From Nitrososphaera sp. (lineage in GTDB: Archaea; Thermoproteota; Nitrososphaeria; Nitrososphaerales; Nitrososphaeraceae): a stretch of DNA of 64,000 nucleotides. The notes under the pieces are model-generated. The model was not told the DNA's origin and did not search any database. It saw only the letters and a program-made list of their open reading frames with translations. Positions 1 to 64,000 of this stretch are shown one piece after another; within the stretch, counting starts at the first letter, position 1, and each line of letters starts with the position of its first letter. A program made the translations under genes and the position numbers. The stretch covers positions 1 through 64,000 of the forward strand of contig JAJUFP010000005.1 in assembly GCA_029263715.1 (NCBI GenBank). The letters are read 5' to 3'.

Positions 1-1
1 A

Positions 2-736
2 AAGGGCAAGGCCCTTGGCCGGACCTATGAAGAGCTGCTGCCCAAGGTCAACCTGAGGGCAGAGGAGCTTGTGGGGAGAAGGGACCTGGTTGTCAAGGCT
101 CTGGTGGCCAAGGACTTTGATGAGGCCGTTGCCTCGTTGGCTGGAAGCGAGTTTGGAGAGGATATCCAAAAGGCGGCAGCGGCATACAGGGACAAGAAGG
201 ACGTCAGGCTGTTTGATACGTACCTGGATCATGCATTTTACAAGTTGCTTGACAGGGCCATGCTTTCAGAATCCAAGCTGCAGGATGTATACAAGATCGT
301 GAACATTGACATCGATGCATACAACGTGCTGTCAGTCCTCAGGTCCAAGTACTGGGGTCTGAGTGCAGCTGAAACCAACGACCTGATAGTGGCGACAACC
401 ACCAAGGTCACAAGAGATATGCTGCAAAACATGATCAACTCTGAAAAGATTCTTGACGCCATAAACGAGCTTGTCAATACTACCTACAGGGATGTCGTCC
501 CCAAGAATTTTACCAATGACATAGACTCCATAATGCAGTTGGAGACTGGCTTTGAAAAGATGGCACTGAAAAGAATAATGGAATCATACAGGACCGTCTT
601 TACGCTTGGCAATATGCTGGCCTCACTTAAGTTGATAGCATTTGAAATAAGAAACCTTGCTGCTGTCGCAACTGGCGTAGAGCAAAGGGTGCCTACCGAC
701 AGGATAATGGCAAGCCTTGTCGACCTTGAACAGTAG
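2..736 (+). CDS. atpC: A-type ATP synthase subunit C (5' end outside window)
   Basis: The reading frame is open from the first bases of the window, so the N-terminus lies upstream; the stop is at 734-736. The visible 244 residues are mostly helical and match the V/A-ATPase C (AC39) family, for example the stretches LLDRAMLSESKLQDVYKIV and VLRSKYWGL. In this family subunit C is the funnel-shaped helical protein that joins the central rotor stalk to the membrane c-ring. A GTG at 71 is an internal codon rather than the start. A perfect hairpin follows the stop directly, so this is probably the last gene of its transcript. Family assignment is by recognition of the sequence. Confidence 0.85.
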   Translation, partial: KGKALGRTYEELLPKVNLRAEELVGRRDLVVKALVAKDFDEAVASLAGSEFGEDIQKAAAAYRDKKDVRLFDTYLDHAFYKLLDRAMLSESKLQDVYKIVNIDIDAYNVLSVLRSKYWGLSAAETNDLIVATTTKVTRDMLQNMINSEKILDAINELVNTTYRDVVPKNFTNDIDSIMQLETGFEKMALKRIMESYRTVFTLGNMLASLKLIAFEIRNLAAVATGVEQRVPTDRIMASLVDLEQ

Positions 737-738
737 CA

Positions 739-760
739 AATCTGCCATACCAGGCAGATT
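739..760 (+). terminator. Hairpin just after atpC
   Basis: AATCTGCC and GGCAGATT form a perfect 8-bp stem with a 6-nt loop, starting 3 nt after the atpC stop codon. It is not followed by a strong T-run, so it may be a transcript-end stabiliser rather than a classical terminator. Confidence 0.45.
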
Positions 761-800
761 ATGGTGCCAACAGATTTTCTGTGGATACGCCATAACAACG

Positions 801-810
801 GTTTAATTAT
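801..810 (+). promoter_or_regulatory. TATA box for the SpaA-like gene
   Basis: GTTTAATTAT is centred about 28 nt before the TTG at 834. This fits an archaeal TATA box that places transcription start almost at the start codon (leaderless mRNA). Confidence 0.5.
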
Positions 811-833
811 CGTTCAGAACAAGGAATCAGTGT

Positions 834-1967
834 TTGTCTCCAAGACAGACACTTGCCATTGCATTGCCGGTAGCAGCGTTGGCCATTGCAATCATCTTGT
901 TTGCAACTCTGCCAAGGCAACAAGACTTGATAGTTGCCCAAGAGAATTCTGGCGACGGTTCCATCACCATCCTGACCATAAGTGGCGGCACCCTTCTAAG
1001 CGGGGCAACATATTCCATCACTCCAAACCCGTTTACAGGCAGCGGCACCTACACGATACAGGACAACGGTAGCGATGATGCAGATCCGACTGCAGGCATG
1101 ATTGCAATATCAGGCCTCAAGAACGGCAGTTATATCATTACACAGACACAGGCGCCGCCAGGCTACGAAAGAGACAAACTGTCAAAGTCATTGGAGATAA
1201 ACGACAATCCTGCTACTGCAACATTCACAAATGTTGTTGCAAGTGCAAACGACAACGACGAGTTGCAAGTGAAGAATATTGTGTATACCGCCAAATTTGA
1301 GTGTGGCACAATCCCGGACAACAGGGGCCCTCTGAGGCCGGGCCATTATGACACAGACATTGGAATTCTAAACAAGCAGGATTTTGAAGTCAAGCTCACC
1401 TGGCACGTGATTGCTAATGACGGCAAGAGCAGCAACTCCATATTAAGAACGCTGGAACCGCAGAGCTCTACTGGCATAGTATGCAAGGACCTGAAAAAAC
1501 TGCTGGGTGGAAGCGATGAATTTGTCGAAGGCTTTGTTCTTATAAACGTCCCGGTTGATTCAAGCCTGCTTGGTACCCTTTCAGGTGGGACAACCGTTGT
1601 CGGCCGGCAGTCAGGCAGCATAGACATCCTAGATGTGCAGGTGTTCTATACGGCCAACGCGCTGGACTCCCTTCCTCACGAAGTTCTTGTAGACAAGATC
1701 GTATTTACAATCACAAAGGATCCAAGTGGCAAGATCCCAGCAGACATGATCAACAAGAGTCTTGACGTGACGGTCAGGTCAGGCTTAAACGAAGTATCGG
1801 ATCCGATAGCAAAAGTCAGGCAGACCCTTGCAGGCCAGAACGGCTTGTCTGACGAAGAGGCCGCAGCGCTGGAGATCAGGATCGAGAGCATAAGCGTTGG
1901 GGCTGGCACGATGATCGACGATCACGCGCTGTCTCTGTCGCGGGTCCCACCACAAGCCAGTGGTTAA
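834..1967 (+). CDS. Membrane-anchored surface protein with SpaA/Cna-B-like domain
   Basis: This 377-residue protein starts at TTG, supported by the TATA box upstream. Residues 7-26 form one hydrophobic segment that would act as an uncleaved anchor or signal peptide, with the rest outside the cell. Residues about 43-135 resemble prealbumin-like SpaA/Cna-B repeats: a GATYSITPNP strand, a GLKNGSYIITQTQAPPGYE turn and TFTN at the end. In bacterial pilins and adhesins this fold gives stiff beta-sandwich stalks. From residue 150 (AKFECGTI, GPLRPGHYDTDI) follows a second beta-rich region that I do not connect with a known function. It stands alone between atpC and sod. A role at the cell surface is inferred. 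Confidence 0.65.
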   Translation: MSPRQTLAIALPVAALAIAIILFATLPRQQDLIVAQENSGDGSITILTISGGTLLSGATYSITPNPFTGSGTYTIQDNGSDDADPTAGMIAISGLKNGSYIITQTQAPPGYERDKLSKSLEINDNPATATFTNVVASANDNDELQVKNIVYTAKFECGTIPDNRGPLRPGHYDTDIGILNKQDFEVKLTWHVIANDGKSSNSILRTLEPQSSTGIVCKDLKKLLGGSDEFVEGFVLINVPVDSSLLGTLSGGTTVVGRQSGSIDILDVQVFYTANALDSLPHEVLVDKIVFTITKDPSGKIPADMINKSLDVTVRSGLNEVSDPIAKVRQTLAGQNGLSDEEAAALEIRIESISVGAGTMIDDHALSLSRVPPQASG

Positions 1968-1978
1968 TCGCTGCTAAA

Positions 1979-1988
1979 ACGTTATATG
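1979..1988 (+). promoter_or_regulatory. TATA box for superoxide dismutase gene
   Basis: CGTTATATGC is centred about 27 nt before the ATG at 2011, followed by a T-rich stretch. The spacing predicts a leaderless transcript. Confidence 0.5.
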
Positions 1989-2010
1989 CATCCGATTCTT
2001 CTTTTTTTGC

Positions 2011-2637
2011 ATGGCTAACTTTACTCTTCCCCCATTGCCTTATTCGTACGATGCACTGGAGCCGCACATCGACGCGAGAACAATGGAAATTCATCACACA
2101 AAGCATCACCAAGCATACACCGATGGCCTCAACAAGGCGCTGGGCGGTCTGGGACCGGAATTTCAGAGCATGGATGTTGTTGACATACTGAAGAACATCG
2201 ACACCGTCCCGGAGGCTTCAAAAAGCGCGATCAACTTTCATGGCGGCGGGTACAACAACCACGCGCTATTCTGGAACAACATGAAGAAGGGCGGCGGTGG
2301 CGAGCCGGACGGCGAGCTGGCCAATGCCATCAAGAAGGCCTTTGGAAGCTTTGCTGACTTTAAGACGAAATTCCAGACAGAAAGCGTCGCAATACAGGGT
2401 TCAGGATGGGGATGGCTCGTCAAAAACTCGTCTGGCGGAGTGCAGTTCATCACAATGCCAAACCAGACAAGCCCGTGGACAAGGTGGAAGGCAGAAAAGC
2501 TCACCCCATTGCTTGGACTGGACGTCTGGGAGCATGCATACTACCTAAAGTACCAGAACAAGCGCGCTGACTACGTCACGGCCTGGTGGAACGTTGTCAA
2601 CTGGGATGAAGTGGCAAGAAGATTCGGACAGGCCTGA
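2011..2637 (+). CDS. sod: Superoxide dismutase (Fe/Mn family)
   Basis: This enzyme disproportionates superoxide to oxygen and hydrogen peroxide in the cytoplasm. The 208-residue length is normal for the family. The four metal ligands can be placed at H28 (MEIHHTKHH), H84 (YNNHALFWNN), D171 and H175 (DVWEHAYY). An NQTSP segment near residue 152 carries the glutamine position typical of manganese-type enzymes, so Mn or cambialistic use is more likely than strict Fe; this is inference from sequence. The gene is monocistronic: its own TATA box lies upstream and the next gene is on the other strand. An aerobic ammonia oxidiser would be expected to rely on it. Confidence 0.95.
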   Translation: MANFTLPPLPYSYDALEPHIDARTMEIHHTKHHQAYTDGLNKALGGLGPEFQSMDVVDILKNIDTVPEASKSAINFHGGGYNNHALFWNNMKKGGGGEPDGELANAIKKAFGSFADFKTKFQTESVAIQGSGWGWLVKNSSGGVQFITMPNQTSPWTRWKAEKLTPLLGLDVWEHAYYLKYQNKRADYVTAWWNVVNWDEVARRFGQA

Positions 2638-2796
2638 GACGTAGCCAGTTTTTCAGGCACGACCCCTTTTCTTTATCCAATTTTATCGTCTGCATGTTTT
2701 AAGAACACACGAATGTAAAATCCGTGATGATAGACTGGTTTGGCCGACAAGGTATCCCAAAATCGTTCTTGCACCGGCCGGCTCCAATTCAGCTTC

Positions 2797-5166
2797 TTAT
2801 CGTGCAACTTCAGCGATTGTTTTTTTCTTCCATACAAACGACATTACCAGTGAGATGAGATAAGCTGAAATTCCAAGCATCATTGCCATGGACGCGCCGT
2901 ACATTATCCCCAGCACAACTGCAAGCACTGCTCCCAAAACAGAGAATGCGCCGTTTACAGCCCACATCCATGGTATGTATTCTGGCCTGTGAGTCTTTAG
3001 CAATCGCATGCCGGTCGGCAAAGGCATGCCCATCAAGAACCCAATAGGTGCCAAAATGGCTATGCTGGTTGCTACTTTTACTTCAAAATGCTGGGCAATA
3101 ACTGAATAAATTATTGGCTGAAGCGATGCAACGTAGGTCATTCCAAGTGCGACAATACCGGCTATTATAAAGACCAAGTTTCTTGTGTTGCTTCTAATGA
3201 TTCTTGAGCTGAGCAGGCTACCAGAACCACTGGATATTAGCAAAGTAAAAAGCAATATCGCAAAAGTTGTAGTTGGGTTTCCAAGCAGAAGAATAAGCTT
3301 TTGTAAAAGTGCCAGCTCTATCAAAATAAAGCCCATACCAAGGGCTGCAAAGTATGGTATTATGCCTGCAATACCAAGTCGAGGTTTGTCAATGTTGTTG
3401 TTTTTGTTTGTTCTCCACAGCCAGAAAAAGGGTATAAAAAGAAATGTTATTGCAATCACTATGCTGCTGTTGAGCAGATTCTTTATCACGTCTGGCAATG
3501 GCTTTTCGTATGACAAAAAGTAAGGACTATCATCGGTAACGTAGTAAGATTTTGTCCGGAACAGATCGTAGAACTGCTCAAGCCCAATATTTCCGGTCAG
3601 GAGCTGAGAATAGGGTTCCCTCATCACCTGTCCGGGGATCAAGATCGGCTTGTAGCCGTGTTGTGCAAAGGATCTGGAGAAGAATTCAACTTCGTCCTCA
3701 GTAAATGGTGATTTTGAAAAGACCACCATCGTTCCGCTAGGGTCTTTGTCGTACGAGTCGGCTGTCACTATGATCAGGTGTTTGTATACTTCATTCTGCG
3801 GGACCCCGTTTTGCTCCAGCAACTTGACGTAAGTAGATACAAACCGAGGCGTATCAATCAACCATCTTACTGTAACGATCTTACCTCTATCTGTCAGGTG
3901 TTCATAATACTGCTGGAACCCTTCCAGCGTATAGAGAAAGTTTTCTGATACACTTAGGCCGCCTGACGAAACTGAGGCCCACGTGTCTACAAACGGAATA
4001 TAGATAATGTCGTATTTTTCAGATGTTTGCGTTATAAAGCTCCTTCCTTCCTCCACGTACGCCCTTACATATTGATGGGTATAGACATTTCCTGCCCTGT
4101 CGCCATAGCTTTTGACAGTTTCAGAAATTATAGGATTTATCTCTACAGCAGTTACATCCCTGCTTCCGCTCACCAGCGCTGCAACTACATCTCTGCCACC
4201 GCCGGATCCAATAACCAGAACCTTGGGATTCTCCATCATCTTGAAAGGCAGATAATGCATCCAAGTAGTGAGTCCCTGTCTGCTTTCAACGCGGCCATCC
4301 CACGATATTATGTTGGTTCCTGCTCCGCCGTCGATGAAAATCTTTGCCACCAGGCCTTCGTCCCCTTTTCCCCCTTCAACAACGTCAATTCGTGAAAACG
4401 AATTCCATTGTGTTTTGACTATCTTTGATTCAGGATGTTCTCGCAGGTATATCGGGAGATCCTTTAACGCCGTTGGATCCGTAGGAATTGCGAAAATCTG
4501 GGCAGTATAATTGATGAAAAGGAGAGACGCAGCAAATCCTACAAAAGCAAAACTGATGATCATCTTCTTTGTGTTTTTTGTAATCCGTGAAAATATGGCG
4601 GCAGTAATGGCAGATATCACCCCCACAACAAGGGCGGCACCATCTCCACCGGCCAGTATCAAGAACAAGACCACCAACAGTGCGCCTGCAGATGCACCTA
4701 TCAGATCTGCAGCATAAAGTCTGCCGGCTACCGCCGCAAACGCGTTAAAGGCTGAAGATATGATGATCCCGATAAGGAAAAATGGCACTGTAAAAAGAAA
4801 CACGAACAACGGAAGGTAGGCCGTCTGAGATGCTAGTGCATGCATGACATATAGGGTTACAGGAATAAAGGCGACTATTGCTAGCGCTGAGACTATTGCA
4901 AGGTTCTCTGCCCAGTTGCCTTTGATTCGCTTTAATCCATATTGCACGACAAGACCAGAAGCCCCAAGGCCAAGAAGGGCTGCGGACACTGCCACAAAGG
5001 CATAATGATACCATATGGCTGCAGAAAAGATCCTTGTGATTGCCACTTCGAACACAAGACCGGATAGCGATATGAGAAATATTCCTGCAAATAGCAGCCT
5101 GCGGTTAATTGCGTATGGAAGAGACCTTTCGGCAGCTGCCAAATCTTGTCCTGTTTTACCCATCAC
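2797..5166 (-). CDS. Multi-pass membrane protein with spermidine-synthase-like domain
   Basis: The 789-residue protein has three parts. Residues 20-230 hold about seven membrane segments. Residues about 260-520 form a spermidine-synthase-type Rossmann methyltransferase fold, with the SAM-binding loop VLVIGSGGGRD near 316-325 and the acidic ribose-binding EIN at 342-344. Residues 555-780 hold another set of membrane segments. This architecture is known in bacteria and archaea as membrane 'spermine synthase-like' proteins without a proven substrate. The canonical polyamine-synthase residues cannot be confirmed by eye, so I do not assign aminopropyl transfer. No operon partner is present on either side. 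Confidence 0.75.
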   Translation of the reverse strand: MMGKTGQDLAAAERSLPYAINRRLLFAGIFLISLSGLVFEVAITRIFSAAIWYHYAFVAVSAALLGLGASGLVVQYGLKRIKGNWAENLAIVSALAIVAFIPVTLYVMHALASQTAYLPLFVFLFTVPFFLIGIIISSAFNAFAAVAGRLYAADLIGASAGALLVVLFLILAGGDGAALVVGVISAITAAIFSRITKNTKKMIISFAFVGFAASLLFINYTAQIFAIPTDPTALKDLPIYLREHPESKIVKTQWNSFSRIDVVEGGKGDEGLVAKIFIDGGAGTNIISWDGRVESRQGLTTWMHYLPFKMMENPKVLVIGSGGGRDVVAALVSGSRDVTAVEINPIISETVKSYGDRAGNVYTHQYVRAYVEEGRSFITQTSEKYDIIYIPFVDTWASVSSGGLSVSENFLYTLEGFQQYYEHLTDRGKIVTVRWLIDTPRFVSTYVKLLEQNGVPQNEVYKHLIIVTADSYDKDPSGTMVVFSKSPFTEDEVEFFSRSFAQHGYKPILIPGQVMREPYSQLLTGNIGLEQFYDLFRTKSYYVTDDSPYFLSYEKPLPDVIKNLLNSSIVIAITFLFIPFFWLWRTNKNNNIDKPRLGIAGIIPYFAALGMGFILIELALLQKLILLLGNPTTTFAILLFTLLISSGSGSLLSSRIIRSNTRNLVFIIAGIVALGMTYVASLQPIIYSVIAQHFEVKVATSIAILAPIGFLMGMPLPTGMRLLKTHRPEYIPWMWAVNGAFSVLGAVLAVVLGIMYGASMAMMLGISAYLISLVMSFVWKKKTIAEVAR

Positions 5167-5324
5167 GAGTTATTAAAGACCTTGAAAGTCAATTCCTTGC
5201 CCTGATTTCGACCCATTTCTTAATTACTATTGTATTCTCACAGGAAGAACGGATACCCAATAACGAATACAAAAGTGACAAAGGGGACGAGGTAAAAAGC
5301 AGGTTCGAAAAGGCTTAGAGGCCT

Positions 5325-6053
5325 TCACTTTCTTTTTAGATCTTCAAAGTTGATAAAGCCGTAGTTTTCCCTCGTTGTCCGTTGCACTGCCATGTTGTAG
5401 CTGTAGATCTTGGCCGCATAATCCTGCAGGACAGGAATCGCACTATCAAGGGTACTTTCAAGGTAAAACCCCGGACAGTCGCCGGTGAACTGGAACGTGG
5501 CGTGCACCACCGGTCTGCCGTTCCTGTCAGATTCCAGCCATGATGCAAACGGGTACAGCCAGCAAACGCCGGGCTTGTCTGGATGTATGCCGCAGTACCC
5601 CTTATCATCCAGAAAACGGCAGCGCAGAGGCGTTCCGTCGTCTTCCTCGCGCTCGTCCTTTTTTCTTTTAAGCGAGATCATGCTTAGAGTTGTTATGATG
5701 TTGCCAAAGGCTTCTTGCTCCTGCCAGCTGGATATCCGGGTTTCGTTTTTTACAAACTCTGCTTTGGATTTGTAGCCCAGCTTCTTGGTGATGGTTGCTA
5801 TATCATCCTTAGTAAGGGGAAGCCGGCCCTGACGCTCGCAGCAGTTGTGGCAGTCCGGCCACAGGCATTTCCAGAGCACGTACAGCCCGTCCCTTGACAG
5901 AGTCGGTATATGGAATATTACTCCGCCTATGTTTAGTGTTGTATCTATGATATCGTCGCGCAATCCCACTTGAAGGTCGTACAGTTTTGGATCTATCTTC
6001 CAAGTTTTGGCCAGCTGATCCAGGGCGTCTTTAACCGAATTCCTCGTATGCAA
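5325..6053 (-). CDS. YkgJ-family cysteine-cluster protein
   Basis: This 242-residue protein carries the YkgJ (UPF0153) metal-binding pattern: CHNCCERQGRLPLT near residue 65, then RCRFLDDKGYCGIHPDKPGVC with a conserved YPF, and GDCPGF later. The conserved cysteines are thought to bind iron or zinc in this family; the cellular role is unknown. The start is TTG at 6053, with an A+T-rich TATA-like block (6058-6075) just upstream. A second family member is found at 35104-35694. The gene is divergent from the small winged-helix-like gene at 6103. Confidence 0.8.
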   Translation of the reverse strand: MHTRNSVKDALDQLAKTWKIDPKLYDLQVGLRDDIIDTTLNIGGVIFHIPTLSRDGLYVLWKCLWPDCHNCCERQGRLPLTKDDIATITKKLGYKSKAEFVKNETRISSWQEQEAFGNIITTLSMISLKRKKDEREEDDGTPLRCRFLDDKGYCGIHPDKPGVCWLYPFASWLESDRNGRPVVHATFQFTGDCPGFYLESTLDSAIPVLQDYAAKIYSYNMAVQRTTRENYGFINFEDLKRK

Positions 6054-6102
6054 AGATGTATTATAAATTATAAACCCGGCAGTTTAAATTATTCCAAAGA
6101 CC

Positions 6103-6474
6103 ATGCTCAAGAACCTGCAGCATAGCGAAGGCGCGGTGAAAAAGTCCAGAGAGGAACTGGACAAAGGAAAGCATGCGTCATCGACAGAAAACCGGCGCAT
6201 GGTCTGGGAAAATGTTGTCTGGCCGCTTATACTGGAGATAAACAAGCCGTATTTCACGCTCAAGGAGTACCATGCCAAGCGAAACGAGTTTTGCCGCATA
6301 ACAGGCATTCCTGCATCAAAGGTAGCAGGTGGCTTTGTCTCGCTTTTGATAAAGGGCATAATATCTCGTGACAAGAACGTATACTCTATACACTACAGAC
6401 TCATACCATACATGCGGAAAAAATCTCCTCTGGAGTACGGTCAGGTCATCAGAGAGATCAGCACAAAGCGGTAA
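6103..6474 (+). CDS. Small conserved protein, possible winged helix
   Basis: This is a basic 123-residue protein with ATG start. The centre (TLKEYHAKRNEFCRITGIPASKVAGGFVSLLIKGII) reads like a helix-turn-helix with the start of a beta wing (SRDKNVYSIHYRLI), so DNA binding is plausible. I do not recognise a named family. It ends 56 nt before the tRNA-Gln gene on the same strand. Confidence 0.55.
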   Translation: MLKNLQHSEGAVKKSREELDKGKHASSTENRRMVWENVVWPLILEINKPYFTLKEYHAKRNEFCRITGIPASKVAGGFVSLLIKGIISRDKNVYSIHYRLIPYMRKKSPLEYGQVIREISTKR

Positions 6475-6552
6475 CATCATTTTGCATAGTTACAGTCAAA
6501 TATCGGTCCATCAGTCGGGAATTGTAGCGTAGCCCGGTCGTCTAGTGGCCAA

Positions 6553-6575
6553 TCTCCAAGTTCTGGTAGGGCTAG
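6553..6575 (+). other. tRNA intron 1 (D-loop, non-canonical position)
   Basis: This 23-nt insert lies at the end of the D-loop. GGCC (6547-6550) pairs with GGCT (6570-6573), with 3-nt bulges AAT and AGG. Cutting each bulge after its second base, as the archaeal splicing endonuclease does, restores a standard D-arm. Confidence 0.75.
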
Positions 6576-6591
6576 GGATTCCAGGCTCTGG

Positions 6592-6609
6592 ATCTCATGA
6601 AGAAAAGAA
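6592..6609 (+). other. tRNA intron 2 (anticodon loop, position 37/38)
   Basis: This 18-nt insert lies after base 37 of the anticodon loop, the canonical archaeal intron site. Removing it joins CTCTGG to A and closes a perfect 5-bp anticodon stem. The bulge-helix-bulge is weak here, with a mismatch in the central helix. Confidence 0.75.
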
Positions 6610-6652
6610 ACCTGGAGACAGCAGTTCGAATCTGCTCCGGGCTACCATTCTT

Positions 6653-8221
6653 TTATTGCGGTCTTGGTCCAGCGTTGACTATCTCTTTAGAGACGGAGCC
6701 GAATTTTTCAAAATTCTTGACAAACAGCAGCGCCAGCCTCTTTGCTGCGGCGTCGTATTTGTCCTTGTCAGACCAGGTATTCCTTGGATCAAGGATCTCT
6801 GGAGGCACATTGGGGCACGAGGTAGGCATGTCCAGGTTAAAGATAGCATGGTGTTTGACAGGCGCTTTATCTATCTCCCCGCTTAGAGCAGCTGTTACCA
6901 TGGCCCTGGTGTATGCAAGGTTCATCCTCTTGCCTATGCCGTACGGACCGCCTGTCCAGCCGGTATTTATCAGATAGACGCGCGTGCCATGCTCGGTTAT
7001 TTTCTTGCCCAGCATCTTGGCATACTCTTGTGCGCGAAGTGGCATGAATGGGCCACCAAAGCAGGTAGAGAAGGTTTCCTTTGGCTCGGTAATCCCCCTC
7101 TCAGTGCCGGCCAGCTTGCTGGTATATCCCGACATAAAGTGGTACATGGCTCCCTCCTTTGTTAGCTTGGCAATGGGCGGCATGACACCAAACGCATCGG
7201 CCGTCAGAAACACAATTGTCTTTGGATGGCCTGCCATGCTGGGTATTACCGCGCCATCGATGTAATCTAGCGGGTAGACCACACGTGTATTTTCTGTCAG
7301 GCTGCCATCTGCATAGTCCGGATCGCGAGTCTCGTTGTTAATGACCACGTTTTCCATGAGCGAGCCGAATCGAATGGCATTCCAGATCTGGGGCTCGTGC
7401 TCCTTTTTGAGGTTGATGCACTTGGCGTAGCAGCCACCTTCAAAGTTGAACACGCCGTTGTCAGACCAGCCATGCTCATCGTCACCTATCAGTCTCCGCT
7501 CTGGATCCGCCGAAAGTGTTGTCTTGCCAGTGCCCGAAAGTCCGAAAAACAGGGCCACGTCTCCATTCTTTCCAACGTTGGCAGAGCAGTGCATGGGAAA
7601 TACCTCTCTTTTTGGCAGAAGGAAGTTCATGATGGAAAACATAGCCTTTTTGATCTCGCCGGCGTAAGACGTTGACCCAATCAGGACTATCTTTTTCTTG
7701 AAATTGATTATGATGAAGGTCTCCGTTCTTGTGCCTTCAGTAGCTGGCTCTGCCGCAAAGTCATCGGCAGAGATGAGGGTGAATTCCGGTTTAAAGTTCT
7801 GCAGTTCTTCTGGTTCGGGGCGGATGAAGATCTGTCGAGAGAAAAGGTTGTGCCAGGCCCGGATATTGATTATTCTGATGGGAAGTCGGTTTTCCGGGTC
7901 AGCGCCAACAAAGCCGTCAAAAACAAAAAGATCTCTGTTCTCTATGTGCTTCTTCATACGCTGATATATCTTGTCAAATTTTTCTTCAGATATGGGGTGA
8001 TTGACTTTGCCCCAGTCCACGGAATTATGGGTAACTTCATCATCTACGATGAACTTGTCATCCGGCGAGCGGCCGGTAAACTTGCCTGTCTTGACTGACA
8101 GAGCACCGGTAGAGGATAGCAGGCCTTCTTTTCTTTCAAGTATAATTTCAACGAGTGATGCTGTAGACAGATTTCTGTAGACGTTGCCAGTCTTTATTTC
8201 CGTTTCCAGCAGTTTCAACAT
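6653..8221 (-). CDS. pckA: Phosphoenolpyruvate carboxykinase (ATP)
   Basis: This enzyme interconverts oxaloacetate plus ATP with phosphoenolpyruvate, CO2 and ADP, and provides the gluconeogenic exit from C4 acids. The 522 residues show all ATP-type hallmarks: GRSP at 50-53 (substrate binding), the P-loop GLSGTGKT at 228-235, and LIGDDEHGW at 245-253 (metal and nucleotide binding). In an autotroph using a 3-hydroxypropionate/4-hydroxybutyrate-type cycle it would feed sugar synthesis; that is inference. The gene has its own promoter with a palindrome between the TATA box and the ATG, suggesting regulation. Confidence 0.95.
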
Positions 8222-8225
8222 GTAG

Positions 8226-8240
8226 GCGATCTGTTATCGC
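8226..8240. promoter_or_regulatory. Palindrome at the pckA transcription start (possible operator)
   Basis: GCGAT-N5-ATCGC is a perfect 5+5-bp inverted repeat located between the pckA TATA box and its ATG at 8221, where a bound repressor would block initiation. Confidence 0.4.
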
Positions 8241-8242
8241 TG

Positions 8243-8253
8243 GTATATATACA
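8243..8253 (-). promoter_or_regulatory. TATA box for pckA
   Basis: On the minus strand this reads TGTATATATAC, centred about 27 nt upstream of the pckA ATG. Confidence 0.55.
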
Positions 8254-8361
8254 AATGGTGAAAAATTTCGCTAATTTTCCATTACTGTATACTTAACATT
8301 TGACCGAGAAAATCATGTTAGATGTATTTCCCGCAGTCTCTGCATTCATTGTCTGAATTAA

Positions 8362-8475
8362 TCATTTTTTGTTCTGATTCTGACTGGACTCGTACCTTGA
8401 CTTTAGGTTGGAGATAAACTTGTTGATTTCGTCAGGGTTCAGGAGCACCATATCGTCCGACAGCTCTAGTGCCAA
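8362..8475 (-). CDS. Possible 37-residue small protein
   Basis: A TTG start with an AAAGGA-like stretch just upstream opens a short frame reading MALELSDDMVLLNPDEINK and ending NQNKK. Its acidic/amphipathic composition looks like real protein, while the 5' flank in this frame is closed by a stop just upstream. It could be a small free-standing protein or the remnant tail of a longer one. I recognise no family. Confidence 0.3.
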   Translation of the reverse strand: MALELSDDMVLLNPDEINKFISNLKSRYESSQNQNKK

Positions 8476-8591
8476 GCTTCCTTTGAGTGAAAAACAGTAG
8501 CTTAAAAAGATTTACAGAGGATTCGTGCTTGGCCATTCTGTTTTCAGACACAATGTCGCCTGTTTGGCTTGTGACATGGAGATGGGCGCAG

Positions 8592-8864
8592 CTATTGAAC
8601 AAACACTTGCCGAATGTCTTTGGCATGCTTATCCAGAATTTCTAGAAATTCCTGGAACTCTTGCTCTGTAGGGTTACGTTTCAATATCCTCCTAGTCTGG
8701 TAATAAAAGGAATTGTAGATCCGGCCTATTGCTATGCCAAAGACAAATTCAACGTCGCTGCTGACGACGCCTGCCAGTCTCTTCTGGATCTTCCTGACTT
8801 CATCAGCGCCGGCTAGCGTTTCATCTATCTTGTCCAGCACTGCCTTTTTCACCCTATCGTCCAT
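8592..8864 (-). CDS. Conserved hypothetical helical protein
   Basis: The 90-residue protein is almost entirely helical: an N-terminal basic/acidic helix (MDDRVKKAVLDKIDETLAG) and a C-terminal amphipathic helix (TEQEFQEFLEILDKHAKDI). I chose the ATG at 8864 rather than the in-frame TTG 18 nt upstream because the extra residues (MCSWES) are uncharacteristic. It lies 25 nt downstream of the next gene on the same strand and is probably co-transcribed with it. Function unknown. Confidence 0.6.
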   Translation of the reverse strand: MDDRVKKAVLDKIDETLAGADEVRKIQKRLAGVVSSDVEFVFGIAIGRIYNSFYYQTRRILKRNPTEQEFQEFLEILDKHAKDIRQVFVQ

Positions 8865-8889
8865 CGATTCCCAGCTGCACAAGAAGGTA

Positions 8890-9264
8890 TTAAAATAATC
8901 CGAACTGCGAAGATCTCAGTTCTGATAAAAGCCGCACCTGGACTTTGTCTGTCCTGACCTTGAGCTGGCGGTTGAACCAGACTGAAAATTTCTGGTCCAG
9001 GGTTTCGCCCTTCATCTTCATGATGCTATTGTCAGGCAGAGATGCAAGCCGCCGTACGATTACCTTGTTTATTGAAAGCCGGTAAAACTCCCATCCAAAG
9101 TTCGGCTCTGGAGGGCCGGAGTCAAAATCAGACGGGCCTCCACCCACCGCCCGGACAATGTTGCTGAGCATGGACGAGACGATCTGGCTTGCCGGTCTGT
9201 AATCTATGCATGCCACCTGCAAGACTATCCTTTCCGGATCAAACTCAGGATAGGGAAGTCTCAT
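8890..9264 (-). CDS. Conserved hypothetical protein
   Basis: This 124-residue protein has mixed alpha/beta character, a proline/glycine-rich middle (GGGPSDFDSGPPEPNFGW) and no membrane segment or signal peptide. I do not recognise the family. It is on the same strand as the methyltransferase gene upstream (30 nt gap) and the helical protein downstream, so the three may form an operon. Confidence 0.6.
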   Translation of the reverse strand: MRLPYPEFDPERIVLQVACIDYRPASQIVSSMLSNIVRAVGGGPSDFDSGPPEPNFGWEFYRLSINKVIVRRLASLPDNSIMKMKGETLDQKFSVWFNRQLKVRTDKVQVRLLSELRSSQFGLF

Positions 9265-9294
9265 GTATCATTTTAACAGGCGTAAGTAATAACC

Positions 9295-10131
9295 TTAGCA
9301 GCATCCCATCTTTTCAGGTCCAGTAACATTTGGTTCCCTTGTAAACATGTCTGAGAGGTTTATGTTAAAGAACTCCCTCAAAATACCTATGTAGGCCTGC
9401 ACCGGTGGCGGCACTTCATCTTCGCAGGATACACCCATGTTCCAGGCGTTTATCCAAAGTACCATGCTCTGCAGCATGTTGACAAAACGCCGGTACTCGG
9501 CAGGCACCACTTCCATCTCGTCGATGTATCTTTCTGCAAGCAGCCAGGCTGCGGTAAAGTCTATGCAGCGGTTTCCGTATATCGCCTTTATCTGCTGCCT
9601 TATGGATGTTGCATACTTGAACGGCTTTTTGCAGATAAAGAAAGGGAATTCAACCTTTTGTGGAAGCATCATCCCCGGAGGAGACCATATGGTTATGACC
9701 CGCGCGCCGTCTTTCAGGTATTTTCTGAACCTTTTGGTCATCATCTCCACTATTTCTGGATCGGCAAACCAGAACAGGACGACCGTTGCGTTGGAGATAT
9801 CGACGTTTCTTATGTCGTCAGCTATTATTTCCGCGTTCTTTATCCCCGCAATCTCTGCCCGGGCCTTTGCTGCTAGTTCCTTGTCTATTTCTACACCAAC
9901 GGACTTTTTTACCCCAAACTCTTTTGCGGCTATTGCCACGGCGTTTCCCCGGCCGCATCCAAGATGGTAAAAAGAATCACTTTTGCGGAGATTGGCCAGC
10001 TTGAACATCTTCCTAACAACATTGTCTGGAAGACTGACATCATCGCCCTTGACCACGTTTTGTGGCAGTGTTGAGAGGAATTCGTTGATGTTCAACTGCC
10101 TAAAGGTTTTCCATTCGCTAATAAAAATCAA
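9295..10131 (-). CDS. SAM-dependent methyltransferase, class I
   Basis: The 278-residue protein has a class I Rossmann fold: motif I FYHLGCGRGNAV near residue 57, an acidic loop GVEIDKEL, and DDIRN/VLFWFADPE as later motifs. The early region (LPDNVVRKMFKLANL) before motif I resembles the layout of DOT1-like or protein methyltransferases, but the substrate is not identifiable. It ends with two cysteines. The start is a TTG at 10131, close to the divergent antiporter gene, so the two share a short promoter region. Confidence 0.75.
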   Translation of the reverse strand: MIFISEWKTFRQLNINEFLSTLPQNVVKGDDVSLPDNVVRKMFKLANLRKSDSFYHLGCGRGNAVAIAAKEFGVKKSVGVEIDKELAAKARAEIAGIKNAEIIADDIRNVDISNATVVLFWFADPEIVEMMTKRFRKYLKDGARVITIWSPPGMMLPQKVEFPFFICKKPFKYATSIRQQIKAIYGNRCIDFTAAWLLAERYIDEMEVVPAEYRRFVNMLQSMVLWINAWNMGVSCEDEVPPPVQAYIGILREFFNINLSDMFTREPNVTGPEKMGCC

Positions 10132-10208
10132 GTCACCGGTTAAAACGTCGGTAAATCATCAAAAAAACATTAATCGATAAATAACAGGAGAGCAGTGGAC
10201 ATTCTGTT

Positions 10209-11438
10209 TTGGCTGCAGAATCCGCGTTTTTGCATCTGGCCATCTCTATTGGCGTGCTACTGTTTGCAGCCAAACTCATGGCAGAGCTTTTCCACAGGAT
10301 CCGCTTGCCTGTTGTGTTAGGCGAGCTTATCGCTGGGATCATAGTTGGCCCCTTTGCCATAGGAGGCCTTTTGATGTTCGATGGCAAGCCCCTGGTGGAA
10401 CTTGATGAGACCGTCAGCCAGATAGGCGAGATTTCTGCAGTGGTGATCCTGTTCATAGCAGGCCTGCACATCACACCAAGAGAGTTCCTGCGAGGCGGAG
10501 CGTCGTCGTTCACGGTTGCATCCCTAGGAGTGATCGTGCCTTTCTTTGTAGGGTACTATGCATTCATCGCGTACGGTCTTGAAGGGCTTGAATCGGTCCT
10601 TATTGCCACGGCGTTAACTGCCACGAGCGTGGCCATAACCATCCAGGTGATGACCGAACTTGGAAGGATGCATTCTAAGGAGGCCCGGCTTATCCTTGGC
10701 GCGGCAATAGTAGACGACATACTGGCTATAGCGGCCCTTTCCGTCGTGACTACAATGGTCCAGACAGGCAACCTGGCACCGGACATTACTGAAATAATAT
10801 TCCTCGTCTTGAAGATACTTGGGATCTTTGCAGCCCTACTTGTTGGGGCAGTGTTGCTGGTACCGCGCATCTTGCACGTTGAGAAACTGCGGTCCAAGGG
10901 CAGCTTGGAGGGCATCGCCACTGCAACATTTTTTGCTGCTGCCGGGATCGCTGCGTTTGTGGGCCTGTCTCCAATTGTAGGGGCTTTTGCGGTAGGAATG
11001 GCCGTTGCAAGCACGCGTGCCATAAAGCAGATTGAGGAGTATGTTGGCAAGCTAGAGATAATATTTGCACCCCTGTTCTTTGCGATAATCGGAGCCCATG
11101 TGGATCTTCGAGGAGTAAACCTTGACGTACTGATCTTGGCCGGAATAATAATAGCAGTAGCGGTTGGCACAAAATTCGCCGGCTGCAGCGCACCGGCCAT
11201 GATATTTCTGAAAAATAAAAAGAAGTCAACCAAGGTCGGTATAGGCATGGTTTCAAGAGGCGAGGTTGGCCTCATTGTGGCAGGGGTGGGCGCGTCCGCA
11301 GGCGTGCTTTCTGCCAACACCTATACTGCAGTAATCATAATGGTTGCCGCAACTACCATAATCACGCCGATATGGCTCAAGATATCTTACAAAAATGAGC
11401 CGCAGGAGCCCCAGGCAGTCAGCGGAGAGGCCAAGTGA
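10209..11438 (+). CDS. Cation:proton antiporter (CPA2, Kef/NapA type)
   Basis: This 409-residue protein has about 12-13 membrane segments. Family marks include LPVVLGELIAGIIVGPF at the N-terminus, the ALTATSVAITIQVMTELG helix, the ion-binding pair in AAIVDDILAIAAL (DD), and SRGEVGLIVAG near the C-terminus. CPA2 antiporters exchange Na+ or K+ for protons for pH and ion homeostasis. It lacks the C-terminal TrkA-N/KTN regulatory domain of Kef channels, ending soon after the last helix. The start is TTG. It converges directly with the Rieske gene. Confidence 0.88.
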   Translation: MAAESAFLHLAISIGVLLFAAKLMAELFHRIRLPVVLGELIAGIIVGPFAIGGLLMFDGKPLVELDETVSQIGEISAVVILFIAGLHITPREFLRGGASSFTVASLGVIVPFFVGYYAFIAYGLEGLESVLIATALTATSVAITIQVMTELGRMHSKEARLILGAAIVDDILAIAALSVVTTMVQTGNLAPDITEIIFLVLKILGIFAALLVGAVLLVPRILHVEKLRSKGSLEGIATATFFAAAGIAAFVGLSPIVGAFAVGMAVASTRAIKQIEEYVGKLEIIFAPLFFAIIGAHVDLRGVNLDVLILAGIIIAVAVGTKFAGCSAPAMIFLKNKKKSTKVGIGMVSRGEVGLIVAGVGASAGVLSANTYTAVIIMVAATTIITPIWLKISYKNEPQEPQAVSGEAK

Positions 11439-11747
11439 TCAGACCTCGACATAAACGGTTCCATTTTCCACTGTAACCTTGTACGACGCCAGCGGCTTGA
11501 GTTTTTGCGGGAACCAGTTAAGGTTTCCAGTAGTCACATCCCACTTGGCGCCGTGCCAGGGGCATGTCAGCTCCTTTCCATTCAGCTCCCCTTCATGGAG
11601 CTCGGCGCCAGCGTGATTACAGATATTTCCTGTAGCGTAAAAAGATCCGCCGATGTTTGCGACAAGTATCTCCTTTCCCCCGGCAGTGACGTGAGTCATC
11701 TTGCCCTCTCCTATCTCCGATGCTTTGCCAACCAGTACTTTAGCCAT
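11439..11747 (-). CDS. Rieske [2Fe-2S] ferredoxin
   Basis: The 102-residue soluble protein binds one Rieske cluster through C43-x-H45 (CNHAGAEL) and C62-xx-H65 (CPWHGAKWD). There is no membrane anchor, so this is a free-standing electron carrier of the kind serving dioxygenases or reductases rather than a bc1-complex subunit. I chose the ATG giving MAKVLVG; an ATG 15 nt upstream only adds a short hydrophobic stub. The redox partner is not evident from the neighbourhood. Its stop codon abuts that of the antiporter gene. Confidence 0.9.
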   Translation of the reverse strand: MAKVLVGKASEIGEGKMTHVTAGGKEILVANIGGSFYATGNICNHAGAELHEGELNGKELTCPWHGAKWDVTTGNLNWFPQKLKPLASYKVTVENGTVYVEV

Positions 11748-11783
11748 GAAAAAAATTTCCAATCGCCTGTATTTGTAATTTCC

Positions 11784-12908
11784 TCAACTCATGATAGGGG
11801 GAAACATGTTTTCTGAGAATTTTGCCAGCTTTTTAAGAGACGCCATTCGCTCCTCTCTTTCCAGCTCGGCGCCTTCTATTGCACCGGCAAGGTACTTGAT
11901 GGATTCGTCGTACACTTTTCTTGCAACGGGGTACGGGACACCATCCTTGCCTCCATGGGCAAAGCTGTATTTCACCGGGTCGTTCCACGATGCCCTTGTG
12001 CCGTATATGAGCTGGGCGATCAATGCCAGCGCCCTGACGGTTGCAGCTCCCACACCAGGAATTGACAGAAGCTCTTCATAGTTTCTTGGCTGAACATCGT
12101 ATATCCTCTTGAAAAGGTCCCAGTCAAGTCGTCGCGGCATCTCGTAGCCGGTCATGCTTGGCATAGCAGGTTCTCCAAGCCACCGGTCAAGGGTGCTGCT
12201 TGCCGTCAACCTGTAGACAGATGATCTCAGGTTGTTGGTGTCTCCCCTGACCAGATCAAGGCTGACCTTCTGGTTTTCCTGCGAGTCTGCCGCAGTCATG
12301 TCAAGCGTGTTTTTCGTTCTTGCCTCGCATATAATGCCGGCGTGCGGTTCAAGGACAAAGCTCTGCAGGCCGTCAGAGATCCAGTGGTACCTGCGGGCCA
12401 TCCTGTTCTCTGTGTTCATTCCTTGCTGCACCACGGCCCAGTCGCCGCGTTCGTCAAACAGTATAACGTGATGGTAAAGCGAGTACCCGTCCTGCACGGC
12501 GGCGCTGTCCACCTTTGCAGACATTCGACTTGCCCTAAGCAAGGAATCTGTCTTTTCAGTCGACAGGCAGAAATTGTCTGCCAGCACGGGAATGTCTCTT
12601 ACCGCAGAGGTGGATTTTTTCCCCTTCCCGCCTGCAATGCAGATTCCATGCACGTCCGGGCTCAGGGACTGTTTTAGGATCCCGGTGACAACGGTAGTGA
12701 CGCCGGATGAATGCCAGTCAAAACCAAGAACGCAGCCAAGGGCCTGAAACCAGAGGGGATCCGAGAGCCGCCGCAGGAATTCCTGTTGGCCGTGCTCATC
12801 TACCATGACCTTGCACATGGCGTGTGAAAGCTTGATCATTCGCCGCACGAGATAGGCTGGTGGATGGCCCGTGTGAAGCGGCAGGTTGATGAATGAAGTG
12901 CGGCGCAC
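11784..12908 (-). CDS. DUF763 protein
   Basis: This 374-residue protein matches the archaeal/bacterial DUF763 family (COG1415): the start RRTSFINLPLHTGHPPAYL, the central HHVILFD and GLQSFVLEPHAGI region, and a helix-hairpin-helix-like LLSIPGVGAATVRALAL near residue 300. HhH motifs usually contact DNA backbone, so a nucleic-acid role is plausible, but the family has no established function. I placed the start at GTG 12908 because family members begin within a few residues of this LPLHxG motif; a further upstream start would add 25 unrelated residues. It is divergent from the FUN14 gene. Confidence 0.8.
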   Translation of the reverse strand: MRRTSFINLPLHTGHPPAYLVRRMIKLSHAMCKVMVDEHGQQEFLRRLSDPLWFQALGCVLGFDWHSSGVTTVVTGILKQSLSPDVHGICIAGGKGKKSTSAVRDIPVLADNFCLSTEKTDSLLRASRMSAKVDSAAVQDGYSLYHHVILFDERGDWAVVQQGMNTENRMARRYHWISDGLQSFVLEPHAGIICEARTKNTLDMTAADSQENQKVSLDLVRGDTNNLRSSVYRLTASSTLDRWLGEPAMPSMTGYEMPRRLDWDLFKRIYDVQPRNYEELLSIPGVGAATVRALALIAQLIYGTRASWNDPVKYSFAHGGKDGVPYPVARKVYDESIKYLAGAIEGAELEREERMASLKKLAKFSENMFPPIMS

Positions 12909-12962
12909 GTGTAGACAGAGGGTGCGACAAGTTATAACATTTCTGTCTTTTGCCAAGTGGGT

Positions 12963-13355
12963 ATGAGCGAAAAAATACGGCAATCTATAAGTGGTCGTAC
13001 TGCCAAAAACAATTGGTTCATGGCTCTTGATGCGGGCTTTATCGCTTCATCAGTTGGATTCGGCGGGATAGCCGGTTTTCTGATCGGGTATGCCATAAAA
13101 AAGGTAGTCAAGATAACGCTTGTCTTGGTGGGTCTCTTTTTTGCTGCCCTGGCTTACCTGAACTACCAAGGAATAGTATCCATCAACTGGGACAGGCTTG
13201 CGTCACAGGCATCAGATGCCGCCACAGGACTTGGAGACGCGACGGGTCAGGCGGCAGGTGCAGGGGACCAGCTTGCGTCGGCTCTGCTTAACTTTGGCAT
13301 ACCATTTACCGGCACATTTGCTGCAGCTTTCGTTCTGGGTTTCATGAAAGGCTGA
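12963..13355 (+). CDS. FUN14-family membrane protein
   Basis: This 130-residue protein has two or three membrane segments with the glycine-rich family pattern (GGIAGFLIGYAIKKV, then a helix ALAYLNYQGIV and a final FTGTFAAAFVLGFMKG). In eukaryotes FUN14 proteins are in the mitochondrial outer membrane; in archaea the role is unknown. The ATG at 12963 is preferred over the GTG 6 nt earlier because a TATA box (AGTTATAAC, about 12929-12937) puts transcription start there. It shares the intergenic region with the DUF763 gene. Confidence 0.8.
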   Translation: MSEKIRQSISGRTAKNNWFMALDAGFIASSVGFGGIAGFLIGYAIKKVVKITLVLVGLFFAALAYLNYQGIVSINWDRLASQASDAATGLGDATGQAAGAGDQLASALLNFGIPFTGTFAAAFVLGFMKG

Positions 13356-13376
13356 TCAAGATAAAAAATGGGTCGT

Positions 13377-14675
13377 TTACTGGCCCGTGTGTTTATCCAG
13401 GAAGGCCAGTGTCTTTTGCCATGCGTCTTCCGTCTCCTCTGGCGCGTAGTTGTCGCCTGATGGATTTGCAAAGGCGTGCCCCACTCCCTCGTAGATGTAG
13501 ATCTCTTTTGTGATGTTGTTGGCGCTCAAGGCCGATTCAAACTGTCTCACCGTTTCTACCGGTATCGACTGGTCTGTGGAGCCGAAAATGCCAAGCACTG
13601 GCCAGCTTATCTTTGAAAGCTCGCCCTCGTCAGTAACTAGGCTACCATAGTAGATGACTGTTGCAGCCATCGGGCTTTCTGTATTGAGTGCAAGTTGCAG
13701 CGACCAGCCGCCACCAAAGCACCATCCAAGGGAAGCGATCCTAGAACTATCTACATTATCAAGTGAGGACAAGTATTTCACTGCAGCCTGGAGGTTATCG
13801 ATGGCAAGTCCGGGGTTGTTTCTAACCGATGAAGCCAGACTTCCGGCCTGCCCGGATTCCGTGGCAACCTGCCCGCCGTACAGGTCAACTGCCAGAACCA
13901 CGTAGCCTTCCTTCGCTAGCACCTCTGCCATGTTTTTGATGTTCTGGTTCAGGCCCCACCATTCGTGGATCATGACAACCGCTGGAAGTTGGCCAGAGGC
14001 GGTTTCAGGATAGACCAGGTATCCGGTTGCACCGGGGTGATAGCTGACAGAGCTTCTTGCAAGCCCGTCAGGCTCCATGCCGGTCGAACCCTGCATCACT
14101 TTGCCAGCAGTGTTGTCAAACATTCTCATCACAGGACCGTAAATCGGATCAGAGCCGAAATGGTCCACCACACTGGAATCAATATCGATCATCATGATTC
14201 CATTGTTCTTGATGGTTATGCTCATGGGAACGTCGGTTTTTGGCCCGTCCCTGAGGGTGACCGTGCCGGTTCCGCCAAACGTCTTTGTCTCGCCGTCTAT
14301 TGACCAGTCGGACATCTCAAAATCGTATATCCTGTGGCTGTGCATGGCCGTGCCGTCTGTTCCTACCATCATAAACGATGCCACAAAGTTTGCCTTGGCT
14401 GTGGAACTGGGATCTTCACTGGATGGCAAATGAACGCCTAGCTTCCATAAACCCGAGAGCACCCAAGCTGGGTTTCCCTCCTCGTACTGGACGTTGGCTA
14501 TCGTGCCAATAGCCTTCAGATCCGAGTCCGGCGCAAAAACACCGGCTGTTGAGTATCTGTGCTGGCCGCCCTGTTGAGCAAACGCTGGAGTGATGTTATT
14601 GACGCTCAAAAAAGATGTGGCAATGACTGCCATTGCTAAGATGGCAAAACCGTATGAACACTTCATTGTTTTCAT
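13377..14675 (-). CDS. Secreted dienelactone-hydrolase-family protein
   Basis: This 432-residue protein begins with a signal peptide (MKTMKCSYGFAILAMAVIA... ending AFAQQ). An N-terminal beta-rich domain (about 40-200) follows, then an alpha/beta hydrolase of the dienelactone hydrolase family. The catalytic triad can be placed at C319 (GWCFGGGW), D368 (GSTDQS) and H400 (GVGHAF), with the family glutamate in HEWWG. A cysteine nucleophile is typical for DLH. The substrate outside the cell is unknown. An upstream TTG (14711) would extend the N-terminus by 12 residues; the ATG gives a cleaner signal peptide. The promoter TATA box is shared in opposite orientation with dedA. Confidence 0.85.
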   Translation of the reverse strand: MKTMKCSYGFAILAMAVIATSFLSVNNITPAFAQQGGQHRYSTAGVFAPDSDLKAIGTIANVQYEEGNPAWVLSGLWKLGVHLPSSEDPSSTAKANFVASFMMVGTDGTAMHSHRIYDFEMSDWSIDGETKTFGGTGTVTLRDGPKTDVPMSITIKNNGIMMIDIDSSVVDHFGSDPIYGPVMRMFDNTAGKVMQGSTGMEPDGLARSSVSYHPGATGYLVYPETASGQLPAVVMIHEWWGLNQNIKNMAEVLAKEGYVVLAVDLYGGQVATESGQAGSLASSVRNNPGLAIDNLQAAVKYLSSLDNVDSSRIASLGWCFGGGWSLQLALNTESPMAATVIYYGSLVTDEGELSKISWPVLGIFGSTDQSIPVETVRQFESALSANNITKEIYIYEGVGHAFANPSGDNYAPEETEDAWQKTLAFLDKHTGQ

Positions 14676-14756
14676 AACAGCAGTCAAAAAGAAAAGAGTT
14701 TTGCATCTCAACCCTCTTCAGAGCCCTCCCAAAAATTTTGTAATTCTATATATGTC

Positions 14757-15446
14757 ATGACCTTTCACAACATGGTGTTGCAGTCGGCACTGTCGGCGTC
14801 CGTAGTGGTCATGGCAGCCTCTGGACTGCTAAGTGAGATCGTTGACAGATTAACCCTATTGATTTCGCAGTTCGGCTATCCTGCAGTTTTCGCTGCAGCG
14901 TTTCTTGAAGTAATGTTCCCGCCAATCCCAAGCGAAGTGGTGTTCCCGCTTGTTGGCTTTACTGTTTACCACAACGGTCTTGGAATTGAAAATGTAATAG
15001 GCATGGCTGCTGTAGGTGCGCTGGGTTCGACGACCGGTGCCGTTCTTATCTATTTTATTGCCATGAAAGTGGGAAGAGCTGCTATCCTGCGCTACAGCAA
15101 GTATGTCAGAGTCGGTGAAAAAGACCTTCAGCGTGCAGAGAACTGGTTTGCCAAACACGGCCCACTGGCAGTCTTTAGTGCGAGGATGGTTCCTGGTGTT
15201 CGTGAGATTATCTCCATCCCGGCTGGCCTTGGCAGCATGAACTTGCCCAAGTTCATCCTGTTTACTTTTGCTGGTTCCATGGTGTGGTCCACCGCCCTGA
15301 CCCTGGTTGGGTTCTATTTTGGAGAAGCGTGGGGCCAGATGGCTGAGCAGCTGTCCTCGACTTTTAACATTCTAGGGGCAGCCCTTGTTGCCTGCCTTGT
15401 TGCCGCAGCAGCGTTTTGGTACATAAGGCACAGAAAAAGATCCTAG
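14757..15446 (+). CDS. DedA/SNARE-associated family membrane protein
   Basis: The 229-residue protein has four to five membrane segments and the DedA core: an EVMFPPIPSEVVFPLVG re-entrant segment, GALGSTTGAVLIY, and ARMVPGVREIISIPAGLGSMN. DedA proteins are undecaprenyl- or phospholipid-flippase-like membrane proteins in bacteria; the archaeal lipid substrate is unknown. The TATA box (about 14744-14754) lies very close to the first ATG, so the true start may be the ATG at 14772. Its 3' end overlaps the argF stop by 4 nt, convergently. Confidence 0.88.
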   Translation: MTFHNMVLQSALSASVVVMAASGLLSEIVDRLTLLISQFGYPAVFAAAFLEVMFPPIPSEVVFPLVGFTVYHNGLGIENVIGMAAVGALGSTTGAVLIYFIAMKVGRAAILRYSKYVRVGEKDLQRAENWFAKHGPLAVFSARMVPGVREIISIPAGLGSMNLPKFILFTFAGSMVWSTALTLVGFYFGEAWGQMAEQLSSTFNILGAALVACLVAAAAFWYIRHRKRS

Positions 15447-16396
15447 ACTGTCTTCATCAAGAGGCAGAGCACTGCCTTTTGCACATGAAGCCGGTTCTCC
15501 GCTTCCTGCCAGACTACGGACCACTTACCGTCTATTACGTCGGCGGTAACCTCCTGGCCGCGTTTTGCTGGAAGGCAGTGCATAAAGATGGCATCCTTTT
15601 TGGCCAGCCCCATGGTTTCTGAATTGACCTGGTACTTTGGTAGGAACACGGCCTCGCGGGATGCTCGTTCGCCTTCCTTGCCTATCGAGATAAAGGTGTC
15701 TGTGACCACGACATCGGCGTCTTTTGCTGCACGGGCCGGATCTTCTGTTACGACTATCTCTGAGCCAGTCTTTTTGCCCTCTGCCTTTGCAAGACTTGAA
15801 ACTTCATCCGGGGGCTCGTAGCCCTTTGGACAGGCAGCCGTCATGCTCATTCCGGTCTTGGCGCATCCAAGCATCAGGTCGTTGCAGACGTTGTCGCCAT
15901 CACCGATCCAGGCCAGCCTAAGACCCTTCAGATTCTTCTTTTGCTCCTGAATGGTGAGCAGGTCAGCAAGGATCTGGCAGGGATGGAAGGCGTCGGATAA
16001 CCCGTTTATCACCGGTACTGAGGCAAACGTCGCAAGTTTCTGAATATCCGTATGGTCGTATACCCTGGCCATCACGCAGTCAAGGTAAAGTGAAAGGGTT
16101 CTGGCTGTATCCTCTATGGTTTCACCGCGTGCAAGCTGGATATCGCTGGCGCTCAGGTACACGGCAGTGCCTCCAAGCTGGTACATTCCGGTTTCAAAGC
16201 TGACCCGGGTTCTGGTGGACGGCTTTTGAAAGATCATGCCAAGCGTCTTGCCATGCAAAAGCGGGTGGGCCTTGCCACTCTTTTGCTGTTTTTTAAGCTT
16301 GCCGGCAAGACTTAGAACAAGATTAATTTCGTCTGAAGAAAGATCCCCCAGGCTGAGAAGATCTTTCTTACTTAAGGAGGTCTTCAATGTCTTCAT
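15443..16396 (-). CDS. argF: Ornithine carbamoyltransferase
   Basis: This enzyme transfers the carbamoyl group to ornithine to give citrulline in arginine synthesis. The 317-residue length is typical. Motifs are present in order: carbamoyl-phosphate binding STRTR at 60-64, HPCQ at 138-141, and the ornithine-side HCLPAKRG at 273-280. The start is the ATG at 16396, which lies inside the last codons of ftsY in another frame (29-nt overlap). A longer in-frame reading into ftsY only gives lysine/arginine-rich translation of the ftsY tail and is not real. The overlap suggests translational coupling with ftsY. Confidence 0.95.
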   Translation of the reverse strand: MKTLKTSLSKKDLLSLGDLSSDEINLVLSLAGKLKKQQKSGKAHPLLHGKTLGMIFQKPSTRTRVSFETGMYQLGGTAVYLSASDIQLARGETIEDTARTLSLYLDCVMARVYDHTDIQKLATFASVPVINGLSDAFHPCQILADLLTIQEQKKNLKGLRLAWIGDGDNVCNDLMLGCAKTGMSMTAACPKGYEPPDEVSSLAKAEGKKTGSEIVVTEDPARAAKDADVVVTDTFISIGKEGERASREAVFLPKYQVNSETMGLAKKDAIFMHCLPAKRGQEVTADVIDGKWSVVWQEAENRLHVQKAVLCLLMKTV

Positions 16397-17819
16397 CTGT
16401 AAGATATACCACGTCTTCTTTCTTTTCCTTATCATCTTTGCGCTTCTTCTTTTCCTCTTTTTCCTTCTTCTTTGCCTCGGCTTTTTGCCGTTCTTCCTCT
16501 TCTTTTCTGCGGCGCTCTTCTTCTTTGCGTTTTTCCTCCTCTTCCTTCTTGTCATCCTTCTTTCGTCCAAAAAGTCCGAAGCGGCCCTTCTTTTCTTCTT
16601 TGGGTTCTTCTCTGAAAACCGGCTGGGGCGGCGGGGCCGGTGGCTTTGGCTGCTGTACTGGTTGTGGAGGCGGAGAATACTCTTCTTTGTCTTTTTCCGG
16701 CTGTTCGTATGAAGTCGGTGGCTGAGCAGGCACGGGTTTGGCTTCCTCAGCGTACGACCTAAAGACAGGTGCGCCGATGGGGCTTGCAGATGCCGCTACC
16801 GGCGCGGGTGTGGGCCTTTCTTCAATTTTCTCCTCTGCTTTTATCTCAGGCTCCAGAGCCTCAGAAGCTGGGATGGGTGCAGAGATCAGGTTTTCCACGC
16901 TTACTGTAGTGGCGCCAAACAATGACTGGATAAACTTGTCAGGATCAAAAGGTATCATGTCGTCGTAGCCCTGTCCCACGCCCACGTACACGATGGGCCT
17001 TGAGGCGATGTGAGCGATGGAAATTGCAGCGCCGCCCTTTGCGTCGGCGTCTATCTTTGTAAGTATGGCCGCATCAAAGTTGGTGTACTGGAAAAACTCC
17101 CGAGCCTGATTTATGGTATCGTTTCCAGCCAGCGAATCACCAACAAACAGTTTGACATCCGGCTTGACGACACGAACTATCTTGGCCATTTCATCCATGA
17201 GGTTCTTTGATGTCTGCATCCTTCCAGCCGTGTCTATCAGGACTGCATCAACGTAGTGCTTTCTTGCATAATCTACCGCGTCGCGTCCGACTGCCGAGGG
17301 GTCAGCCCCATATCTTTGCGCGATGACTTTAAGCGAGAGCCGCTCGGCGTGCTGGCTCAGCTGCTCAATGGCGCCGGCCCTGTGCGTGTCTCCGGCTGCA
17401 ACTACCACGGTTATCCCGCTTTTCCGCAGCAGGTTGGCAACCTTTGCCACGGTGGTAGTCTTGCCGGTGCCGTTGATGCCAAGAAAGACTATGACAAACG
17501 GCCCTGCTTTGGCGGCCTTTTTTGCGTTTATCCTTTCTACAAGATCAATCTTGCCGGCCCGGGCAAATATGCTGGCGACGGCTTCCTGGAGCTTTGACTC
17601 GATTATCTGGCCGGCGTCCTGCCCCTTTTCTAGTTTGAGCCCAAGAAGATCTTTTTTGAGCTTGGTAGAGAGGTCGTCGACAACTTCCTGCGCAACATCG
17701 CTTTCCAAAAGCGCGATCTGGAGATCAAGCAGTGTGTTGTCTAGATCCTTTTCCGAGATCTCTTTCTGCCCCAGGCTTTTTGCTGCGCCAGAAAAAGCCT
17801 TCTTGAGCTTGTCAAACAT
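16368..17819 (-). CDS. ftsY: Signal recognition particle receptor FtsY with long C-terminal tail
   Basis: FtsY docks SRP-ribosome complexes at the membrane. Residues 1-100 are the helical N domain and 101-302 the GTPase G domain: P-loop GINGTGKTTT at 114-123, DTAGR at 196-200 and TKID at 254-257. Unusually, about 180 residues follow: a proline/alanine-rich linker (305-400), a basic-aromatic patch KKGRFGLFGRKK (411-422), a highly charged K/E/R helix (423-470) and an acidic end DEDIEDLLK. The basic-aromatic patch could bind membrane lipids; this is inference. It follows pfdA by 13 nt, the common archaeal pairing. Confidence 0.95.
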   Translation of the reverse strand: MFDKLKKAFSGAAKSLGQKEISEKDLDNTLLDLQIALLESDVAQEVVDDLSTKLKKDLLGLKLEKGQDAGQIIESKLQEAVASIFARAGKIDLVERINAKKAAKAGPFVIVFLGINGTGKTTTVAKVANLLRKSGITVVVAAGDTHRAGAIEQLSQHAERLSLKVIAQRYGADPSAVGRDAVDYARKHYVDAVLIDTAGRMQTSKNLMDEMAKIVRVVKPDVKLFVGDSLAGNDTINQAREFFQYTNFDAAILTKIDADAKGGAAISIAHIASRPIVYVGVGQGYDDMIPFDPDKFIQSLFGATTVSVENLISAPIPASEALEPEIKAEEKIEERPTPAPVAASASPIGAPVFRSYAEEAKPVPAQPPTSYEQPEKDKEEYSPPPQPVQQPKPPAPPPQPVFREEPKEEKKGRFGLFGRKKDDKKEEEEKRKEEERRRKEEEERQKAEAKKKEKEEKKKRKDDKEKKEDVVYLTDEDIEDLLK

Positions 17820-17832
17820 GTCCTACTGCACG

Positions 17833-18288
17833 TCAGCCCTTTCTTGCAGACATGAGCATGTGGTTGATCTGTTCCTGTAATTCTTCCATCCGCATGGCAA
17901 CTTCTTGCCGCTGGGCTTCAAACTGCCGCAACGCCACTTCGTACTCTTTGATACGCGCCTCGATGTAGTTTAAGGCGTCTTCCCTGCTCTTTTCCACCGA
18001 GACTCCGGAACCAAGATTAACAAGTATCTTCTTTACAGGCGGGACAACGGTCTTGACGTAGACGCCGATGCCTACCGGCATCAAGGCCTCTGCATCGGAC
18101 TCGGACGTTATCCCCTGTATAGTGGTAGAAGCAAGACGGGCCTCTTCCAATAATCGTGAAATTGTCACTTGTCGCGTCATGATATCGTTCATGTACGACT
18201 CGAGGATCCTTGATTGCTGGGCCATCTCTGTGATCCTCTGTTCCATGGCAGCAGCGTTTTGCTGCGCAGATTTATCGCTGGCACTCAT
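17833..18288 (-). CDS. pfdA: Prefoldin alpha subunit
   Basis: The 151-residue protein has the prefoldin alpha layout: an N-terminal coiled coil, a central beta-hairpin region (ALMPVGIGVYVKTVVPP and KILVNLGSGVSVEKS) and a C-terminal coiled coil. Prefoldin is a hexameric jellyfish-shaped chaperone that holds nascent proteins for the thermosome. I chose the ATG at 18288 (MSASDKS); a GTG 9 nt upstream is also possible. It lies just upstream of ftsY. Confidence 0.92.
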   Translation of the reverse strand: MSASDKSAQQNAAAMEQRITEMAQQSRILESYMNDIMTRQVTISRLLEEARLASTTIQGITSESDAEALMPVGIGVYVKTVVPPVKKILVNLGSGVSVEKSREDALNYIEARIKEYEVALRQFEAQRQEVAMRMEELQEQINHMLMSARKG

Positions 18289-18321
18289 CAAGTTCACTGT
18301 CCCAGCTCGATTTTTAAAGCT

Positions 18322-19341
18322 TTAGATTTTGGAAACCTTGAGCATGTCGGTCCACTTGACGGCCATGCCGTAACGATCCTCTTCACTTTTCATGTGGTTG
18401 TATATCTTGAGCATGTCCCCGGCATGCTTGATCATGCTGAACTTGCCGGCTATCTTCATCTGGACGAACTTGAACACGGTCGAGTAGATCTCGAATTTTC
18501 TTATCACCGCGTTTCGGTATGCCCCAAGGTCGTGCATGTTTTGCACGAAAAGGTCTGCGCACCATGTTGATGGGATTATGCCTTCCCCTAAAAGCGCAAA
18601 AACTGTGCCGATAGACTCCCCCACACCGACAGACTTGCGGCCATCGGTAAACGGCTCGCAATTTGCCGGCGGGCTGATTCTTACCGGCCTGCCCACTTTC
18701 TTTATCACTTCGCAGTCATGCTTGTGCAGAAATTCATCTACAAACCGGTTGTGGCCCTTTGCAAAGTCGCCGGCGCCGATGTGGGCATAGCCGTTGCCCA
18801 GGGGAAAGTACCAGAAATACCCCGTCATGGACGGAAAGGCCTTGAGGTAAAAATCGTCAAACGGCTCTTTGCCGGGTTTGTAGCGGACCTTGTACTGAAC
18901 ACAGGGGATCCACAATTCATTTTGCAGACGCGGCAGATAGTTCCGGTGGAGCCCTGTCGAGTCGACTATCAGATCAAAGTCAGGCTCAAGCTCATCCTTT
19001 CTTGGGGCTCTGCCAAACCTTATCTCGGTCCCCTTGATCATGTCCTGAATCAGCTTCAGCTTGTCGTAGCTTACCATCCCCTTCAGCTTCAGGTCAACAG
19101 AGTCGCTTCCAAGGTCGACGCGCATGTACTTGCCATCGTGCAGCACATAGTCTTGAAAGTTCAGCCCGCAGTTCTTGGCAAGGCCGGACATTACATTTTC
19201 GCAGGTGGCCCAGGCACATACGGCGTCATGCTGGTCTTGACGCATGCGCTCAAATCCAACCACACTTACGTCATGCATGTCGCTTAGCCGGTTCATCAGG
19301 TAGGCTCCTGCCACTCCGATGCCAACAACCGCGACCTTCAT
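18322..19341 (-). CDS. FAD-dependent reductase, geranylgeranyl-reductase-like
   Basis: The 339-residue protein opens with a dinucleotide-binding motif (MKVAVVGIGVAGAYLMNRL). Later come the family signatures DFDLIVDSTG, FWYFPLGNGYAHIGAGDF and the second FAD motif VGVGESIGTVFALLGEGI. This pattern is that of archaeal digeranylgeranylglycerophospholipid reductases, which saturate isoprenoid lipid chains. The protein is somewhat shorter than the canonical enzyme (about 390-450), so lipid reduction is likely but not certain. The start is the internal ATG that begins the Rossmann strand; upstream in-frame residues are not conserved-looking. Confidence 0.78.
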   Translation of the reverse strand: MKVAVVGIGVAGAYLMNRLSDMHDVSVVGFERMRQDQHDAVCAWATCENVMSGLAKNCGLNFQDYVLHDGKYMRVDLGSDSVDLKLKGMVSYDKLKLIQDMIKGTEIRFGRAPRKDELEPDFDLIVDSTGLHRNYLPRLQNELWIPCVQYKVRYKPGKEPFDDFYLKAFPSMTGYFWYFPLGNGYAHIGAGDFAKGHNRFVDEFLHKHDCEVIKKVGRPVRISPPANCEPFTDGRKSVGVGESIGTVFALLGEGIIPSTWCADLFVQNMHDLGAYRNAVIRKFEIYSTVFKFVQMKIAGKFSMIKHAGDMLKIYNHMKSEEDRYGMAVKWTDMLKVSKI

Positions 19342-19417
19342 CTCCAGTCTTTTGAGTAAGAACCAATAAAAACATTGGCTAACCACATGAAATATCTAAC
19401 GGCTATACAGACTAATC

Positions 19418-19618
19418 GTGTTGTCCAAACCTAAAATGAGGATCCCCGGAGCTGCACGGGCAGGAATAGGCCTTCTGATAATCGGAGCGTTTGCAGTCGG
19501 AATCGGCTCGTACTATGACAGGGGCGCAATTGCTCTCTATGGTCTTGCAATGGTTGCCGGCGGATTTGTCCTGTACATGGCTTCATCCATAATCGCAAAA
19601 AGGCGCCTGCAAGGATGA
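19418..19618 (+). CDS. Small two-helix membrane protein
   Basis: This protein of about 66 residues has two membrane segments (AGIGLLIIGAFAVGIGSYY and IALYGLAMVAGGFVLYMAS) and a basic end. A GTG at 19418, a TTG at 19421 or an ATG at 19436 could start it. It is divergent from the FAD reductase and ends 1 nt before the leuS stop on the other strand. The family is unknown. Confidence 0.55.
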   Translation: MLSKPKMRIPGAARAGIGLLIIGAFAVGIGSYYDRGAIALYGLAMVAGGFVLYMASSIIAKRRLQG

Positions 19619-19619
19619 C

Positions 19620-22508
19620 TTATTCCATGTAAATGGCCGGCTTGAACGGTCTTGCCATTCTGGCCTTTGCCTTGGGGTCGTATTTTTCCTGATCCTCTTC
19701 AGAGTGTACGATTAATTCGGCTTTGTTGGCTTCCTGCGAGATCAGGCCCGCAGCATCTCTTATGGCCGACATCTCGTCAAATGCTGCAAGTTTCAGCCGC
19801 CGGCTCCTGGCTTCTACCGGCGTTGACAGGATATCGTCCATTATCTTCTTGACCAGGTTTGGATCGGTCTTGACCTTGGCTGTCTGCGGATTTGCTATCA
19901 GCAACTTCATGATCTCGCCAAAGTTTGTCTTTCCGTTCATGATCTCAGACAGGACAGTGCCATAGACATGAGCTTTCCACCCTGCAGAAGTGTAAACGAC
20001 TATCTTTTTTGGCGCCAGCTTTGTTACCTTGATTATGTTTTGAAGATCGGCAAGGATGCTTGAAACCAGGAACTCTGATTCCTCGGCGTTGACATCTACC
20101 TTGCTTTCTTCGACCTGTGGCCAGCCTGCTTCAAGTATTGTCTTGCTGCCACCCATCCTTTCCCAGACTTCCTCCGCGGTAAAGGGGGCAAAGGGTGCAA
20201 GCATCCTTATCTGCATTCTTACATAATCCGCTAGCATTGCTGTCACGACCTCCGAGTTTCGGCGGCCCTTTGCACCAACCCTTTTCAGGTACCACTGCAG
20301 ATCCTGCTCAAGGGAATACAGGATGTGGTGTACGGCCTCCCTTACGCGCAGCCTGTCCATGGACTCGGTGGTCAGCGCCGCCGTGCGCTGAAGCCGGCTT
20401 GCCAGCCACCGGTCTTCTGGCTGCTCTGGAGTCCTGGGTGCAGCGGCTTTGCATTTTTCTGCCATTTCAAAGATTTCCAGCAGTTTTGATCGAATCCCCC
20501 GGGCAGTGTCAAAGGAAAAGTCCGCATCCTGAAGTATTTCCGCCGACACCATCATGGCCAGCCGGATGGTATCGGCACCATGCTCAAGTATTGCGGCACG
20601 CAGCGGTATGATGTTGCCCAGAGACTTGGACATCTTTTTGCCTTCCATCAGCACCGAGCCGTTGACCACTATCTGGGCCGGCCAGTTCTCGCGGCCAAAT
20701 ATTGCAACGTGGTTGAATATGAAAAAAGACAGGTGGTTTGGGACCAGATCCCGGCCGGAATGCCTTGCATCTACTGGATAGAAATACTGAAATTCGTTTC
20801 GGATCTGCTCCACCGTCTCTGCAGGGATGCTGTATTCCTGCGATACCTGCGAAGGATTCCCGTTGCCAAGAAGGACGTAATCAAAGAACGAGTCGGCGAT
20901 GTTTTCATTTTCTGGGATAGCCTTGCTGTTGACGTACTTGGCAATGGTGTAGTACGCCATGTAAATGACAGAGTCAGAGAGACTCTCGATTATCCAGTCT
21001 TGGTCCCAGGGGAGTTTTGTTCCAAGCCCGGATTTGCGCGCGCAGGCCCGCTCCCGGAGCCAGTCGATGACGTAATCAAACTCTTGTCGGATATCCTGCG
21101 GAACGATATCCATCTTTTGTATGCATTCATGCGCCAAGTCTTTCCAGTTCTTGTCGCTGTAGTTCAAAAACCATTGGTCGTTTAGCAGTTTGACGACGCA
21201 TTCAGAGCCGCACCGGCACCTTACAGGCTTGTTGACCAGTTCGTACATCACCGATGTCTGGCCCGCTTCTGTTAGCTGCTTCTTTACTTCATTTTTGGCA
21301 ACGGCCACCGGCATGCCAGCGTACTTGCCGGTGTTTGCCATCATTTTCCCTTTGTAGAATTCATGGGAGTAAAGCTCGTTGGTTGCTTTTTCCAGATCAT
21401 TGCCATTTGCTGTGGTTTTCTTGATGGCTTCTGCGGCAGGAATGCCGGTATATCCTTCAGACTCGATTATTATGACTGGCTCAGCGGTAGCGGCTAGCCC
21501 GAATTTTGCCTGTGTCTGCTTGTCGTTTTTCAAGTCTTCAAGGGCCTGATAATCAAACGGCGCGTGGGCAGGAACTGACATCACTATCCCGGTGCCACTT
21601 GCCGGTTCAACAAACGATGCAGGGTACATTGGAATTGCGGTATTGTCCAGCGGACTGGTCAACTGCCATCCCACCATGTCGCTTCCTTTGAAGGTCTTGA
21701 CGACGGTGATGGTGTGGTTCAAGAACTCTAGCTTTCTTGCTGCTTCTCTCGAGACAATCCAGTGCTCGCCATCCACGACTGCCTCGACGTATTCGACGTC
21801 CGGGTTAACCCACATGTTGGTTACTCCAAAAAGAGTTTCAGGCCTCAACGTTGCGGCCGGTATGACCACGTCGTTGTGGCGGAATTTTATCAGCGTGTAT
21901 TCAGTAAAATCAGGCTCGACATCGCCCATGGTATCATGCTGGCTTACTGGGTTCTGGTCCCGCGGACACCAGCCAACTGGGTGCGATCCTTGAACTATCA
22001 ACCCCTTCTTCCGCAGGGTCCGGAACTGCCAGGAGATGAACTTGGAGTAGATCTTGTCTATGGTGGTAAACTCTCGCCGCCAGTCCATGGAGTAGCCCAT
22101 CTCTTTCATGCCCTGCTTGATCTCGTTGTGGAAGTAGCTGGCTATCTTGACAGGCTCTACGAACGTGGCTATCACGTCATCGGTCAGCTTGTAGATCTTG
22201 CGAAATGTGTCAAGAAGATCCGGGTCGCCGGCAGAGACCCGGCGCGACATGCCAAGGATCGGTGTTCCGGTATAGTGGAAGCCCATGGGGAACAGCACGT
22301 TGTAGCCCTTCATGCGCATGTAGCGGGCATGGACATCAGCAAGCGTGTAGGTTCTGCCATGGCCTATGTGCTGGGGCGAGTTTGGATAGGGGTAGGCAAC
22401 CGTTACAAAGTACTTTTTTCTTGCCGGGTCAGGATCGGCCTGAAAGAGTTTTTGCTCTTCCCACCTTTTGATCCATTTTTCTTCTATTGAACGCCAGTCA
22501 AAACTCAT
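19620..22508 (-). CDS. leuS: Leucyl-tRNA synthetase (archaeal type)
   Basis: This class I enzyme charges tRNA-Leu. The 962-residue protein has HIGH at 47-50, the CP1 editing-domain TLRPETLFG motif at 220-228, and KMSKS at 625-629. A small zinc-like cysteine cluster sits at NKPVRCRCGSEC near 430. The length and the C-terminal helical extension are of the archaeal/eukaryotic type. alaS lies immediately upstream with a 1-nt gap, so the two are co-transcribed. Confidence 0.96.
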   Translation of the reverse strand: MSFDWRSIEEKWIKRWEEQKLFQADPDPARKKYFVTVAYPYPNSPQHIGHGRTYTLADVHARYMRMKGYNVLFPMGFHYTGTPILGMSRRVSAGDPDLLDTFRKIYKLTDDVIATFVEPVKIASYFHNEIKQGMKEMGYSMDWRREFTTIDKIYSKFISWQFRTLRKKGLIVQGSHPVGWCPRDQNPVSQHDTMGDVEPDFTEYTLIKFRHNDVVIPAATLRPETLFGVTNMWVNPDVEYVEAVVDGEHWIVSREAARKLEFLNHTITVVKTFKGSDMVGWQLTSPLDNTAIPMYPASFVEPASGTGIVMSVPAHAPFDYQALEDLKNDKQTQAKFGLAATAEPVIIIESEGYTGIPAAEAIKKTTANGNDLEKATNELYSHEFYKGKMMANTGKYAGMPVAVAKNEVKKQLTEAGQTSVMYELVNKPVRCRCGSECVVKLLNDQWFLNYSDKNWKDLAHECIQKMDIVPQDIRQEFDYVIDWLRERACARKSGLGTKLPWDQDWIIESLSDSVIYMAYYTIAKYVNSKAIPENENIADSFFDYVLLGNGNPSQVSQEYSIPAETVEQIRNEFQYFYPVDARHSGRDLVPNHLSFFIFNHVAIFGRENWPAQIVVNGSVLMEGKKMSKSLGNIIPLRAAILEHGADTIRLAMMVSAEILQDADFSFDTARGIRSKLLEIFEMAEKCKAAAPRTPEQPEDRWLASRLQRTAALTTESMDRLRVREAVHHILYSLEQDLQWYLKRVGAKGRRNSEVVTAMLADYVRMQIRMLAPFAPFTAEEVWERMGGSKTILEAGWPQVEESKVDVNAEESEFLVSSILADLQNIIKVTKLAPKKIVVYTSAGWKAHVYGTVLSEIMNGKTNFGEIMKLLIANPQTAKVKTDPNLVKKIMDDILSTPVEARSRRLKLAAFDEMSAIRDAAGLISQEANKAELIVHSEEDQEKYDPKAKARMARPFKPAIYME

Positions 22509-22509
22509 G

Positions 22510-25233
22510 TTATTGTCCTGCTCTCAAGGTTTCTTCTGCAGAAGCAAGCGCTTCTTTTATCTTGTCCTTTGACCGTCCGCCGCCCTGGCCAAAACGGTCA
22601 TCGCCGCCCCCGGACCCGCCTAGCATGCCGGAGATTTGCTTGGCGATCAGGCCGGCCTTGACTTTTTTGCGGGCCGTCTGTCCTGCAAAGACTATTACGC
22701 GCATTCCCTGCCCCCTGGCTACGAGGGCAACATAGACCAGCGACGGATCCAGCTCGATGGCCTTCTCGCCGATGGCAATGTGGTAGTCCTCTTCCACATC
22801 TTCGTCGTACATGCTGTACAGCTTGACATCCGGCTGCAGCTGCTTGGCCTGGGCCGAGACGCTCTTGGCGATGGTGGGCCCCACTACTCGAAGCATGGTC
22901 CTGACTTTTTTCTTGGCCGCCTCGGCATCATCCATGACCCGGGAGAAGGATTCTAGAACCTTTTCCCTGCTTGATCCAAGAGCCTGTGCGATGGTTGCAA
23001 GCTGGTTTTCCTGGTTCTGCATGTAATTGATGGCTGCTTCGCCGGCCACGAATTCCAGCCGGACAACGCCGTCCTGGATCCTTTCTGACTTGACTATCTT
23101 GACAAGCCCTATCTCGCCGGTCCTGCGCACATGCGTTCCGCCGCAGGCCTCGATGTCCCAGCCTTCGATGTTGACGATGCGGACGTTGCTTGTGGGAACC
23201 ACGCCTCCCTGGTAGATGCGGAAGCTGTACTTTTGTTCGGCATCGCCGCGGTCAAAGAAGTTTATCGTTACCGGCAGGTTCCGCCGGATGATGTTGTTGG
23301 CGGTCTGCTCTATCCTCTGCACCTCTTCTTTTGACAGCGAAGAGTGGTGGGTTATGTCCAACCTTGCATAGCCCTCCTCTTTGAAGGCAGAGTTCTGCCA
23401 GACCCATGAACCCAGGTTGTTTCTGGCCGATGAATTCAGGACGTGGGTTGCCGTGTGGTGCTTGGTGACAAGGTCGCGCCTCCTGCTGTTGACAACGCCT
23501 TTGACCACCTGGCCATCGACGATGCTGCCGCCCTCTATCCTGTGGACAACTACGTCAGCCTGCTTGGTAACCTCGACTACCTTAACGCCGGATAGCTCGC
23601 CGGTGTCCGGCTCTTGGCCGCCGCCCCGCGGGTAAAATGCAGTTTGGTCAAGCACGACATGCTTGCCGTCAACAACTCGAAGGACCTTGGCTTCAAACTC
23701 CCGGATGGATTCGTCCTCGTAGAACAAGAGCCTTGTTGCTGGCAGCCCCCCAAGGCCGCGTATTGGCTTGCTGGCCGGGCCAGCCGCAGCCTGGCTTGTA
23801 TGCAGCTCTGCAAGTTTGGTGTAAAAGGTCGCCGGCACGCTGGCAATGACGCCCTGCTCGACAAGAAAGTCCGGTGTGATTCCGTCGGATTCGTAAAGCC
23901 GGATAAGGTCTGTAACCGACAGACTGCCTGCCTGTTTGGCCTTTAGCGAAGCCGAGATGGTGTTCATCCGCTCCCGCGAACCGACGTAGCGGCTTGACTC
24001 CAGCTGCAGGATTGTTCTGACGTCCTGACGCCGGTCTTCCAGCTCTGGGTACATGGCCCGCAGATAATCAATGTGCATGTCTGCGATATCCTCGAGTTTG
24101 ATCTTCCAGCCCAGCCTCTCGATTATGGATAACGCGCGTCGCAGTATCACACGGAGGTTGTAGCCTCCCCCCACGTTGGATGGAAGTGCACCATCAGAGA
24201 TAGCAAACAGCAAGGTTCTGACATGGTCGGCTATGGTGTACACTGCCTCATGCGGCGCCACCATCTTTGCCAGCTGATCGTGGGGCATCCCCAGTTCCCG
24301 GGCAATGAGCATCTTGAGCTCCTTGACGTTTCCGTTGGTTGTCTCCAGTTTTGAAGAGACCGCGCCGAAATACTTTGACAGGATATCAGAGTTCCTCTCA
24401 GTTCCGGTCATGTCAAGCATCCTGTCCACCACCGGTCCGAAGCAGCAGTCGTAGCTGGTAGGAGTGCCCATGGTGATCCAGGAGAACCGCTCAAGGCCGG
24501 CGCCCATGTCGATTATCTTGTTTGGCATCACGCGGTAGTTGTTTTCATCGCCTTCAAACTCTGTAAAGACGGCGTTGCCAAGTTCAAGCCCCCTGACGAA
24601 ATATTCAAGCGAGTATCCAAATGCGCCGGCCCCCATCCAGACGTCTTCTACAAACGTTATCTCCTCTGGCCGGATTCCAAGGCCTTTCGTGAGCATGCCG
24701 TAGTCCAGCTCTATGCACCGGTCCTTCCAGTAGCCGCCGGGTGCATCGGCATTGCATGTCTGGCCGATCATGCAAAATCCTGTGTAGTGCCGGCCGCTCA
24801 GGCCCACGTTTTCAATGTCGTTGAAGCGAAGGCACATCTGCGGCACTATTAGCGGGTTTGCAGGAAGCTCAAAGACAACCTGGTTGCCCACAACCCGCTG
24901 AAAATCAACTATGGAGGCTATAGTAAAGTATAGATCGTCTCTCCAGCGGCAGACGACGGGGTACCTCCGGACTATTTCATGCCCGTTCTGTGAAAAGAAA
25001 TCCTTTGTCTCCTTCCATGCGTTTACATAGTCCAGCCTCTTGCTTGTAGGCGGGTTTCCGATAAATCCATAATCTTCGTGGTCCGGGCATAACTGCCGGT
25101 CAGTCAGCGTCCAGAAGTGCTTTCCGCACATGCTGCATTTCCGTCTTTGAAAGCCCACTCTGTCAAATAGGCTGACCCGGTAATACCTGTCAGGGTCAGA
25201 CGAAAAAAGAGTGGTCAGTTCCTTCTTTCCCAA
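22510..25233 (-). CDS. alaS: Alanyl-tRNA synthetase (archaeal type)
   Basis: This 907-residue class II enzyme charges tRNA-Ala and removes mischarged serine or glycine. The N-terminus has the archaeal zinc-binding stretch (CSMCGKHF ... CPDHEDYG). The editing-domain zinc motifs are HHTATHVL and, further on, CGGTHVRRTGEIG. The C-terminal region is of the archaeal DHHA1 type with a glycine-rich end (GGSGGGDDRFGQGGG). It is the first gene of the alaS-leuS pair. Confidence 0.96.
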   Translation of the reverse strand: MGKKELTTLFSSDPDRYYRVSLFDRVGFQRRKCSMCGKHFWTLTDRQLCPDHEDYGFIGNPPTSKRLDYVNAWKETKDFFSQNGHEIVRRYPVVCRWRDDLYFTIASIVDFQRVVGNQVVFELPANPLIVPQMCLRFNDIENVGLSGRHYTGFCMIGQTCNADAPGGYWKDRCIELDYGMLTKGLGIRPEEITFVEDVWMGAGAFGYSLEYFVRGLELGNAVFTEFEGDENNYRVMPNKIIDMGAGLERFSWITMGTPTSYDCCFGPVVDRMLDMTGTERNSDILSKYFGAVSSKLETTNGNVKELKMLIARELGMPHDQLAKMVAPHEAVYTIADHVRTLLFAISDGALPSNVGGGYNLRVILRRALSIIERLGWKIKLEDIADMHIDYLRAMYPELEDRRQDVRTILQLESSRYVGSRERMNTISASLKAKQAGSLSVTDLIRLYESDGITPDFLVEQGVIASVPATFYTKLAELHTSQAAAGPASKPIRGLGGLPATRLLFYEDESIREFEAKVLRVVDGKHVVLDQTAFYPRGGGQEPDTGELSGVKVVEVTKQADVVVHRIEGGSIVDGQVVKGVVNSRRRDLVTKHHTATHVLNSSARNNLGSWVWQNSAFKEEGYARLDITHHSSLSKEEVQRIEQTANNIIRRNLPVTINFFDRGDAEQKYSFRIYQGGVVPTSNVRIVNIEGWDIEACGGTHVRRTGEIGLVKIVKSERIQDGVVRLEFVAGEAAINYMQNQENQLATIAQALGSSREKVLESFSRVMDDAEAAKKKVRTMLRVVGPTIAKSVSAQAKQLQPDVKLYSMYDEDVEEDYHIAIGEKAIELDPSLVYVALVARGQGMRVIVFAGQTARKKVKAGLIAKQISGMLGGSGGGDDRFGQGGGRSKDKIKEALASAEETLRAGQ

Positions 25234-25281
25234 TTGGCTTTGCTGTTATTGCAGAGTACCGTATTAATGCTTTCGTAAGAG

Positions 25282-25623
25282 TCAGGATCTGGCCAGCGAC
25301 GATTCTATGAACTTGATGTAGGCTTCCTTTGGAGCAGCCCCGATTGTGCGGTTAATTTCCTTGCCGCCATTGAACAGCAGAAGCGAGGGTATAGACCTGA
25401 TGCCGTACTTCATGGCAATCTCCTGGTTCTCGTCCACGTTGAGCTTGGCCACCTTGACCTTTCCGGCCATCACCTTTGCTATCTGCTCGACGGCAGGCCC
25501 CACCATGCGACAGGGGCCGCACCATTCGGCCCAAAAGTCCACTAAGACGGGCAAGTCAGATTTTAAAACTTCAGATTCCCATGTCTTGGTAGTGATATGG
25601 GTAACAGCGTTGTTGTTTTCCAT
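25282..25623 (-). CDS. trx: Thioredoxin
   Basis: The 113-residue protein has the active-site WCGPC at residues 34-38 and the cis-proline loop GIRSIPSLLLF. It is a small cytoplasmic disulfide reductase. A TTG two codons upstream is an alternative start. It lies 27 nt downstream of secE on the same strand, so they are probably co-transcribed. Confidence 0.93.
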   Translation of the reverse strand: MENNNAVTHITTKTWESEVLKSDLPVLVDFWAEWCGPCRMVGPAVEQIAKVMAGKVKVAKLNVDENQEIAMKYGIRSIPSLLLFNGGKEINRTIGAAPKEAYIKFIESSLARS

Positions 25624-25656
25624 GCGCAAGTCTTGGATAAAACGGTATTTTAATTA

Positions 25657-25848
25657 TCAGCCGAATCTGCCGGTAAGCCCCAGCGTAACGTATTCTGATG
25701 CCAGTTTTATTACAAAGGCTATTCCGCCGACTGCGGCAAGGCCAAGCAATACAAGCCGGAGATGCTGTGTGTAGTCATCCCTGCTGGTCTTTTTGGCAAG
25801 CCTCAGCGTCTGGATGATCTCATTGATTTTACGCTCGACTATCGACAA
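25657..25848 (-). CDS. secE: Protein translocase SecE/Sec61-gamma
   Basis: SecE is the small single-helix subunit that clamps the SecY channel. The 63-residue protein has an amphipathic helix (INEIIQTLRLAKKTSRDDYTQ) and then one membrane segment (LVLLGLAAVGGIAFVIKLA). The basic K-K-T/P-S-x-D-[DE]-Y linker between them is the hallmark of archaeal SecE. The frame stays open 20 codons further upstream, but a strong TATA box lies inside that extension. Transcription would therefore start just before the TTG at 25848, which I take as the start. Confidence 0.8.
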   Translation of the reverse strand: MSIVERKINEIIQTLRLAKKTSRDDYTQHLRLVLLGLAAVGGIAFVIKLASEYVTLGLTGRFG

Positions 25849-25872
25849 CTTCCTTGACTGAAGACGTTTATA

Positions 25873-25884
25873 GGTTATATAAAA
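25873..25884 (-). promoter_or_regulatory. TATA box for secE-trx
   Basis: On the minus strand this reads TTTTATATAACC, centred about 30 nt upstream of the TTG at 25848. It decides the secE start. Confidence 0.6.
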
Positions 25885-25944
25885 TATCGGTTTCGCTGCC
25901 TCTAACACAAAGATGATTCATGCAGAACCGCGCTAAGGGTTTGT

Positions 25945-26412
25945 TTAACGCGATATATTCTGCACGGTATAGACGGGTTCTTTCTCGGTCCTTTGCATCT
26001 CTACAAAGGTTTCCGTGTTTTGTATGCCCTCTATCTTGCCGATACGCTCTATCACCACGTTGTGAAGCTCTTCAAGCGAGTGTGCGCTTACGGTCACTAT
26101 CATGTCAAACCTGCCGGTGACTTCCGAGACTGACCGGACTTCTGGAATCCTGATGAGCTCGTTTTGTATGGGCTCTTTGAGCTTGGGGTCGCGGTTTATA
26201 CCAACGGTGGCCTTGACGTTTATCCCAAGCATGCCCTCGTTGACTATGACTGTAAACTTTTTTACGAGGCTTCGCTTGGACAGACGCTTTATCCTGCTGT
26301 AAAGGACGGAGGCATTGACATTCAGCTTTTTACTCAATCGCGGTACAGATATGCTTGCATCCTTTGTAAGTTCGGACAAAATTCTCATATCGAGCTCATC
26401 AAACTTGTGCAA
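25945..26412 (-). CDS. Lrp/AsnC family transcription regulator
   Basis: The 155-residue protein has an N-terminal helix-turn-helix (DMRILSELTKDASISVPRLSKKL with a wing after VLYSRIKRL). A C-terminal ligand-binding RAM domain (TVGINRD ... RFDMIVTVSAHSLEELHNVV) follows. Lrp/AsnC proteins form octamers that sense amino acids or related metabolites. The target genes are not apparent; its own upstream region (26413-26590) is A+T-rich. The start is TTG. Confidence 0.9.
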   Translation of the reverse strand: MHKFDELDMRILSELTKDASISVPRLSKKLNVNASVLYSRIKRLSKRSLVKKFTVIVNEGMLGINVKATVGINRDPKLKEPIQNELIRIPEVRSVSEVTGRFDMIVTVSAHSLEELHNVVIERIGKIEGIQNTETFVEMQRTEKEPVYTVQNISR

Positions 26413-26590
26413 TTTATCTACCCTTTCTATGCTTATGAGTATGCGTTAATAAATGTAATTCTCAGGGAAATGGCTCATTAAAAAGTAATTACTTTGCGAT
26501 GTTCAACTTGAATTCTGAAGAACTTTTCACTTGATGGAACAGAATGCATTGGTCAATCTCAAGGACATAACAACAAAAAATAGTGGTTGG

Positions 26591-26821
26591 TTATTGGACT
26601 TTATACTTTTGTAGCTCGTTGTAGCTGATTTTCAGAAAGACTTCTGCACCGTTAAATCCTTCCACCTCATCTTTTGGTACCTTGTATTCGCGACTGGCGC
26701 CCTTGTATATGGTAAAGGTGTCTCCTGCTTCTGAAATTATGTTTCCCACATCATAGTTGTCGCTGGACCGCACGTTCTTGTGCATGACTCGTTCCCAATT
26801 AAGGATCGCTGGTTCAGACAT
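26591..26821 (-). CDS. Small PRC-barrel/DUF2171-like protein
   Basis: The 76-residue protein (MSEPAILNWERVMHKNV...) has the beta-barrel-like run NYDVGNIISEAGDTFTIYKG followed by EYKVPKDEVEGFNGAEVFL, similar to PRC-barrel or DUF2171 proteins found in many thaumarchaea. The role is unknown. I chose the ATG at 26821; a TTG three codons upstream is in frame. A TATA-like TTTAAATATTA lies at about 26849-26859, with an inverted repeat just beyond it. Confidence 0.6.
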   Translation of the reverse strand: MSEPAILNWERVMHKNVRSSDNYDVGNIISEAGDTFTIYKGASREYKVPKDEVEGFNGAEVFLKISYNELQKYKVQ

Positions 26822-26863
26822 TACGGTCAATTCTACGTATGTCGAACTAATATTTAAAAAATA

Positions 26864-26877
26864 CGCTCACTTGAGCG
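26864..26877. promoter_or_regulatory. Inverted repeat upstream of the PRC-barrel-like gene
   Basis: CGCTC-ACTT-GAGCG is a perfect 5+5-bp inverted repeat directly upstream of the TATA-like block of the minus-strand gene. It is a plausible activator or repressor site. Confidence 0.3.
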
Positions 26878-27169
26878 GATCATTGCATAATCTACCAACA
26901 AACAAACAATCACATACTGGAATTCAATCTATATTGTAAAAACTCTATGTTTTTTGATTTTTCAAGTTTGGTTGCAGCAGTACCTTGGTGCTCTGGCTTC
27001 ACAAGACAGAATCAGGTATTCCATAAAATTCTGTACAACCCGATCAGTACAATTAATCTTCACGGCACAATGTTTTAAAAAATCTGATGACAAGTGTTCA
27101 TATCGAAATAGCGCATCAGTCCTTCAGAACAAGATCATACTTCCTGCGTTCTGTTTTTTGACGCAGTTA

Positions 27170-27480
27170 TGAGAAGGTTCGTGAGAGGTCCTGCCCCGAC
27201 CAGCCCGCTGACTTGCAAGGAAGAGACAGGTCTAGGTTCAGGGAGGACCCTCATCTCCTGCAGCCAGAGAGGCAGACATAACCAACAAGTGTACAAAGCA
27301 TGGCAAAAGATCAGCTGGTAGCCGATCTCGCTTTAAAGAAAGGGGCCTGTCCCTCAAAGAGCTATGCCTCCAGTATGAGGGACAGGGGTGCCCTAAACTC
27401 CGCGGACCGTATCCACGGCAGCATTGCTATCGTTAAAATAATTTTAAAGAGTTAGGCATCCCCCAAGACGGCGCGCGTCT
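27170..27480 (+). ncRNA. Candidate structured non-coding RNA
   Basis: Within an 850-nt gene-free stretch (26830-27677) this G+C-rich part lacks coding character but is full of helices. AGATC/GATCT with an inner GCT/AGC makes a hairpin at 27308-27328, and an 11-bp perfect hairpin CCTGTCCCTCA/TGAGGGACAGG lies at 27346-27386. CCGT/ACGG forms a small stem near 27408. A long-range pairing of AGGTTCAGGG (about 27233) with CCCTAAACT (about 27391) is possible. The signatures of SRP RNA (GGAA loop with AGCAG) or RNase P (GAGGAAAGUCC) were looked for and not seen. The strand and ends are uncertain. Confidence 0.4.
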
Positions 27481-27640
27481 TCTGCATGTGAGCAGGATGA
27501 AGGACCTTTATATCCATGTCAGTGGTGCATGGGTAAACATCGAGCATGCAAACTTGTACCATTTGAAAACATGATTTTGTTGCAGAATTTTGGGACTTGT
27601 TACCTGCTCTTTTGCTGTATTATTCGCGACAGGGTCGCAA

Positions 27641-27653
27641 CTAATATATAATT
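27641..27653 (+). promoter_or_regulatory. TATA box for the gene at 27678
   Basis: CTAATATATAATT is centred about 30 nt before the ATG at 27678. Confidence 0.5.
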
Positions 27654-27677
27654 TACAAATCAGAATTTTGAACAAGA

Positions 27678-28181
27678 ATGTTTGGAAGGAGCGGGATAAA
27701 GGCCGGCGAGTTTGTATTTTGCGTTCAAAAAGATGGTGATTATAACAGACTTGTGGTAGGCAGGGTGCAGTCTGTGAATGGCAGCAGGATTCATGTGGCT
27801 GGCACATACATCAAGCCAGCAGGCCTTATAGAACGCATCAAGGCTGGCAGGGCAGGTGAGCGCTCCAAGCAGGTACTGGCAAATCCTGACCCCAACAACT
27901 GTATATTTATGCTCATAGATAGGGTCGAGACCGGCGTGTTCAATGCAGAGGTTGACCAGTCAGCCGACCGTGTGATATGGATAAACGAAAACCGGTACCT
28001 GGTTTTGGACGGCTGGATAAAGGAGAACTTTCCAGACATCTTTGCTGCAACGCTGACGGCCAGGACGGAAGAGGAAAGGATGCAAGCACGCTCAACGCTT
28101 CTGGAGAAGATGAACTCGCTGTACGAACGGGACTTGAAGGAGCATGTATACGCGGTTGCAAGAAGCACAAAGATACTTTAA
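27678..28181 (+). CDS. Conserved hypothetical protein
   Basis: This 167-residue protein has a beta-rich first half (EFVFCVQKDGDYNRLVVGRVQSV, then RIHVAGTYIKPAG) and a helical second half with many charged residues. It has no signal peptide or membrane segment. I do not recognise the family. It has its own TATA box and is followed 28 nt later by the HNH-like gene. Confidence 0.55.
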   Translation: MFGRSGIKAGEFVFCVQKDGDYNRLVVGRVQSVNGSRIHVAGTYIKPAGLIERIKAGRAGERSKQVLANPDPNNCIFMLIDRVETGVFNAEVDQSADRVIWINENRYLVLDGWIKENFPDIFAATLTARTEEERMQARSTLLEKMNSLYERDLKEHVYAVARSTKIL

Positions 28182-28284
28182 ACGCAAGAAATAAGTTTGA
28201 GTTGCGCAAATGCAGATTGTGTCGTTCTTCGGCCCCCCGAACCCCGGTGCGAATTTTGATAAACGCAAGTATGAACATTTGACT

Positions 28285-28533
28285 ATGGCCATACGCCAGA
28301 CAGTGCTTGAGCGAGCCCACAACCGCTGCCAGAAATGCTCGACCAAGTTCAGCCCAAGCATCCAGCCGCAATTTGAGCACATAAACGGAAACCGCAAGGA
28401 CAACAGGCCTTCAAACCTGCATGCGCTCTGTCCGCAGTGCTTCAAAGCTGTGGAAGAAAAAGAGAACAGAAAGGGCTTGATGGGCAACCTGAAAACGGCG
28501 TTTAATCGCCTTCCCGTGGATTTCAAGAAGTAA
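28285..28533 (+). CDS. HNH-endonuclease-like zinc protein
   Basis: The 82-residue protein reads as a compact HNH/treble-clef unit. CQKC and CPQC supply two zinc knuckles, FEHINGNRKDNRPSNLHALC carries the H-N-H positions, and it is preceded by the RQTVLERAHNRC helix typical of the family. It could nick DNA, or be a non-catalytic zinc finger of HNH ancestry. An ATG at 28210 would add 25 residues outside the domain. I find no partner methylase or mobile element beside it. Confidence 0.65.
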   Translation: MAIRQTVLERAHNRCQKCSTKFSPSIQPQFEHINGNRKDNRPSNLHALCPQCFKAVEEKENRKGLMGNLKTAFNRLPVDFKK

Positions 28534-28616
28534 GCCGTTGCCGGTTTCATAACACCGCTATCATAAGGTGGTCCGTCAAAAAAGCAAAATAAGCGTGGCA
28601 AAAAGTCTAGCGGATA

Positions 28617-29120
28617 ATGAATAAGAAAGTATTGTACCTATCCATGATGGTTGCGGTGCTGCTTGCCAGTGCCGTGGCTTCTACAGTAGTCATCGCAGAA
28701 GCAGCAAAGAACAAGCATCACGGCAAGCCGGACGTATTTACGCGCAGAATAACGGAATCCTTTGCAGAGCAATCGGCGTCGCACGATGCTGAAAACCATG
28801 CCTCGCATCAGGCAATGTACTTTGTGCACCCTGTTGAAGGAAAAGTCTACGACGGCAGGATCACGTTCAGCTCCTCAAAAGCTGTGGACATTCTGGTATA
28901 CCATGATGTGACTGGCGCCGATACCACCGGCCTGACGGTTCACAAAGTCGATGGAAGAAGTTATGCTGTCACCGTGCTGATGAAGGATGTTACGTCTGGG
29001 ACTGTAGACTTTGTTGGAGCCGGAATACTTGCGCACACCGCCGCTTCAGACCCGTTCACGGTCGCAGCATCGGTAAATGCGATAGGCTGGAACGACCAGG
29101 CACACCTGCCTAACCAGTAA
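28617..29120 (+). CDS. Secreted hypothetical protein
   Basis: The 167-residue protein starts with a clear signal peptide (KKVLYLSMMVAVLLASAVAST, cleavage near AEA). A histidine-rich stretch (SHDAENHASHQAMYF) and a beta-sandwich-like domain follow (VYDGRITFSSSKAVDILVYHDV). The histidines could bind metal; this is speculative. No family is recognised. It lies upstream of the tRNA-Ser fragment. Confidence 0.6.
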   Translation: MNKKVLYLSMMVAVLLASAVASTVVIAEAAKNKHHGKPDVFTRRITESFAEQSASHDAENHASHQAMYFVHPVEGKVYDGRITFSSSKAVDILVYHDVTGADTTGLTVHKVDGRSYAVTVLMKDVTSGTVDFVGAGILAHTAASDPFTVAASVNAIGWNDQAHLPNQ

Positions 29121-29161
29121 ATCCTCACCTTTTCTTTTTTATTCATGCATGCAGAACAGGC

Positions 29162-29203
29162 GTGGGATTCGAACCCACGGGTCCTTGCGGACATGGAATT
29201 AGC
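29162..29203 (-). pseudogene. Partial copy of tRNA-Ser (T-arm to anticodon side)
   Basis: Forty-one of 42 nt are identical to 30416-30457, the T-arm, variable arm and 3' anticodon side of the intact tRNA-Ser(GCT). The fragment has the same orientation, and both acceptor-stem ends are missing. The two copies are direct repeats 1254 nt apart and enclose exactly one gene. This could be an attachment-site scar or the residue of a segmental duplication. Confidence 0.8.
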
Positions 29204-29279
29204 TGCACGCAAGGGCGGTTTTGTAAGGAATCGTTCTGGTAGACTTTAAAAACACCAGAGAATCTTCCTGAACTTGACT

Positions 29280-30404
29280 ATGAGGAGTATGAACAGACCG
29301 GTCGTGGCAACCAACTTTGACGGTAGGCTGGAGATATTCTACTGGGGAGGGCCGTACAGCGGGTTTTTGCACAAACGACAACTCTCTCCCGGCGCAGACG
29401 AGTGGTCCGACTGGAAGACGCTTGGAACCGGCATGAAGAGTCACCCGGCGATAGCCAAGGAATCTTCTGGCAGGCTGGCGATTTTCATGCTGAACAGCGA
29501 GCGAAAACTGGTGTGCAAGAGGCAGCAATCGCTTGGAAGTGAAGAATATACCGACTGGACGGTCCTGAGCAACACCACGATGAAAAGTTCGCCGGCCGCA
29601 GCCGTAAATAGCGATGAGCGGATAGAGGTTTTTTGCATAGGCGATGACGAAAACGTGCATCACCTGTGGCAGACAAGTGCAGGCGATGCCACCAGCGGCA
29701 ACTGGTCTTCGTGGACCGCATTCAATAGCTCCAACATGAAGTTTGAAAGCGATCCATTCACAATTCCCAACGGAAACGGCACGATAGAACTCTATGTGGT
29801 GCGCAAGGACTCCACAGTAACTAACAAGCGCATAATGAAAAAATTCCAGCTTGGGCCTGACGATTACCTTTACAGTTCCGACGGAGGATGGTCCTATTGG
29901 AGCATGCTTGGAGTGTATGCCTACAATTACCCACTAGTCGAGCTCTCCACCGTTGCAAATGCCACTGCCATTGCAGCTATACGGAATAAGGACAACAGGA
30001 TAGAGACTTTTGTTAGAGGCAAGAACAGCGAGATCTGGCATGTGTGGCAGGAGCACATGAATGCTGGAGACCATCATAGCGACTATTCCAACTGGCACAC
30101 GCTTGGCGGTGAATTTGTAGGCAACCCTGCTGTCGGCAAGAACAGGGACGGCAGGCTGGAGGTTTTTGCCCGCGGCAAGGACGGCAAGATGTACCACAGG
30201 TGGCAAAAGACTGCAAACGGCCCGGCGTGGGAGGCCACCTGGCACAGCATGGGTGGCACTGGCCTGAAAAGCGATCCGGCCATCGGCTACCACAGCAACA
30301 AGACGCTGGAGGTGTTTTGCTGGGGAGGCGACGATAGGCTATGGCACCGTAGGCAGACGACTCCCAACGGCGGATGGGGAGAATGGAAAAAGGAGTCAAG
30401 ATAA
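29280..30404 (+). CDS. PLL-like seven-bladed beta-propeller lectin
   Basis: The 374-residue protein consists of seven similar units of about 50 residues. Each has the pattern G-R-L-E-[IV]-F ... [WY]-H-[KR]-x-Q ... W-[ST]-x-W ... L-G ... S-[DH]-P-A. Examples are GRLEIFYWGGPYSGFLHKRQ, GRLEVFARGKDGKMYHRWQ and KTLEVFCWGGDDRLWHRRQ. This is the fold of Photorhabdus PLL/PHL lectins, which bind fucose or other sugars. There is no signal peptide. The start is ATG 29280 (a TTG lies two codons earlier). It is the only gene between the tRNA-Ser fragment and the intact tRNA-Ser, which suggests it arrived as a unit. Confidence 0.78.
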   Translation: MRSMNRPVVATNFDGRLEIFYWGGPYSGFLHKRQLSPGADEWSDWKTLGTGMKSHPAIAKESSGRLAIFMLNSERKLVCKRQQSLGSEEYTDWTVLSNTTMKSSPAAAVNSDERIEVFCIGDDENVHHLWQTSAGDATSGNWSSWTAFNSSNMKFESDPFTIPNGNGTIELYVVRKDSTVTNKRIMKKFQLGPDDYLYSSDGGWSYWSMLGVYAYNYPLVELSTVANATAIAAIRNKDNRIETFVRGKNSEIWHVWQEHMNAGDHHSDYSNWHTLGGEFVGNPAVGKNRDGRLEVFARGKDGKMYHRWQKTANGPAWEATWHSMGGTGLKSDPAIGYHSNKTLEVFCWGGDDRLWHRRQTTPNGGWGEWKKESR

Positions 30405-30407
30405 AGG

Positions 30408-30491
30408 CGCGGGGAGTGGGATTCGAACCCACGGGTCCTTGCGGACATGGGATTAGCAATCCCACGCCCTACCAGGCTAGGCGACCCCCGC
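30408..30491 (-). tRNA. tRNA-Ser(GCT)
   Basis: The acceptor GCGGGGG (from 30491) pairs with TCCCCGC (30415-30409), with discriminator G and no encoded CCA. The anticodon arm is TGGGA-TTGCTAA-TCCCA (anticodon GCT). A long variable arm (TGTCCGCAAGGACC) and the T-arm GTGGG-TTCGAAT-CCCAC confirm a serine tRNA. A TATA-like TTAATATAATG lies upstream near 30518. Confidence 0.92.
30416..30457 (-). repeat. Direct-repeat partner inside tRNA-Ser
   Basis: These 42 nt of the tRNA gene are repeated at 29162-29203 with one mismatch. Confidence 0.8.
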
Positions 30492-30627
30492 CCAAGTGCA
30501 GTTGTGACCCACATTATATTAATCAAACTTGCAATTTTTCGTAACCGTCGATGGAAAGGCTGGTTGTAAAATTTGTAGCCTTTGCGTTAAAAAGATTATA
30601 AAATAGTGATACACGCATATACTATCT

Positions 30628-31068
30628 TTGAACCTTAAGGAAGCCAACGAGATCTTTAGGCGCGCCATCATCAAGGCATACTTTGAGCCGCAGCTGCTCA
30701 AGATGGATTACCGCAAGTCCAGCGTAAAGCATCCGGTGATCACCGATGACGGCCTTACTCTTGACAATTTGTTACATCTTTACTTTGACATGTCCACCGG
30801 AAACGATTACCCAGATGGAGACGAATGGTTCACGGTGGAATACATCTTCCCCTACAGCATCAAGCTTCCAGACAACCTCAAGGGTCCGGACTACTTTACA
30901 ACGCTGGTAGTATCTGAGGGCAAGCACTTCTGGCGCCACCGCGAGCTTGTCAGGTTCAAGTACGGAAAATCCAAAAAGCTGACCGAGTCCATAGAGTTTC
31001 TGGACAAGAAATACAAGGAACTGTCCAAATCACTGCACGACTCCTCGGTGGTTAACCAGCTTGATTGA
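30628..31068 (+). CDS. Conserved hypothetical protein
   Basis: This 146-residue soluble protein (NLKEANEIFRRAIIKAYFEP...) has mixed secondary structure and no membrane segment. The start is TTG, supported by a TATA box (AGATTATAAAATAG, 30590-30603) about 28 nt upstream. It converges with the gene at 31069 with no gap between stops. Both begin with an 'EA-x-x-IFR' helix, so they might be distant relatives. Function unknown. Confidence 0.55.
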   Translation: MNLKEANEIFRRAIIKAYFEPQLLKMDYRKSSVKHPVITDDGLTLDNLLHLYFDMSTGNDYPDGDEWFTVEYIFPYSIKLPDNLKGPDYFTTLVVSEGKHFWRHRELVRFKYGKSKKLTESIEFLDKKYKELSKSLHDSSVVNQLD

Positions 31069-31626
31069 TCACTTGGCGGCTTTCCACTCGTCGTTTTTGA
31101 AGACATAGTTGATGTCGTTGGCCTTGGTCATGTCAGGACTCCACTTGAATCCGGCATCGTTGTAGGAATACCATATTTCTTGTGCATTATCCGGAACAGT
31201 TTTCAGCTGCATAGAAACAATGTCAACCAGGTACTCGAGTTTTTCCAGTCCCATTTCAAACTGCCTGTCGCCGCGGGACAGGAGCGGAAAGACCAGCGCT
31301 GTTTGGGTGTTTGAAAACCCAGCAAACCGCAGGTAGGTCTTGACGCCCTTCTTTCCGCGTCTGTGCTTCATGTCTTTTAGTATGCCTTTGATCTTGAACC
31401 AGTTTTCCATGGTAAAAGTCTCAAAGAATTGTTCTCCGTATGGCAGCGGAAAGCTGATCTCCACCATGCTCACATACTGAGGATCGTCTGCAGGGACTTC
31501 TTGGTCATTAACCTCGAAGGCCCGGCCAAGCGTGCTGTAAAGGGTTTCTATCTCCCATGGCGATATGCCGTAATATCGAAAGATTGCTTGAGCCTCTTCC
31601 AGATGCGATCGAAGGTATTTTCGCAA
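31069..31626 (-). CDS. Conserved hypothetical protein
   Basis: This 185-residue soluble alpha/beta protein has a basic patch (KDMKHRRGKKGVKTYLRF) in its middle and a tryptophan-rich end (IWYSYNDAGFKWSP). No motif or family is recognised. It lies 18 nt downstream of the tail-anchored gene on the same strand and may share its transcript. Confidence 0.55.
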   Translation of the reverse strand: MRKYLRSHLEEAQAIFRYYGISPWEIETLYSTLGRAFEVNDQEVPADDPQYVSMVEISFPLPYGEQFFETFTMENWFKIKGILKDMKHRRGKKGVKTYLRFAGFSNTQTALVFPLLSRGDRQFEMGLEKLEYLVDIVSMQLKTVPDNAQEIWYSYNDAGFKWSPDMTKANDINYVFKNDEWKAAK

Positions 31627-31644
31627 AAAGAAATAAAGCCTTTG

Positions 31645-32193
31645 CTAAAGGATCCCGGTGAATTTCAACAGATAGATTATCGACAGGGTGGTTGCGTATC
31701 CTATCATGTGCTTCCACGATATCGGCGGGAGCGTCGGGGCTTCAAGCTTTATCTCGTGGTTGTCTATGACCCGCGTTATGTAATCGCGGAGTTTGGCGTT
31801 CCATATCCTGTACTCTATCTTGTGTTTGCTTAGAATCGACTCGATCTCGTAAATGACGGGGGACCTTACTGAGCGAATATGCTGTATGTATTTTCTAGAG
31901 ATCTCGACTTCGGCCTGTATGGCGATAAGGCCCTGCATGTCAAAGAGTCTCACATGCATCTCCCAAGGCTTGGTCAGCCTCTTGGCTAGCCCGCAGCCTA
32001 TCTGGTTGGGCTTCTTGTTCTCCAGCTTGACCATATGGAACCCCTCCTTTAGAAGGGCATGGACGATCTCGTCCTTTTTTGTCTTGACCATCAGGCTCAG
32101 GTGGTCCAGCTCGACTTCCTCGCGGCGGATAAGATCCTGAAATCCCATCACGAATCTTACCGTGCGCGGATAGCTGGTAAGGAATTCCGACAT
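31645..32193 (-). CDS. Hypothetical tail-anchored protein
   Basis: The 182-residue protein is cytoplasmic over most of its length (TVRFVMGFQDLIRREEVELDH...). It ends with one membrane helix (MIGYATTLSIIYLLKFTGIL), giving a tail-anchor topology. No family is recognised. It is the first gene of a two-gene minus-strand unit with 31069-31626. Confidence 0.55.
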   Translation of the reverse strand: MSEFLTSYPRTVRFVMGFQDLIRREEVELDHLSLMVKTKKDEIVHALLKEGFHMVKLENKKPNQIGCGLAKRLTKPWEMHVRLFDMQGLIAIQAEVEISRKYIQHIRSVRSPVIYEIESILSKHKIEYRIWNAKLRDYITRVIDNHEIKLEAPTLPPISWKHMIGYATTLSIIYLLKFTGIL

Positions 32194-32271
32194 TGTAAGG
32201 TTAATTGATGCACCCAGAAAGGAGTATTAAAAGTGTATGTAAAGGCAGGAAGCCACGTCTGGTTAAATTAT

Positions 32272-33018
32272 TTAGATTTCTTCTTGAAGGCCCCGAAGGT
32301 AGATATCCTGTCCCGGGTCGACGGCCATGTCCCGCCAGGACAGCTTCCTGTCAGTCCAGACCACCTGCGCCCCCCTTACCACGGCGGCGGGAGTGGATTC
32401 GTTGCTTTCACCCATGGCGGCCACGCCCATCGTGGCAAGGGCATCGGCCACAGCCTTGAATGTCACCCGCAGCACGTTTCCAAAGAGGTCTTTCTTTCCC
32501 CGCTGGTCTTCTACGGGCTCAAATCCGGAGCAGGCGATGGCGATGCCGGTAGTACCTATCCTTGTTGGCATCAGCCGGCTGTCTGCAATGACTATGCCAA
32601 CCCGGATGCCAAGATGTACTAGGAATTTCTGCCGCAGCCTGTCGGCAGTTCCAAAGGGATCGCGGGGATACAGTATTGCCTGCCCCGCCGGCACGTTGGA
32701 CTTGTCAATCCCGGCGTTGGGGGCGACCATCCCCCCTCGCATAGCCAAAAGAAAGCCGGGAACTCCCTTGATTATAAAGTCGGACTCTCTTATCACAAGC
32801 TCGGCAAGCTTGTCATCGATGTGACAGCTTTTTGCAAGCAGCTTGGCCTTTTTTCCGGGGCGCACGCTGTCCAGATTAACGACAGAACCCTCGCTCATGG
32901 ATACGAACTTGCTTGACACGACTATGATGTCGCCGTCTTTAAAACGGAAATTCCGCAGGCTTGCAAAGAGATCAAACCTGCCACGCTTGACGTCTATATG
33001 TATGGGTAGGATCTCCAA
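32272..33018 (-). CDS. cofE: Coenzyme F420-0:L-glutamate ligase
   Basis: CofE adds glutamate residues to F420-0, forming the polyglutamate tail of the deazaflavin cofactor. The 248-residue length is normal for the archaeal single-domain enzyme. Conserved blocks are DGDIIVVSSKFVSMSEG near the N-terminus, APNAGIDKSNVPAG in the middle, and ADSRLMPTRIGTTGIAIACSG. F420 supports redox enzymes in thaumarchaea. The gene stands alone; other cof genes are not in the window. Confidence 0.93.
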   Translation of the reverse strand: MEILPIHIDVKRGRFDLFASLRNFRFKDGDIIVVSSKFVSMSEGSVVNLDSVRPGKKAKLLAKSCHIDDKLAELVIRESDFIIKGVPGFLLAMRGGMVAPNAGIDKSNVPAGQAILYPRDPFGTADRLRQKFLVHLGIRVGIVIADSRLMPTRIGTTGIAIACSGFEPVEDQRGKKDLFGNVLRVTFKAVADALATMGVAAMGESNESTPAAVVRGAQVVWTDRKLSWRDMAVDPGQDIYLRGLQEEI

Positions 33019-33114
33019 GCAGCATGATCATTGCTGGCGGCCTTTTTGATGCTTTCTCCAAAGGTTTTAATCCGTCAGAGAGGCATATTTCCCGACAGTG
33101 ATCTCTTTTTGGCA

Positions 33115-34389
33115 ATGACAATTACAGAGAAAATACTTGCCGGCGCCTCGGGCAGGCAGACGGTATCTGCCGGCGACGTGGTGTTCGCCAAGGTCGACAA
33201 GGTCATGATGCACGACGTTTCCGGCCCCGGAGTCATCAAAGTGTTCAGCGAATGGGAAAAGAAAGGCCTCAAGCTTGAACGAATCTGGAACCCGGACAAG
33301 GTGTGGGTTACTGAAGACCATTTCGTCCCGGCAGCTGACAGGGTATCTGCAGAAAACGTGATCACGCTGTCCAACTTTACCAAGAAGTACGGCATCAAAA
33401 GGCACTTCAAGTACGGCCTTGGCCAGTACGGAATCTGTCACACCCTTTCTCACGAGGAAGCCATGGTCCTCCCAGGCGAGGTGTACGTCGGCGGAGACTC
33501 GCATACCAACACAACCGGGGCGATGGGAGCCTTTGCCGCAGGGCTTGGGCACACAGACGTGGCTTACGTGCTCATGAACGGCCAGATCTGGTTCAAGGTC
33601 CCGGAAACCATGCTCTTCAAGATCGAAGGCAACAAGCCGGATCACATCATGGCCAAGGACATCATACTAAAGATCATAGGCGACATTGGCACGGACGGCG
33701 CAAACTACAAGGCGATGCAGTTTGCAGGAAGCGTCGTCAAGAAACTTTCCATGGAGGAGCGCCTGACACTTACCAACATGACTACCGAGGCTGGGGCAAA
33801 GAACGGCATCATCGAGCCAGACGAGACAACCTACGCTTATCTGCGCGAAAGGACTGATGCGCAGTACTCACCGGTCCACGGGGACGAGGGTGCGCAGTAC
33901 TCCGAGGTCTTTACCTATGAAATAGACAAGCTGGAGCCGACGGTTGCCAAGCCGTTCTCGCCGGGCAACATCTCTGTGGCAAGGGAGCTCCAGTCCACGG
34001 AGCTGGACAAGGCATACATCGGCTCTTGCACCGGCGCCAAGCTTGAAGACCTGAGGGCTGCTGCAAAGATATTGAAAGGCAAGAAGGTCAAGATACGCAC
34101 AGAAGTCTTGCCTGCTGCCCAGTCAATATACATGAAAGCAATGAAGGAAGGCTTGATAAGCATATTCATGGAAGCCGGCGCAGTGGTAGGCCCGCCAACC
34201 TGCGGGGCGTGCTGCGGAGCTCACATGGGCATACTGGGCAAGGGCGAGGTCTGCATCAGCACCACCAACAGAAACTTCCCCGGCAGGATGGGCCATGTTG
34301 AATCCCAGACGTACCTCGCTTCACCGGTAGTCGTAGCGGCTTCTGCCGTCACTGGCAAGATAACCGATCCAAGGGATGTGAGAAATTGA
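33115..34389 (+). CDS. leuC: 3-isopropylmalate (or homoaconitate) dehydratase, large subunit
   Basis: This 424-residue aconitase-family subunit carries the [4Fe-4S] ligands C305 (GSCTGA), C363 and C366 (TCGACCGA), plus the GGDSHTNTTG substrate loop near 127. With the small subunit it isomerises a 2-hydroxy tricarboxylate. The reading frame is open further upstream, but the ATG at 33115 begins the conserved TEKILAG segment. It is translationally coupled to leuD by a TTGA overlap. Confidence 0.88.
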   Translation: MTITEKILAGASGRQTVSAGDVVFAKVDKVMMHDVSGPGVIKVFSEWEKKGLKLERIWNPDKVWVTEDHFVPAADRVSAENVITLSNFTKKYGIKRHFKYGLGQYGICHTLSHEEAMVLPGEVYVGGDSHTNTTGAMGAFAAGLGHTDVAYVLMNGQIWFKVPETMLFKIEGNKPDHIMAKDIILKIIGDIGTDGANYKAMQFAGSVVKKLSMEERLTLTNMTTEAGAKNGIIEPDETTYAYLRERTDAQYSPVHGDEGAQYSEVFTYEIDKLEPTVAKPFSPGNISVARELQSTELDKAYIGSCTGAKLEDLRAAAKILKGKKVKIRTEVLPAAQSIYMKAMKEGLISIFMEAGAVVGPPTCGACCGAHMGILGKGEVCISTTNRNFPGRMGHVESQTYLASPVVVAASAVTGKITDPRDVRN

Positions 34390-34886
34390 ACAAGATAATT
34401 AGAGGCAAGGTCCACAAGTACGACAGAAACAACATAGACACGGACGTGATTATCCCCGGTCCGTACCTAAAGATCCATGACCACAAGGAGTTGGCCAAGC
34501 ACGCCATGGAAGGCATCGACCCGAAGTTTCCAGAAAAGGTGTCTCAGGGCGATTTCCTTGTAGCCGGCAGCAACTTTGGTTGCGGCTCAAGCAGGGAGCA
34601 TGCCCCCATTGCCCTGTCCCAGACAGGGATAAGGGCCATTCTCGCCCCCACCTTTGCAAGGATCTTTTACCGAAACGCCGTCGACGGAGGGTACCTTTTG
34701 CCCATAGAAATAGACGAATCAACGGTCAAAAAGATCTCCGACAAGGACGAGCTTGAGATCGATCTTGCGCAAAACAAGATCACGAACCTGACCAGGGGCG
34801 AGCAGTACTCCATGAAGCCGTTTCCAGAACTGATTGCCAAGATAGTCGAAGCTGGCGGCCTGATGAAGTACAAGCCGGGCTCCTGA
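34386..34886 (+). CDS. leuD: 3-isopropylmalate (or homoaconitate) dehydratase, small subunit
   Basis: This 166-residue swivelling-domain subunit starts with a TTG that overlaps the leuC stop (TTGA). It shows NIDTDVIIPGPYL near the start and GSNFGCGSSREHAP. The specificity loop after PGPYL reads KI, which is neither the typical isopropylmalate form nor the YLRT reported for methanogen homoaconitase. Leucine versus lysine/2-oxoacid chain elongation therefore cannot be decided from this locus. Confidence 0.88.
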   Translation: MNKIIRGKVHKYDRNNIDTDVIIPGPYLKIHDHKELAKHAMEGIDPKFPEKVSQGDFLVAGSNFGCGSSREHAPIALSQTGIRAILAPTFARIFYRNAVDGGYLLPIEIDESTVKKISDKDELEIDLAQNKITNLTRGEQYSMKPFPELIAKIVEAGGLMKYKPGS

Positions 34887-34888
34887 CG

Positions 34889-35107
34889 ATGACAAGAAAG
34901 GGCAGGCTGCAGGAGATCTTTAGCAAGGCATTGTATGCCGACGACCCATCCCTTTATTTTGTTAGTTATCGAGATTTTGAGAACGTAGTTGAAGTCCCCC
35001 TTCAGGAATTTCTCTGGCTGTCGGAAAACTTTACGGTGATACCGCAGAGCAGAATAGTCAAGATAAGAAGGGAAGGCTTGACACTGTACCGCAAGGCAGG
35101 CTTTTAG
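34889..35107 (+). CDS. DUF504/UPF0248 protein
   Basis: The 72-residue protein matches the small archaeal DUF504 pattern: an N-terminal helix, VVEVPLQEF, and the [FI]-x-V-I-P-x-[SH]-R-I-V-x-I-R strand (FTVIPQSRIVKIRREG). Function unknown. It begins 3 nt after leuD, so it is in the same operon, and overlaps the next gene's stop convergently by 4 nt. Confidence 0.7.
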   Translation: MTRKGRLQEIFSKALYADDPSLYFVSYRDFENVVEVPLQEFLWLSENFTVIPQSRIVKIRREGLTLYRKAGF

Positions 35108-35694
35108 CTTTCAAGCACCCAGCCTTCTGGAAGCATCGCTTTTCTGTCCTTTCCTGTTGCAGTGGCGTACCTCCATACGTGCAGGCCCCGCTCCGCCTTT
35201 ACCGTGGCTTTGATCCTGGATAGCGATTCCAGCTCCTGCTGCAGCCCCTCTACATCTGCAGTATTGGTAGAAAACTTGCTGCAAAACTGGCAGTGGGGAT
35301 CAAGCGTTGCCTGCTTGTCATCGTCGTCAATCACGGGGTAGGCGCGGCAGGCAAGGGGCCTGTCGGCGTAGATCCTGCATTTAAGGCCGCCATGCGGCGC
35401 AAGTTCATCAATTGCAAGGAACGGGCAGAGATCGCCGTCCTGGTTCTTGCCCATCATCTGGTAGGCTATTACCTGTTCTGGACTTTGCGCACCGACGGCC
35501 AGACGCGGTATGATCTTGAGGTTGATCCCTTTTTCTGTTGCCAGCTTTTCAATCCTGCCCTTTTCCTCAGGAAGTATCAGCACGCCTATCTTGCCAAACT
35601 CTACCGACGGATAATATTCACGATATATGCAGCAATCAGAGCAGCCATGGACGCAGCTGAACTTTACTGCCGGTTTTCCTGAATGCATTGCCAT
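35104..35694 (-). CDS. YkgJ-family cysteine-cluster protein
   Basis: The 196-residue protein has the YkgJ metal-binding layout: CVHGCSDCCIYREY near residue 14, CPFLAIDE, KCRIYADRPLACRAYPV and CQFCSKF. It is the second paralogue in the window (see 5325-6053), with a different cysteine spacing. Its start overlaps the end of the upstream gene by 31 nt, implying co-expression with that hypothetical gene. Confidence 0.8.
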   Translation of the reverse strand: MAMHSGKPAVKFSCVHGCSDCCIYREYYPSVEFGKIGVLILPEEKGRIEKLATEKGINLKIIPRLAVGAQSPEQVIAYQMMGKNQDGDLCPFLAIDELAPHGGLKCRIYADRPLACRAYPVIDDDDKQATLDPHCQFCSKFSTNTADVEGLQQELESLSRIKATVKAERGLHVWRYATATGKDRKAMLPEGWVLES

Positions 35695-36152
35695 TCCACG
35701 CTGTCAGGTGAGAGGTCCGACAACTGCAAAAACGATATGTCATACACGGACTTGAACTTTTTGAGAATTTCAAGATCGTATTTTTTGATTGTCCCGTCCT
35801 TTTCCTTCTTTTTTGGATTTGTGTTTTCCTTGTAAATTCCAAAACGCAGTATGGCCTTTTTCTCGTAGCCTGCTTTGAAGCGTTTGTAGTTTTCCGAGAT
35901 CTGCACCTTCTTTACAAAGCCAGAATTGTCCTTGGTATAGTTGGAGCCACCGTAGAGTATGAACCAGTAGGTATCACCCTCCTCGACGAACCGGAGTTTT
36001 ATCTGATCGTCAGGCCACCAGTCCACAGTCTTTTTCCACAACTTGTAGGCAGCCATCTTGTCTTGGAAAAGCGGGAAGACATTCATGAACACGTCGTGGT
36101 AGCGGTACCCAACTCCCACAAAATCCTTGATCCATGTGATCGGCTTGCTCAC
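35664..36152 (-). CDS. Conserved hypothetical protein
   Basis: This 162-residue soluble protein (SKPITWIKDFVGVGYRYHDVF...) is rich in aromatic residues and lysine. I start it at GTG 36152 because a TATA box (minus-strand CTTTTATACC, 36178-36187) places transcription start a few nt upstream; longer in-frame starts would precede the promoter. It overlaps the YkgJ gene. Function unknown. Confidence 0.55.
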   Translation of the reverse strand: MSKPITWIKDFVGVGYRYHDVFMNVFPLFQDKMAAYKLWKKTVDWWPDDQIKLRFVEEGDTYWFILYGGSNYTKDNSGFVKKVQISENYKRFKAGYEKKAILRFGIYKENTNPKKKEKDGTIKKYDLEILKKFKSVYDISFLQLSDLSPDSVEWQCIQENRQ

Positions 36153-36177
36153 TGACAGACAAGACTGGACCATAGCT

Positions 36178-36187
36178 GGTATAAAAG
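36178..36187 (-). promoter_or_regulatory. TATA box for the gene at 36152
   Basis: Minus-strand CTTTTATACC is about 30 nt upstream of GTG 36152. It excludes the longer ATG and GTG starts upstream. Confidence 0.45.
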
Positions 36188-36254
36188 TCAAGGTACAATG
36201 ACAACTAACAAGCGCACGCAATACTTATTACAGCCAGTGCCATCACATTATACG

Positions 36255-36536
36255 ATGGTGTCCTACCGCAACAGCGTCAAGATAGTGGGGGATGTGCTGC
36301 GCATTGCGGACGAGTCGGGATTAAGTGGCGTCAACGTCACCGCGCTTTTACGAAAGGCCAATCTTTCCTACGGCAGGTTGGCGGCAATTGCAGGCAACCT
36401 GATAAATGCAGGTCTGATAAACGAGCAGGAGCAGGAAGGTCAGAGAATATACGTGATCACCTCACGGGGCAAAGATTACCTTCAAAGGTACCAGCAGTTT
36501 GCCGAAGTAGCAAACTCGTTTGGTTTGAACCTCTAG
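36255..36536 (+). CDS. Winged-helix DNA-binding protein
   Basis: The 93-residue protein has a typical archaeal winged helix. Helices NSVKIVGDVLRIADES, NVTALLRKANLSYGRLAAIAGNLINAGL and a wing QEGQRIYVITSRG are followed by a C-terminal helix that could dimerise, as in Sso10a-like proteins. I prefer ATG 36255, where the domain starts and a TATA-like TACTTATTA precedes it; an ATG at 36198 is an alternative. It is probably a small transcription regulator. Confidence 0.7.
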   Translation: MVSYRNSVKIVGDVLRIADESGLSGVNVTALLRKANLSYGRLAAIAGNLINAGLINEQEQEGQRIYVITSRGKDYLQRYQQFAEVANSFGLNL

Positions 36537-36548
36537 AACGAACAGCGC

Positions 36549-36728
36549 TTAGTTTGGTTTTTCGACGGCCTCTATGTGGCATTCGTGTCCACGGTGTTCT
36601 TTGTCCAGCTGCTGGGCTTCTTCACCGGTGATCGGAAACCTTTCATTGAGAAGATGCTCTTCTCCTTGCTTTTCCAGAAGAACCTTCTTGCATGTGTCGC
36701 ATATCAGTTGTAGCGTTATTATGCCCAT
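36549..36728 (-). CDS. Small zinc-ribbon-like protein
   Basis: The 59-residue protein has a CDTC pair near its start and an HRGHECH cluster near its end, enough ligands for one zinc ion. The ATG at 36728 is supported by a minus-strand TATA-like ATATCTAAATATC about 28 nt upstream. No family is recognised. Confidence 0.55.
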   Translation of the reverse strand: MGIITLQLICDTCKKVLLEKQGEEHLLNERFPITGEEAQQLDKEHRGHECHIEAVEKPN

Positions 36729-36820
36729 CTTGATACACTGAATTACTGGATGATATTTAGATATTCTGAAAAGCAAACAGTAGGTTTTTAATGGATCGCT
36801 GGTTACTTGTGGCCTGAACG

Positions 36821-37816
36821 ATGCAGAAAAACCAGCAGCTTGACGAGACAGACAAGAAGCTGTTGAATGACATTCAGTGGGTTTTCCCTCTTGTTGACAG
36901 GCCGTTCCTTGAGATCGGAAGCAAGCATGGCATCTCCGAAGAGCAAGTCATGCGCAGGATAAAGTCCATGAAGGAGATGGGCCTGATAAGGCAGATAAGC
37001 GCCATCTTTGACACAAGGCGCCTTGGCTACAAGAGTGCGCTTATTGCATTTGCAATAAAACCAGACAAGTTGGACCAGGTAGCTGAAAAGATCAATGAGC
37101 ATCCCGGTGTGAGTCACAATTATGAGCGGAACCATGAATACAATATGTGGTTCACCCTTGCAGTCCCGCCGGATGCAGACATGAAGCAGGACCTTGACAG
37201 GATGGCCTCCCTTGACGGTGTCGTAAAATACAGGCTGCTTCCCACCCTGAAAATGTACAAGATAGGCGTCAGGCTGGACATGGTCAACGACGACCAGCAG
37301 AAACTAAAGCCCACCGATGAGGTCAAGGAGATGAACTCTGAAAAGCTGGACGTAACTGAGCGCGATAAGGAATTCATCAGGGAGCTGCAAAAAGATCTGG
37401 ACATCGTCCCCGAACCGTTCAAGGCAATGGCAGACAGCCTTGGTATTTCAACAAAGGAACTTTTCGACAAGGCCAAGGAATACGAGCAAAGCGGCCTGAT
37501 GCGCAGGTTTGCCGCAATACTGCGCCACCGCGATGCTGGTTTTGTCGCAAACGGCATGGTGGTCTGGAATGTGCCAGAAAACAAAGTCGACGAGGTAGGC
37601 TTCAAGCTTGCAGCGTTTCCGCAGGTGAGCCACTGCTACAGGAGGCCTGTGTACCCGGACTGGCAGTACAACGTGTTTAGCATGGTTCATGCACGAACGC
37701 TAGAGGCGGCAGAAAAGATCGCCGCAGAGATGTCAGAGTCAGTCGGCATCAAGGACTATAGGATACTTTTCAGTTCCCGGGAGTTCAAAAAAGAACGCGT
37801 CAAGTACTTTGTCTAG
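36821..37816 (+). CDS. ahbAB: Siroheme decarboxylase, fused AhbA-AhbB
   Basis: The enzyme removes two acetate carboxyls of siroheme to give didecarboxysiroheme in the alternative heme pathway. The 331 residues form two Lrp-like halves, each with an HTH-like segment and a ligand-binding domain. The first half ends with HNYERNHEYNMWFTL (99-113) and the second with SHCYRRPVYPDWQYNVFSMVH (270-290), the two signature loops of AhbA and AhbB. In most archaea these are two separate genes; here they are one polypeptide. HemQ-like, DUF1802 and aldo-keto reductase genes are convergent next to it. Confidence 0.85.
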   Translation: MQKNQQLDETDKKLLNDIQWVFPLVDRPFLEIGSKHGISEEQVMRRIKSMKEMGLIRQISAIFDTRRLGYKSALIAFAIKPDKLDQVAEKINEHPGVSHNYERNHEYNMWFTLAVPPDADMKQDLDRMASLDGVVKYRLLPTLKMYKIGVRLDMVNDDQQKLKPTDEVKEMNSEKLDVTERDKEFIRELQKDLDIVPEPFKAMADSLGISTKELFDKAKEYEQSGLMRRFAAILRHRDAGFVANGMVVWNVPENKVDEVGFKLAAFPQVSHCYRRPVYPDWQYNVFSMVHARTLEAAEKIAAEMSESVGIKDYRILFSSREFKKERVKYFV

Positions 37817-38799
37817 CTTGTAGCGATGGGCTGGACGAAAAAGTTCTTTTCGTACATTTCTTCTACTTGCTTTGCTTCTGCCCTGTTTAGATAATTGCCG
37901 TCTGAGATTGCTGCAAACATCTCGATCTCCTCAATGCTTACCATGGTTGGCAAGACTACAGAGATCTCTGGCTGTGAGAGGATGAACTTGATGGCCAGCT
38001 CGGTAATGTTCCATCCTTTGCTGTTTGCAACTGGCTTCATGTTTTCAATCTTTTGCATGGCTTCGAGTATAAACTCGCGCTTTCTAAAGCTGCGGTGGTC
38101 GTTCCTGTCAAAGTTTGTTTCGGCATTAACCTTGCCGGTGAGCAGGCCGGAAGCATCTGGAACTCGGACCATTATGCCCACGTTCTTTTGCGCGGCGGCC
38201 TTGATAAAGTCGCGACCGGGGTCCTGCTCAAGGAGGTTGTATACCGTCTGCAGGCACGTGATGTTTCGGCTGTTTATCGCCAGCAGACCTTCGTCCTTCC
38301 AGCCTATGGCCGGCCCAAGGGCCGCGCCGTGGCTTTTGATGACGCCCTTGCTGACAAGGCTGTCAAGTTCTTCAAAAAGCCTGTCATTTTTGATGGCATC
38401 CATCTTTGGATTGTGGAGGCTGTAAACATCAACGAAGTCGGTTTCCAGCCTTTCCAGGCTTTGCTTAAGCGCAAACTGCAGAAAATCGGGATTGTGTTTT
38501 TGTGGGAGCTCCCTGTGCCCCACCTGCTGGGCATCATATATGTCATAACCCCATTTTGTGGAATACACCACCTCGTTTCGCATGTCCTTAAATGCACGGG
38601 CCAGAAGTTTCTCGCTCCTGCCCTTGCCGTACATGTCTGCCGTTTCGTAGAAATTTATTCCAAGGTCGTACGCGCGTTTTAGCATCCTGATGGCTTCATC
38701 GTCCTCGATCTTGCCCCACCAGTCAAGGCCGATGGTCCAAGCGCCAAACCCGATCTCGCTGACCTTGATGCCGCTCTTGCCAAGGGTTCGATATTTCAT
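37813..38799 (-). CDS. Aldo/keto reductase
   Basis: This 328-residue TIM-barrel NADPH reductase shows the catalytic tetrad: D (NFYETADMYG), Y in the same segment, K (STKWG) and H (YSLHNPK). The C-terminal ILSQPEISVVLPTM is typical of the YajO/Tas-like class. The substrate is unknown. It is third in the hemQ-DUF1802-AKR operon (ATGA overlap with DUF1802), so a link with heme metabolism is possible. Its stop overlaps that of ahbAB by 4 nt. Confidence 0.88.
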   Translation of the reverse strand: MKYRTLGKSGIKVSEIGFGAWTIGLDWWGKIEDDEAIRMLKRAYDLGINFYETADMYGKGRSEKLLARAFKDMRNEVVYSTKWGYDIYDAQQVGHRELPQKHNPDFLQFALKQSLERLETDFVDVYSLHNPKMDAIKNDRLFEELDSLVSKGVIKSHGAALGPAIGWKDEGLLAINSRNITCLQTVYNLLEQDPGRDFIKAAAQKNVGIMVRVPDASGLLTGKVNAETNFDRNDHRSFRKREFILEAMQKIENMKPVANSKGWNITELAIKFILSQPEISVVLPTMVSIEEIEMFAAISDGNYLNRAEAKQVEEMYEKNFFVQPIATS

Positions 38800-39344
38800 G
38801 ACAAGACCTCCATCACTTCTGATGAAATCCTGCTAAAAGCTGCATCGTCTATGGCTGGCCTGCCTCCCGCCGCCTGGATGTCCAAGGGAATCCATGACTT
38901 GCATCCAGCCCATTCCGGCATCACATCAACCTGTACAGGGTTATCCAGTTTGTAAACTCGTAACAGTATGGCACTCATTGGTTTACTGGGGTTATAATTC
39001 AGCCGCGCATTAACATAGCTTTCGTTCCAGACATGGTATTTTTCCAGCTTTTTGAGCACGGATCTGTCGTTTATCTCCCGGACATGAACCACCTCTGCGT
39101 AGGAAGTCAGGGTATTCTGCGTTGCAGCCGGCTGGTTTTTCAGCACATCATCAAGTTTATCCTGGTAATCTGGCTGCAGGTGATCTTTTGATTGATGCTC
39201 AAAAGTAGGGAATAGTGCAAACCTGTCGTGCTTTACTTCAAAGCCCTGCCGGTACTCTAGGATGCCGCCTTTTCTCAGCAGGACAACCTGACGCCCATCC
39301 TCAAGGGCTTTGCAGACAACAGCCCATTCCTTAAGCGCCTGCAT
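38796..39344 (-). CDS. DUF1802 protein
   Basis: The 182-residue protein has the DUF1802 opening (LKEWAVVCKALEDGRQVVLLRKGGILE) and the conserved FALFPTFEHQ segment. The biochemical role is unknown. It sits between hemQ-like (4-nt gap) and the aldo/keto reductase gene (4-nt overlap), so all three are one operon. Confidence 0.78.
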   Translation of the reverse strand: MQALKEWAVVCKALEDGRQVVLLRKGGILEYRQGFEVKHDRFALFPTFEHQSKDHLQPDYQDKLDDVLKNQPAATQNTLTSYAEVVHVREINDRSVLKKLEKYHVWNESYVNARLNYNPSKPMSAILLRVYKLDNPVQVDVMPEWAGCKSWIPLDIQAAGGRPAIDDAAFSRISSEVMEVLS

Positions 39345-39348
39345 GATC

Positions 39349-40050
39349 CTAACCCAGACTCTTGATTATTTCGTCGATGGGCTTATTAACGCAAACGATC
39401 ATGGGGGTGTCCCTTACAACGTACTTGCTTACCTGGGTCTCCCGAAGCGCCATTATCAGTTCCTGGAAAACCATAAGGTCCGTCGATTCAAAGGCCAGCA
39501 TAAAGTCTTGGTCGTCTAGCCCAAACGAGGCAGTGGTGTTCAGCCTTACCTGTGGGAATCGTCTGCCAACCACGATGTGCTCTTCCATCATCTTCTTTCG
39601 CTCTTCAAACGGCAGCAGGTACCAGTCCCGCGACTTGACAAATGGATATACTATGACGTACTTGAGCGGCTGCTCGTCGGTCATAAAGCCGGGAGTAATC
39701 TTGCTTGAGTAGACGGACGGCCTTGCTGCTGACAGGAAAACATAGGACGGCGTCACGTATTTGCCAAAAACGGTGCTGTAGATCTTGGACGTCAGGATCT
39801 GGGTCTTTTCTACCGAGTCGGAGATCATCCAGATCATTAGATCCGCATCCTCCCGCAGACCTACGGTAGAATAGGTGCGCACCTTCATCTTGGTGTTGGC
39901 AACTTCAATCAGGCTGGCAAATTCTTTGGCCGCTTCCTCCTTTCCGATCTCGTTGAGCCATCGCCACTTTGGATCGACTTTGAAGAAAGAGAAATTGAGA
40001 AATGTCGGTGATGGTTTTTGCTGGTTGCTGTCGTTGGTAGCTTCCGACAT
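39349..40050 (-). CDS. Heme-binding HemQ/chlorite-dismutase family protein
   Basis: The 233-residue protein has the family core: FFKVDPKWRWL at the start, the heme-ligand histidine H158 (MMEEHIVVGRRFP), and ASFGLDDQDFMLAFE. HemQ enzymes decarboxylate coproheme to heme b; archaeal members are proposed to do likewise or to act as heme carriers. Convergence with ahbAB fits a heme-synthesis locus. A TATA box at 40076-40084 on the minus strand makes its transcript nearly leaderless, and that box lies inside the left island repeat. Confidence 0.82.
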   Translation of the reverse strand: MSEATNDSNQQKPSPTFLNFSFFKVDPKWRWLNEIGKEEAAKEFASLIEVANTKMKVRTYSTVGLREDADLMIWMISDSVEKTQILTSKIYSTVFGKYVTPSYVFLSAARPSVYSSKITPGFMTDEQPLKYVIVYPFVKSRDWYLLPFEERKKMMEEHIVVGRRFPQVRLNTTASFGLDDQDFMLAFESTDLMVFQELIMALRETQVSKYVVRDTPMIVCVNKPIDEIIKSLG

Positions 40051-40075
40051 CTAGCAGGGTGAGAATACAATACCC

Positions 40076-40084
40076 TATTTAAAA
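40076..40084 (-). promoter_or_regulatory. TATA box for hemQ operon
   Basis: Minus-strand TTTTAAATA is about 30 nt upstream of the hemQ ATG. It overlaps the start of the direct repeat at 40079-40098. Confidence 0.5.
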
Positions 40085-40098
40085 TTAGGTGGCGGCGC
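40079..40098 (+). repeat. Left direct repeat of the HET-C island
   Basis: Eighteen of 20 nt match 44497-44516 in the same orientation, including a perfect 12-mer AGGTGGCGGCGC. The copies bracket the whole 4.4-kb island. Confidence 0.7.
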
Positions 40099-40343
40099 GG
40101 CAGCTAATCCACTAACACAACGATATAATTATTATAAGATCATTGCGCCGCAGGAGCGGCATTTACCCTTTACACTGGATCATTGTATGTTCCGCATCAG
40201 AACATCGTTCTTCGAACTGCAATGTTGACCAGAATGAGGATTCCTTGCCAGTAAAGAAGGTGGATTTCGATCCTTGACAGGGACGGCAAAGCGCCTCAAT
40301 GACATAGCATCGTCTATGAGGTCAATAATACCAAGTGGAAATA

Positions 40344-40354
40344 GGTTTAAGAAT
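40344..40354 (+). promoter_or_regulatory. TATA box for the peptidoglycan-binding protein gene
   Basis: GGTTTAAGAAT is centred about 28 nt before GTG 40377. It rules out an in-frame ATG at 40335. The 245 nt between the left repeat and this box hold no gene, only a short inverted repeat (ATGTTC-N7-GAACAT, 40187-40205). Confidence 0.5.
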
Positions 40355-40376
40355 ATCATACCCGTCGTACCATAAA

Positions 40377-41081
40377 GTGGCGTCCGACAGTTTTGATCCC
40401 CTTCCTGCGGAGCGGCTTTGCAACAGTAGTCCACCGTTCAACCCCATCAAGGGAGAAGGCCCACTTGGGAATCAGTCGGCAGGAAAGATGTTTTTTCATG
40501 GCAAGGACAAGAAGGAGCTCGTGACTCGGGTCCAGACTGCGCTGCAGGAGCTCGGAGAGGATCTAGGGCCAGCGGGAATAGATGGAATACTTGGGGATGC
40601 CACCGAGAAAGCCATTAAGAGATTTCAAGAAAAAAATAAGGACTTTGAAGGAAACCCTCTGGCAGTTGACGGGCTTGTGGGACCAGAGACCGCGGACGCA
40701 CTGAACAGGGCAATGGTAGGCCGGCATTTTGACATTTATCAGACGCCAAAGGAAATAACAAATGGCGAGCTGATTGTTACCGCCACCCTCGAGGCCGCCA
40801 AAAAAGGGATTAGGCTTGACACGTCGGGGATACAATCCATTAAATTCCTTCTGGTGGATTTCAACATGTTCAAGGTCGCCTTGTTTGATGCTGATGGCGA
40901 GAGATTTTCACAATTTGAAGAAGCAAAGTACGAAGTTGTCGATGAAGATGACAAAGTGCTCGCTGAGGGTAACACAAAACCTCAGGAGGATATCATAGTC
41001 CTCACGACAGCGAGACCTACAAAAGCCCGACTCACTGTGGGTAGCGTCATTTACGAATTCCCGTTGAACCAGGCGACCTGA
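40377..41081 (+). CDS. Peptidoglycan-binding-domain protein
   Basis: The 234-residue protein contains a PG_binding_1 repeat at about residues 45-110. The marks are LVTRVQTALQELG, GIDGILGDATEKAIKRFQ and AVDGLVGPETADALN. A C-terminal beta-sandwich (about 130-234, FKVALFDADGERF ... IYEFPLN) follows. PG_binding_1 domains bind bacterial cell wall, which archaea do not make. There is no signal peptide or catalytic domain, so it would need another export route or partner. It converges with the HET-C gene (12-nt gap) inside the repeat-bracketed island. A role in recognising bacteria is inference. Confidence 0.8.
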   Translation: MASDSFDPLPAERLCNSSPPFNPIKGEGPLGNQSAGKMFFHGKDKKELVTRVQTALQELGEDLGPAGIDGILGDATEKAIKRFQEKNKDFEGNPLAVDGLVGPETADALNRAMVGRHFDIYQTPKEITNGELIVTATLEAAKKGIRLDTSGIQSIKFLLVDFNMFKVALFDADGERFSQFEEAKYEVVDEDDKVLAEGNTKPQEDIIVLTTARPTKARLTVGSVIYEFPLNQAT

Positions 41082-41093
41082 TAGCTCCAGCTA

Positions 41094-43298
41094 TTACTGC
41101 CTTCTAGTTCTTGTCTTGTTGCGTTCCGCAGCTTCTGACATGACCTTGGTTTCTTTGCTTGAAGATGCCAGATACTTCTTTACAACACTCTGCCACCACA
41201 CCGTGTCAAGCGGATGAGATATGTAGAGATCAACTGCATTAAGCAGTTTCTTAAGACTGTCAGCCCCTCCGCCGGACTGGAGAAAGGCAATCTGAACACC
41301 ATGTTTCTTTGAAATATTTTCCATGTTTGTCTTCGCAGCATCAGCCCTCTCCTTTGCCTCCTTGTCCAAAGACTCCACAGAATTTGATGAAGGCCCACTC
41401 ACCTGCCCGGATATCACTTTCGTGCTGAATCCCGCGCTTTTCCACGCATCGTGCATGAGCCCCGTAAGATGCCGGTCTGCCTCTATAGCAAGCTCCCGGT
41501 GGAGCTCGAAGAATATCGACTCGTGTGAGGGAGGATGGTCCTTGCAAACCTCAGAATGAGAGGGAGGTAGTTCCTTAGGGTCCTTAACCCCGGGTACGAC
41601 GTTTGGGTCGTTCTTTCTTGGAGACTTGGGGTCGTTCGGATCTGTTTTAGAAAGGTCGCCTTTTGTTGTTCTAGTCTGCAAAGACGTACTGGGAACCAGT
41701 AAATCTGCTTCTTCTACCATTCTTTTTATCAGTTCTTGTGTGTTCTCAGCAAGCTTGTCAAGCGCCGCTTCTTTGTCACTTGCAATCTTGCTTAAATCAA
41801 GTCCCAGCATGGAGACAATCAGCCTGATAATCAATTTTCTTATCTGAAATTTTAGAAAATCTCTGAATTTCTTTAGAAATGTATCAATTATATCAAGAGC
41901 TTGGGTAAGCGCAGCTCGCAATATCCCCTTAATTATGTCCAGCTTTAGCAGGTCCTTTATTGCATCCCGGAACTTGATGAGAACTTTGATAACTTTAAAA
42001 ATTTGCAAGTATTGATCAAATGCCTCTTTTGATTTGGCCTGTTTTACCCTTGGAATGTCAACAGGTACTTTGACATCCAAAAGCGAGTCTGGAATCACCT
42101 TTTTCACAAGATCGCTTTCAATTAGATCTCTGATCTTCTTTGTCTCGATGGTCAAGATTGGAAAAGTAATCTCGGCATCATCCATACCCTGCAGAATAGT
42201 CTTGATGGCAAGACTAGACCGGCGAAGCTTGCTCTTTGCTATTATCTTGTCAACGGTAGACTCTTCGTTATTTTCAATGATTGTCAGCCATTCATCAATA
42301 CTCTTGTTTATTGCTTCAAACAGCGGACCGATGATCGGTATCAGGACATGGATTATGCTAATCTTGGTGTCGAGGCTGCCAAAAGTACCGGTTGTTATGG
42401 CCTGCCTATCAAGCGAACCGATCAGCAAAGTGGCAGAGCCGCCGCCTGAAGGACCAGACGGAGGAAGTCCGGAGATTTCGAACAGCGTGTCTACCGGAAA
42501 CTTGGAATTTATAGTGTTTGGTGATGACGGCTTGCCCCGCAGAGAAGAGTTGGCTGCCAAACCAAACTTGTTAGGGTTCATCATGATAAGATTGAGGACA
42601 ACCTCGATATAGTTTGAATGAGCAAAATAATCTTCGATCCCATGCAGTCCTCTCCCAAAAAGCATCCTTCTCTCAGAGTCGCTTCCTGCAGAAAGCGAAT
42701 CCTTGAAGCTTTTTTTCACCCATTCTGTTGTATTGAAAATATGTAAACCGAGCCTGTTAGGTCCTAGCTGATACAGCTTTGCCTCTTCTAATTGAAGTTT
42801 GTCTGTAATCCCGCTACCACTTAGCTGGCTTTTCCTCTCGCTATCGGGTGCAACATCCCCTGTGACAAACTCGTCGCCCGTCCGGACAAGCACGTCGCCC
42901 TTCAAAGTATAGCCACCGGGGTTGTCCATGTGCTCCTCAGGCTTGTATGCACCCAAATTCTTGGTAGTAACGAGATTCTGCCCCACTTGATCTCCCAATT
43001 CCAAAATAGCAAAAGCTTTCAGCAACGCGGTAAGGAGGGTGGTAGCGTTTTTTCCGCCAAGTGGACTCCCCGAAACACCTGCTTCTTTCTTAAAGTCCTT
43101 TACGGTATTGTAGACAATTGGTACAAACAGCTGGGAAAAATCCCTCATCCAGTTTCCCGCATAGGTCTCATAGGCAAGCCTCTGATCCTGACTAAGGTCG
43201 CTACTAAGCTTGTCAAAGTTCGCGCTTTGCAGGAGTTTTATTTCGTTTACTCCCCATGCAGTCATTTCTATATTTCTGTGGACACCGGCCTCTCCCAT
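41094..43298 (-). CDS. HET-C domain protein
   Basis: This 734-residue protein matches the HET-C family (named from fungal heterokaryon incompatibility): GNWMRDFSQ at 48-56, PEEHMDNP at 120-127 and HGIEDYFAHSN at 219-229. Histidines and acidic residues in these blocks resemble zinc ligands of phospholipase-C-like folds. Residues 300-530 are long amphipathic helices with hydrophobic runs (FLKFQIRKLIIRLIVSMLG) that could insert in membranes. Residues 550-600 are a charged proline-rich linker, and a helical end follows. There is no signal peptide. Codon use and composition look more A+T-rich than in flanking core genes. A toxin or effector role is inferred from family and context. Confidence 0.78.
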   Translation of the reverse strand: MGEAGVHRNIEMTAWGVNEIKLLQSANFDKLSSDLSQDQRLAYETYAGNWMRDFSQLFVPIVYNTVKDFKKEAGVSGSPLGGKNATTLLTALLKAFAILELGDQVGQNLVTTKNLGAYKPEEHMDNPGGYTLKGDVLVRTGDEFVTGDVAPDSERKSQLSGSGITDKLQLEEAKLYQLGPNRLGLHIFNTTEWVKKSFKDSLSAGSDSERRMLFGRGLHGIEDYFAHSNYIEVVLNLIMMNPNKFGLAANSSLRGKPSSPNTINSKFPVDTLFEISGLPPSGPSGGGSATLLIGSLDRQAITTGTFGSLDTKISIIHVLIPIIGPLFEAINKSIDEWLTIIENNEESTVDKIIAKSKLRRSSLAIKTILQGMDDAEITFPILTIETKKIRDLIESDLVKKVIPDSLLDVKVPVDIPRVKQAKSKEAFDQYLQIFKVIKVLIKFRDAIKDLLKLDIIKGILRAALTQALDIIDTFLKKFRDFLKFQIRKLIIRLIVSMLGLDLSKIASDKEAALDKLAENTQELIKRMVEEADLLVPSTSLQTRTTKGDLSKTDPNDPKSPRKNDPNVVPGVKDPKELPPSHSEVCKDHPPSHESIFFELHRELAIEADRHLTGLMHDAWKSAGFSTKVISGQVSGPSSNSVESLDKEAKERADAAKTNMENISKKHGVQIAFLQSGGGADSLKKLLNAVDLYISHPLDTVWWQSVVKKYLASSSKETKVMSEAAERNKTRTRRQ

Positions 43299-43432
43299 TG
43301 GATGTGTGCGTATACTATCGTACCTGCATTTAAGCGCGCATCCTCAATTGATCTGGAGCCTCCCCTCTACAGGGATACCTACAACCTGAAATGCATCTTA
43401 TCTACTTGTAATGATTCGCACCCGACGTTGGA

Positions 43433-43690
43433 TTATGCGATAGATAGTTCTAGCTCGCCCTGCTGCTTTGCAATTTTCGTAGTCCCATCGCTGTTGGTCT
43501 TTTTTGTCAACTTCTGGCCCGAAGCAAGCGTTACCCTGATTTCGATATCTGCAATGGGCTCGAAGTCCTTATCGAGGAGGAGCAACGGTAGGTTGCCGGG
43601 TGAAATTGGCTCCAGCAAGTTCTCAAATACTGATGGTCGCGTTTGCCCCTTCTCAGTAGCACCGGGCTTTTGGCGAGTTACGGTGGACAC
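43433..43690 (-). CDS. Small beta-sandwich protein of the HET-C island
   Basis: The 85-residue protein has a disordered start (STVTRQKPGATEKGQTRPS). A Cna-B/carboxypeptidase-regulatory-like domain follows: LPLLLLDKDFEPIADIEIRV, TLASGQKL, and a DGTTKIAKQQGELELSI end. Such modules accompany secreted effectors in bacteria. I start it at GTG 43690 because a minus-strand AAGTATATG box near 43725 would place transcription start just upstream; a TTG at 43711 is the alternative. It precedes the HET-C gene by 134 nt on the same strand. Its end resembles the C-terminal domain of the peptidoglycan-binding protein in style. Confidence 0.6.
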   Translation of the reverse strand: MSTVTRQKPGATEKGQTRPSVFENLLEPISPGNLPLLLLDKDFEPIADIEIRVTLASGQKLTKKTNSDGTTKIAKQQGELELSIA

Positions 43691-43771
43691 TTTAGAAATT
43701 GCTTCCAGCAAGTTACATATACTTTGCCACCAACGAAGCTGTCATGTTAAGCACCACTTGTAGCCGGTAGA

Positions 43772-44330
43772 TTACAATCTAAATTCGATGCCATTTTTCG
43801 TGGCATTGTTATACATGAATACGAAGAGCCTTGTCCAGTTATGTACGTGTGATTGCATTCGCGTTTTATGCAGGGATAATAATTATCGAAATTCTCTGTC
43901 CTGTCCCTAAATTACTGCAGAGCTCCTTCTACAATGCTCTTATCATAGGGTGTATGCAATCGATGCTCCAATCCCAGACTGTAACATGCTTCAGGATATC
44001 ATGTACCACGTCTGAATACACCGTACGTTTACCATAAAGCTGGATTAACCACCTGAGAAACGCTTTAGCTATCAGCATATTCCTGTGCCTTGAAATGTAC
44101 ACGCCCAATACGACTCTGCTGATTCCACAGCTATCCATAACCATACCTTGCTGCAGCCTATATGTACCTGGGTTTCGTCTACGAATACCTCCCTGACTGC
44201 ATGTCTACATGGAATCTATCTGCCAGACCAGAATATTTTTGAACATATTTCCATATCGATGCGTGACTCCTCTTTACTACAGATTCCAAACATATGGCTG
44301 TCAACCTAAAACCCAACCTAAAATACAGGT
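43772..44330 (-). pseudogene. Decayed IS6-type transposase
   Basis: Minus-strand translation in shifting frames gives the pieces of one IS6-family DDE transposase in order. An HTH part is seen (SVVKRSHASIWKYVQKYSG), then the first catalytic Asp (FVDETQVHIG ... VWLWIAV). The LGVYISRHRNMLIAKAFLRW segment with VYSD (second Asp) follows, then IVEGALQ-stop-FRDRTENFDNYYPC (third acidic residue), and finally NWTRLFVFMYNN. At least three frameshifts and one in-frame stop separate them, so it is inactive. No inverted-repeat ends were identified. It lies inside the island, between its small beta-sandwich gene and the right repeat. Confidence 0.82.
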
Positions 44331-44496
44331 GCAGACCCTACTGATTATAGCTTGGTATGTTCTAGTTCCCATGGGCAATGAAAAGATAGGATCCACGTTA
44401 TAGATTAGCCTTAAGTTAATGGACTTGGTAGTTCGCAATAAATTGGTAAAATACGTCTTTCATTGTGCAATAGTATACGAAAAAAGTGATGGCTAG

Positions 44497-44516
44497 TTAA
44501 AAACAGGTGGCGGCGC
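44497..44516 (+). repeat. Right direct repeat of the HET-C island
   Basis: This is the partner of 40079-40098 (18 of 20 nt). It ends 11 nt before the sufC stop codon on the minus strand. Confidence 0.7.
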
Positions 44517-44527
44517 TTTATTGATCA

Positions 44528-45301
44528 CTACTTGTCTTCTAGCCCCAGCCAGCCGTAACCCTTGGCTTCAAGCTCTTCTGACAGCTCTTTGCCGCCGGAC
44601 TTGATGACCTTGCCCTTGGCGACAACATGGACGTAGTCTAGCTTCTTTAGGTAGCGCAGGATCCTGGCATAGTGCGTTATGACAAGGACACCGGCTCCAG
44701 TATCGATAAGCTTGTTTATGGCCTCGGCCACGGCCTTGACGGCGTCGATATCCAGACCGGAGTCCGGTTCGTCTAAAATGGCGATGTTGGGCTTGAGCAC
44801 CAGCATCTGCATCACCTCTGAGCGCTTTTTCTCGCCGCCGGAAAAGCCCTCGTTCAGGTATCGCCCCAGGAAGGATGGATCAAGGCCCACCGCGTCCAGG
44901 TTCTTCTTTACATACTCGTGGAATTCCCTGACGGTTAGAAAGACCTCGCGGTTCTGTTCTTCAGCAAGGGATTTGTTAAGCTGGTTGTATGCGTTTCTCA
45001 GAAAGTGACTGTAGCCCACACCGGAAATTTCAGTTGGATACTGGAATCCAAGGAAGATGCCCTTCCTTGCGCGAAGATCGGTAGAAAGTTCATTTATTGA
45101 TTCACCTTTGACTAGTATCTGGCCAGAATCAAGGGTATATTTCGGATGACCCATTATCGCGTTTGCAAGCGTGCTCTTGCCAGAGCCGTTTGGGCCCATG
45201 ATGGCATGGACTTCGCCCTTGTCAATACTCAGGTTGAGTCCTGAAAGGATCTCCTTTCCCTCTATGCTTACGTGCAGGTCTTTTACCTCTAAAAATGCCA
45301 T
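44528..45301 (-). CDS. sufC: Fe-S cluster assembly ATPase SufC
   Basis: SufC is the ABC-type ATPase of the SUF scaffold SufBCD. The 257 residues show Walker A GPNGSGKST, Q-loop FQYPTEI, signature FSGGEKKR, Walker B IAILDEPDSGLD and the H-loop THYARIL. The ATG at 45301 is chosen because the TATA box places transcription start there; an ATG 12 nt upstream is also in frame. sufB and sufD are not adjacent in this window on the downstream side, because the island repeat begins 11 nt after the stop. Confidence 0.93.
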   Translation of the reverse strand: MAFLEVKDLHVSIEGKEILSGLNLSIDKGEVHAIMGPNGSGKSTLANAIMGHPKYTLDSGQILVKGESINELSTDLRARKGIFLGFQYPTEISGVGYSHFLRNAYNQLNKSLAEEQNREVFLTVREFHEYVKKNLDAVGLDPSFLGRYLNEGFSGGEKKRSEVMQMLVLKPNIAILDEPDSGLDIDAVKAVAEAINKLIDTGAGVLVITHYARILRYLKKLDYVHVVAKGKVIKSGGKELSEELEAKGYGWLGLEDK

Positions 45302-45320
45302 TTGGGTAACCATTCATTCC

Positions 45321-45333
45321 AACTTTATATAAG
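45321..45333 (-). promoter_or_regulatory. TATA box for sufC
   Basis: Minus-strand CTTATATAAAGTT is centred about 26 nt upstream of ATG 45301, implying a leaderless mRNA. Confidence 0.55.
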
Positions 45334-45380
45334 TATTCTGGCTTAACGCCGTTATATTTCAAATATTCGCAAGGACGGCA

Positions 45381-45881
45381 CTATTCGACGACTATGGTGC
45401 TGGTCATGTACGGGTGCACTATGCAGAAGTATGGGTGCTCGCCTGTTCCCAGCTCCGATGCAGGTATGCTGTATTCCTGGCCCATTTCAAGGATGCCGCT
45501 GTCGAAAAGCTGGCCGAAATCGGGGTCGTCAAAACCCGTGCCGCTGGTGGCGCTGTGAGGAGCAGAGTCCCTGTTGACCCAGGTTATCAGCGCGTCGCTA
45601 GACACCTTTGCCGGTTCAGGCCCGTAATCAGGGTTCCCTTGGGTTACAGCCCCCGCAAGTATATCTATTTTCACTACATTGCTGAACTTGGATTTATCCA
45701 CCTCTGCTGCGACAGGCTTCTCTGTGATCGAACCGGCCACTGGAATATCCTTGCGGTATGGCGATTGCACTTCGCCGACCTTTGGCGTGGCTCCAACTAT
45801 GAGCAAGTTGTATGCAATAAAACCGGTTATCGCTCCTAATACAAGCAGAACTGGAAAGGCAATGACTCCAGGTTTCCTCAT
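45381..45881 (-). CDS. Membrane-anchored cupredoxin
   Basis: The 166-residue protein has one N-terminal hydrophobic segment (FPVLLVLGAITGFIAYNLLIV) as anchor or signal. A type 1 copper domain follows with ligands H109 (APHSATSG), C153, H156 and M159 (FCIVHPYM). Thaumarchaea use many such plastocyanin-like proteins as extracytoplasmic electron carriers in place of cytochrome c. It is alone in its transcript. The electron donor and acceptor are unknown. Confidence 0.9.
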   Translation of the reverse strand: MRKPGVIAFPVLLVLGAITGFIAYNLLIVGATPKVGEVQSPYRKDIPVAGSITEKPVAAEVDKSKFSNVVKIDILAGAVTQGNPDYGPEPAKVSSDALITWVNRDSAPHSATSGTGFDDPDFGQLFDSGILEMGQEYSIPASELGTGEHPYFCIVHPYMTSTIVVE

Positions 45882-46004
45882 GTTCAGCGCTAGTTCATTT
45901 GCACCTATATTAATTCCTTTTACAGATCAGGTTTGCAAATGTCATGCACTGCAATTAGTTTGGAATGACTTTTATTTTGGCGTTATTTACTCGGTAGACA
46001 GCTA

Positions 46005-46172
46005 TTGACCAAACAAACTGGCAAGTGCGCCCTTTGCGGCGGAGACCTTGCATTCAAGTACAGGCCAATGCCCCAATGGAATGTATCTGGCTTTATCTGC
46101 AGCAAATGCTACAGCCAGAAGCTGTTGGAGCATTATATAACACCGGACAGGCAGAATATAACCAAAAAGTAG
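46005..46172 (+). CDS. Small zinc-ribbon protein
   Basis: A 55-residue frame from TTG reads MTKQTGKCALCGGDLAF, then a W-containing strand and GFICSKCYSQKLLEHYI. CxxC...CxxC spacing is that of a zinc ribbon. It precedes the stand-alone RAM-domain gene by 36 nt on the same strand. It may be a small nucleic-acid or protein-interaction module. Confidence 0.65.
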   Translation: MTKQTGKCALCGGDLAFKYRPMPQWNVSGFICSKCYSQKLLEHYITPDRQNITKK

Positions 46173-46208
46173 GAAAAGACTAAATACTAAATTTTGCATC
46201 CCTTTGAT

Positions 46209-46457
46209 ATGCCAACAGCGTACATCCTTGTGAACTGCACTCTGGGCTCCGAAGAGAAGATCATCGGCGAGATCGCAAAGCTTCCCGATGTCAAGGAAGT
46301 AAGGGGAACATACGGAGTTCACGACATTTTCGTCAAGGTCAAGTCCGAGAATACCGAGGCGATGAACCACACGATCACCAACAAGGTACGCAAGATACCA
46401 GGAATCACGTCCACCGTGACGCTGGTGGTGATCGAAGAGCAGGGCGGCAAGGGTTAA
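46209..46457 (+). CDS. Stand-alone Lrp/AsnC ligand-binding (RAM) domain protein
   Basis: The 82-residue protein is only the RAM domain of Lrp/AsnC proteins (AYILVNCTLGSEEKIIGEIAKL, GVHDIFVKVKSENTEAM, ITSTVTLVVIEE) without a helix-turn-helix. Such proteins form decamers that bind small ligands and may modulate full-length regulators. The ATG at 46209 fits the domain start. Its end overlaps the convergent membrane protein gene by 4 nt. Confidence 0.85.
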   Translation: MPTAYILVNCTLGSEEKIIGEIAKLPDVKEVRGTYGVHDIFVKVKSENTEAMNHTITNKVRKIPGITSTVTLVVIEEQGGKG

Positions 46458-46663
46458 CCGTTCTGAATCTCCTTCTTTCTATCCTCGGCCTTTATCCTTC
46501 GGATTTCGTAGGCTATTAGCCCGCTGCTCACCATGATTGTAGACCATCCAACAATTCCAACGATAAAGAAATGGTTGTAGTTCGGGAAAAATAGCGCGAG
46601 GCTTGCCAGCGCTGCGCCTATCCACCAGACAATGATAAGAGTGGCAAGGTGGTTGTATTTCAT
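46454..46663 (-). CDS. Small two-helix membrane protein
   Basis: The 69-residue protein has two membrane segments (LATLIIVWWIGAALASLALFF and FFIVGIVGWSTIMVSSGLIAY) and a charged tail (RRIKAEDRKKEIQNG). Its ATG overlaps the stop of the upstream zinc-type gene (ATGA), so the two are translationally coupled. No family is recognised. Confidence 0.6.
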   Translation of the reverse strand: MKYNHLATLIIVWWIGAALASLALFFPNYNHFFIVGIVGWSTIMVSSGLIAYEIRRIKAEDRKKEIQNG

Positions 46664-46818
46664 CCCCGCATGTCCTCGTCAAAGCCTCTGAACGATTTTA
46701 AGACCTTGCCGCACTTTTGACAGCGGCAGTACTCGACAAAATCGAAATCATCGTACTTGCGGTAGGCAAACGACTCCGGATGGTCGCAAAATATCTGCCT
46801 TATTCCAAACAATACCAA
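46660..46818 (-). CDS. Small cysteine-rich protein
   Basis: A 52-residue frame reads MVLFGIRQIFCDHPESFAYR, then YCRCQKCGKVLKSFRG and a short acidic end. The C-x-H plus CxCxxC pattern suggests one bound zinc. TTG at 46818 or 46812 could start it. The stop overlaps the next gene's ATG (ATGA), which supports it as a real gene. Confidence 0.6.
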   Translation of the reverse strand: MVLFGIRQIFCDHPESFAYRKYDDFDFVEYCRCQKCGKVLKSFRGFDEDMRG

Positions 46819-46898
46819 ATCAGATACAGGGAAAGGGGTTCTTTACTATTTCGGCAGGGCTTGCTTTGATATAGAACCTGTTTTCAAGGATTTGCAAG

Positions 46899-46973
46899 GG
46901 GCCCGTAGCGTAGTCAGGATATCGCGGCGGTCTTCGGAACCGCAGGTCAAGGGATCGAAGCCCTTCGGGCCCG
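46899..46973 (+). tRNA. tRNA-Arg(TCG)
   Basis: The acceptor GGGCCCG (46899-46905) pairs with CGGGCCC (46966-46972), with discriminator G and no encoded CCA. The anticodon arm is GCGGT-CTTCGGA-ACCGC (anticodon TCG). The T-loop is non-standard-looking at its edge (GGATCGAAGCC) but normal in length. No intron. Confidence 0.9.
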
Positions 46974-46991
46974 CTTGTATTTGTATAGGAC

Positions 46992-47303
46992 CTATGTGCC
47001 TTTGATCCGCTTCATTACTACTCCAAACTCGTTCAGTGGCACTATCTTTACAGTGTTGTAGGAAGATATGCCAACCTCTATGCAGAACACCTCGATTTCA
47101 TGCGCGCTCTCTGCTTCTAGAATTAATATCCACTGATGTTCCAGAACTGAAAAGTAAAAGCCAACAACTTTTGATATCTTGTGCTTGGCGGCTATTTCCT
47201 GTAGTTTGTCGTCTATCTGAATCAGTATGTCCTTGCTGGTCTTGTTGTTAAGAGGACATGATTCCGGGCTATGGACAGCAAAAACACCGAACAGCTGTTG
47301 CAT
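46992..47303 (-). CDS. Conserved hypothetical protein
   Basis: The 103-residue protein alternates strands and helices (QQLFGVFAVHSPESCPLNN, KVVGFYFSVLEHQWILILEA, EIEVFCIEVGI) as in dimeric ferredoxin-like alpha/beta-barrel proteins. Exact family not recognised. It lies just downstream of tRNA-Arg on the other strand. Confidence 0.55.
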   Translation of the reverse strand: MQQLFGVFAVHSPESCPLNNKTSKDILIQIDDKLQEIAAKHKISKVVGFYFSVLEHQWILILEAESAHEIEVFCIEVGISSYNTVKIVPLNEFGVVMKRIKGT

Positions 47304-47383
47304 AACCCCTCGTCATCACCCATGATATTTAACAGCTCTTGTCAGGGACAAATTCTTAAGTGCACGTAATAGAGTCTACGATC

Positions 47384-47635
47384 ATGACAGAGAAGAAGGT
47401 TCAGCTTGTTTTTGGCGAAGAAGAAAAGGTTGCTACAAGGGGCGCGGGCAGCAAGACCATTGGCGCCTTTGCTGCAAGTATAGACCAGATAGCAGACTGG
47501 TTCAAGCAGTTCCAGATAGACTCCATCGAACTGTGGATCAGTGGTGGTGCAGAGACAGGAGAGGTCTTGAAGTTGTTCATCTCCGCAAAGGGGGAGGGTG
47601 GAATGAGGGTGGTCCTAAAGCCCAAGGGCGCCTGA
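47384..47635 (+). CDS. Conserved hypothetical protein
   Basis: The 83-residue protein (MTEKKVQLVFGEEEK...) has a first strand, a glycine-rich turn, a helix (AASIDQIADWFKQFQID) and strands SIELWISGGAE and GMRVVLKPKG. It could be a Pepco/trypco-like domain, but I do not claim this. ATG 47384 is preferred over the GTG-type start upstream. Its stop abuts the convergent LEA-like gene. Confidence 0.55.
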   Translation: MTEKKVQLVFGEEEKVATRGAGSKTIGAFAASIDQIADWFKQFQIDSIELWISGGAETGEVLKLFISAKGEGGMRVVLKPKGA

Positions 47636-48130
47636 CTATATTTCGTTCTGGAAGTCCTTAGGCACCGTCGTCAGGGTTGATTCTATCTGGGCAGTACCTT
47701 TTACTCCCCACCTGACGTTCTGGGCATCATTTCCTATCTTGTCATAGATGGTGGCCAGATCATCGGAGTATTCCACTACAAACGGCCCTGAAATGTCCAC
47801 AGATCCGTTTCCAAAAATTGCCGGCCTTCCGTTGGGAGGTATGTCCTCGTAGGATATGGTTTGCGGTCCAAGCAAGACGCCGTCTGCAAAGAGCTCGTAT
47901 TCAATCTTGGATGTCGTGGCGGTCTGCTCTGTGGGGTTGGCAAGGGTAAATACCACCTTAAGGTCGATCTTCTCCTCATCTGCCTTAGTCACGCTTACCT
48001 TGGACAGGCGTACGTCTACTTTATTCAAGTCCGGCGCGGTCTGGGCAAATATAATAGGCAGCAGGATTATGGTGGCCGCGATAGCAGCTATGGCTCCGAT
48101 CAGAATGATTCGGCGTGGACCTATGATCAC
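47636..48130 (-). CDS. Membrane-anchored LEA14/WHy-like protein
   Basis: The 164-residue protein has an N-terminal membrane helix (IILIGAIAAIAATIILLPIIFA). The extracytoplasmic beta-sandwich resembles the LEA14/water-stress type (KVVFTLANPTEQTATTSKIEYELFADG). GTG 48130 is chosen because of the TATA box 27 nt upstream; the open frame extends further but has no promoter there. It shares a divergent promoter region with the CopD-like gene. Confidence 0.65.
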   Translation of the reverse strand: MIIGPRRIILIGAIAAIAATIILLPIIFAQTAPDLNKVDVRLSKVSVTKADEEKIDLKVVFTLANPTEQTATTSKIEYELFADGVLLGPQTISYEDIPPNGRPAIFGNGSVDISGPFVVEYSDDLATIYDKIGNDAQNVRWGVKGTAQIESTLTTVPKDFQNEI

Positions 48131-48151
48131 TACAATTGCTGCTCCTAGAAG

Positions 48152-48162
48152 CGGATTAAAAC
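48152..48162 (-). promoter_or_regulatory. TATA box for the LEA14-like gene
   Basis: Minus-strand GGTTTTAATCC is about 27 nt upstream of GTG 48130. Confidence 0.5.
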
Positions 48163-48208
48163 CTTTCTGGCAGCATCGATAATATAATGCCAGAACGTGA
48201 TTCAGGCG

Positions 48209-48706
48209 ATGGCTGTTGCTGACGGCCTGGTCACTTGGGTGCATCTTATATGCGCCTCAATATGGGTCGGCGGCTCGATCTTTATAGCTGCGGTAGCCGT
48301 TCCGGTGCTTAGGTCTCATACCAAGTCAACAGAAGAGCTTGTCGGCCTGATGGTAAAGTTAGGCCGCCAGTTCAACAAGATAACCATGCCGGCGTTTGCC
48401 ATCCTGATTGTCAGCGGCATATACAATTCCCGGGCATTCATCTCGCAGCCTGCGGCACTCCTTGATTCAGGCTACGGGATCCTGCTTCTTATCAAGATAA
48501 TCCTGGTCCTTGCCACGGTAGGTGCGTACGTGGTCCACGTCAAGACTCTGAATGCAGAGATGGAACGCAAGATACTTTCCGGCAACGCCGGCAACCTCTA
48601 CATACAGTCTGTCCGCTCCAAGATAATCCATCTTGGAAGGATCATCGTCATCCTGTCTGTCATCATATTGCTTATTGCAGCCCTACTTGACAGCGGGGGA
48701 GTCTAG
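48209..48706 (+). CDS. CopD-like membrane protein
   Basis: The 165-residue protein has four membrane segments of the CopD/DUF2269-like kind: LVTWVHLICASIWVGGSIF (with the H and W typical of the family), ITMPAFAILIVSGIYNS, GYGILLLIKIILVLATVGAYVVHV and the last IIHLGRIIVILSVIILLIAALL. CopD-type proteins are linked to copper uptake or heme/redox functions. A TATA box (GATAATATAATG, about 48178-48189) supports ATG 48209. The 3' end overlaps rtcA by 24 nt, convergently. Confidence 0.75.
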   Translation: MAVADGLVTWVHLICASIWVGGSIFIAAVAVPVLRSHTKSTEELVGLMVKLGRQFNKITMPAFAILIVSGIYNSRAFISQPAALLDSGYGILLLIKIILVLATVGAYVVHVKTLNAEMERKILSGNAGNLYIQSVRSKIIHLGRIIVILSVIILLIAALLDSGGV

Positions 48707-49747
48707 TCCTCCGGTTATTGTTACCAGAAAGCCTTTTTCCAATGTCTGTATGTCGTATTTGCAGCCAACAATCCTGCTGGCGACTTCAAGGTTGGTCCGC
48801 AGATGCTCTGTAACTCGCGGTATCCTGTACCTTGATGTCCCATTGGCCAGGCTTAATGGCAGAACCAGCATGTCTGCAAGATGCGGATCTACGGCTGCGC
48901 CGGCCAGGCTGCTTTCAAGGAACCTCTCTGCCGCCTCCTGGCCCACGGCTTCTGCCCGCTTGCCTATCTCTCCGATGCTGTCGCCGCCGATGTACGGACC
49001 GCCGAATTCAGAAACAGAGTATACCAGTATTGAAGAGCCAGGAGACAAGGACTGCTCAAGCGACCTAGAATAATTGTGGCACCGTATGCCGTTCTTTTCC
49101 AGAACCAGCAGGGCAGAAGATACCTGCCTTTCTGCCACGTGTTTTGGCAGCATGCTGCATACACTGATGATTCTTGGCTCGACTAGTCTGCTGTTCAGGT
49201 ACTCAACGGCGGCAGCAGTCTTGCAAGGCTCTATTACACAACGCACCCTGCCTCCGCCCTTGGGATAGTATCCTCTTTTTAAAACTTCAACAGAAAACTT
49301 GATTCCAGCTTCCTGGTAGGCGCGAGAGACAACACTTCCCACATAGTCGATGGTGGGACTTGCCTTGACATCGGTTCCGCCGGTGATCTCGATCTCGACG
49401 CCGTTGTTGGACAGCGATACTGCCGGCACTACGGCCATCAAGGTTAGCGGAATGCTTCCGGCAGTTCCAATGTCCACTTTGATCGAGCCGCCAGCAAATC
49501 TATCCGATGGATGAAATCTGACCCAGTCAGAGCCCACCACCAGATTCTCAACCCTGGCGCCAAAGAGGTCTGTCATCACCTTGATGGCAGTCATGTGAGA
49601 CGGCCGAAGACCGGGATTTGGCCTCTTGGATCGTATGTTGACTATTTCCACCGGCCTGCCGGTTATGGCTGAAAGCGATATGCTGGTTCTAAGTATCTGG
49701 CCGCCACCTTCGCCCTGAGAACCGTCTATCGTTATCGGGTCTGCCAT
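48683..49747 (-). CDS. rtcA: RNA 3'-terminal phosphate cyclase
   Basis: RtcA converts RNA 3'-phosphates into 2',3'-cyclic phosphates using ATP. The 354-residue protein has the N-terminal DGSQGEGGGQILRTS, the RPNPGLRPSHMTAI block, KRGYYPKGGG, and the catalytic histidine in DPHLADMLVLPL. The start is ATG. Divergent from the NMN adenylyltransferase gene. Confidence 0.93.
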   Translation of the reverse strand: MADPITIDGSQGEGGGQILRTSISLSAITGRPVEIVNIRSKRPNPGLRPSHMTAIKVMTDLFGARVENLVVGSDWVRFHPSDRFAGGSIKVDIGTAGSIPLTLMAVVPAVSLSNNGVEIEITGGTDVKASPTIDYVGSVVSRAYQEAGIKFSVEVLKRGYYPKGGGRVRCVIEPCKTAAAVEYLNSRLVEPRIISVCSMLPKHVAERQVSSALLVLEKNGIRCHNYSRSLEQSLSPGSSILVYSVSEFGGPYIGGDSIGEIGKRAEAVGQEAAERFLESSLAGAAVDPHLADMLVLPLSLANGTSRYRIPRVTEHLRTNLEVASRIVGCKYDIQTLEKGFLVTITGGLDSPAVK

Positions 49748-49831
49748 CGCGTACGTGGCTGAGCTCTGAACTGCTCTTATATGTTAACCGATAAAATTGC
49801 TTTAAATAAGCGGCGAAGGAGCGTTCAATAG

Positions 49832-50368
49832 TTGACCAGAGGACTTTTTGTCGGCCGGTTCCAGCCGTTTCACAAAGGGCACCTTGCCACTGTCAAGTAT
49901 GCGCTGCAGTCGGTGGACCAATTGATCATAGTTGTTGGAAGCGCGCAGAAAAGTCATGAAGCACAAAACCCGTTTACTGCCGGCGAGCGCATAGAGATGA
50001 TCAAGTCAGCCCTTGACAACGATGGCCAGGTCGATGTCAGAAAGGTGCTCATAATACCGGTCCCAGACGTAGAGGTTCATTCGCTGTGGACGCGGCAGGT
50101 GGACATGCTGGTGCCCACGTACGACGTAGTTTTTGCAAACGACCCATTCACGCTTCTTCTTTTCCGCGAGAGAAACGTCAAGACGGTTGAAGCGCCGCTG
50201 TACAACCGTGAAGAGATGTCAGCTACAGAGGTAAGAAGAAGAATGATCGTGGGTAATGACTGGAAAGATCTTGTACCGGCTCCAGTTGCCGACCACATAG
50301 AAAGGATTGGCGGGCAGGCAAGGCTTAAGGCCATCGCGGCAAAGGACGGCAGGCACACCCACCACTAG
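49832..50368 (+). CDS. Nicotinamide-nucleotide adenylyltransferase (archaeal type)
   Basis: The enzyme makes NAD from NMN and ATP. The 178-residue protein shows GRFQPFHKGH at the N-terminus (nucleotidyl-transferase HxGH motif) and SATEVRRRM near the C-terminus. The NPFTAGERIEMI block is typical of archaeal NMNAT. The start is TTG with a TATA box (CTTTAAATAAG, about 49800-49810) 27 nt upstream. It precedes the next gene by 34 nt. Confidence 0.93.
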   Translation: MTRGLFVGRFQPFHKGHLATVKYALQSVDQLIIVVGSAQKSHEAQNPFTAGERIEMIKSALDNDGQVDVRKVLIIPVPDVEVHSLWTRQVDMLVPTYDVVFANDPFTLLLFRERNVKTVEAPLYNREEMSATEVRRRMIVGNDWKDLVPAPVADHIERIGGQARLKAIAAKDGRHTHH

Positions 50369-50370
50369 AA

Positions 50371-50380
50371 AGTATATTTT
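50371..50380 (+). promoter_or_regulatory. TATA box for the gene at 50403
   Basis: AGTATATTTT is about 28 nt before GTG 50403 and directly after the NMNAT stop. It argues against a longer N-terminus reading back into the NMNAT gene. Confidence 0.5.
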
Positions 50381-50402
50381 CATCCCATTTGCAGAATACA
50401 TC

Positions 50403-50789
50403 GTGTTTGGCAAGGACAACGCAAAACCCACTAGGATTGCAGACATGGAAGGCCAGCCATGGTACTCTGACATGCAAAAGCTGACCAACGATGAACTGAT
50501 CCGCATGTACAACGTGATAAACGACGGCCGCTATGAATTTGCCAAGAATGCGTGGTACATACCCATCGGCGGCGACCAGCGCTGCCCGATAATGGTGGCC
50601 AAGGGATACAGATCTCCAGACACGCTGGCCAAGATGGCCGAGTTTCAGGACACTGCCAAGTTCCTGGAGCAGGAATTCCGTAACTTTATCGATGCCTGGG
50701 ATTTTGGCCTCATTTCAGTCCAAGACATAGAACAAGCGCTCCTAAAGATCCTGGAATCTAGGAACATCGAGATCAAAGAACATTCGTGA
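50403..50789 (+). CDS. Conserved hypothetical protein
   Basis: The 128-residue soluble protein (FGKDNAKPTRIADMEGQPW...) has a central WYIPIGGDQRCPIMVAKG and a helical end. It lacks signal and membrane segments. The family is unknown. The GTG is chosen from the TATA box; an ATG at 50445 would shorten it by 14 residues. Confidence 0.6.
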   Translation: MFGKDNAKPTRIADMEGQPWYSDMQKLTNDELIRMYNVINDGRYEFAKNAWYIPIGGDQRCPIMVAKGYRSPDTLAKMAEFQDTAKFLEQEFRNFIDAWDFGLISVQDIEQALLKILESRNIEIKEHS

Positions 50790-50833
50790 CAAACTCGATT
50801 TATTAATATATGAATTGCTAGAATCCCGAAGCA

Positions 50834-52156
50834 TTGTCTTTGGATACCGGCGGCTACAAGGGCGCCAGCATGGAATTTTTGTCTAGATACGGCGTGGCGG
50901 TAGGCGATAGTATTACAGTCACCACCGCGGATGGCGAGATTTCCGGGATTTTGATGCCCCGCTATGAATCTGCCAGCAGGAACTACATCGTCGTCAAGCT
51001 AAAAAGCGGATACAATACTGGAATAGAGATATCCAAGATAAGATCCATCGCCAAGACAGATACAAAAAAGTCTCCGCCAGTTCAATCAGAGTCCAGAATC
51101 GAGGAGGACGGCACAAAGCCAAGGATCGCGCTTATCAGCACTGGTGGAACCATAGCCAGCAAGATCGACTACCGTACTGGAGGGGTCAGGGCGGCCCTTA
51201 CTGCATCAGAATTGTACGCGTCGGTTCCCGAGCTGGCCGGTTATGCCACAGTTGACCCAGAGGTGCTCATGAGCGAGTACAGTGAAAACCTCAGGCCGGA
51301 CCACTGGACAGCTATGGCAGAAAAAGTGGCCAGCAAGATAAGGACCTGGAAATACGATGGAATAATCATCTCCCATGGCACTGACACCATGCATTACACC
51401 GCTGCTGCCCTCAGCTTTGCGTTGCAGGACCTGCCTGTCCCCGTAGTGCTGGTGGGGGCGCAGCGCTCATCAGACAGGCCGTCTTCAGATGCAGCGCTTA
51501 ACCTACTTGGCGCCACAATATTTGCGGCCAAAGCAGAAGTTGCAGGAGTATTTGTGGCAATGCATGCAGGCAGCTCCGACGATGCGATAGCATGCCATAT
51601 CGGAACGCGGGTAAGGAAAAACCACACAAGCAGACGCGATGCCTTTGAGTCCATAGGCGTCAACCCCGCCGCCATCATCAGAAATGGCGAGATAGAAATG
51701 CAGCCAAACGAGTTCAAGATGATTTCAAGGGGCAGCAGGCAATTGGCTCTCCGATCTTCTTTTGACGGCAGGGTCATGCTGTTAAAGTACTATCCAGGTT
51801 TCAACCCTGCGCTGATAGATAATGCAGTTGATTCTGGCTACAGGGCCATAATACTGGAAGGCACCGGACTTGGCCATGTAAGCCGCGACTGCTTTTCCAG
51901 CCTGAAAAAGGCCGTAAAGGCGGGATTGATGGTGTGCATGACGTCACAGTGTATCTGGGGTAGGGTCAGGATGACCGTGTACGATACCGGAAGAGATCTT
52001 CTTGATATTGGTGTGCTGCCGCTATCAGACATGACGTCTGAAACAGCCACTGTAAAGGCCATGTGGGCCCTTGCCAACTCAGATAGCATTGATGATGCAA
52101 AGAAACTGATGCAGCAGAACATTGCCGGCGAGATCTCTTCTGCAACGGCCATCTAG
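50834..52156 (+). CDS. gatD: Glu-tRNA(Gln) amidotransferase subunit D
   Basis: GatD releases ammonia from glutamine for conversion of Glu-tRNA(Gln) to Gln-tRNA(Gln), the archaeal route. The 440-residue protein has an N-terminal small beta-barrel (1-75). The asparaginase-like domain follows with ISTGGTIA at 101-108 and HGTDTM at 181-186. A TATA box (TTAATATATG, about 50803-50812) supports the TTG start. gatE follows 41 nt later. Confidence 0.95.
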   Translation: MSLDTGGYKGASMEFLSRYGVAVGDSITVTTADGEISGILMPRYESASRNYIVVKLKSGYNTGIEISKIRSIAKTDTKKSPPVQSESRIEEDGTKPRIALISTGGTIASKIDYRTGGVRAALTASELYASVPELAGYATVDPEVLMSEYSENLRPDHWTAMAEKVASKIRTWKYDGIIISHGTDTMHYTAAALSFALQDLPVPVVLVGAQRSSDRPSSDAALNLLGATIFAAKAEVAGVFVAMHAGSSDDAIACHIGTRVRKNHTSRRDAFESIGVNPAAIIRNGEIEMQPNEFKMISRGSRQLALRSSFDGRVMLLKYYPGFNPALIDNAVDSGYRAIILEGTGLGHVSRDCFSSLKKAVKAGLMVCMTSQCIWGRVRMTVYDTGRDLLDIGVLPLSDMTSETATVKAMWALANSDSIDDAKKLMQQNIAGEISSATAI

Positions 52157-52197
52157 GCAAGGCTTAATACATCCGGCCGACTCTTTTCTGAAATGCC

Positions 52198-54093
52198 GTG
52201 ACAGTCGAGACAGTCCCAGATCTGGATCTCAAGGTCGGCTTTGAGATCCATCAACAGCTGGCCACGAAAAGCAAACTGTTCTGCAGCTGCGGCTGCCAAG
52301 AAGCTGAAAAGTATGACCGTGTTTTTACGCGAAGGCTTCGTCCCACTCAAAGCGAGCTTGGTGCCTATGATGCGGCAGCAATGTTTGAATTCAGCAAGAT
52401 GAAGCAAGTCGAGTACCACGCCGCCTCCGGTTCCAGCTGCCTGGTGGAGGCCGACGAGGAGCCGCCCCACGAGGTCAATCAGGAGGCTTTGGAGACGACT
52501 CTCATTTTTGCCCTTGCACTTCACTCACGGATCATGGACGAGATACACGTCATGCGCAAGATAGTCATCGACGGCTCAAACACAAGCGGCTTTCAGCGCA
52601 CCATGCTTGTGGCCGCCGGCGGTTACATAGAGGTGGCCGGCAAGCAGGTAGGCGTTCAAAGCATTTGCCTTGAAGAGGATGCCTCAAAGCTGCTTTCAGA
52701 TGAAAGCGGCATAAAGAGGTACGGCCTTGACCGGCTGGGTGTCCCGCTTGTAGAGATCGCCTTGGAGCCGGTGAGCGGAAAACCTGAAGAAATAATGCAG
52801 GTTGCCCTTACCCTGGGCAGACTGCTTCGTGCCAGCAAACGGGTTGCACGGGGCCTGGGCAGCATCAGGCAGGACGTCAACGTCTCTATCATGGGCGGCG
52901 CAGTAGTCGAGGTCAAAGGCGTGCAGCAGCTTGATCAGCTGATCAAGGTCATCGAGCATGAAAAGCTCCGGCAGCATGGCCTGGTCATCATTGCGGACAA
53001 ACTCAAAAAGATAGACGAGAGAACCATCGGCGACAGGATCGAGGAAGTTACAGACATACTTGCCAAGTCTTCATCCAAGATGGCAAAAAAGATCTTGGAG
53101 TCTTCCGGTTCATTTAGAGCTATCAGGCTGCCAGGTTTTGCAGGATTGATTGGATTTGAGCCATACCCCGGGATCAGGCTGGGCAAGGAGCTGGGTGAGC
53201 TTGTCCGGTTCTATGGCCTTGGCGGGGTATTTCATTCAGACGAGCTCCCCAATTACGGCATCTCAAAAGAGGAAGTCCAGGCAGTCAGAGAAAGACTTGA
53301 CCTGGGTGACAACGATGCGTTTGTGATGGTGGGCGGTTCAGACGACAAGATCGGTTTTGCCATTGACGCCATCATCCGGCGACTAAAGGCAGCGCTTGCC
53401 GGCGTTCCTGCAGAAACGCGGGCTGCTACCATCGATGGCAAGACAGTTTTCAGCAGACCCCGCCCCGGAGCCGCCAGAATGTACCCGGAAACTGACATAC
53501 CGACGTTTCCGGTGACCGGGTCCCTGCTTGCCTCGCTTGCCGACAGGGTTCCAAAATCGTGGGACGAGGTCATAGATGGAATTGCAGGCAAGTATGGCCT
53601 TAACAAAAAGCTGGCAACCCAGATCTTTGACTCGAATTATCTTTCAGTGTTCGAGGAAATTGTAGGCAGGACAAGGGTGCAGCCAACCTTCATCGCGTCA
53701 AAGCTTACGGAGGACCTGACAAGCCTGCAGCGGCAGGGTCTTGATCCGGCTGTCCTGACCGACAGCATTCTTGCGGATATCTTTGACAGGCTGGACAGGG
53801 GCACGATAGCAAAGGAATCCGTGGTATTGATCTTTGAGAAGCTCATGAAAAGGGAAGGCAAGACCGTTGACGAGGTCATCAAGGCTCTGGGAGTCTCTTC
53901 AATAAGTGATGAGGAGCTGAGCGTTGTGCTGGACAAGGTCATATCCGACAACATGGCAGCCGTGCAAGAAAAAGGCATGAATGCACTTGGCATGCTCATG
54001 GGAAGAAGCATGGCCGTCCTCAGAGGCAAGGTCGACGGCCAAAAGATCAACGCGGCCCTCAAGGACAAGCTGGAAAAGATAGTCAAAACGTAA
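52198..54093 (+). CDS. gatE: Glu-tRNA(Gln) amidotransferase subunit E
   Basis: GatE phosphorylates and amidates Glu-tRNA(Gln). The 631-residue protein has the GatB-like cradle domain: KVGFEIHQQLATKSKLFC near the start and LVEIALEPVSG, GSIRQDVNVSI further on. The GatE-specific AspRS-like insertion and a C-terminal helical YqeY-like tail follow (TVDEVIKALGVSSISDEEL). The start is GTG. It has no stand-alone GlnRS in the window, consistent with the indirect route. Confidence 0.95.
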   Translation: MTVETVPDLDLKVGFEIHQQLATKSKLFCSCGCQEAEKYDRVFTRRLRPTQSELGAYDAAAMFEFSKMKQVEYHAASGSSCLVEADEEPPHEVNQEALETTLIFALALHSRIMDEIHVMRKIVIDGSNTSGFQRTMLVAAGGYIEVAGKQVGVQSICLEEDASKLLSDESGIKRYGLDRLGVPLVEIALEPVSGKPEEIMQVALTLGRLLRASKRVARGLGSIRQDVNVSIMGGAVVEVKGVQQLDQLIKVIEHEKLRQHGLVIIADKLKKIDERTIGDRIEEVTDILAKSSSKMAKKILESSGSFRAIRLPGFAGLIGFEPYPGIRLGKELGELVRFYGLGGVFHSDELPNYGISKEEVQAVRERLDLGDNDAFVMVGGSDDKIGFAIDAIIRRLKAALAGVPAETRAATIDGKTVFSRPRPGAARMYPETDIPTFPVTGSLLASLADRVPKSWDEVIDGIAGKYGLNKKLATQIFDSNYLSVFEEIVGRTRVQPTFIASKLTEDLTSLQRQGLDPAVLTDSILADIFDRLDRGTIAKESVVLIFEKLMKREGKTVDEVIKALGVSSISDEELSVVLDKVISDNMAAVQEKGMNALGMLMGRSMAVLRGKVDGQKINAALKDKLEKIVKT

Positions 54094-54151
54094 CCTGCTA
54101 GATCATTGGCGATAACCATTCAACCTAGAAACGTTCTTTTGTAACAGATTC

Positions 54152-54790
54152 TTGCCAGTGGGTGTGGCAGAAGAAAGATTCGCCAATGAGCGGGCGGACT
54201 TTAACCCGAGATCATGGCTTTCAAAGTACCGGCGCACCTCTATCAGCTACCTGGTAAAGATGCTGCTGTTCTACCACGGAGTAGGAGTTGGCCTTCTTCT
54301 TGCGGGCACTGCCATCCTGGGCGTGCTGATCCCAGATTACGAAGAGCCGGATGTCCCCAGATCACTTTTGATGGTTCTGGTTGCAGGGCCCATAGAAGAA
54401 ACATTGTTCTTTGGAATCCCGTTTTACGTGTTTGGCCATCCTTATTCTGTTCTTCTGACGGGCTCCATATGGGCTGTATTGCACATATTCAATACACCAA
54501 CCTTTGAGCTGGCCAGCCTGGCGTTTGGAAACTGGCTGTTTGTTGTTCCCTCGCTATTTTTCAGCCTCAGAACGTGGATCAGTGGCAAAGGATGGTTCTC
54601 CGTGCTGGTCCATTCCGCCTGGAACGGAGTGTTCTTCGGCGCAGGATGTGCCACAGAAGAGATGATGTGCTCTGTTGCAGATGAAAGCATGTTTCTGAAT
54701 CTTGGCGTGATCGCGCTGTCGGCAGGCCTGCTGGTTGGAACATACATTCTCTATCGCGTAAAAGAGAAAAGGAAAAGGTTCCTCGTCTAG
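54152..54790 (+). CDS. CPBP-family intramembrane metalloprotease
   Basis: This 212-residue membrane protein of the Abi/CPBP (Rce1-like) family has the catalytic glutamates in PIEETLFFGIPF, a histidine in IWAVLHIFN, and HSAWNGVFF as the second histidine motif. These enzymes cleave within the membrane or process prenylated proteins; the substrate is unknown. The start is TTG 54152 (GTG alternatives nearby). It lies 58 nt downstream of gatE. Confidence 0.85.
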   Translation: MPVGVAEERFANERADFNPRSWLSKYRRTSISYLVKMLLFYHGVGVGLLLAGTAILGVLIPDYEEPDVPRSLLMVLVAGPIEETLFFGIPFYVFGHPYSVLLTGSIWAVLHIFNTPTFELASLAFGNWLFVVPSLFFSLRTWISGKGWFSVLVHSAWNGVFFGAGCATEEMMCSVADESMFLNLGVIALSAGLLVGTYILYRVKEKRKRFLV

Positions 54791-54832
54791 CCGAATTCAA
54801 TATATATGCGGGTTGACTGTTAGAACGGGAAA

Positions 54833-55351
54833 ATGAGTCAGGCCGACAAGAGCATCGTCAACGTCTCCGTGACTTTGGGCGACGTCAGCGTGCAATTCAA
54901 CGGCACGGCAGAATCGGTCATGACCTCCGTGTTCAACTTCCTTTCAAAGCAGGTCCCGGCAATGGATCTGGCCAGAAAGATATCGTTAAACTATCCAGTG
55001 ACAGAGCTAATTGAGGCCTACTCGCACCTGATCAAGATAACTCCGGAAGGCCCACGAGTGATTCCAGATTCCGATGTCAGGCTGTCCGACAAAGACATGG
55101 TGGCGCTCCAGTTGGTGGCCGCCAGAATAGCCAAGGAACTGGGCAAGATCAGCGATGACGCCATTCAGGTGTCTGAGATACACGCCATGACTGCGCTCAA
55201 CCCCAAGTCTGTAAGCTCCAGAATATCAGAGATGGTCAAGGCCGGTCATGTTGCCCGTGACGAGACTGAAACAAGCAAGTACAGGATAACCACGGCAGGA
55301 ATACACTGGCTGAATTCTACAATTGCGAAGAAGGCTGGACGTCAGCAGTAA
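54833..55351 (+). CDS. Two-domain protein with C-terminal winged helix
   Basis: The 172-residue protein has an N-terminal beta-hairpin/helix module (NVSVTLGDVSVQFNGTAESVM). A long helix follows, then a winged helix (ALNPKSVSSRISEMVKAGHVARDETETSKYRITTAG). It resembles the convergent gene at 55317 in layout. DNA or protein binding is likely; the function is unknown. The 3' end overlaps that gene by 35 nt. Confidence 0.65.
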   Translation: MSQADKSIVNVSVTLGDVSVQFNGTAESVMTSVFNFLSKQVPAMDLARKISLNYPVTELIEAYSHLIKITPEGPRVIPDSDVRLSDKDMVALQLVAARIAKELGKISDDAIQVSEIHAMTALNPKSVSSRISEMVKAGHVARDETETSKYRITTAGIHWLNSTIAKKAGRQQ

Positions 55352-55886
55352 AGGACTGCTCGCCGGCGGGCCTCTTTTGGATGTAGCGGTAATTTCTCAT
55401 GGTGCCAATCCTTGTTAGAATGGTCTCCCGGACCATGTCTGTCAGGGAATGCGAGACAGCGGTCCGGTCATAGTTGTAGCCCCTTCTTGACAACTCTTCA
55501 TGAACGTCGGCAAGGGACCTTTCCCTTACAAAGTACCCTTCGTACCAGAGGGATTCAAGAAGCCCACGACATGTCGTGCCGCCTTTGACTACAGGCTTTT
55601 CCACTTTTGGCATGGAAAGTTCTGCCGGTCTTGACTTGAGAGACTCTACTTCGCGCTTCAAGTCTTCAAGCTGCCCACTTATTGCAGAGTCAAGGAATTT
55701 GGTTGAATCGACGCTGGAAAGGACGGCTTCTACCATCTGTTTGACCTTGCTTTCTGAGCAGGTTATTTCGACCTCCCAGTCGCCGTGTTTTAGCTTGATC
55801 TTGACCTCGTCTGCGGGCCGGCCAGAGCTCACAACCATCTCGTTTGCAAAGCTATTGATAAACCTGTTGCTGGCCATATTGTTCAT
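55317..55886 (-). CDS. Two-domain protein with C-terminal winged helix
   Basis: The 189-residue protein has an N-terminal module (VKIKLKHGDWEVEITCSESKV) like that of the neighbouring gene. A coiled-coil spacer follows (LEDLKREVESLKS), then a winged helix (RSLADVHEELSRRGYNYDRTAVSHSLTDMV). ATG 55886 is used; an ATG three codons later is equally possible given the TATA box (AATTATATTAAT, about 55901-55912). The upstream region is shared with nurA. Confidence 0.65.
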   Translation of the reverse strand: MNNMASNRFINSFANEMVVSSGRPADEVKIKLKHGDWEVEITCSESKVKQMVEAVLSSVDSTKFLDSAISGQLEDLKREVESLKSRPAELSMPKVEKPVVKGGTTCRGLLESLWYEGYFVRERSLADVHEELSRRGYNYDRTAVSHSLTDMVRETILTRIGTMRNYRYIQKRPAGEQSFTADVQPSSQL

Positions 55887-55933
55887 GTTGCGCAATATTA
55901 ATATAATTGTGCCCGCATTTATTGTTGACCAAC

Positions 55934-56947
55934 ATGACTGCACAATTAAATTCTCTTGCGACCATAAACTTGGAGGATTTCGGCATCGCCGAATCGGTGA
56001 ACAGATGTCTTGCACCCAAGCTGGACGAGCTGAGAGGGAAGAAAATCATATTCAACTCCGATGACAAGAGCCTGGTTCCGGCAAATGGCTGGGAGTCGAA
56101 GCTTGGTTCTGCTTATTGCGCAACAACAATAACCACGGTCAGGCCAATCAGAGAGAACGCGATGGTAGCCGCCGTCGATTCCAGCAGCATCAAGCTGGCA
56201 GAGACAGAGGATGGCGGCCTGTACGCGATAAAGTGCGGCATCGCCATGGCCTACGGCGGGGCCGCCCTCATGCATTTCAAGATTGGCCCCATGCTTTACT
56301 ACATAAGCGAGGGCAATCTCCGTGACTCTGAACTTGATAGCAGGCTGGCAAGGCTGGTCCTTGCAGACAGCGACGTGGCAAGGCGCCTCATAAGGGTCAG
56401 GGCCGAGCGGGCAATCCAGCATGAGCTGTCCAGCCATATGAGAAATTCCATAATTCTGGTCGACGGGTCGCTAAGGACATCAGTATTTGAAGACAGAAAG
56501 ACAGGCATGTCCAGGATTGCTGAAAACTGCGTGCTGCACAAGAACCTGATAGCAGGGATAAGCAAGAACACCAAGCTCAAGATTCTGGAAAGAGCCGCTG
56601 CCCTGCTAACGAAGGTAAGTGGTCCAGCCTACATCGAGGTTGACATGATAATCAAGAGCCTGGTCCGCAACACCATCGGCTCAAATCTTGTGGCCAAGCT
56701 GGACAAGAATAGCCCGGTGCTCCGAGTCGACATCGTTGGCGATAAAGAACAGACGCTTGGCAAGCTGCTGGGCAACGATCCTATTGCATGCGGTTATCCG
56801 GAAACCCTCAGACTGGCCCACCATATCTCCACATTCACAAACACGGAGGTGACGTGCCTTCGCAGCCATGTCCTCAACAATTACGGGGTGACAGAACTGG
56901 CCACCGACGACATCAGGAGAACCCTACTGGGGTCGATAATCGTATGA
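55934..56947 (+). CDS. nurA: NurA 5'-3' nuclease
   Basis: NurA works with HerA in DNA end resection for recombination. The 337-residue protein has the catalytic aspartate D82 (AAVDSSSIKL), a second in SIILVDGSLRTS, and the conserved AYIEVDM and GYPETLRLAHH blocks of the NurA domain. ATG 55934 is chosen; a TTG three codons upstream is possible. The stop overlaps the herA start (ATGA). mre11 and rad50 are not next to it here. Confidence 0.88.
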   Translation: MTAQLNSLATINLEDFGIAESVNRCLAPKLDELRGKKIIFNSDDKSLVPANGWESKLGSAYCATTITTVRPIRENAMVAAVDSSSIKLAETEDGGLYAIKCGIAMAYGGAALMHFKIGPMLYYISEGNLRDSELDSRLARLVLADSDVARRLIRVRAERAIQHELSSHMRNSIILVDGSLRTSVFEDRKTGMSRIAENCVLHKNLIAGISKNTKLKILERAAALLTKVSGPAYIEVDMIIKSLVRNTIGSNLVAKLDKNSPVLRVDIVGDKEQTLGKLLGNDPIACGYPETLRLAHHISTFTNTEVTCLRSHVLNNYGVTELATDDIRRTLLGSIIV

Positions 56948-58386
56948 AGATCCTTTCAAAAAGCAACAACGAGCTTTTGCTCCTTGCGATGAAGGACGAC
57001 TCGGCATCAAAGGGCGACTATTTGCTAATCGAGGACGGGAACCGGTGCATAATAGTCCAGGTATACGACGAAGAGTACCTCACATCCCAATCGCTTTTTG
57101 AAGACATTGTAAAAGAAGAAGTGGTAAACGCTTCCAGTGTAGAAAATCATCATGATCCGCTCAACATCGGAAGTCTGTCCCGCCTTGTCAGGGACGCCAG
57201 GATATTTCGCGCAAAGATAAGGGCGGCAGTAAATGACGGTCAGCTTACCAGCAATGTTTCCTGGCTTCCTTCCAGGGTTGAATCAAAGATAAGAAGGCTG
57301 ACTGTGAAGGAGCTTGACCTGCTTTTAGGACGTAACGGTGTCTACCCCATACCTCTGGGCAGGGCCGGCGATAACGAAGAATTCGAGATATACGCCGAGG
57401 ATTTGGACGGCAAGCTGACAATAATCACGGGGAAAAAGGAATCCGGCAAGTCCCACCTCTCAAAGCTTCTGGTCAAGACTTTGGTGCAGCACGGTGCGTT
57501 TGTGGTTGTGTTTGACCTGAACAACGAGTACGGCGGAATAAGGTGGAACCGGGACGGGTCGCCTTCTTCAGTACACGATCGAGTCTTGGTTCTGGAACCA
57601 GGCAAGGACCTGCGCTTTTCTCTGAATTATTGTGGAAAAGAGGCCGTGGCAGCCATGCTTAGAAATGCTCTGGACATGCCTGCTGCATCACTTCGGGAAT
57701 TTTTCCGGATCTGGGACTGGCTTGAGAACAAGAACTCGCTGGACATAGCCGCCATGGGCAATGCCATTAACACCTGGAATATCAACGAACTTGTAAGAGA
57801 CGCACTAGTCTCAAGGTATCATACCATTCAGTCTTCACGACTGTTCACCGATGCCGGCAGCGGTTTTCGCTTCGAGAACGTGACAAAATCCTGTGCCGGT
57901 GCAGCCATGATAATTAACATGGGCGAGGTATCAGGAGCTGCAAGGAGGATGACCGTCGAGCTTGTTCTAAGCAAGATAGTCAACTTGCTGGAAAGAAAGG
58001 AGATCCCTCCGATCTTTCTGTTTGCTGAAGAAGCCCACCTCTACATCCGAGAGACTTATTGGGAGGACATCATAACGCGTATGAGGCATTTTGGGGTTTA
58101 TACGACATTCATTACCAATCAACCAGACGCCATAAACGACGGCATCTATCGTCAGGTCGACAACATCTTCCTGTTCAACTTTACCAACGACAGCGACCTA
58201 GACAAGATATCCAAGGTTTCGTTGGCCGACAGCGACACCATAAGATCCATAGTCAGGACGTTGCCGCAACGAAACTGCCTTGCAATAGGAAAGGCGGTAC
58301 GCGACTTGCCGATCGTAGTAAGGGTCTCTGCAGTTGAAGTGCTGACGCTAGGCGAGACCAAGAGGTTTTTCAAGAAAAAAGGCTAA
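56944..58386 (+). CDS. herA: HerA-type DNA translocase ATPase
   Basis: HerA is a hexameric ATPase that pumps DNA and activates NurA. The 480-residue protein has an N-terminal HAS-like barrel, Walker A GKKESGKS at 163-170, Walker B IFLFAEEAHLY, and the conserved TNQPDAINDGIYRQVDNIFLF segment. The ATG overlaps the nurA stop. The C-terminal VEVLTLGETKRFFKKKG end is typical. The 3' end overlaps the PII gene stop. Confidence 0.92.
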   Translation: MKILSKSNNELLLLAMKDDSASKGDYLLIEDGNRCIIVQVYDEEYLTSQSLFEDIVKEEVVNASSVENHHDPLNIGSLSRLVRDARIFRAKIRAAVNDGQLTSNVSWLPSRVESKIRRLTVKELDLLLGRNGVYPIPLGRAGDNEEFEIYAEDLDGKLTIITGKKESGKSHLSKLLVKTLVQHGAFVVVFDLNNEYGGIRWNRDGSPSSVHDRVLVLEPGKDLRFSLNYCGKEAVAAMLRNALDMPAASLREFFRIWDWLENKNSLDIAAMGNAINTWNINELVRDALVSRYHTIQSSRLFTDAGSGFRFENVTKSCAGAAMIINMGEVSGAARRMTVELVLSKIVNLLERKEIPPIFLFAEEAHLYIRETYWEDIITRMRHFGVYTTFITNQPDAINDGIYRQVDNIFLFNFTNDSDLDKISKVSLADSDTIRSIVRTLPQRNCLAIGKAVRDLPIVVRVSAVEVLTLGETKRFFKKKG

Positions 58387-58730
58387 ACCATGCTGGTCTG
58401 GCTTCTTTTTCTGGTGCCTATATCCACTGCCTCGCCGACAGAAGAGATGAATATCTTTCCATCGCCGGGGGCACCGGTGCTTGCGGCGTCCAGTATAGCC
58501 TTGATTACATTGTCAACTTCAGAATCATCAACAACGGTAACGATGTTGGCCCTTGTAGAGAATTCCGCGACGTGGCTGGATGTTCCCCTGCCACCCATCA
58601 TTTTTGGCTTTTCGCCCTTCCCCCTTCCTTTTGCCTCTACGATGGTGGCACCGCCGACACCTGCCTTTTTAAGCGCATCGTTGACAACGCTAATCTTTTC
58701 ACTGGCGACAATGGCTTCTATACGCTTCAT
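58383..58730 (-). CDS. glnK: PII-type nitrogen regulatory protein
   Basis: This 115-residue trimeric signal protein senses ATP/ADP and 2-oxoglutarate and gates ammonium transport or nitrogen enzymes. It has MKRIEAIVASEKI at the start and the T-loop region (KGRGKGEKPKMMGGRGTSSH). The C-terminal GDGKIFISSVGEAVDIGTRKR signature is present. The T-loop has no tyrosine, so uridylylation as in E. coli is not possible. ATG 58730 is the start; upstream in-frame residues are not conserved. No amt gene is beside it. Confidence 0.92.
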   Translation of the reverse strand: MKRIEAIVASEKISVVNDALKKAGVGGATIVEAKGRGKGEKPKMMGGRGTSSHVAEFSTRANIVTVVDDSEVDNVIKAILDAASTGAPGDGKIFISSVGEAVDIGTRKRSQTSMV

Positions 58731-58875
58731 GGCACGTTCTAAAGGAGGTTGCAATATAAGGTTTTCAAATAAATTGTTATCCAAAGTTCAAATTTACCAG
58801 AGACGTGGTTTCTGATGCAATTATCATAAAAACGGCAAGATTCATACCAATCGTTGGCTTTTAACGCCTGCCGGC

Positions 58876-59106
58876 TCAGGCCAGCTTTCTTTGCAGGTAC
58901 AGCTTCTTTAGCAGCCCCAGTCCAAAGATCAGGGCAATAACCGCCAAAACTGCAATGATGGCCCGAACTGCCGAACTCACTAGCGGGCTTGGAAACGGAG
59001 CATCGACAGGTGCCACAAAGGTTACAAGAAATCCTGCGACGGCAAGCACCATCAACCACATCACCACTATTAGAATCAAGAGGCCTGCAAGCGCCATTTC
59101 TCTCAC
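58876..59106 (-). CDS. Small two-helix membrane protein
   Basis: The 76-residue protein has two membrane segments (ALAGLLILIVVMWLMVLAVAG and IIAVLAVIALIFGLGLLKKLY). Its GTG start overlaps the stop of the glycosyl-1-phosphate transferase gene (GTGA), so it is coupled to it and may be an accessory. No family is recognised. Confidence 0.55.
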   Translation of the reverse strand: MREMALAGLLILIVVMWLMVLAVAGFLVTFVAPVDAPFPSPLVSSAVRAIIAVLAVIALIFGLGLLKKLYLQRKLA

Positions 59107-60107
59107 CGCAACAGCAAGTACTGCACGGCCACGGTTGCAAAGGCCAGAACTGCCGAGACAATCGATAGCTGGAATATCTTGTAAGCTATCTCCTTTTCTT
59201 CAAGCGGCCCGTCGGCAAGGATAAGCCGCACTAGGGTAGAGGGAGCAGATCTGTCCTTGGATGCCGCAAGCCGGTAATCGTCTAGAATAACCACAGGACG
59301 GGCCTTTACCTGCCGGTGCTCGACTATGCGCTTGACACTTGAAAGAAACAGAAAGGAATTCATGACCGCCGGCAGCAGCGCCACTACTCCGATTATCTCT
59401 GAATTTCCGGCCACCGCCAGCGCGCCGTACATTGCACCCAGCAAAAGCGCACCGGAATCGCCGGGAAATATCCGGCTTGGGTACCTGTGGTATCTGTAAA
59501 AGGCAACCGTGGCAAAGAATAGCGGTAAGGCCGCCAGGAATACCTCCATGCTTCCGAATATGGCTATTGATGCAAGCAGGGGTAGAGTAGAGATGATGAT
59601 AAAGCTGCTGGCTACACCGTTCAATACATCGATAGAGTTGATGGTGTTGCTTGCCACGGGCATTATTACAAAGATCAGCGGTATGTACAGGATAGGGATA
59701 AAGGCGCTGCCAAACACGAGGTTGAGGTGGTCGCCGTGGGCCTGCAGCAGAACTATTGGCAGGGCTGCGGCAAGCAGCGCGGCCGGTTTGAACCAGCCGG
59801 GCATGACCTTTGAATCATCAATGTATCCAACGACAAACGCTATGGCAGTGGCCAGCAGTACTGCAAGGACGGCAGTATTCATCGTCAGGGCAAACAATAC
59901 TGCTTCTGCTGCTGCGATGCCCAGCATCAGGACAGGGCCGGCAGGCCTGGGCACTGCAGGCTTGTTGGGTTTATGAATGTCGGGTACCGTCCACCCCCTT
60001 TTTGTCAGGGACTTGATGGCCACCGGCGTCAAGAGCAGGACTAGCAGGAACGAAATTGCCGAGACGATTGCTCCGTATATGGCAATTTCATAGATTCCAA
60101 GCTGCAC
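59103..60107 (-). CDS. Polyprenyl-phosphate sugar-1-phosphate transferase (GT4/MraY-like)
   Basis: The 334-residue membrane protein has about ten segments and the GT-4 (Alg7/WecA/MraY) motifs: VGYIDDSK, NTINSIDVLNG and FPGDSGALLLGA. In archaea this enzyme loads a sugar-phosphate on dolichyl phosphate, the first step of N-glycan or surface-glycan synthesis. GTG start, 3 nt after hel308 stop, same strand. The exact sugar (UDP-GlcNAc or other) is not determined by sequence. Confidence 0.88.
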   Translation of the reverse strand: MQLGIYEIAIYGAIVSAISFLLVLLLTPVAIKSLTKRGWTVPDIHKPNKPAVPRPAGPVLMLGIAAAEAVLFALTMNTAVLAVLLATAIAFVVGYIDDSKVMPGWFKPAALLAAALPIVLLQAHGDHLNLVFGSAFIPILYIPLIFVIMPVASNTINSIDVLNGVASSFIIISTLPLLASIAIFGSMEVFLAALPLFFATVAFYRYHRYPSRIFPGDSGALLLGAMYGALAVAGNSEIIGVVALLPAVMNSFLFLSSVKRIVEHRQVKARPVVILDDYRLAASKDRSAPSTLVRLILADGPLEEKEIAYKIFQLSIVSAVLAFATVAVQYLLLR

Positions 60108-60110
60108 TTG

Positions 60111-62249
60111 TTACTGAACCTGCCCTTTGCGGCTTAGCTGCGCTTTCAGCTTTTCAGCAACAGCCGGCCCGATCTTTGGCACGGAAGCCAGTTTTGCAAC
60201 CGAGGCCTTGGCTATCTTGGATGGGTCTGTGAAACCGGCCTTGTAGAGCTCCCGAGCCCTTACCCGGCCTATCCCCTCAAGATAGACAAGGGGCATCAGT
60301 TCCTCTTTGACGCCGTACCTTATTCTGGATTGAAGTTTGTACAATTCTGTCAGCATGTGCTGTTTGCCCATCAACTTGGCTATTTCGTAAAGCGAAAAAG
60401 CAAGCCACTGACCTGTTTCTACCATCCTGTGCATGTCGCCGGGCTCTACACCCATCCTGTCGCTCAGGGTTCGTTCGCCTGCCTCCTCGATCCATTCACC
60501 AAGGGCCCAGAAACTGCGGGTGCAATCGTATTCGCTTACAGGGTACAGCAACTCTTCGAGGCGATCCTCTAAAAGCACGGCCAGCTCCTCGTAGTCCTTT
60601 TTTCGCAGGCCAAGTTTTGGATAGAAATCTGGGCTGCTGGTTATCAGGTGCAGAAATCCAAGCGTGTGTTTGTGTCTTGCGTCGCCTATTTTCTGCAGGG
60701 CATCACGGAAAGCCGCCGCTGTCTGCGGATCTATGTACAGAAGCGAGACGCGCTTGCCAAACTCTGTGGCAATGTACCTCTCATTTCTTGACTTGACCAT
60801 TTCTTCTTGTTCTAGGTACTCCAGGGCTGAGTCCACCTTAAAGTCCACCACTGAGTCACGGTACTGCCTGGCAAACAACGTGCTTTTGAAAATGTTAAGG
60901 ATCTCTGGCTTTTTGAGCCCCGGCATCATGGCGATGGTGGAAAGCAGATGGAACCTTATCGCCTTGTCCGATGCCATCTGTGATCTTATGGGCTCCGGCG
61001 TGCCCAGAACGTAATGGTCGTACAGCTCGTCGCCGTCGATCGAGCCTTCTGAAACGATTATCGCCTCGCCGGCTGAATCGTATTTCGGCCTGCCGGCGCG
61101 GCCGCACAGCTGCTTGTACTCCATGACGCTTATGGGCACGTTGCCGCCGTAATCAGAGTCGTACCGGAGAACGCTGGCCACCACCACCCGTCTTGCAGGC
61201 AGGTTTACCCCGGCTGCAAGGGTCGGCGTTGCAGTCAGCAGTTTGATGGTGCCTTCCTTGAACGCATCTTCGACTATCTGTCGGCTGGAAGGGCCAAGCC
61301 CTGCATGGTGGAAGGCCACGCCCTTTGCAACCAATTGTGCCAGTGTACGTGTAAGCTCTGTATCATCCCCCCTGTCCAGTATCTCGGCGGACGCCCTGGC
61401 TGCCAGCTCTTTGGTCTTTTTGTCGACAAGTCGGTAGACGGCTTCTGCAGCCTTTGCCGCCAGCGATGCTGCCCGCTTTCTTGTTTCTGCAAAAACAAGG
61501 GCCTGGCCGCCGTCATTAAGCGAATCGATGGCAAGATCTATGGTGGGCATACCAGAGTGCGAGGCACGAAACGTGCTTCCATTGTTCAGCTTGACGGTAC
61601 CATAATTGTACACTCCTTCTACTAATTTGGTTGGACGCCAGCTGCTTTCTACGAGCTGGCAGCCAAGCCAGTCAGAGATCTCGTCGGCGTTGGTCACCGT
61701 TGCAGACAATGCGACTATCTGTGCATTCTGGTACGTCTTGCGTATGCGGGTTAGCATCATTTCAAGGGTCGGGCCCCGCTCCCGGTCTCCAAGCAGGTGC
61801 ACCTCATCAGAAACAAAGAGCCCGACCTCGCCAAGCCAGTCGGCGCTGTGCCGGAAAAGCGTGTCCATCTTTTCATTGGTCAGCACTATCACGTCGGCTT
61901 TGGCCAGTTCCTTTCCGGAGGAGTCATAGTCACCGGTCGAGACCATGACGCTTGCTTTCCTGCCTATTCCAAGGTCGATATTCTCAAGAGCCTTCAGGTC
62001 GGCATGCTTTTCGCTGGCCAGCGCCCGAAGCGGCGTCAGGTAAACGGCCTTTTGCCCCTTTTGGATCGTCTTTGCTATGGCCATCATGGCTACCAGAGTC
62101 TTGCCGCTGGCGGTGGGTGTGGTTACAAGCACGCTCTTGCCCTCAAGGATGCCGGCGGCAATTGCCATTTCCTGCGGCGGGTAAAGCGATGCATAGTCAT
62201 GGGTCTGCATAATAGCCCGCACGGTATCATCGGCAATTGCGGTTGTCAT
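60111..62249 (-). CDS. hel308: Hel308-type Ski2-like DNA helicase
   Basis: The 712-residue SF2 helicase has Walker A TPTASGKT (44-51), DEVH (148-151), SATVTN, and motif VI QLCGRAGRP. The C-terminus ends with tandem HhH-like repeats (LEGIGRVRARELYKAGF and VPKIGPAVAEKLKAQL). Hel308 remodels stalled replication forks, removing lagging-strand DNA. The start is ATG. It sits downstream of a small metalloprotease and mcm, a replication neighbourhood. Confidence 0.93.
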   Translation of the reverse strand: MTTAIADDTVRAIMQTHDYASLYPPQEMAIAAGILEGKSVLVTTPTASGKTLVAMMAIAKTIQKGQKAVYLTPLRALASEKHADLKALENIDLGIGRKASVMVSTGDYDSSGKELAKADVIVLTNEKMDTLFRHSADWLGEVGLFVSDEVHLLGDRERGPTLEMMLTRIRKTYQNAQIVALSATVTNADEISDWLGCQLVESSWRPTKLVEGVYNYGTVKLNNGSTFRASHSGMPTIDLAIDSLNDGGQALVFAETRKRAASLAAKAAEAVYRLVDKKTKELAARASAEILDRGDDTELTRTLAQLVAKGVAFHHAGLGPSSRQIVEDAFKEGTIKLLTATPTLAAGVNLPARRVVVASVLRYDSDYGGNVPISVMEYKQLCGRAGRPKYDSAGEAIIVSEGSIDGDELYDHYVLGTPEPIRSQMASDKAIRFHLLSTIAMMPGLKKPEILNIFKSTLFARQYRDSVVDFKVDSALEYLEQEEMVKSRNERYIATEFGKRVSLLYIDPQTAAAFRDALQKIGDARHKHTLGFLHLITSSPDFYPKLGLRKKDYEELAVLLEDRLEELLYPVSEYDCTRSFWALGEWIEEAGERTLSDRMGVEPGDMHRMVETGQWLAFSLYEIAKLMGKQHMLTELYKLQSRIRYGVKEELMPLVYLEGIGRVRARELYKAGFTDPSKIAKASVAKLASVPKIGPAVAEKLKAQLSRKGQVQ

Positions 62250-62291
62250 TGTGGCCAGTTTAATATTCCGGCGACCCGAGTTTTTAGTGTT

Positions 62292-62774
62292 TTATTTCAT
62301 CTTTCTGAATTCCTGCGATAGCCAGACTATGTAGTTGCGCCGGACATCTCTTTCTTTTATGGACTGGATGCACAGCTGTCTTACAGCCGCCTTGTGGCGA
62401 ACCCAGCGATCTCTTTTCCAGCCCCTCAGGATGTAGTGCGGCTTTTCGTCTAGCAGTTCCAGATCCAGGCGGGCCACGGTCCATATGTCGCACTGCTTCT
62501 CGCCATGCGGTATGCCGTTTCCCTGTACAAGATGTGTAAGTTCGTGGGCGATGGTGGTATTTCCAACACCCGGCTGCAAGCTGACCTTCTGAGGGTACGT
62601 CCAGCTGCACGCAGTCCCAAGGTACCTTGATCCTCTGCTGATGGAGCCGCAGATTACAGGCCTGCTGCCAAGTTCTGGAAATTTTGAATAGACTTTCAGT
62701 ATCCTTTGCTTGAAAAGGGGATCGAATTCCCTTTCCGCCCTGCTTGTGAACCTGATTCCCGGCGTGGTCTGCAA
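62292..62774 (-). CDS. Small zinc metalloprotease (HExxH)
   Basis: The 160-residue protein has HELTH at 77-81 followed by VQG, and acidic/histidine residues (HGEKQCD, 90-96) that could give the third zinc ligand. The front half has basic and aromatic residues, the tail is highly basic. This resembles SprT/minigluzincin-type proteases. It begins with TTG 2 nt after the mcm stop, so it is co-transcribed with the replicative helicase and lies before hel308. A role in clearing DNA-bound proteins is inference. Confidence 0.7.
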   Translation of the reverse strand: MQTTPGIRFTSRAEREFDPLFKQRILKVYSKFPELGSRPVICGSISRGSRYLGTACSWTYPQKVSLQPGVGNTTIAHELTHLVQGNGIPHGEKQCDIWTVARLDLELLDEKPHYILRGWKRDRWVRHKAAVRQLCIQSIKERDVRRNYIVWLSQEFRKMK

Positions 62775-62776
62775 TT

Positions 62777-64000
62777 CTACGCCTTGGCCCAGAACCCGGG
62801 TCTTCTTTCGTATACCCGGCCTTCCCTAGAGAACTTGTTGATCTGGTTTCTGGCTTCCTCTTCTGTGAACCGGCCGGTTTTGACAAGCTCTGATATCAGG
62901 TTCTTTTCTTCAACCTCGCTGTTGTCTGTCCCTGACAGGCCGTTGAAAACCTCCATGAACAGCTTTTGTCTAGAGACCTCGCTCTGAGGCTTGCCGTACA
63001 GGACGCCCACGTCCATCTTGCCGGTGTTCACGTCCACGCCGGCAGTCTTGAGCATCTGGTCTACAAGGTATATGGCGCGGTTGGCATCCTCTTCTTCTAC
63101 CTTGTCTTTCAAAAGAAGTCTTGCACGGGCGGTTGCAAGTCTTACAAGGCCCTCAAGCTGTCGTGGAGTTACCGTGATCATGCTTTCTGATTCGGCCTTT
63201 CTCATGTTCATGTAATAGTCGCGTATGATGTTAATTGCGCCAGGAGTAAGGACAGGCTCACCGCGTTTTGCAAAGGTCAGGTACTTGCTGAACAAGTCGA
63301 TGTCAATGGCTGGCTTTGCCGCATGATCCGTGTCGCGGTGGATCTCTAGAATATGGCTTGCAATCAGGCTGTCCTTTTCCTTTTCCGGCATATCTCGGAC
63401 AATGAAGATCAGGTCGAACCTTGTCAGCAGGGGAACCGGGAGGTTCACGTTCTCTGTTATATTCTTGTACGGGTCGTATTTGCCGTACATGGGGTTTGCA
63501 GCCGCCAGTATCGAGGTTCGCGCGTTCAGCGTTGCAACTATGCCGCCCTTTGCCACGGAGCAAGTCTGCTGTTCCATAACTTCATGAAGTGCTGAACGGT
63601 CCTCCGGTTTTATCTTGTCAAACTCGTCTATGCATACAAGACCTTGGTCTCCAAGCACGACGGCACCGGCTTCAAGCATCATTATCCCGGATTTGTCGCG
63701 TATGACTGCTGCAGTAAGGCCTGCTGCCGTTGAACCACGACCAGAAGTGTAAAGCCCCCTTGGAGCGATCTTGGCGGCAAACTTGAGCATCTCTGACTTT
63801 GCCGTTCCGGGGTCACCCACCAGCAGGACGTTTATGTCTCCCCTCCTGTTTGAGCCGTCCTGAAGCTTCTTGGTTACGGAGCCCACTATCAAAAGAAGTA
63901 TAGCTTCTTTTATGACTTCATGGCCGTAGACATGGGGGGCCAGCGAAGCTATCAGCTTTTCGTAAGCGTCGGGCTTGCTTGCGATAGTGCGGATCTGTTT
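62777..64000 (-). CDS. mcm: Replicative DNA helicase MCM (5' end outside window)
   Basis: The last 407 residues of MCM are visible; the frame is open to the window end. AAA+ motifs are clear: Walker A GDPGTAKSEML, Walker B VCIDEFDK, sensor 1 AANP, and arginine finger LLTRFDL. The C-terminal winged-helix (SELVKTGRFTEEEARNQINKF) is present. MCM unwinds DNA at the replication fork. The N-terminal zinc/OB domain lies beyond the window. Confidence 0.96.
   Translation of the reverse strand, partial: KQIRTIASKPDAYEKLIASLAPHVYGHEVIKEAILLLIVGSVTKKLQDGSNRRGDINVLLVGDPGTAKSEMLKFAAKIAPRGLYTSGRGSTAAGLTAAVIRDKSGIMMLEAGAVVLGDQGLVCIDEFDKIKPEDRSALHEVMEQQTCSVAKGGIVATLNARTSILAAANPMYGKYDPYKNITENVNLPVPLLTRFDLIFIVRDMPEKEKDSLIASHILEIHRDTDHAAKPAIDIDLFSKYLTFAKRGEPVLTPGAINIIRDYYMNMRKAESESMITVTPRQLEGLVRLATARARLLLKDKVEEEDANRAIYLVDQMLKTAGVDVNTGKMDVGVLYGKPQSEVSRQKLFMEVFNGLSGTDNSEVEEKNLISELVKTGRFTEEEARNQINKFSREGRVYERRPGFWAKA

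Follow-up and report, generated by a model that had tools for sequence, protein, structure and literature searches.

A probably functional tRNA-Gln(CTG) gene with two probable bulge-helix-bulge introns in Nitrososphaera sp., and the intron series of its orthologues across the order

In an ammonia-oxidising archaeon of the soil type, a tRNA gene was located at positions 6531-6647 on the forward strand of the window, the whole analyzed stretch of 64,000 nucleotides with which contig C7 begins. With a probability of about 96%, this gene is a functional, single-copy tRNA-Gln(CUG) carrying two protein-spliced bulge-helix-bulge (BHB) introns, whose transcription, cleavage and ligation we infer from sequence. 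It is a further member of the published multi-intron tRNAs with D-arm introns, which are documented, together with heterotetrameric (alpha-beta)2 endonucleases, in Thaumarchaeota, Aigarchaeota and Crenarchaeota.

Gene layout and splice motifs

The 117-nt gene includes two introns and an encoded CCA. It reads AGCCCGG TCG TCTAGTGGCCAA [TCTCCAAGTTCTGGTAGGGCTAG] GGATT CCAGG CTCTGG [ATCTCATGAAGAAAAGAA] A CCTGG AGAC AGCAG TTCGAAT CTGCT CCGGGCT ACCA, where the square-bracketed parts are the introns, TCTCCAAGTTCTGGTAGGGCTAG at position 21/22 and ATCTCATGAAGAAAAGAA at 37/38. Exon 1 (6531-6552), near invariant across the genome's own family (f1), holds the 5' strand of the acceptor stem and positions 8-21, and is followed by the 23-nt D-loop intron (6553-6575). 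Exon 2 (6576-6591) contributes the 3' strand of the D-stem, the 5' strand of the anticodon stem and the anticodon CTG (6588-6590), after which the 18-nt anticodon-loop intron (6592-6609) occupies the canonical position 37/38. Exon 3 (6610-6647), like all these parts on the plus strand, comprises A38, the 3' strand of the anticodon stem, the variable loop, the T-arm, the 3' strand of the acceptor stem, A73 and CCA, with the tRNA body at 6610-6644 and CCA at 6645-6647.

Removal of both introns leaves a perfect 73-nt tRNA-Gln(CTG), which together with CCA gives a 76-nt spliced form with a standard cloverleaf. The mature stems are a 7-bp acceptor stem, D-stem GTCT/GGAT, anticodon stem CCAGG/CCTGG and T-stem AGCAG/CTGCT, and the anticodon loop is CUCUGGA with CUG at 34-36. 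The coordinates, intron lengths and anticodon given by the earlier sequence-only reading were exact, and ARAGORN called the spliced 76-mer tRNA-Gln(ctg).

A conserved AT-rich element, the GTCAAATATCGG region (6497-6511, plus strand), lies approximately 25-35 bases upstream of the tRNA and is likely a TATA-type promoter box. Most parsed genomes of the genus have the same motif about as far ahead of the gene. Downstream, an ATP-type phosphoenolpyruvate carboxykinase-like gene on the minus strand (6653-8221) faces the tRNA tail to tail, its end six bases away; some relatives (L056, L060) likewise have a similar coding sequence near the tRNA.

The BHB motifs were assessed with one fixed geometry, consisting of a 4-bp central helix and cleavage between the second and third bases of each 3-nt bulge. 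At the D-loop intron, GGCC (6547-6550) pairs with GGCT (6570-6573) over the 4 bp of the central helix, and the two 3-nt bulges read AA↓T and AG↓G (arrow, cut), just as the sequence-only reading had described it. The 21/22 sequences of relatives were gathered by BLAST with the window gene, no half-site pattern being imposed, and their central helices were paired at 132/132 positions in 33 distinct sequences, with slid registers reaching at most 97/132. Complete pairing was also observed for the 10/11 introns (108/108 positions, 27 distinct sequences) and the 24/25 introns (20/20 positions, 5 distinct sequences) of relatives, and slid-register values for all three helices were 0.74 or lower. Compensating changes were present, namely GGCC/GGCT vs GGTC/GACT vs GGTC/GATC in the 21/22 helix, and CGGT/GCCG vs CCGT/GCGG in f14.

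The 37/38 intron shows canonical geometry, with the central helix CTCT/AAAG containing one C.A mismatch and bulges GG↓A and AA↓A. The weakness ascribed to this motif from the start was evident in its pairing score of 0.80, compared with 0.81 and 0.74 in registers slid by +3 and -2, respectively. The helix was imperfect (C34.A) in most members of f1 and complete (GGGG or GGAG) in families f2, f7, f12, f13 and f15, and single-sequence folding placed it in a slightly different register. Because the score does not exceed all slid registers and the helix carries the mismatch, the case for this splice site comes more from conservation and tRNA geometry than from the helix. Chance is ruled out for both introns by their fixed positions across the order and by the perfect 21/22 central helix over many distinct introns.

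Intron distribution across the order

Some match to the Gln gene was obtained in 61/61 genomes searched, and 53 Gln genes, including that of the window and a few with TTG, were extracted and parsed, the relatives L047 and L055 staying unparsed. Of these 53, 49 had two or more introns at fixed positions. Within family f1, all 31 parsed genes carried the 21/22 and 37/38 introns in register. A further intron at 10/11 was present in 21 of them and absent from the other ten, the window gene included. Closed genomes of the genus, among them G011, G014 and G015, share the 21/22 and 37/38 pair. Beyond f1, 8 families of the order have both introns in register: the pair was found in families f4, f7, f9, f12, f13 and f15, with an additional 10/11 intron in f14, and with both 10/11 and 25/26 introns in f8. 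Families f2 and f3 have a D-arm intron at 24/25 instead. None of the parsed Gln(CTG) relatives with introns lacked the one at 37/38, and the Gln(CTG) of family f10 (L085/L086) is intronless, with the same mature layout and a standard D-loop. The rarity implied by the sequence-only reading was thus overstated, since the two introns are shared by 31/31 parsed genomes in f1 and such genes already appear in the literature.

Among the 31 parsed genes of f1, mature-part identity averaged 0.978 (minimum 0.932). The 21/22 introns, 16-31 nt long, averaged 0.753 (minimum 0.419), and the 37/38 introns, 14-26 nt long, averaged 0.755. Such near-invariant exons with drifting introns are the pattern of a spliced, functional gene.

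Several further observations concern intron size, gain and loss. D-loop introns of only 13 nt, near the smallest able to hold both BHB half-sites, were found in families f7, f12, f13 and f15 (L070-L075). In two genomes of f8 (G066 and G067), intronless Gln(CTG) genes (L107, L110) have a Gln(TTG)-like body, which would fit replacement of the intron-laden CTG gene by a copy whose anticodon had been switched. The organism's own tRNA-Gln(TTG) (L095, G000:C3 about 55899-55996, G000 being its own genome) carries a 10/11 intron, a half-site of which pairs with acceptor-stem bases. As this intron is present there and in the Gln(CTG) of many relatives and absent from the window gene, it was either lost in the latter or gained elsewhere.

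The same D-loop intron position with a GGYC/GGYT helix was seen in distant tRNA-Gln, among the matches listed, in Lokiarchaeota (L139, L159, L174, L193), Caldarchaea-type contigs (L169, L171, L175), Aenigmatarchaeota (L120, L177, L197) and Thermoprotei HyVt-129 (L153); the contig pattern scan that returned them required the half-site GGYT and is biased to it. The shared intron may be very old, or it may have been gained repeatedly at a favoured site.

Comparison with published systems places the window gene among known types. In Thaumarchaeota, BHB introns at noncanonical positions, two or three per tRNA and with a clade-specific consensus, have been described (PMC8450103), and the window gene does not differ in kind from the thaumarchaeal introns modelled in tRNAscan-SE 2.0 in that work. 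Caldiarchaeum subterraneum has multi-intron tRNAs, one with a CUG anticodon that is printed as tRNA-Glu[CUG] (PMC3293823). That genome shares with the window gene the anticodon, the multiple introns and noncanonical D-arm positions; it differs in belonging to another order and in the sequences and lengths of its introns. In the Caldarchaea-type contigs named above, Gln(CTG) is interrupted by the same introns at 21/22 and 37/38. Thermoproteales have multi-intron tRNAs with up to three introns (Sugahara 2008; Fujishima 2010, via PMC4033280). They are alike in having several BHB introns per tRNA and an (alpha-beta)2 endonuclease, but represent another lineage, and the intron positions of the window gene are long conserved rather than the product of a recent burst.

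In two MAGs of the sister family f8, Gln(CTG) genes with four introns were found, at positions 10/11, 21/22, 25/26 and 37/38. The introns measure 38, 19, 45 and 44 nt in G043 (L082, G043:C77:11421-11642; precursor 222 nt) and 40, 17, 37 and 41 nt in G063 (L104, G063:C181, minus strand; precursor 211 nt). The mature 73-mers are identical, and the introns are 0.71, 0.84, 0.55 and 0.53 identical in order; this combination makes an assembly accident unlikely and indicates a mature part under selection. The 25/26 BHB is imperfect, with three of four pairs in each genome, and a search of 400 genomes in the order with a pattern for this intron matched G043 and G063 only. If spliced, the gene would rather probably stand one above the published archaeal maximum of three introns per tRNA that was found (PMC8450103, PMC3218864, PMC3293823); a literature search for four-intron tRNAs matched only organelle, algal and protist papers. 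Its priority is uncertain in view of the multi-intron richness of Atabeyarchaeia and Freyarchaeia, for which PMC11291895 gives 228 introns in three genomes and multiple introns in more than half of the tRNA genes. If all four introns are spliced, the gene would need four cut-and-join events, and its first and second BHBs would borrow bases of the acceptor stem and the D-loop, setting splicing in competition with cloverleaf folding.

Detection, copy number and splicing machinery

ARAGORN found nothing on the window or on the isolated 117-nt gene, either with or without the intron option, and assigned half-spliced forms to Gln, Pyl or Thr, depending on settings. The Rfam tRNA model at its gathering score did not report the gene in the window, and in the whole genome the model gave no more than a sub-threshold fragment of it, at 19.8 bits. 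The expectation that gene finders may miss the gene was thereby borne out. tRNAscan-SE 2.0 has a BHB model built specifically for thaumarchaea (PMC8450103), and such introns thus lie within the design scope of a current archaeal gene finder.

The genome itself is generally intron-rich, with about a dozen intron-bearing tRNAs recognized by eye. Its tRNA-Asn(GTT) (L097, G000:C2) and tRNA-Glu(TTC) (L098, G000:C1) have D-arm inserts and Rfam scores below the cut-off, and tRNA-Trp(CCA) (L030, G000:C1:244083-244218) apparently has two introns, in the T-loop and at 37/38.

The assembly spans 1.92 Mb in 14 contigs and is 93.6% complete. BLAST searches of it with the gene and its mature sequence returned just two Gln genes, the window locus and the isoacceptor Gln(TTG) on C3, plus short partial matches. 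The sequence-only reading had named a second, intact tRNA-Gln(CTG) as the mark of a pseudogene, and none was found by BLAST in this 93.6%-complete genome.

A second endonuclease subunit, which the same reading had proposed looking for, was found among two PF01974 homologues, one catalytic and one without the catalytic histidine. The catalytic EndA (182 aa, ORF at G000:C5:19028) was aligned to 3p1z, 3ajv and 2cv8 and matches the Aeropyrum pernix endonuclease 3p1z over its length (E 1.7e-48). It retains the GIDHAP histidine and, in the crenarchaeal-type loop region, the K-P-K/R motif, which reads K-P-K; the crenarchaeal loop lysine is important for relaxed cutting (PMC12397907). The second homologue (204 aa, ORF at G000:C5:104729) is closest to full EndA chains (5x89, 1a79) and has a non-His residue aligned with the catalytic His of 1a79. 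The two proteins would represent the alpha and the non-catalytic, structural beta subunits of an active (alpha-beta)2 endonuclease. This two-subunit set agrees with the alpha2beta2 type published for Thaumarchaeota, which are rich in unusual tRNA introns (PMC4090602; PMC3218864). One full-length match to RtcB ligase was also present (E 5.2e-179).

Splicing model, alternatives and implications

In the proposed precursor, a helix atop the D-stem would join D-loop bases G18-G19-C20-C20a to a GGCU close to the first intron's 3' end, and anticodon-loop bases would form a weak pairing with the 3' portion of the second intron. The heterotetrameric (alpha-beta)2 EndA would cleave at AA↓U and AG↓G for the first intron and at GG↓A and AA↓A for the second, always inside the 3-nt bulge, and the exons would be ligated by RtcB. 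The predicted fold of the full precursor has the D-stem formed with the BHB on it, and the acceptor and T arms already in place, so excision of the 21/22 intron could take place when folding is almost complete. In relatives and in the organism's own Gln(TTG), the 10/11 intron pairs with acceptor bases 5-7 and U8, and this pairing suggests that its splicing precedes or competes with acceptor-stem formation.

That the gene is a decayed pseudogene with insertions, CAG codons being read by another tRNA, appears extremely unlikely. Its escape from ARAGORN and Rfam in the window would fit decay, but the genome yielded no other Gln(CTG), the exons are near invariant against drifting introns, and the same inserts occur family-wide, single-contig genomes included. 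CAG might be read through wobble by the tRNA for TTG, yet that would leave the exon conservation unexplained. Practically negligible probability was given to the 37/38 insert being the sole intron, with the mature tRNA keeping the D-loop insert as a D-arm extension. Single-strand folding does keep the D-stem, with the insert as an extension; across species, however, the insert varies from 13 to 31 nt and its conserved part is exactly the BHB half-site, the intronless f10 orthologues show a standard D-loop at this place, and an EndA of putatively relaxed type is present.

Splice junctions displaced by one or two bases are very unlikely. The weak 37/38 motif would allow such a displacement, but the intronless orthologues of f10 and all relatives lead to the same mature form, and a single rule, cutting after the second bulge base, fits the 10/11, 21/22, 24/25 and 37/38 introns.

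Introns in the organism's Gln(CTG), Gln(TTG), Asn, Glu and Trp tRNAs cause common tools to miss or under-score these genes, and claims of a "missing tRNA" for such genomes consequently need care. For its lineage, the window gene is unremarkable. Through the order, one orthologous tRNA carries from zero to four introns at fixed positions, with drifting introns perfectly paired with fixed exon half-sites. This range within a single ortholog offers a clean natural series for the gain, loss and splicing order of archaeal tRNA introns.
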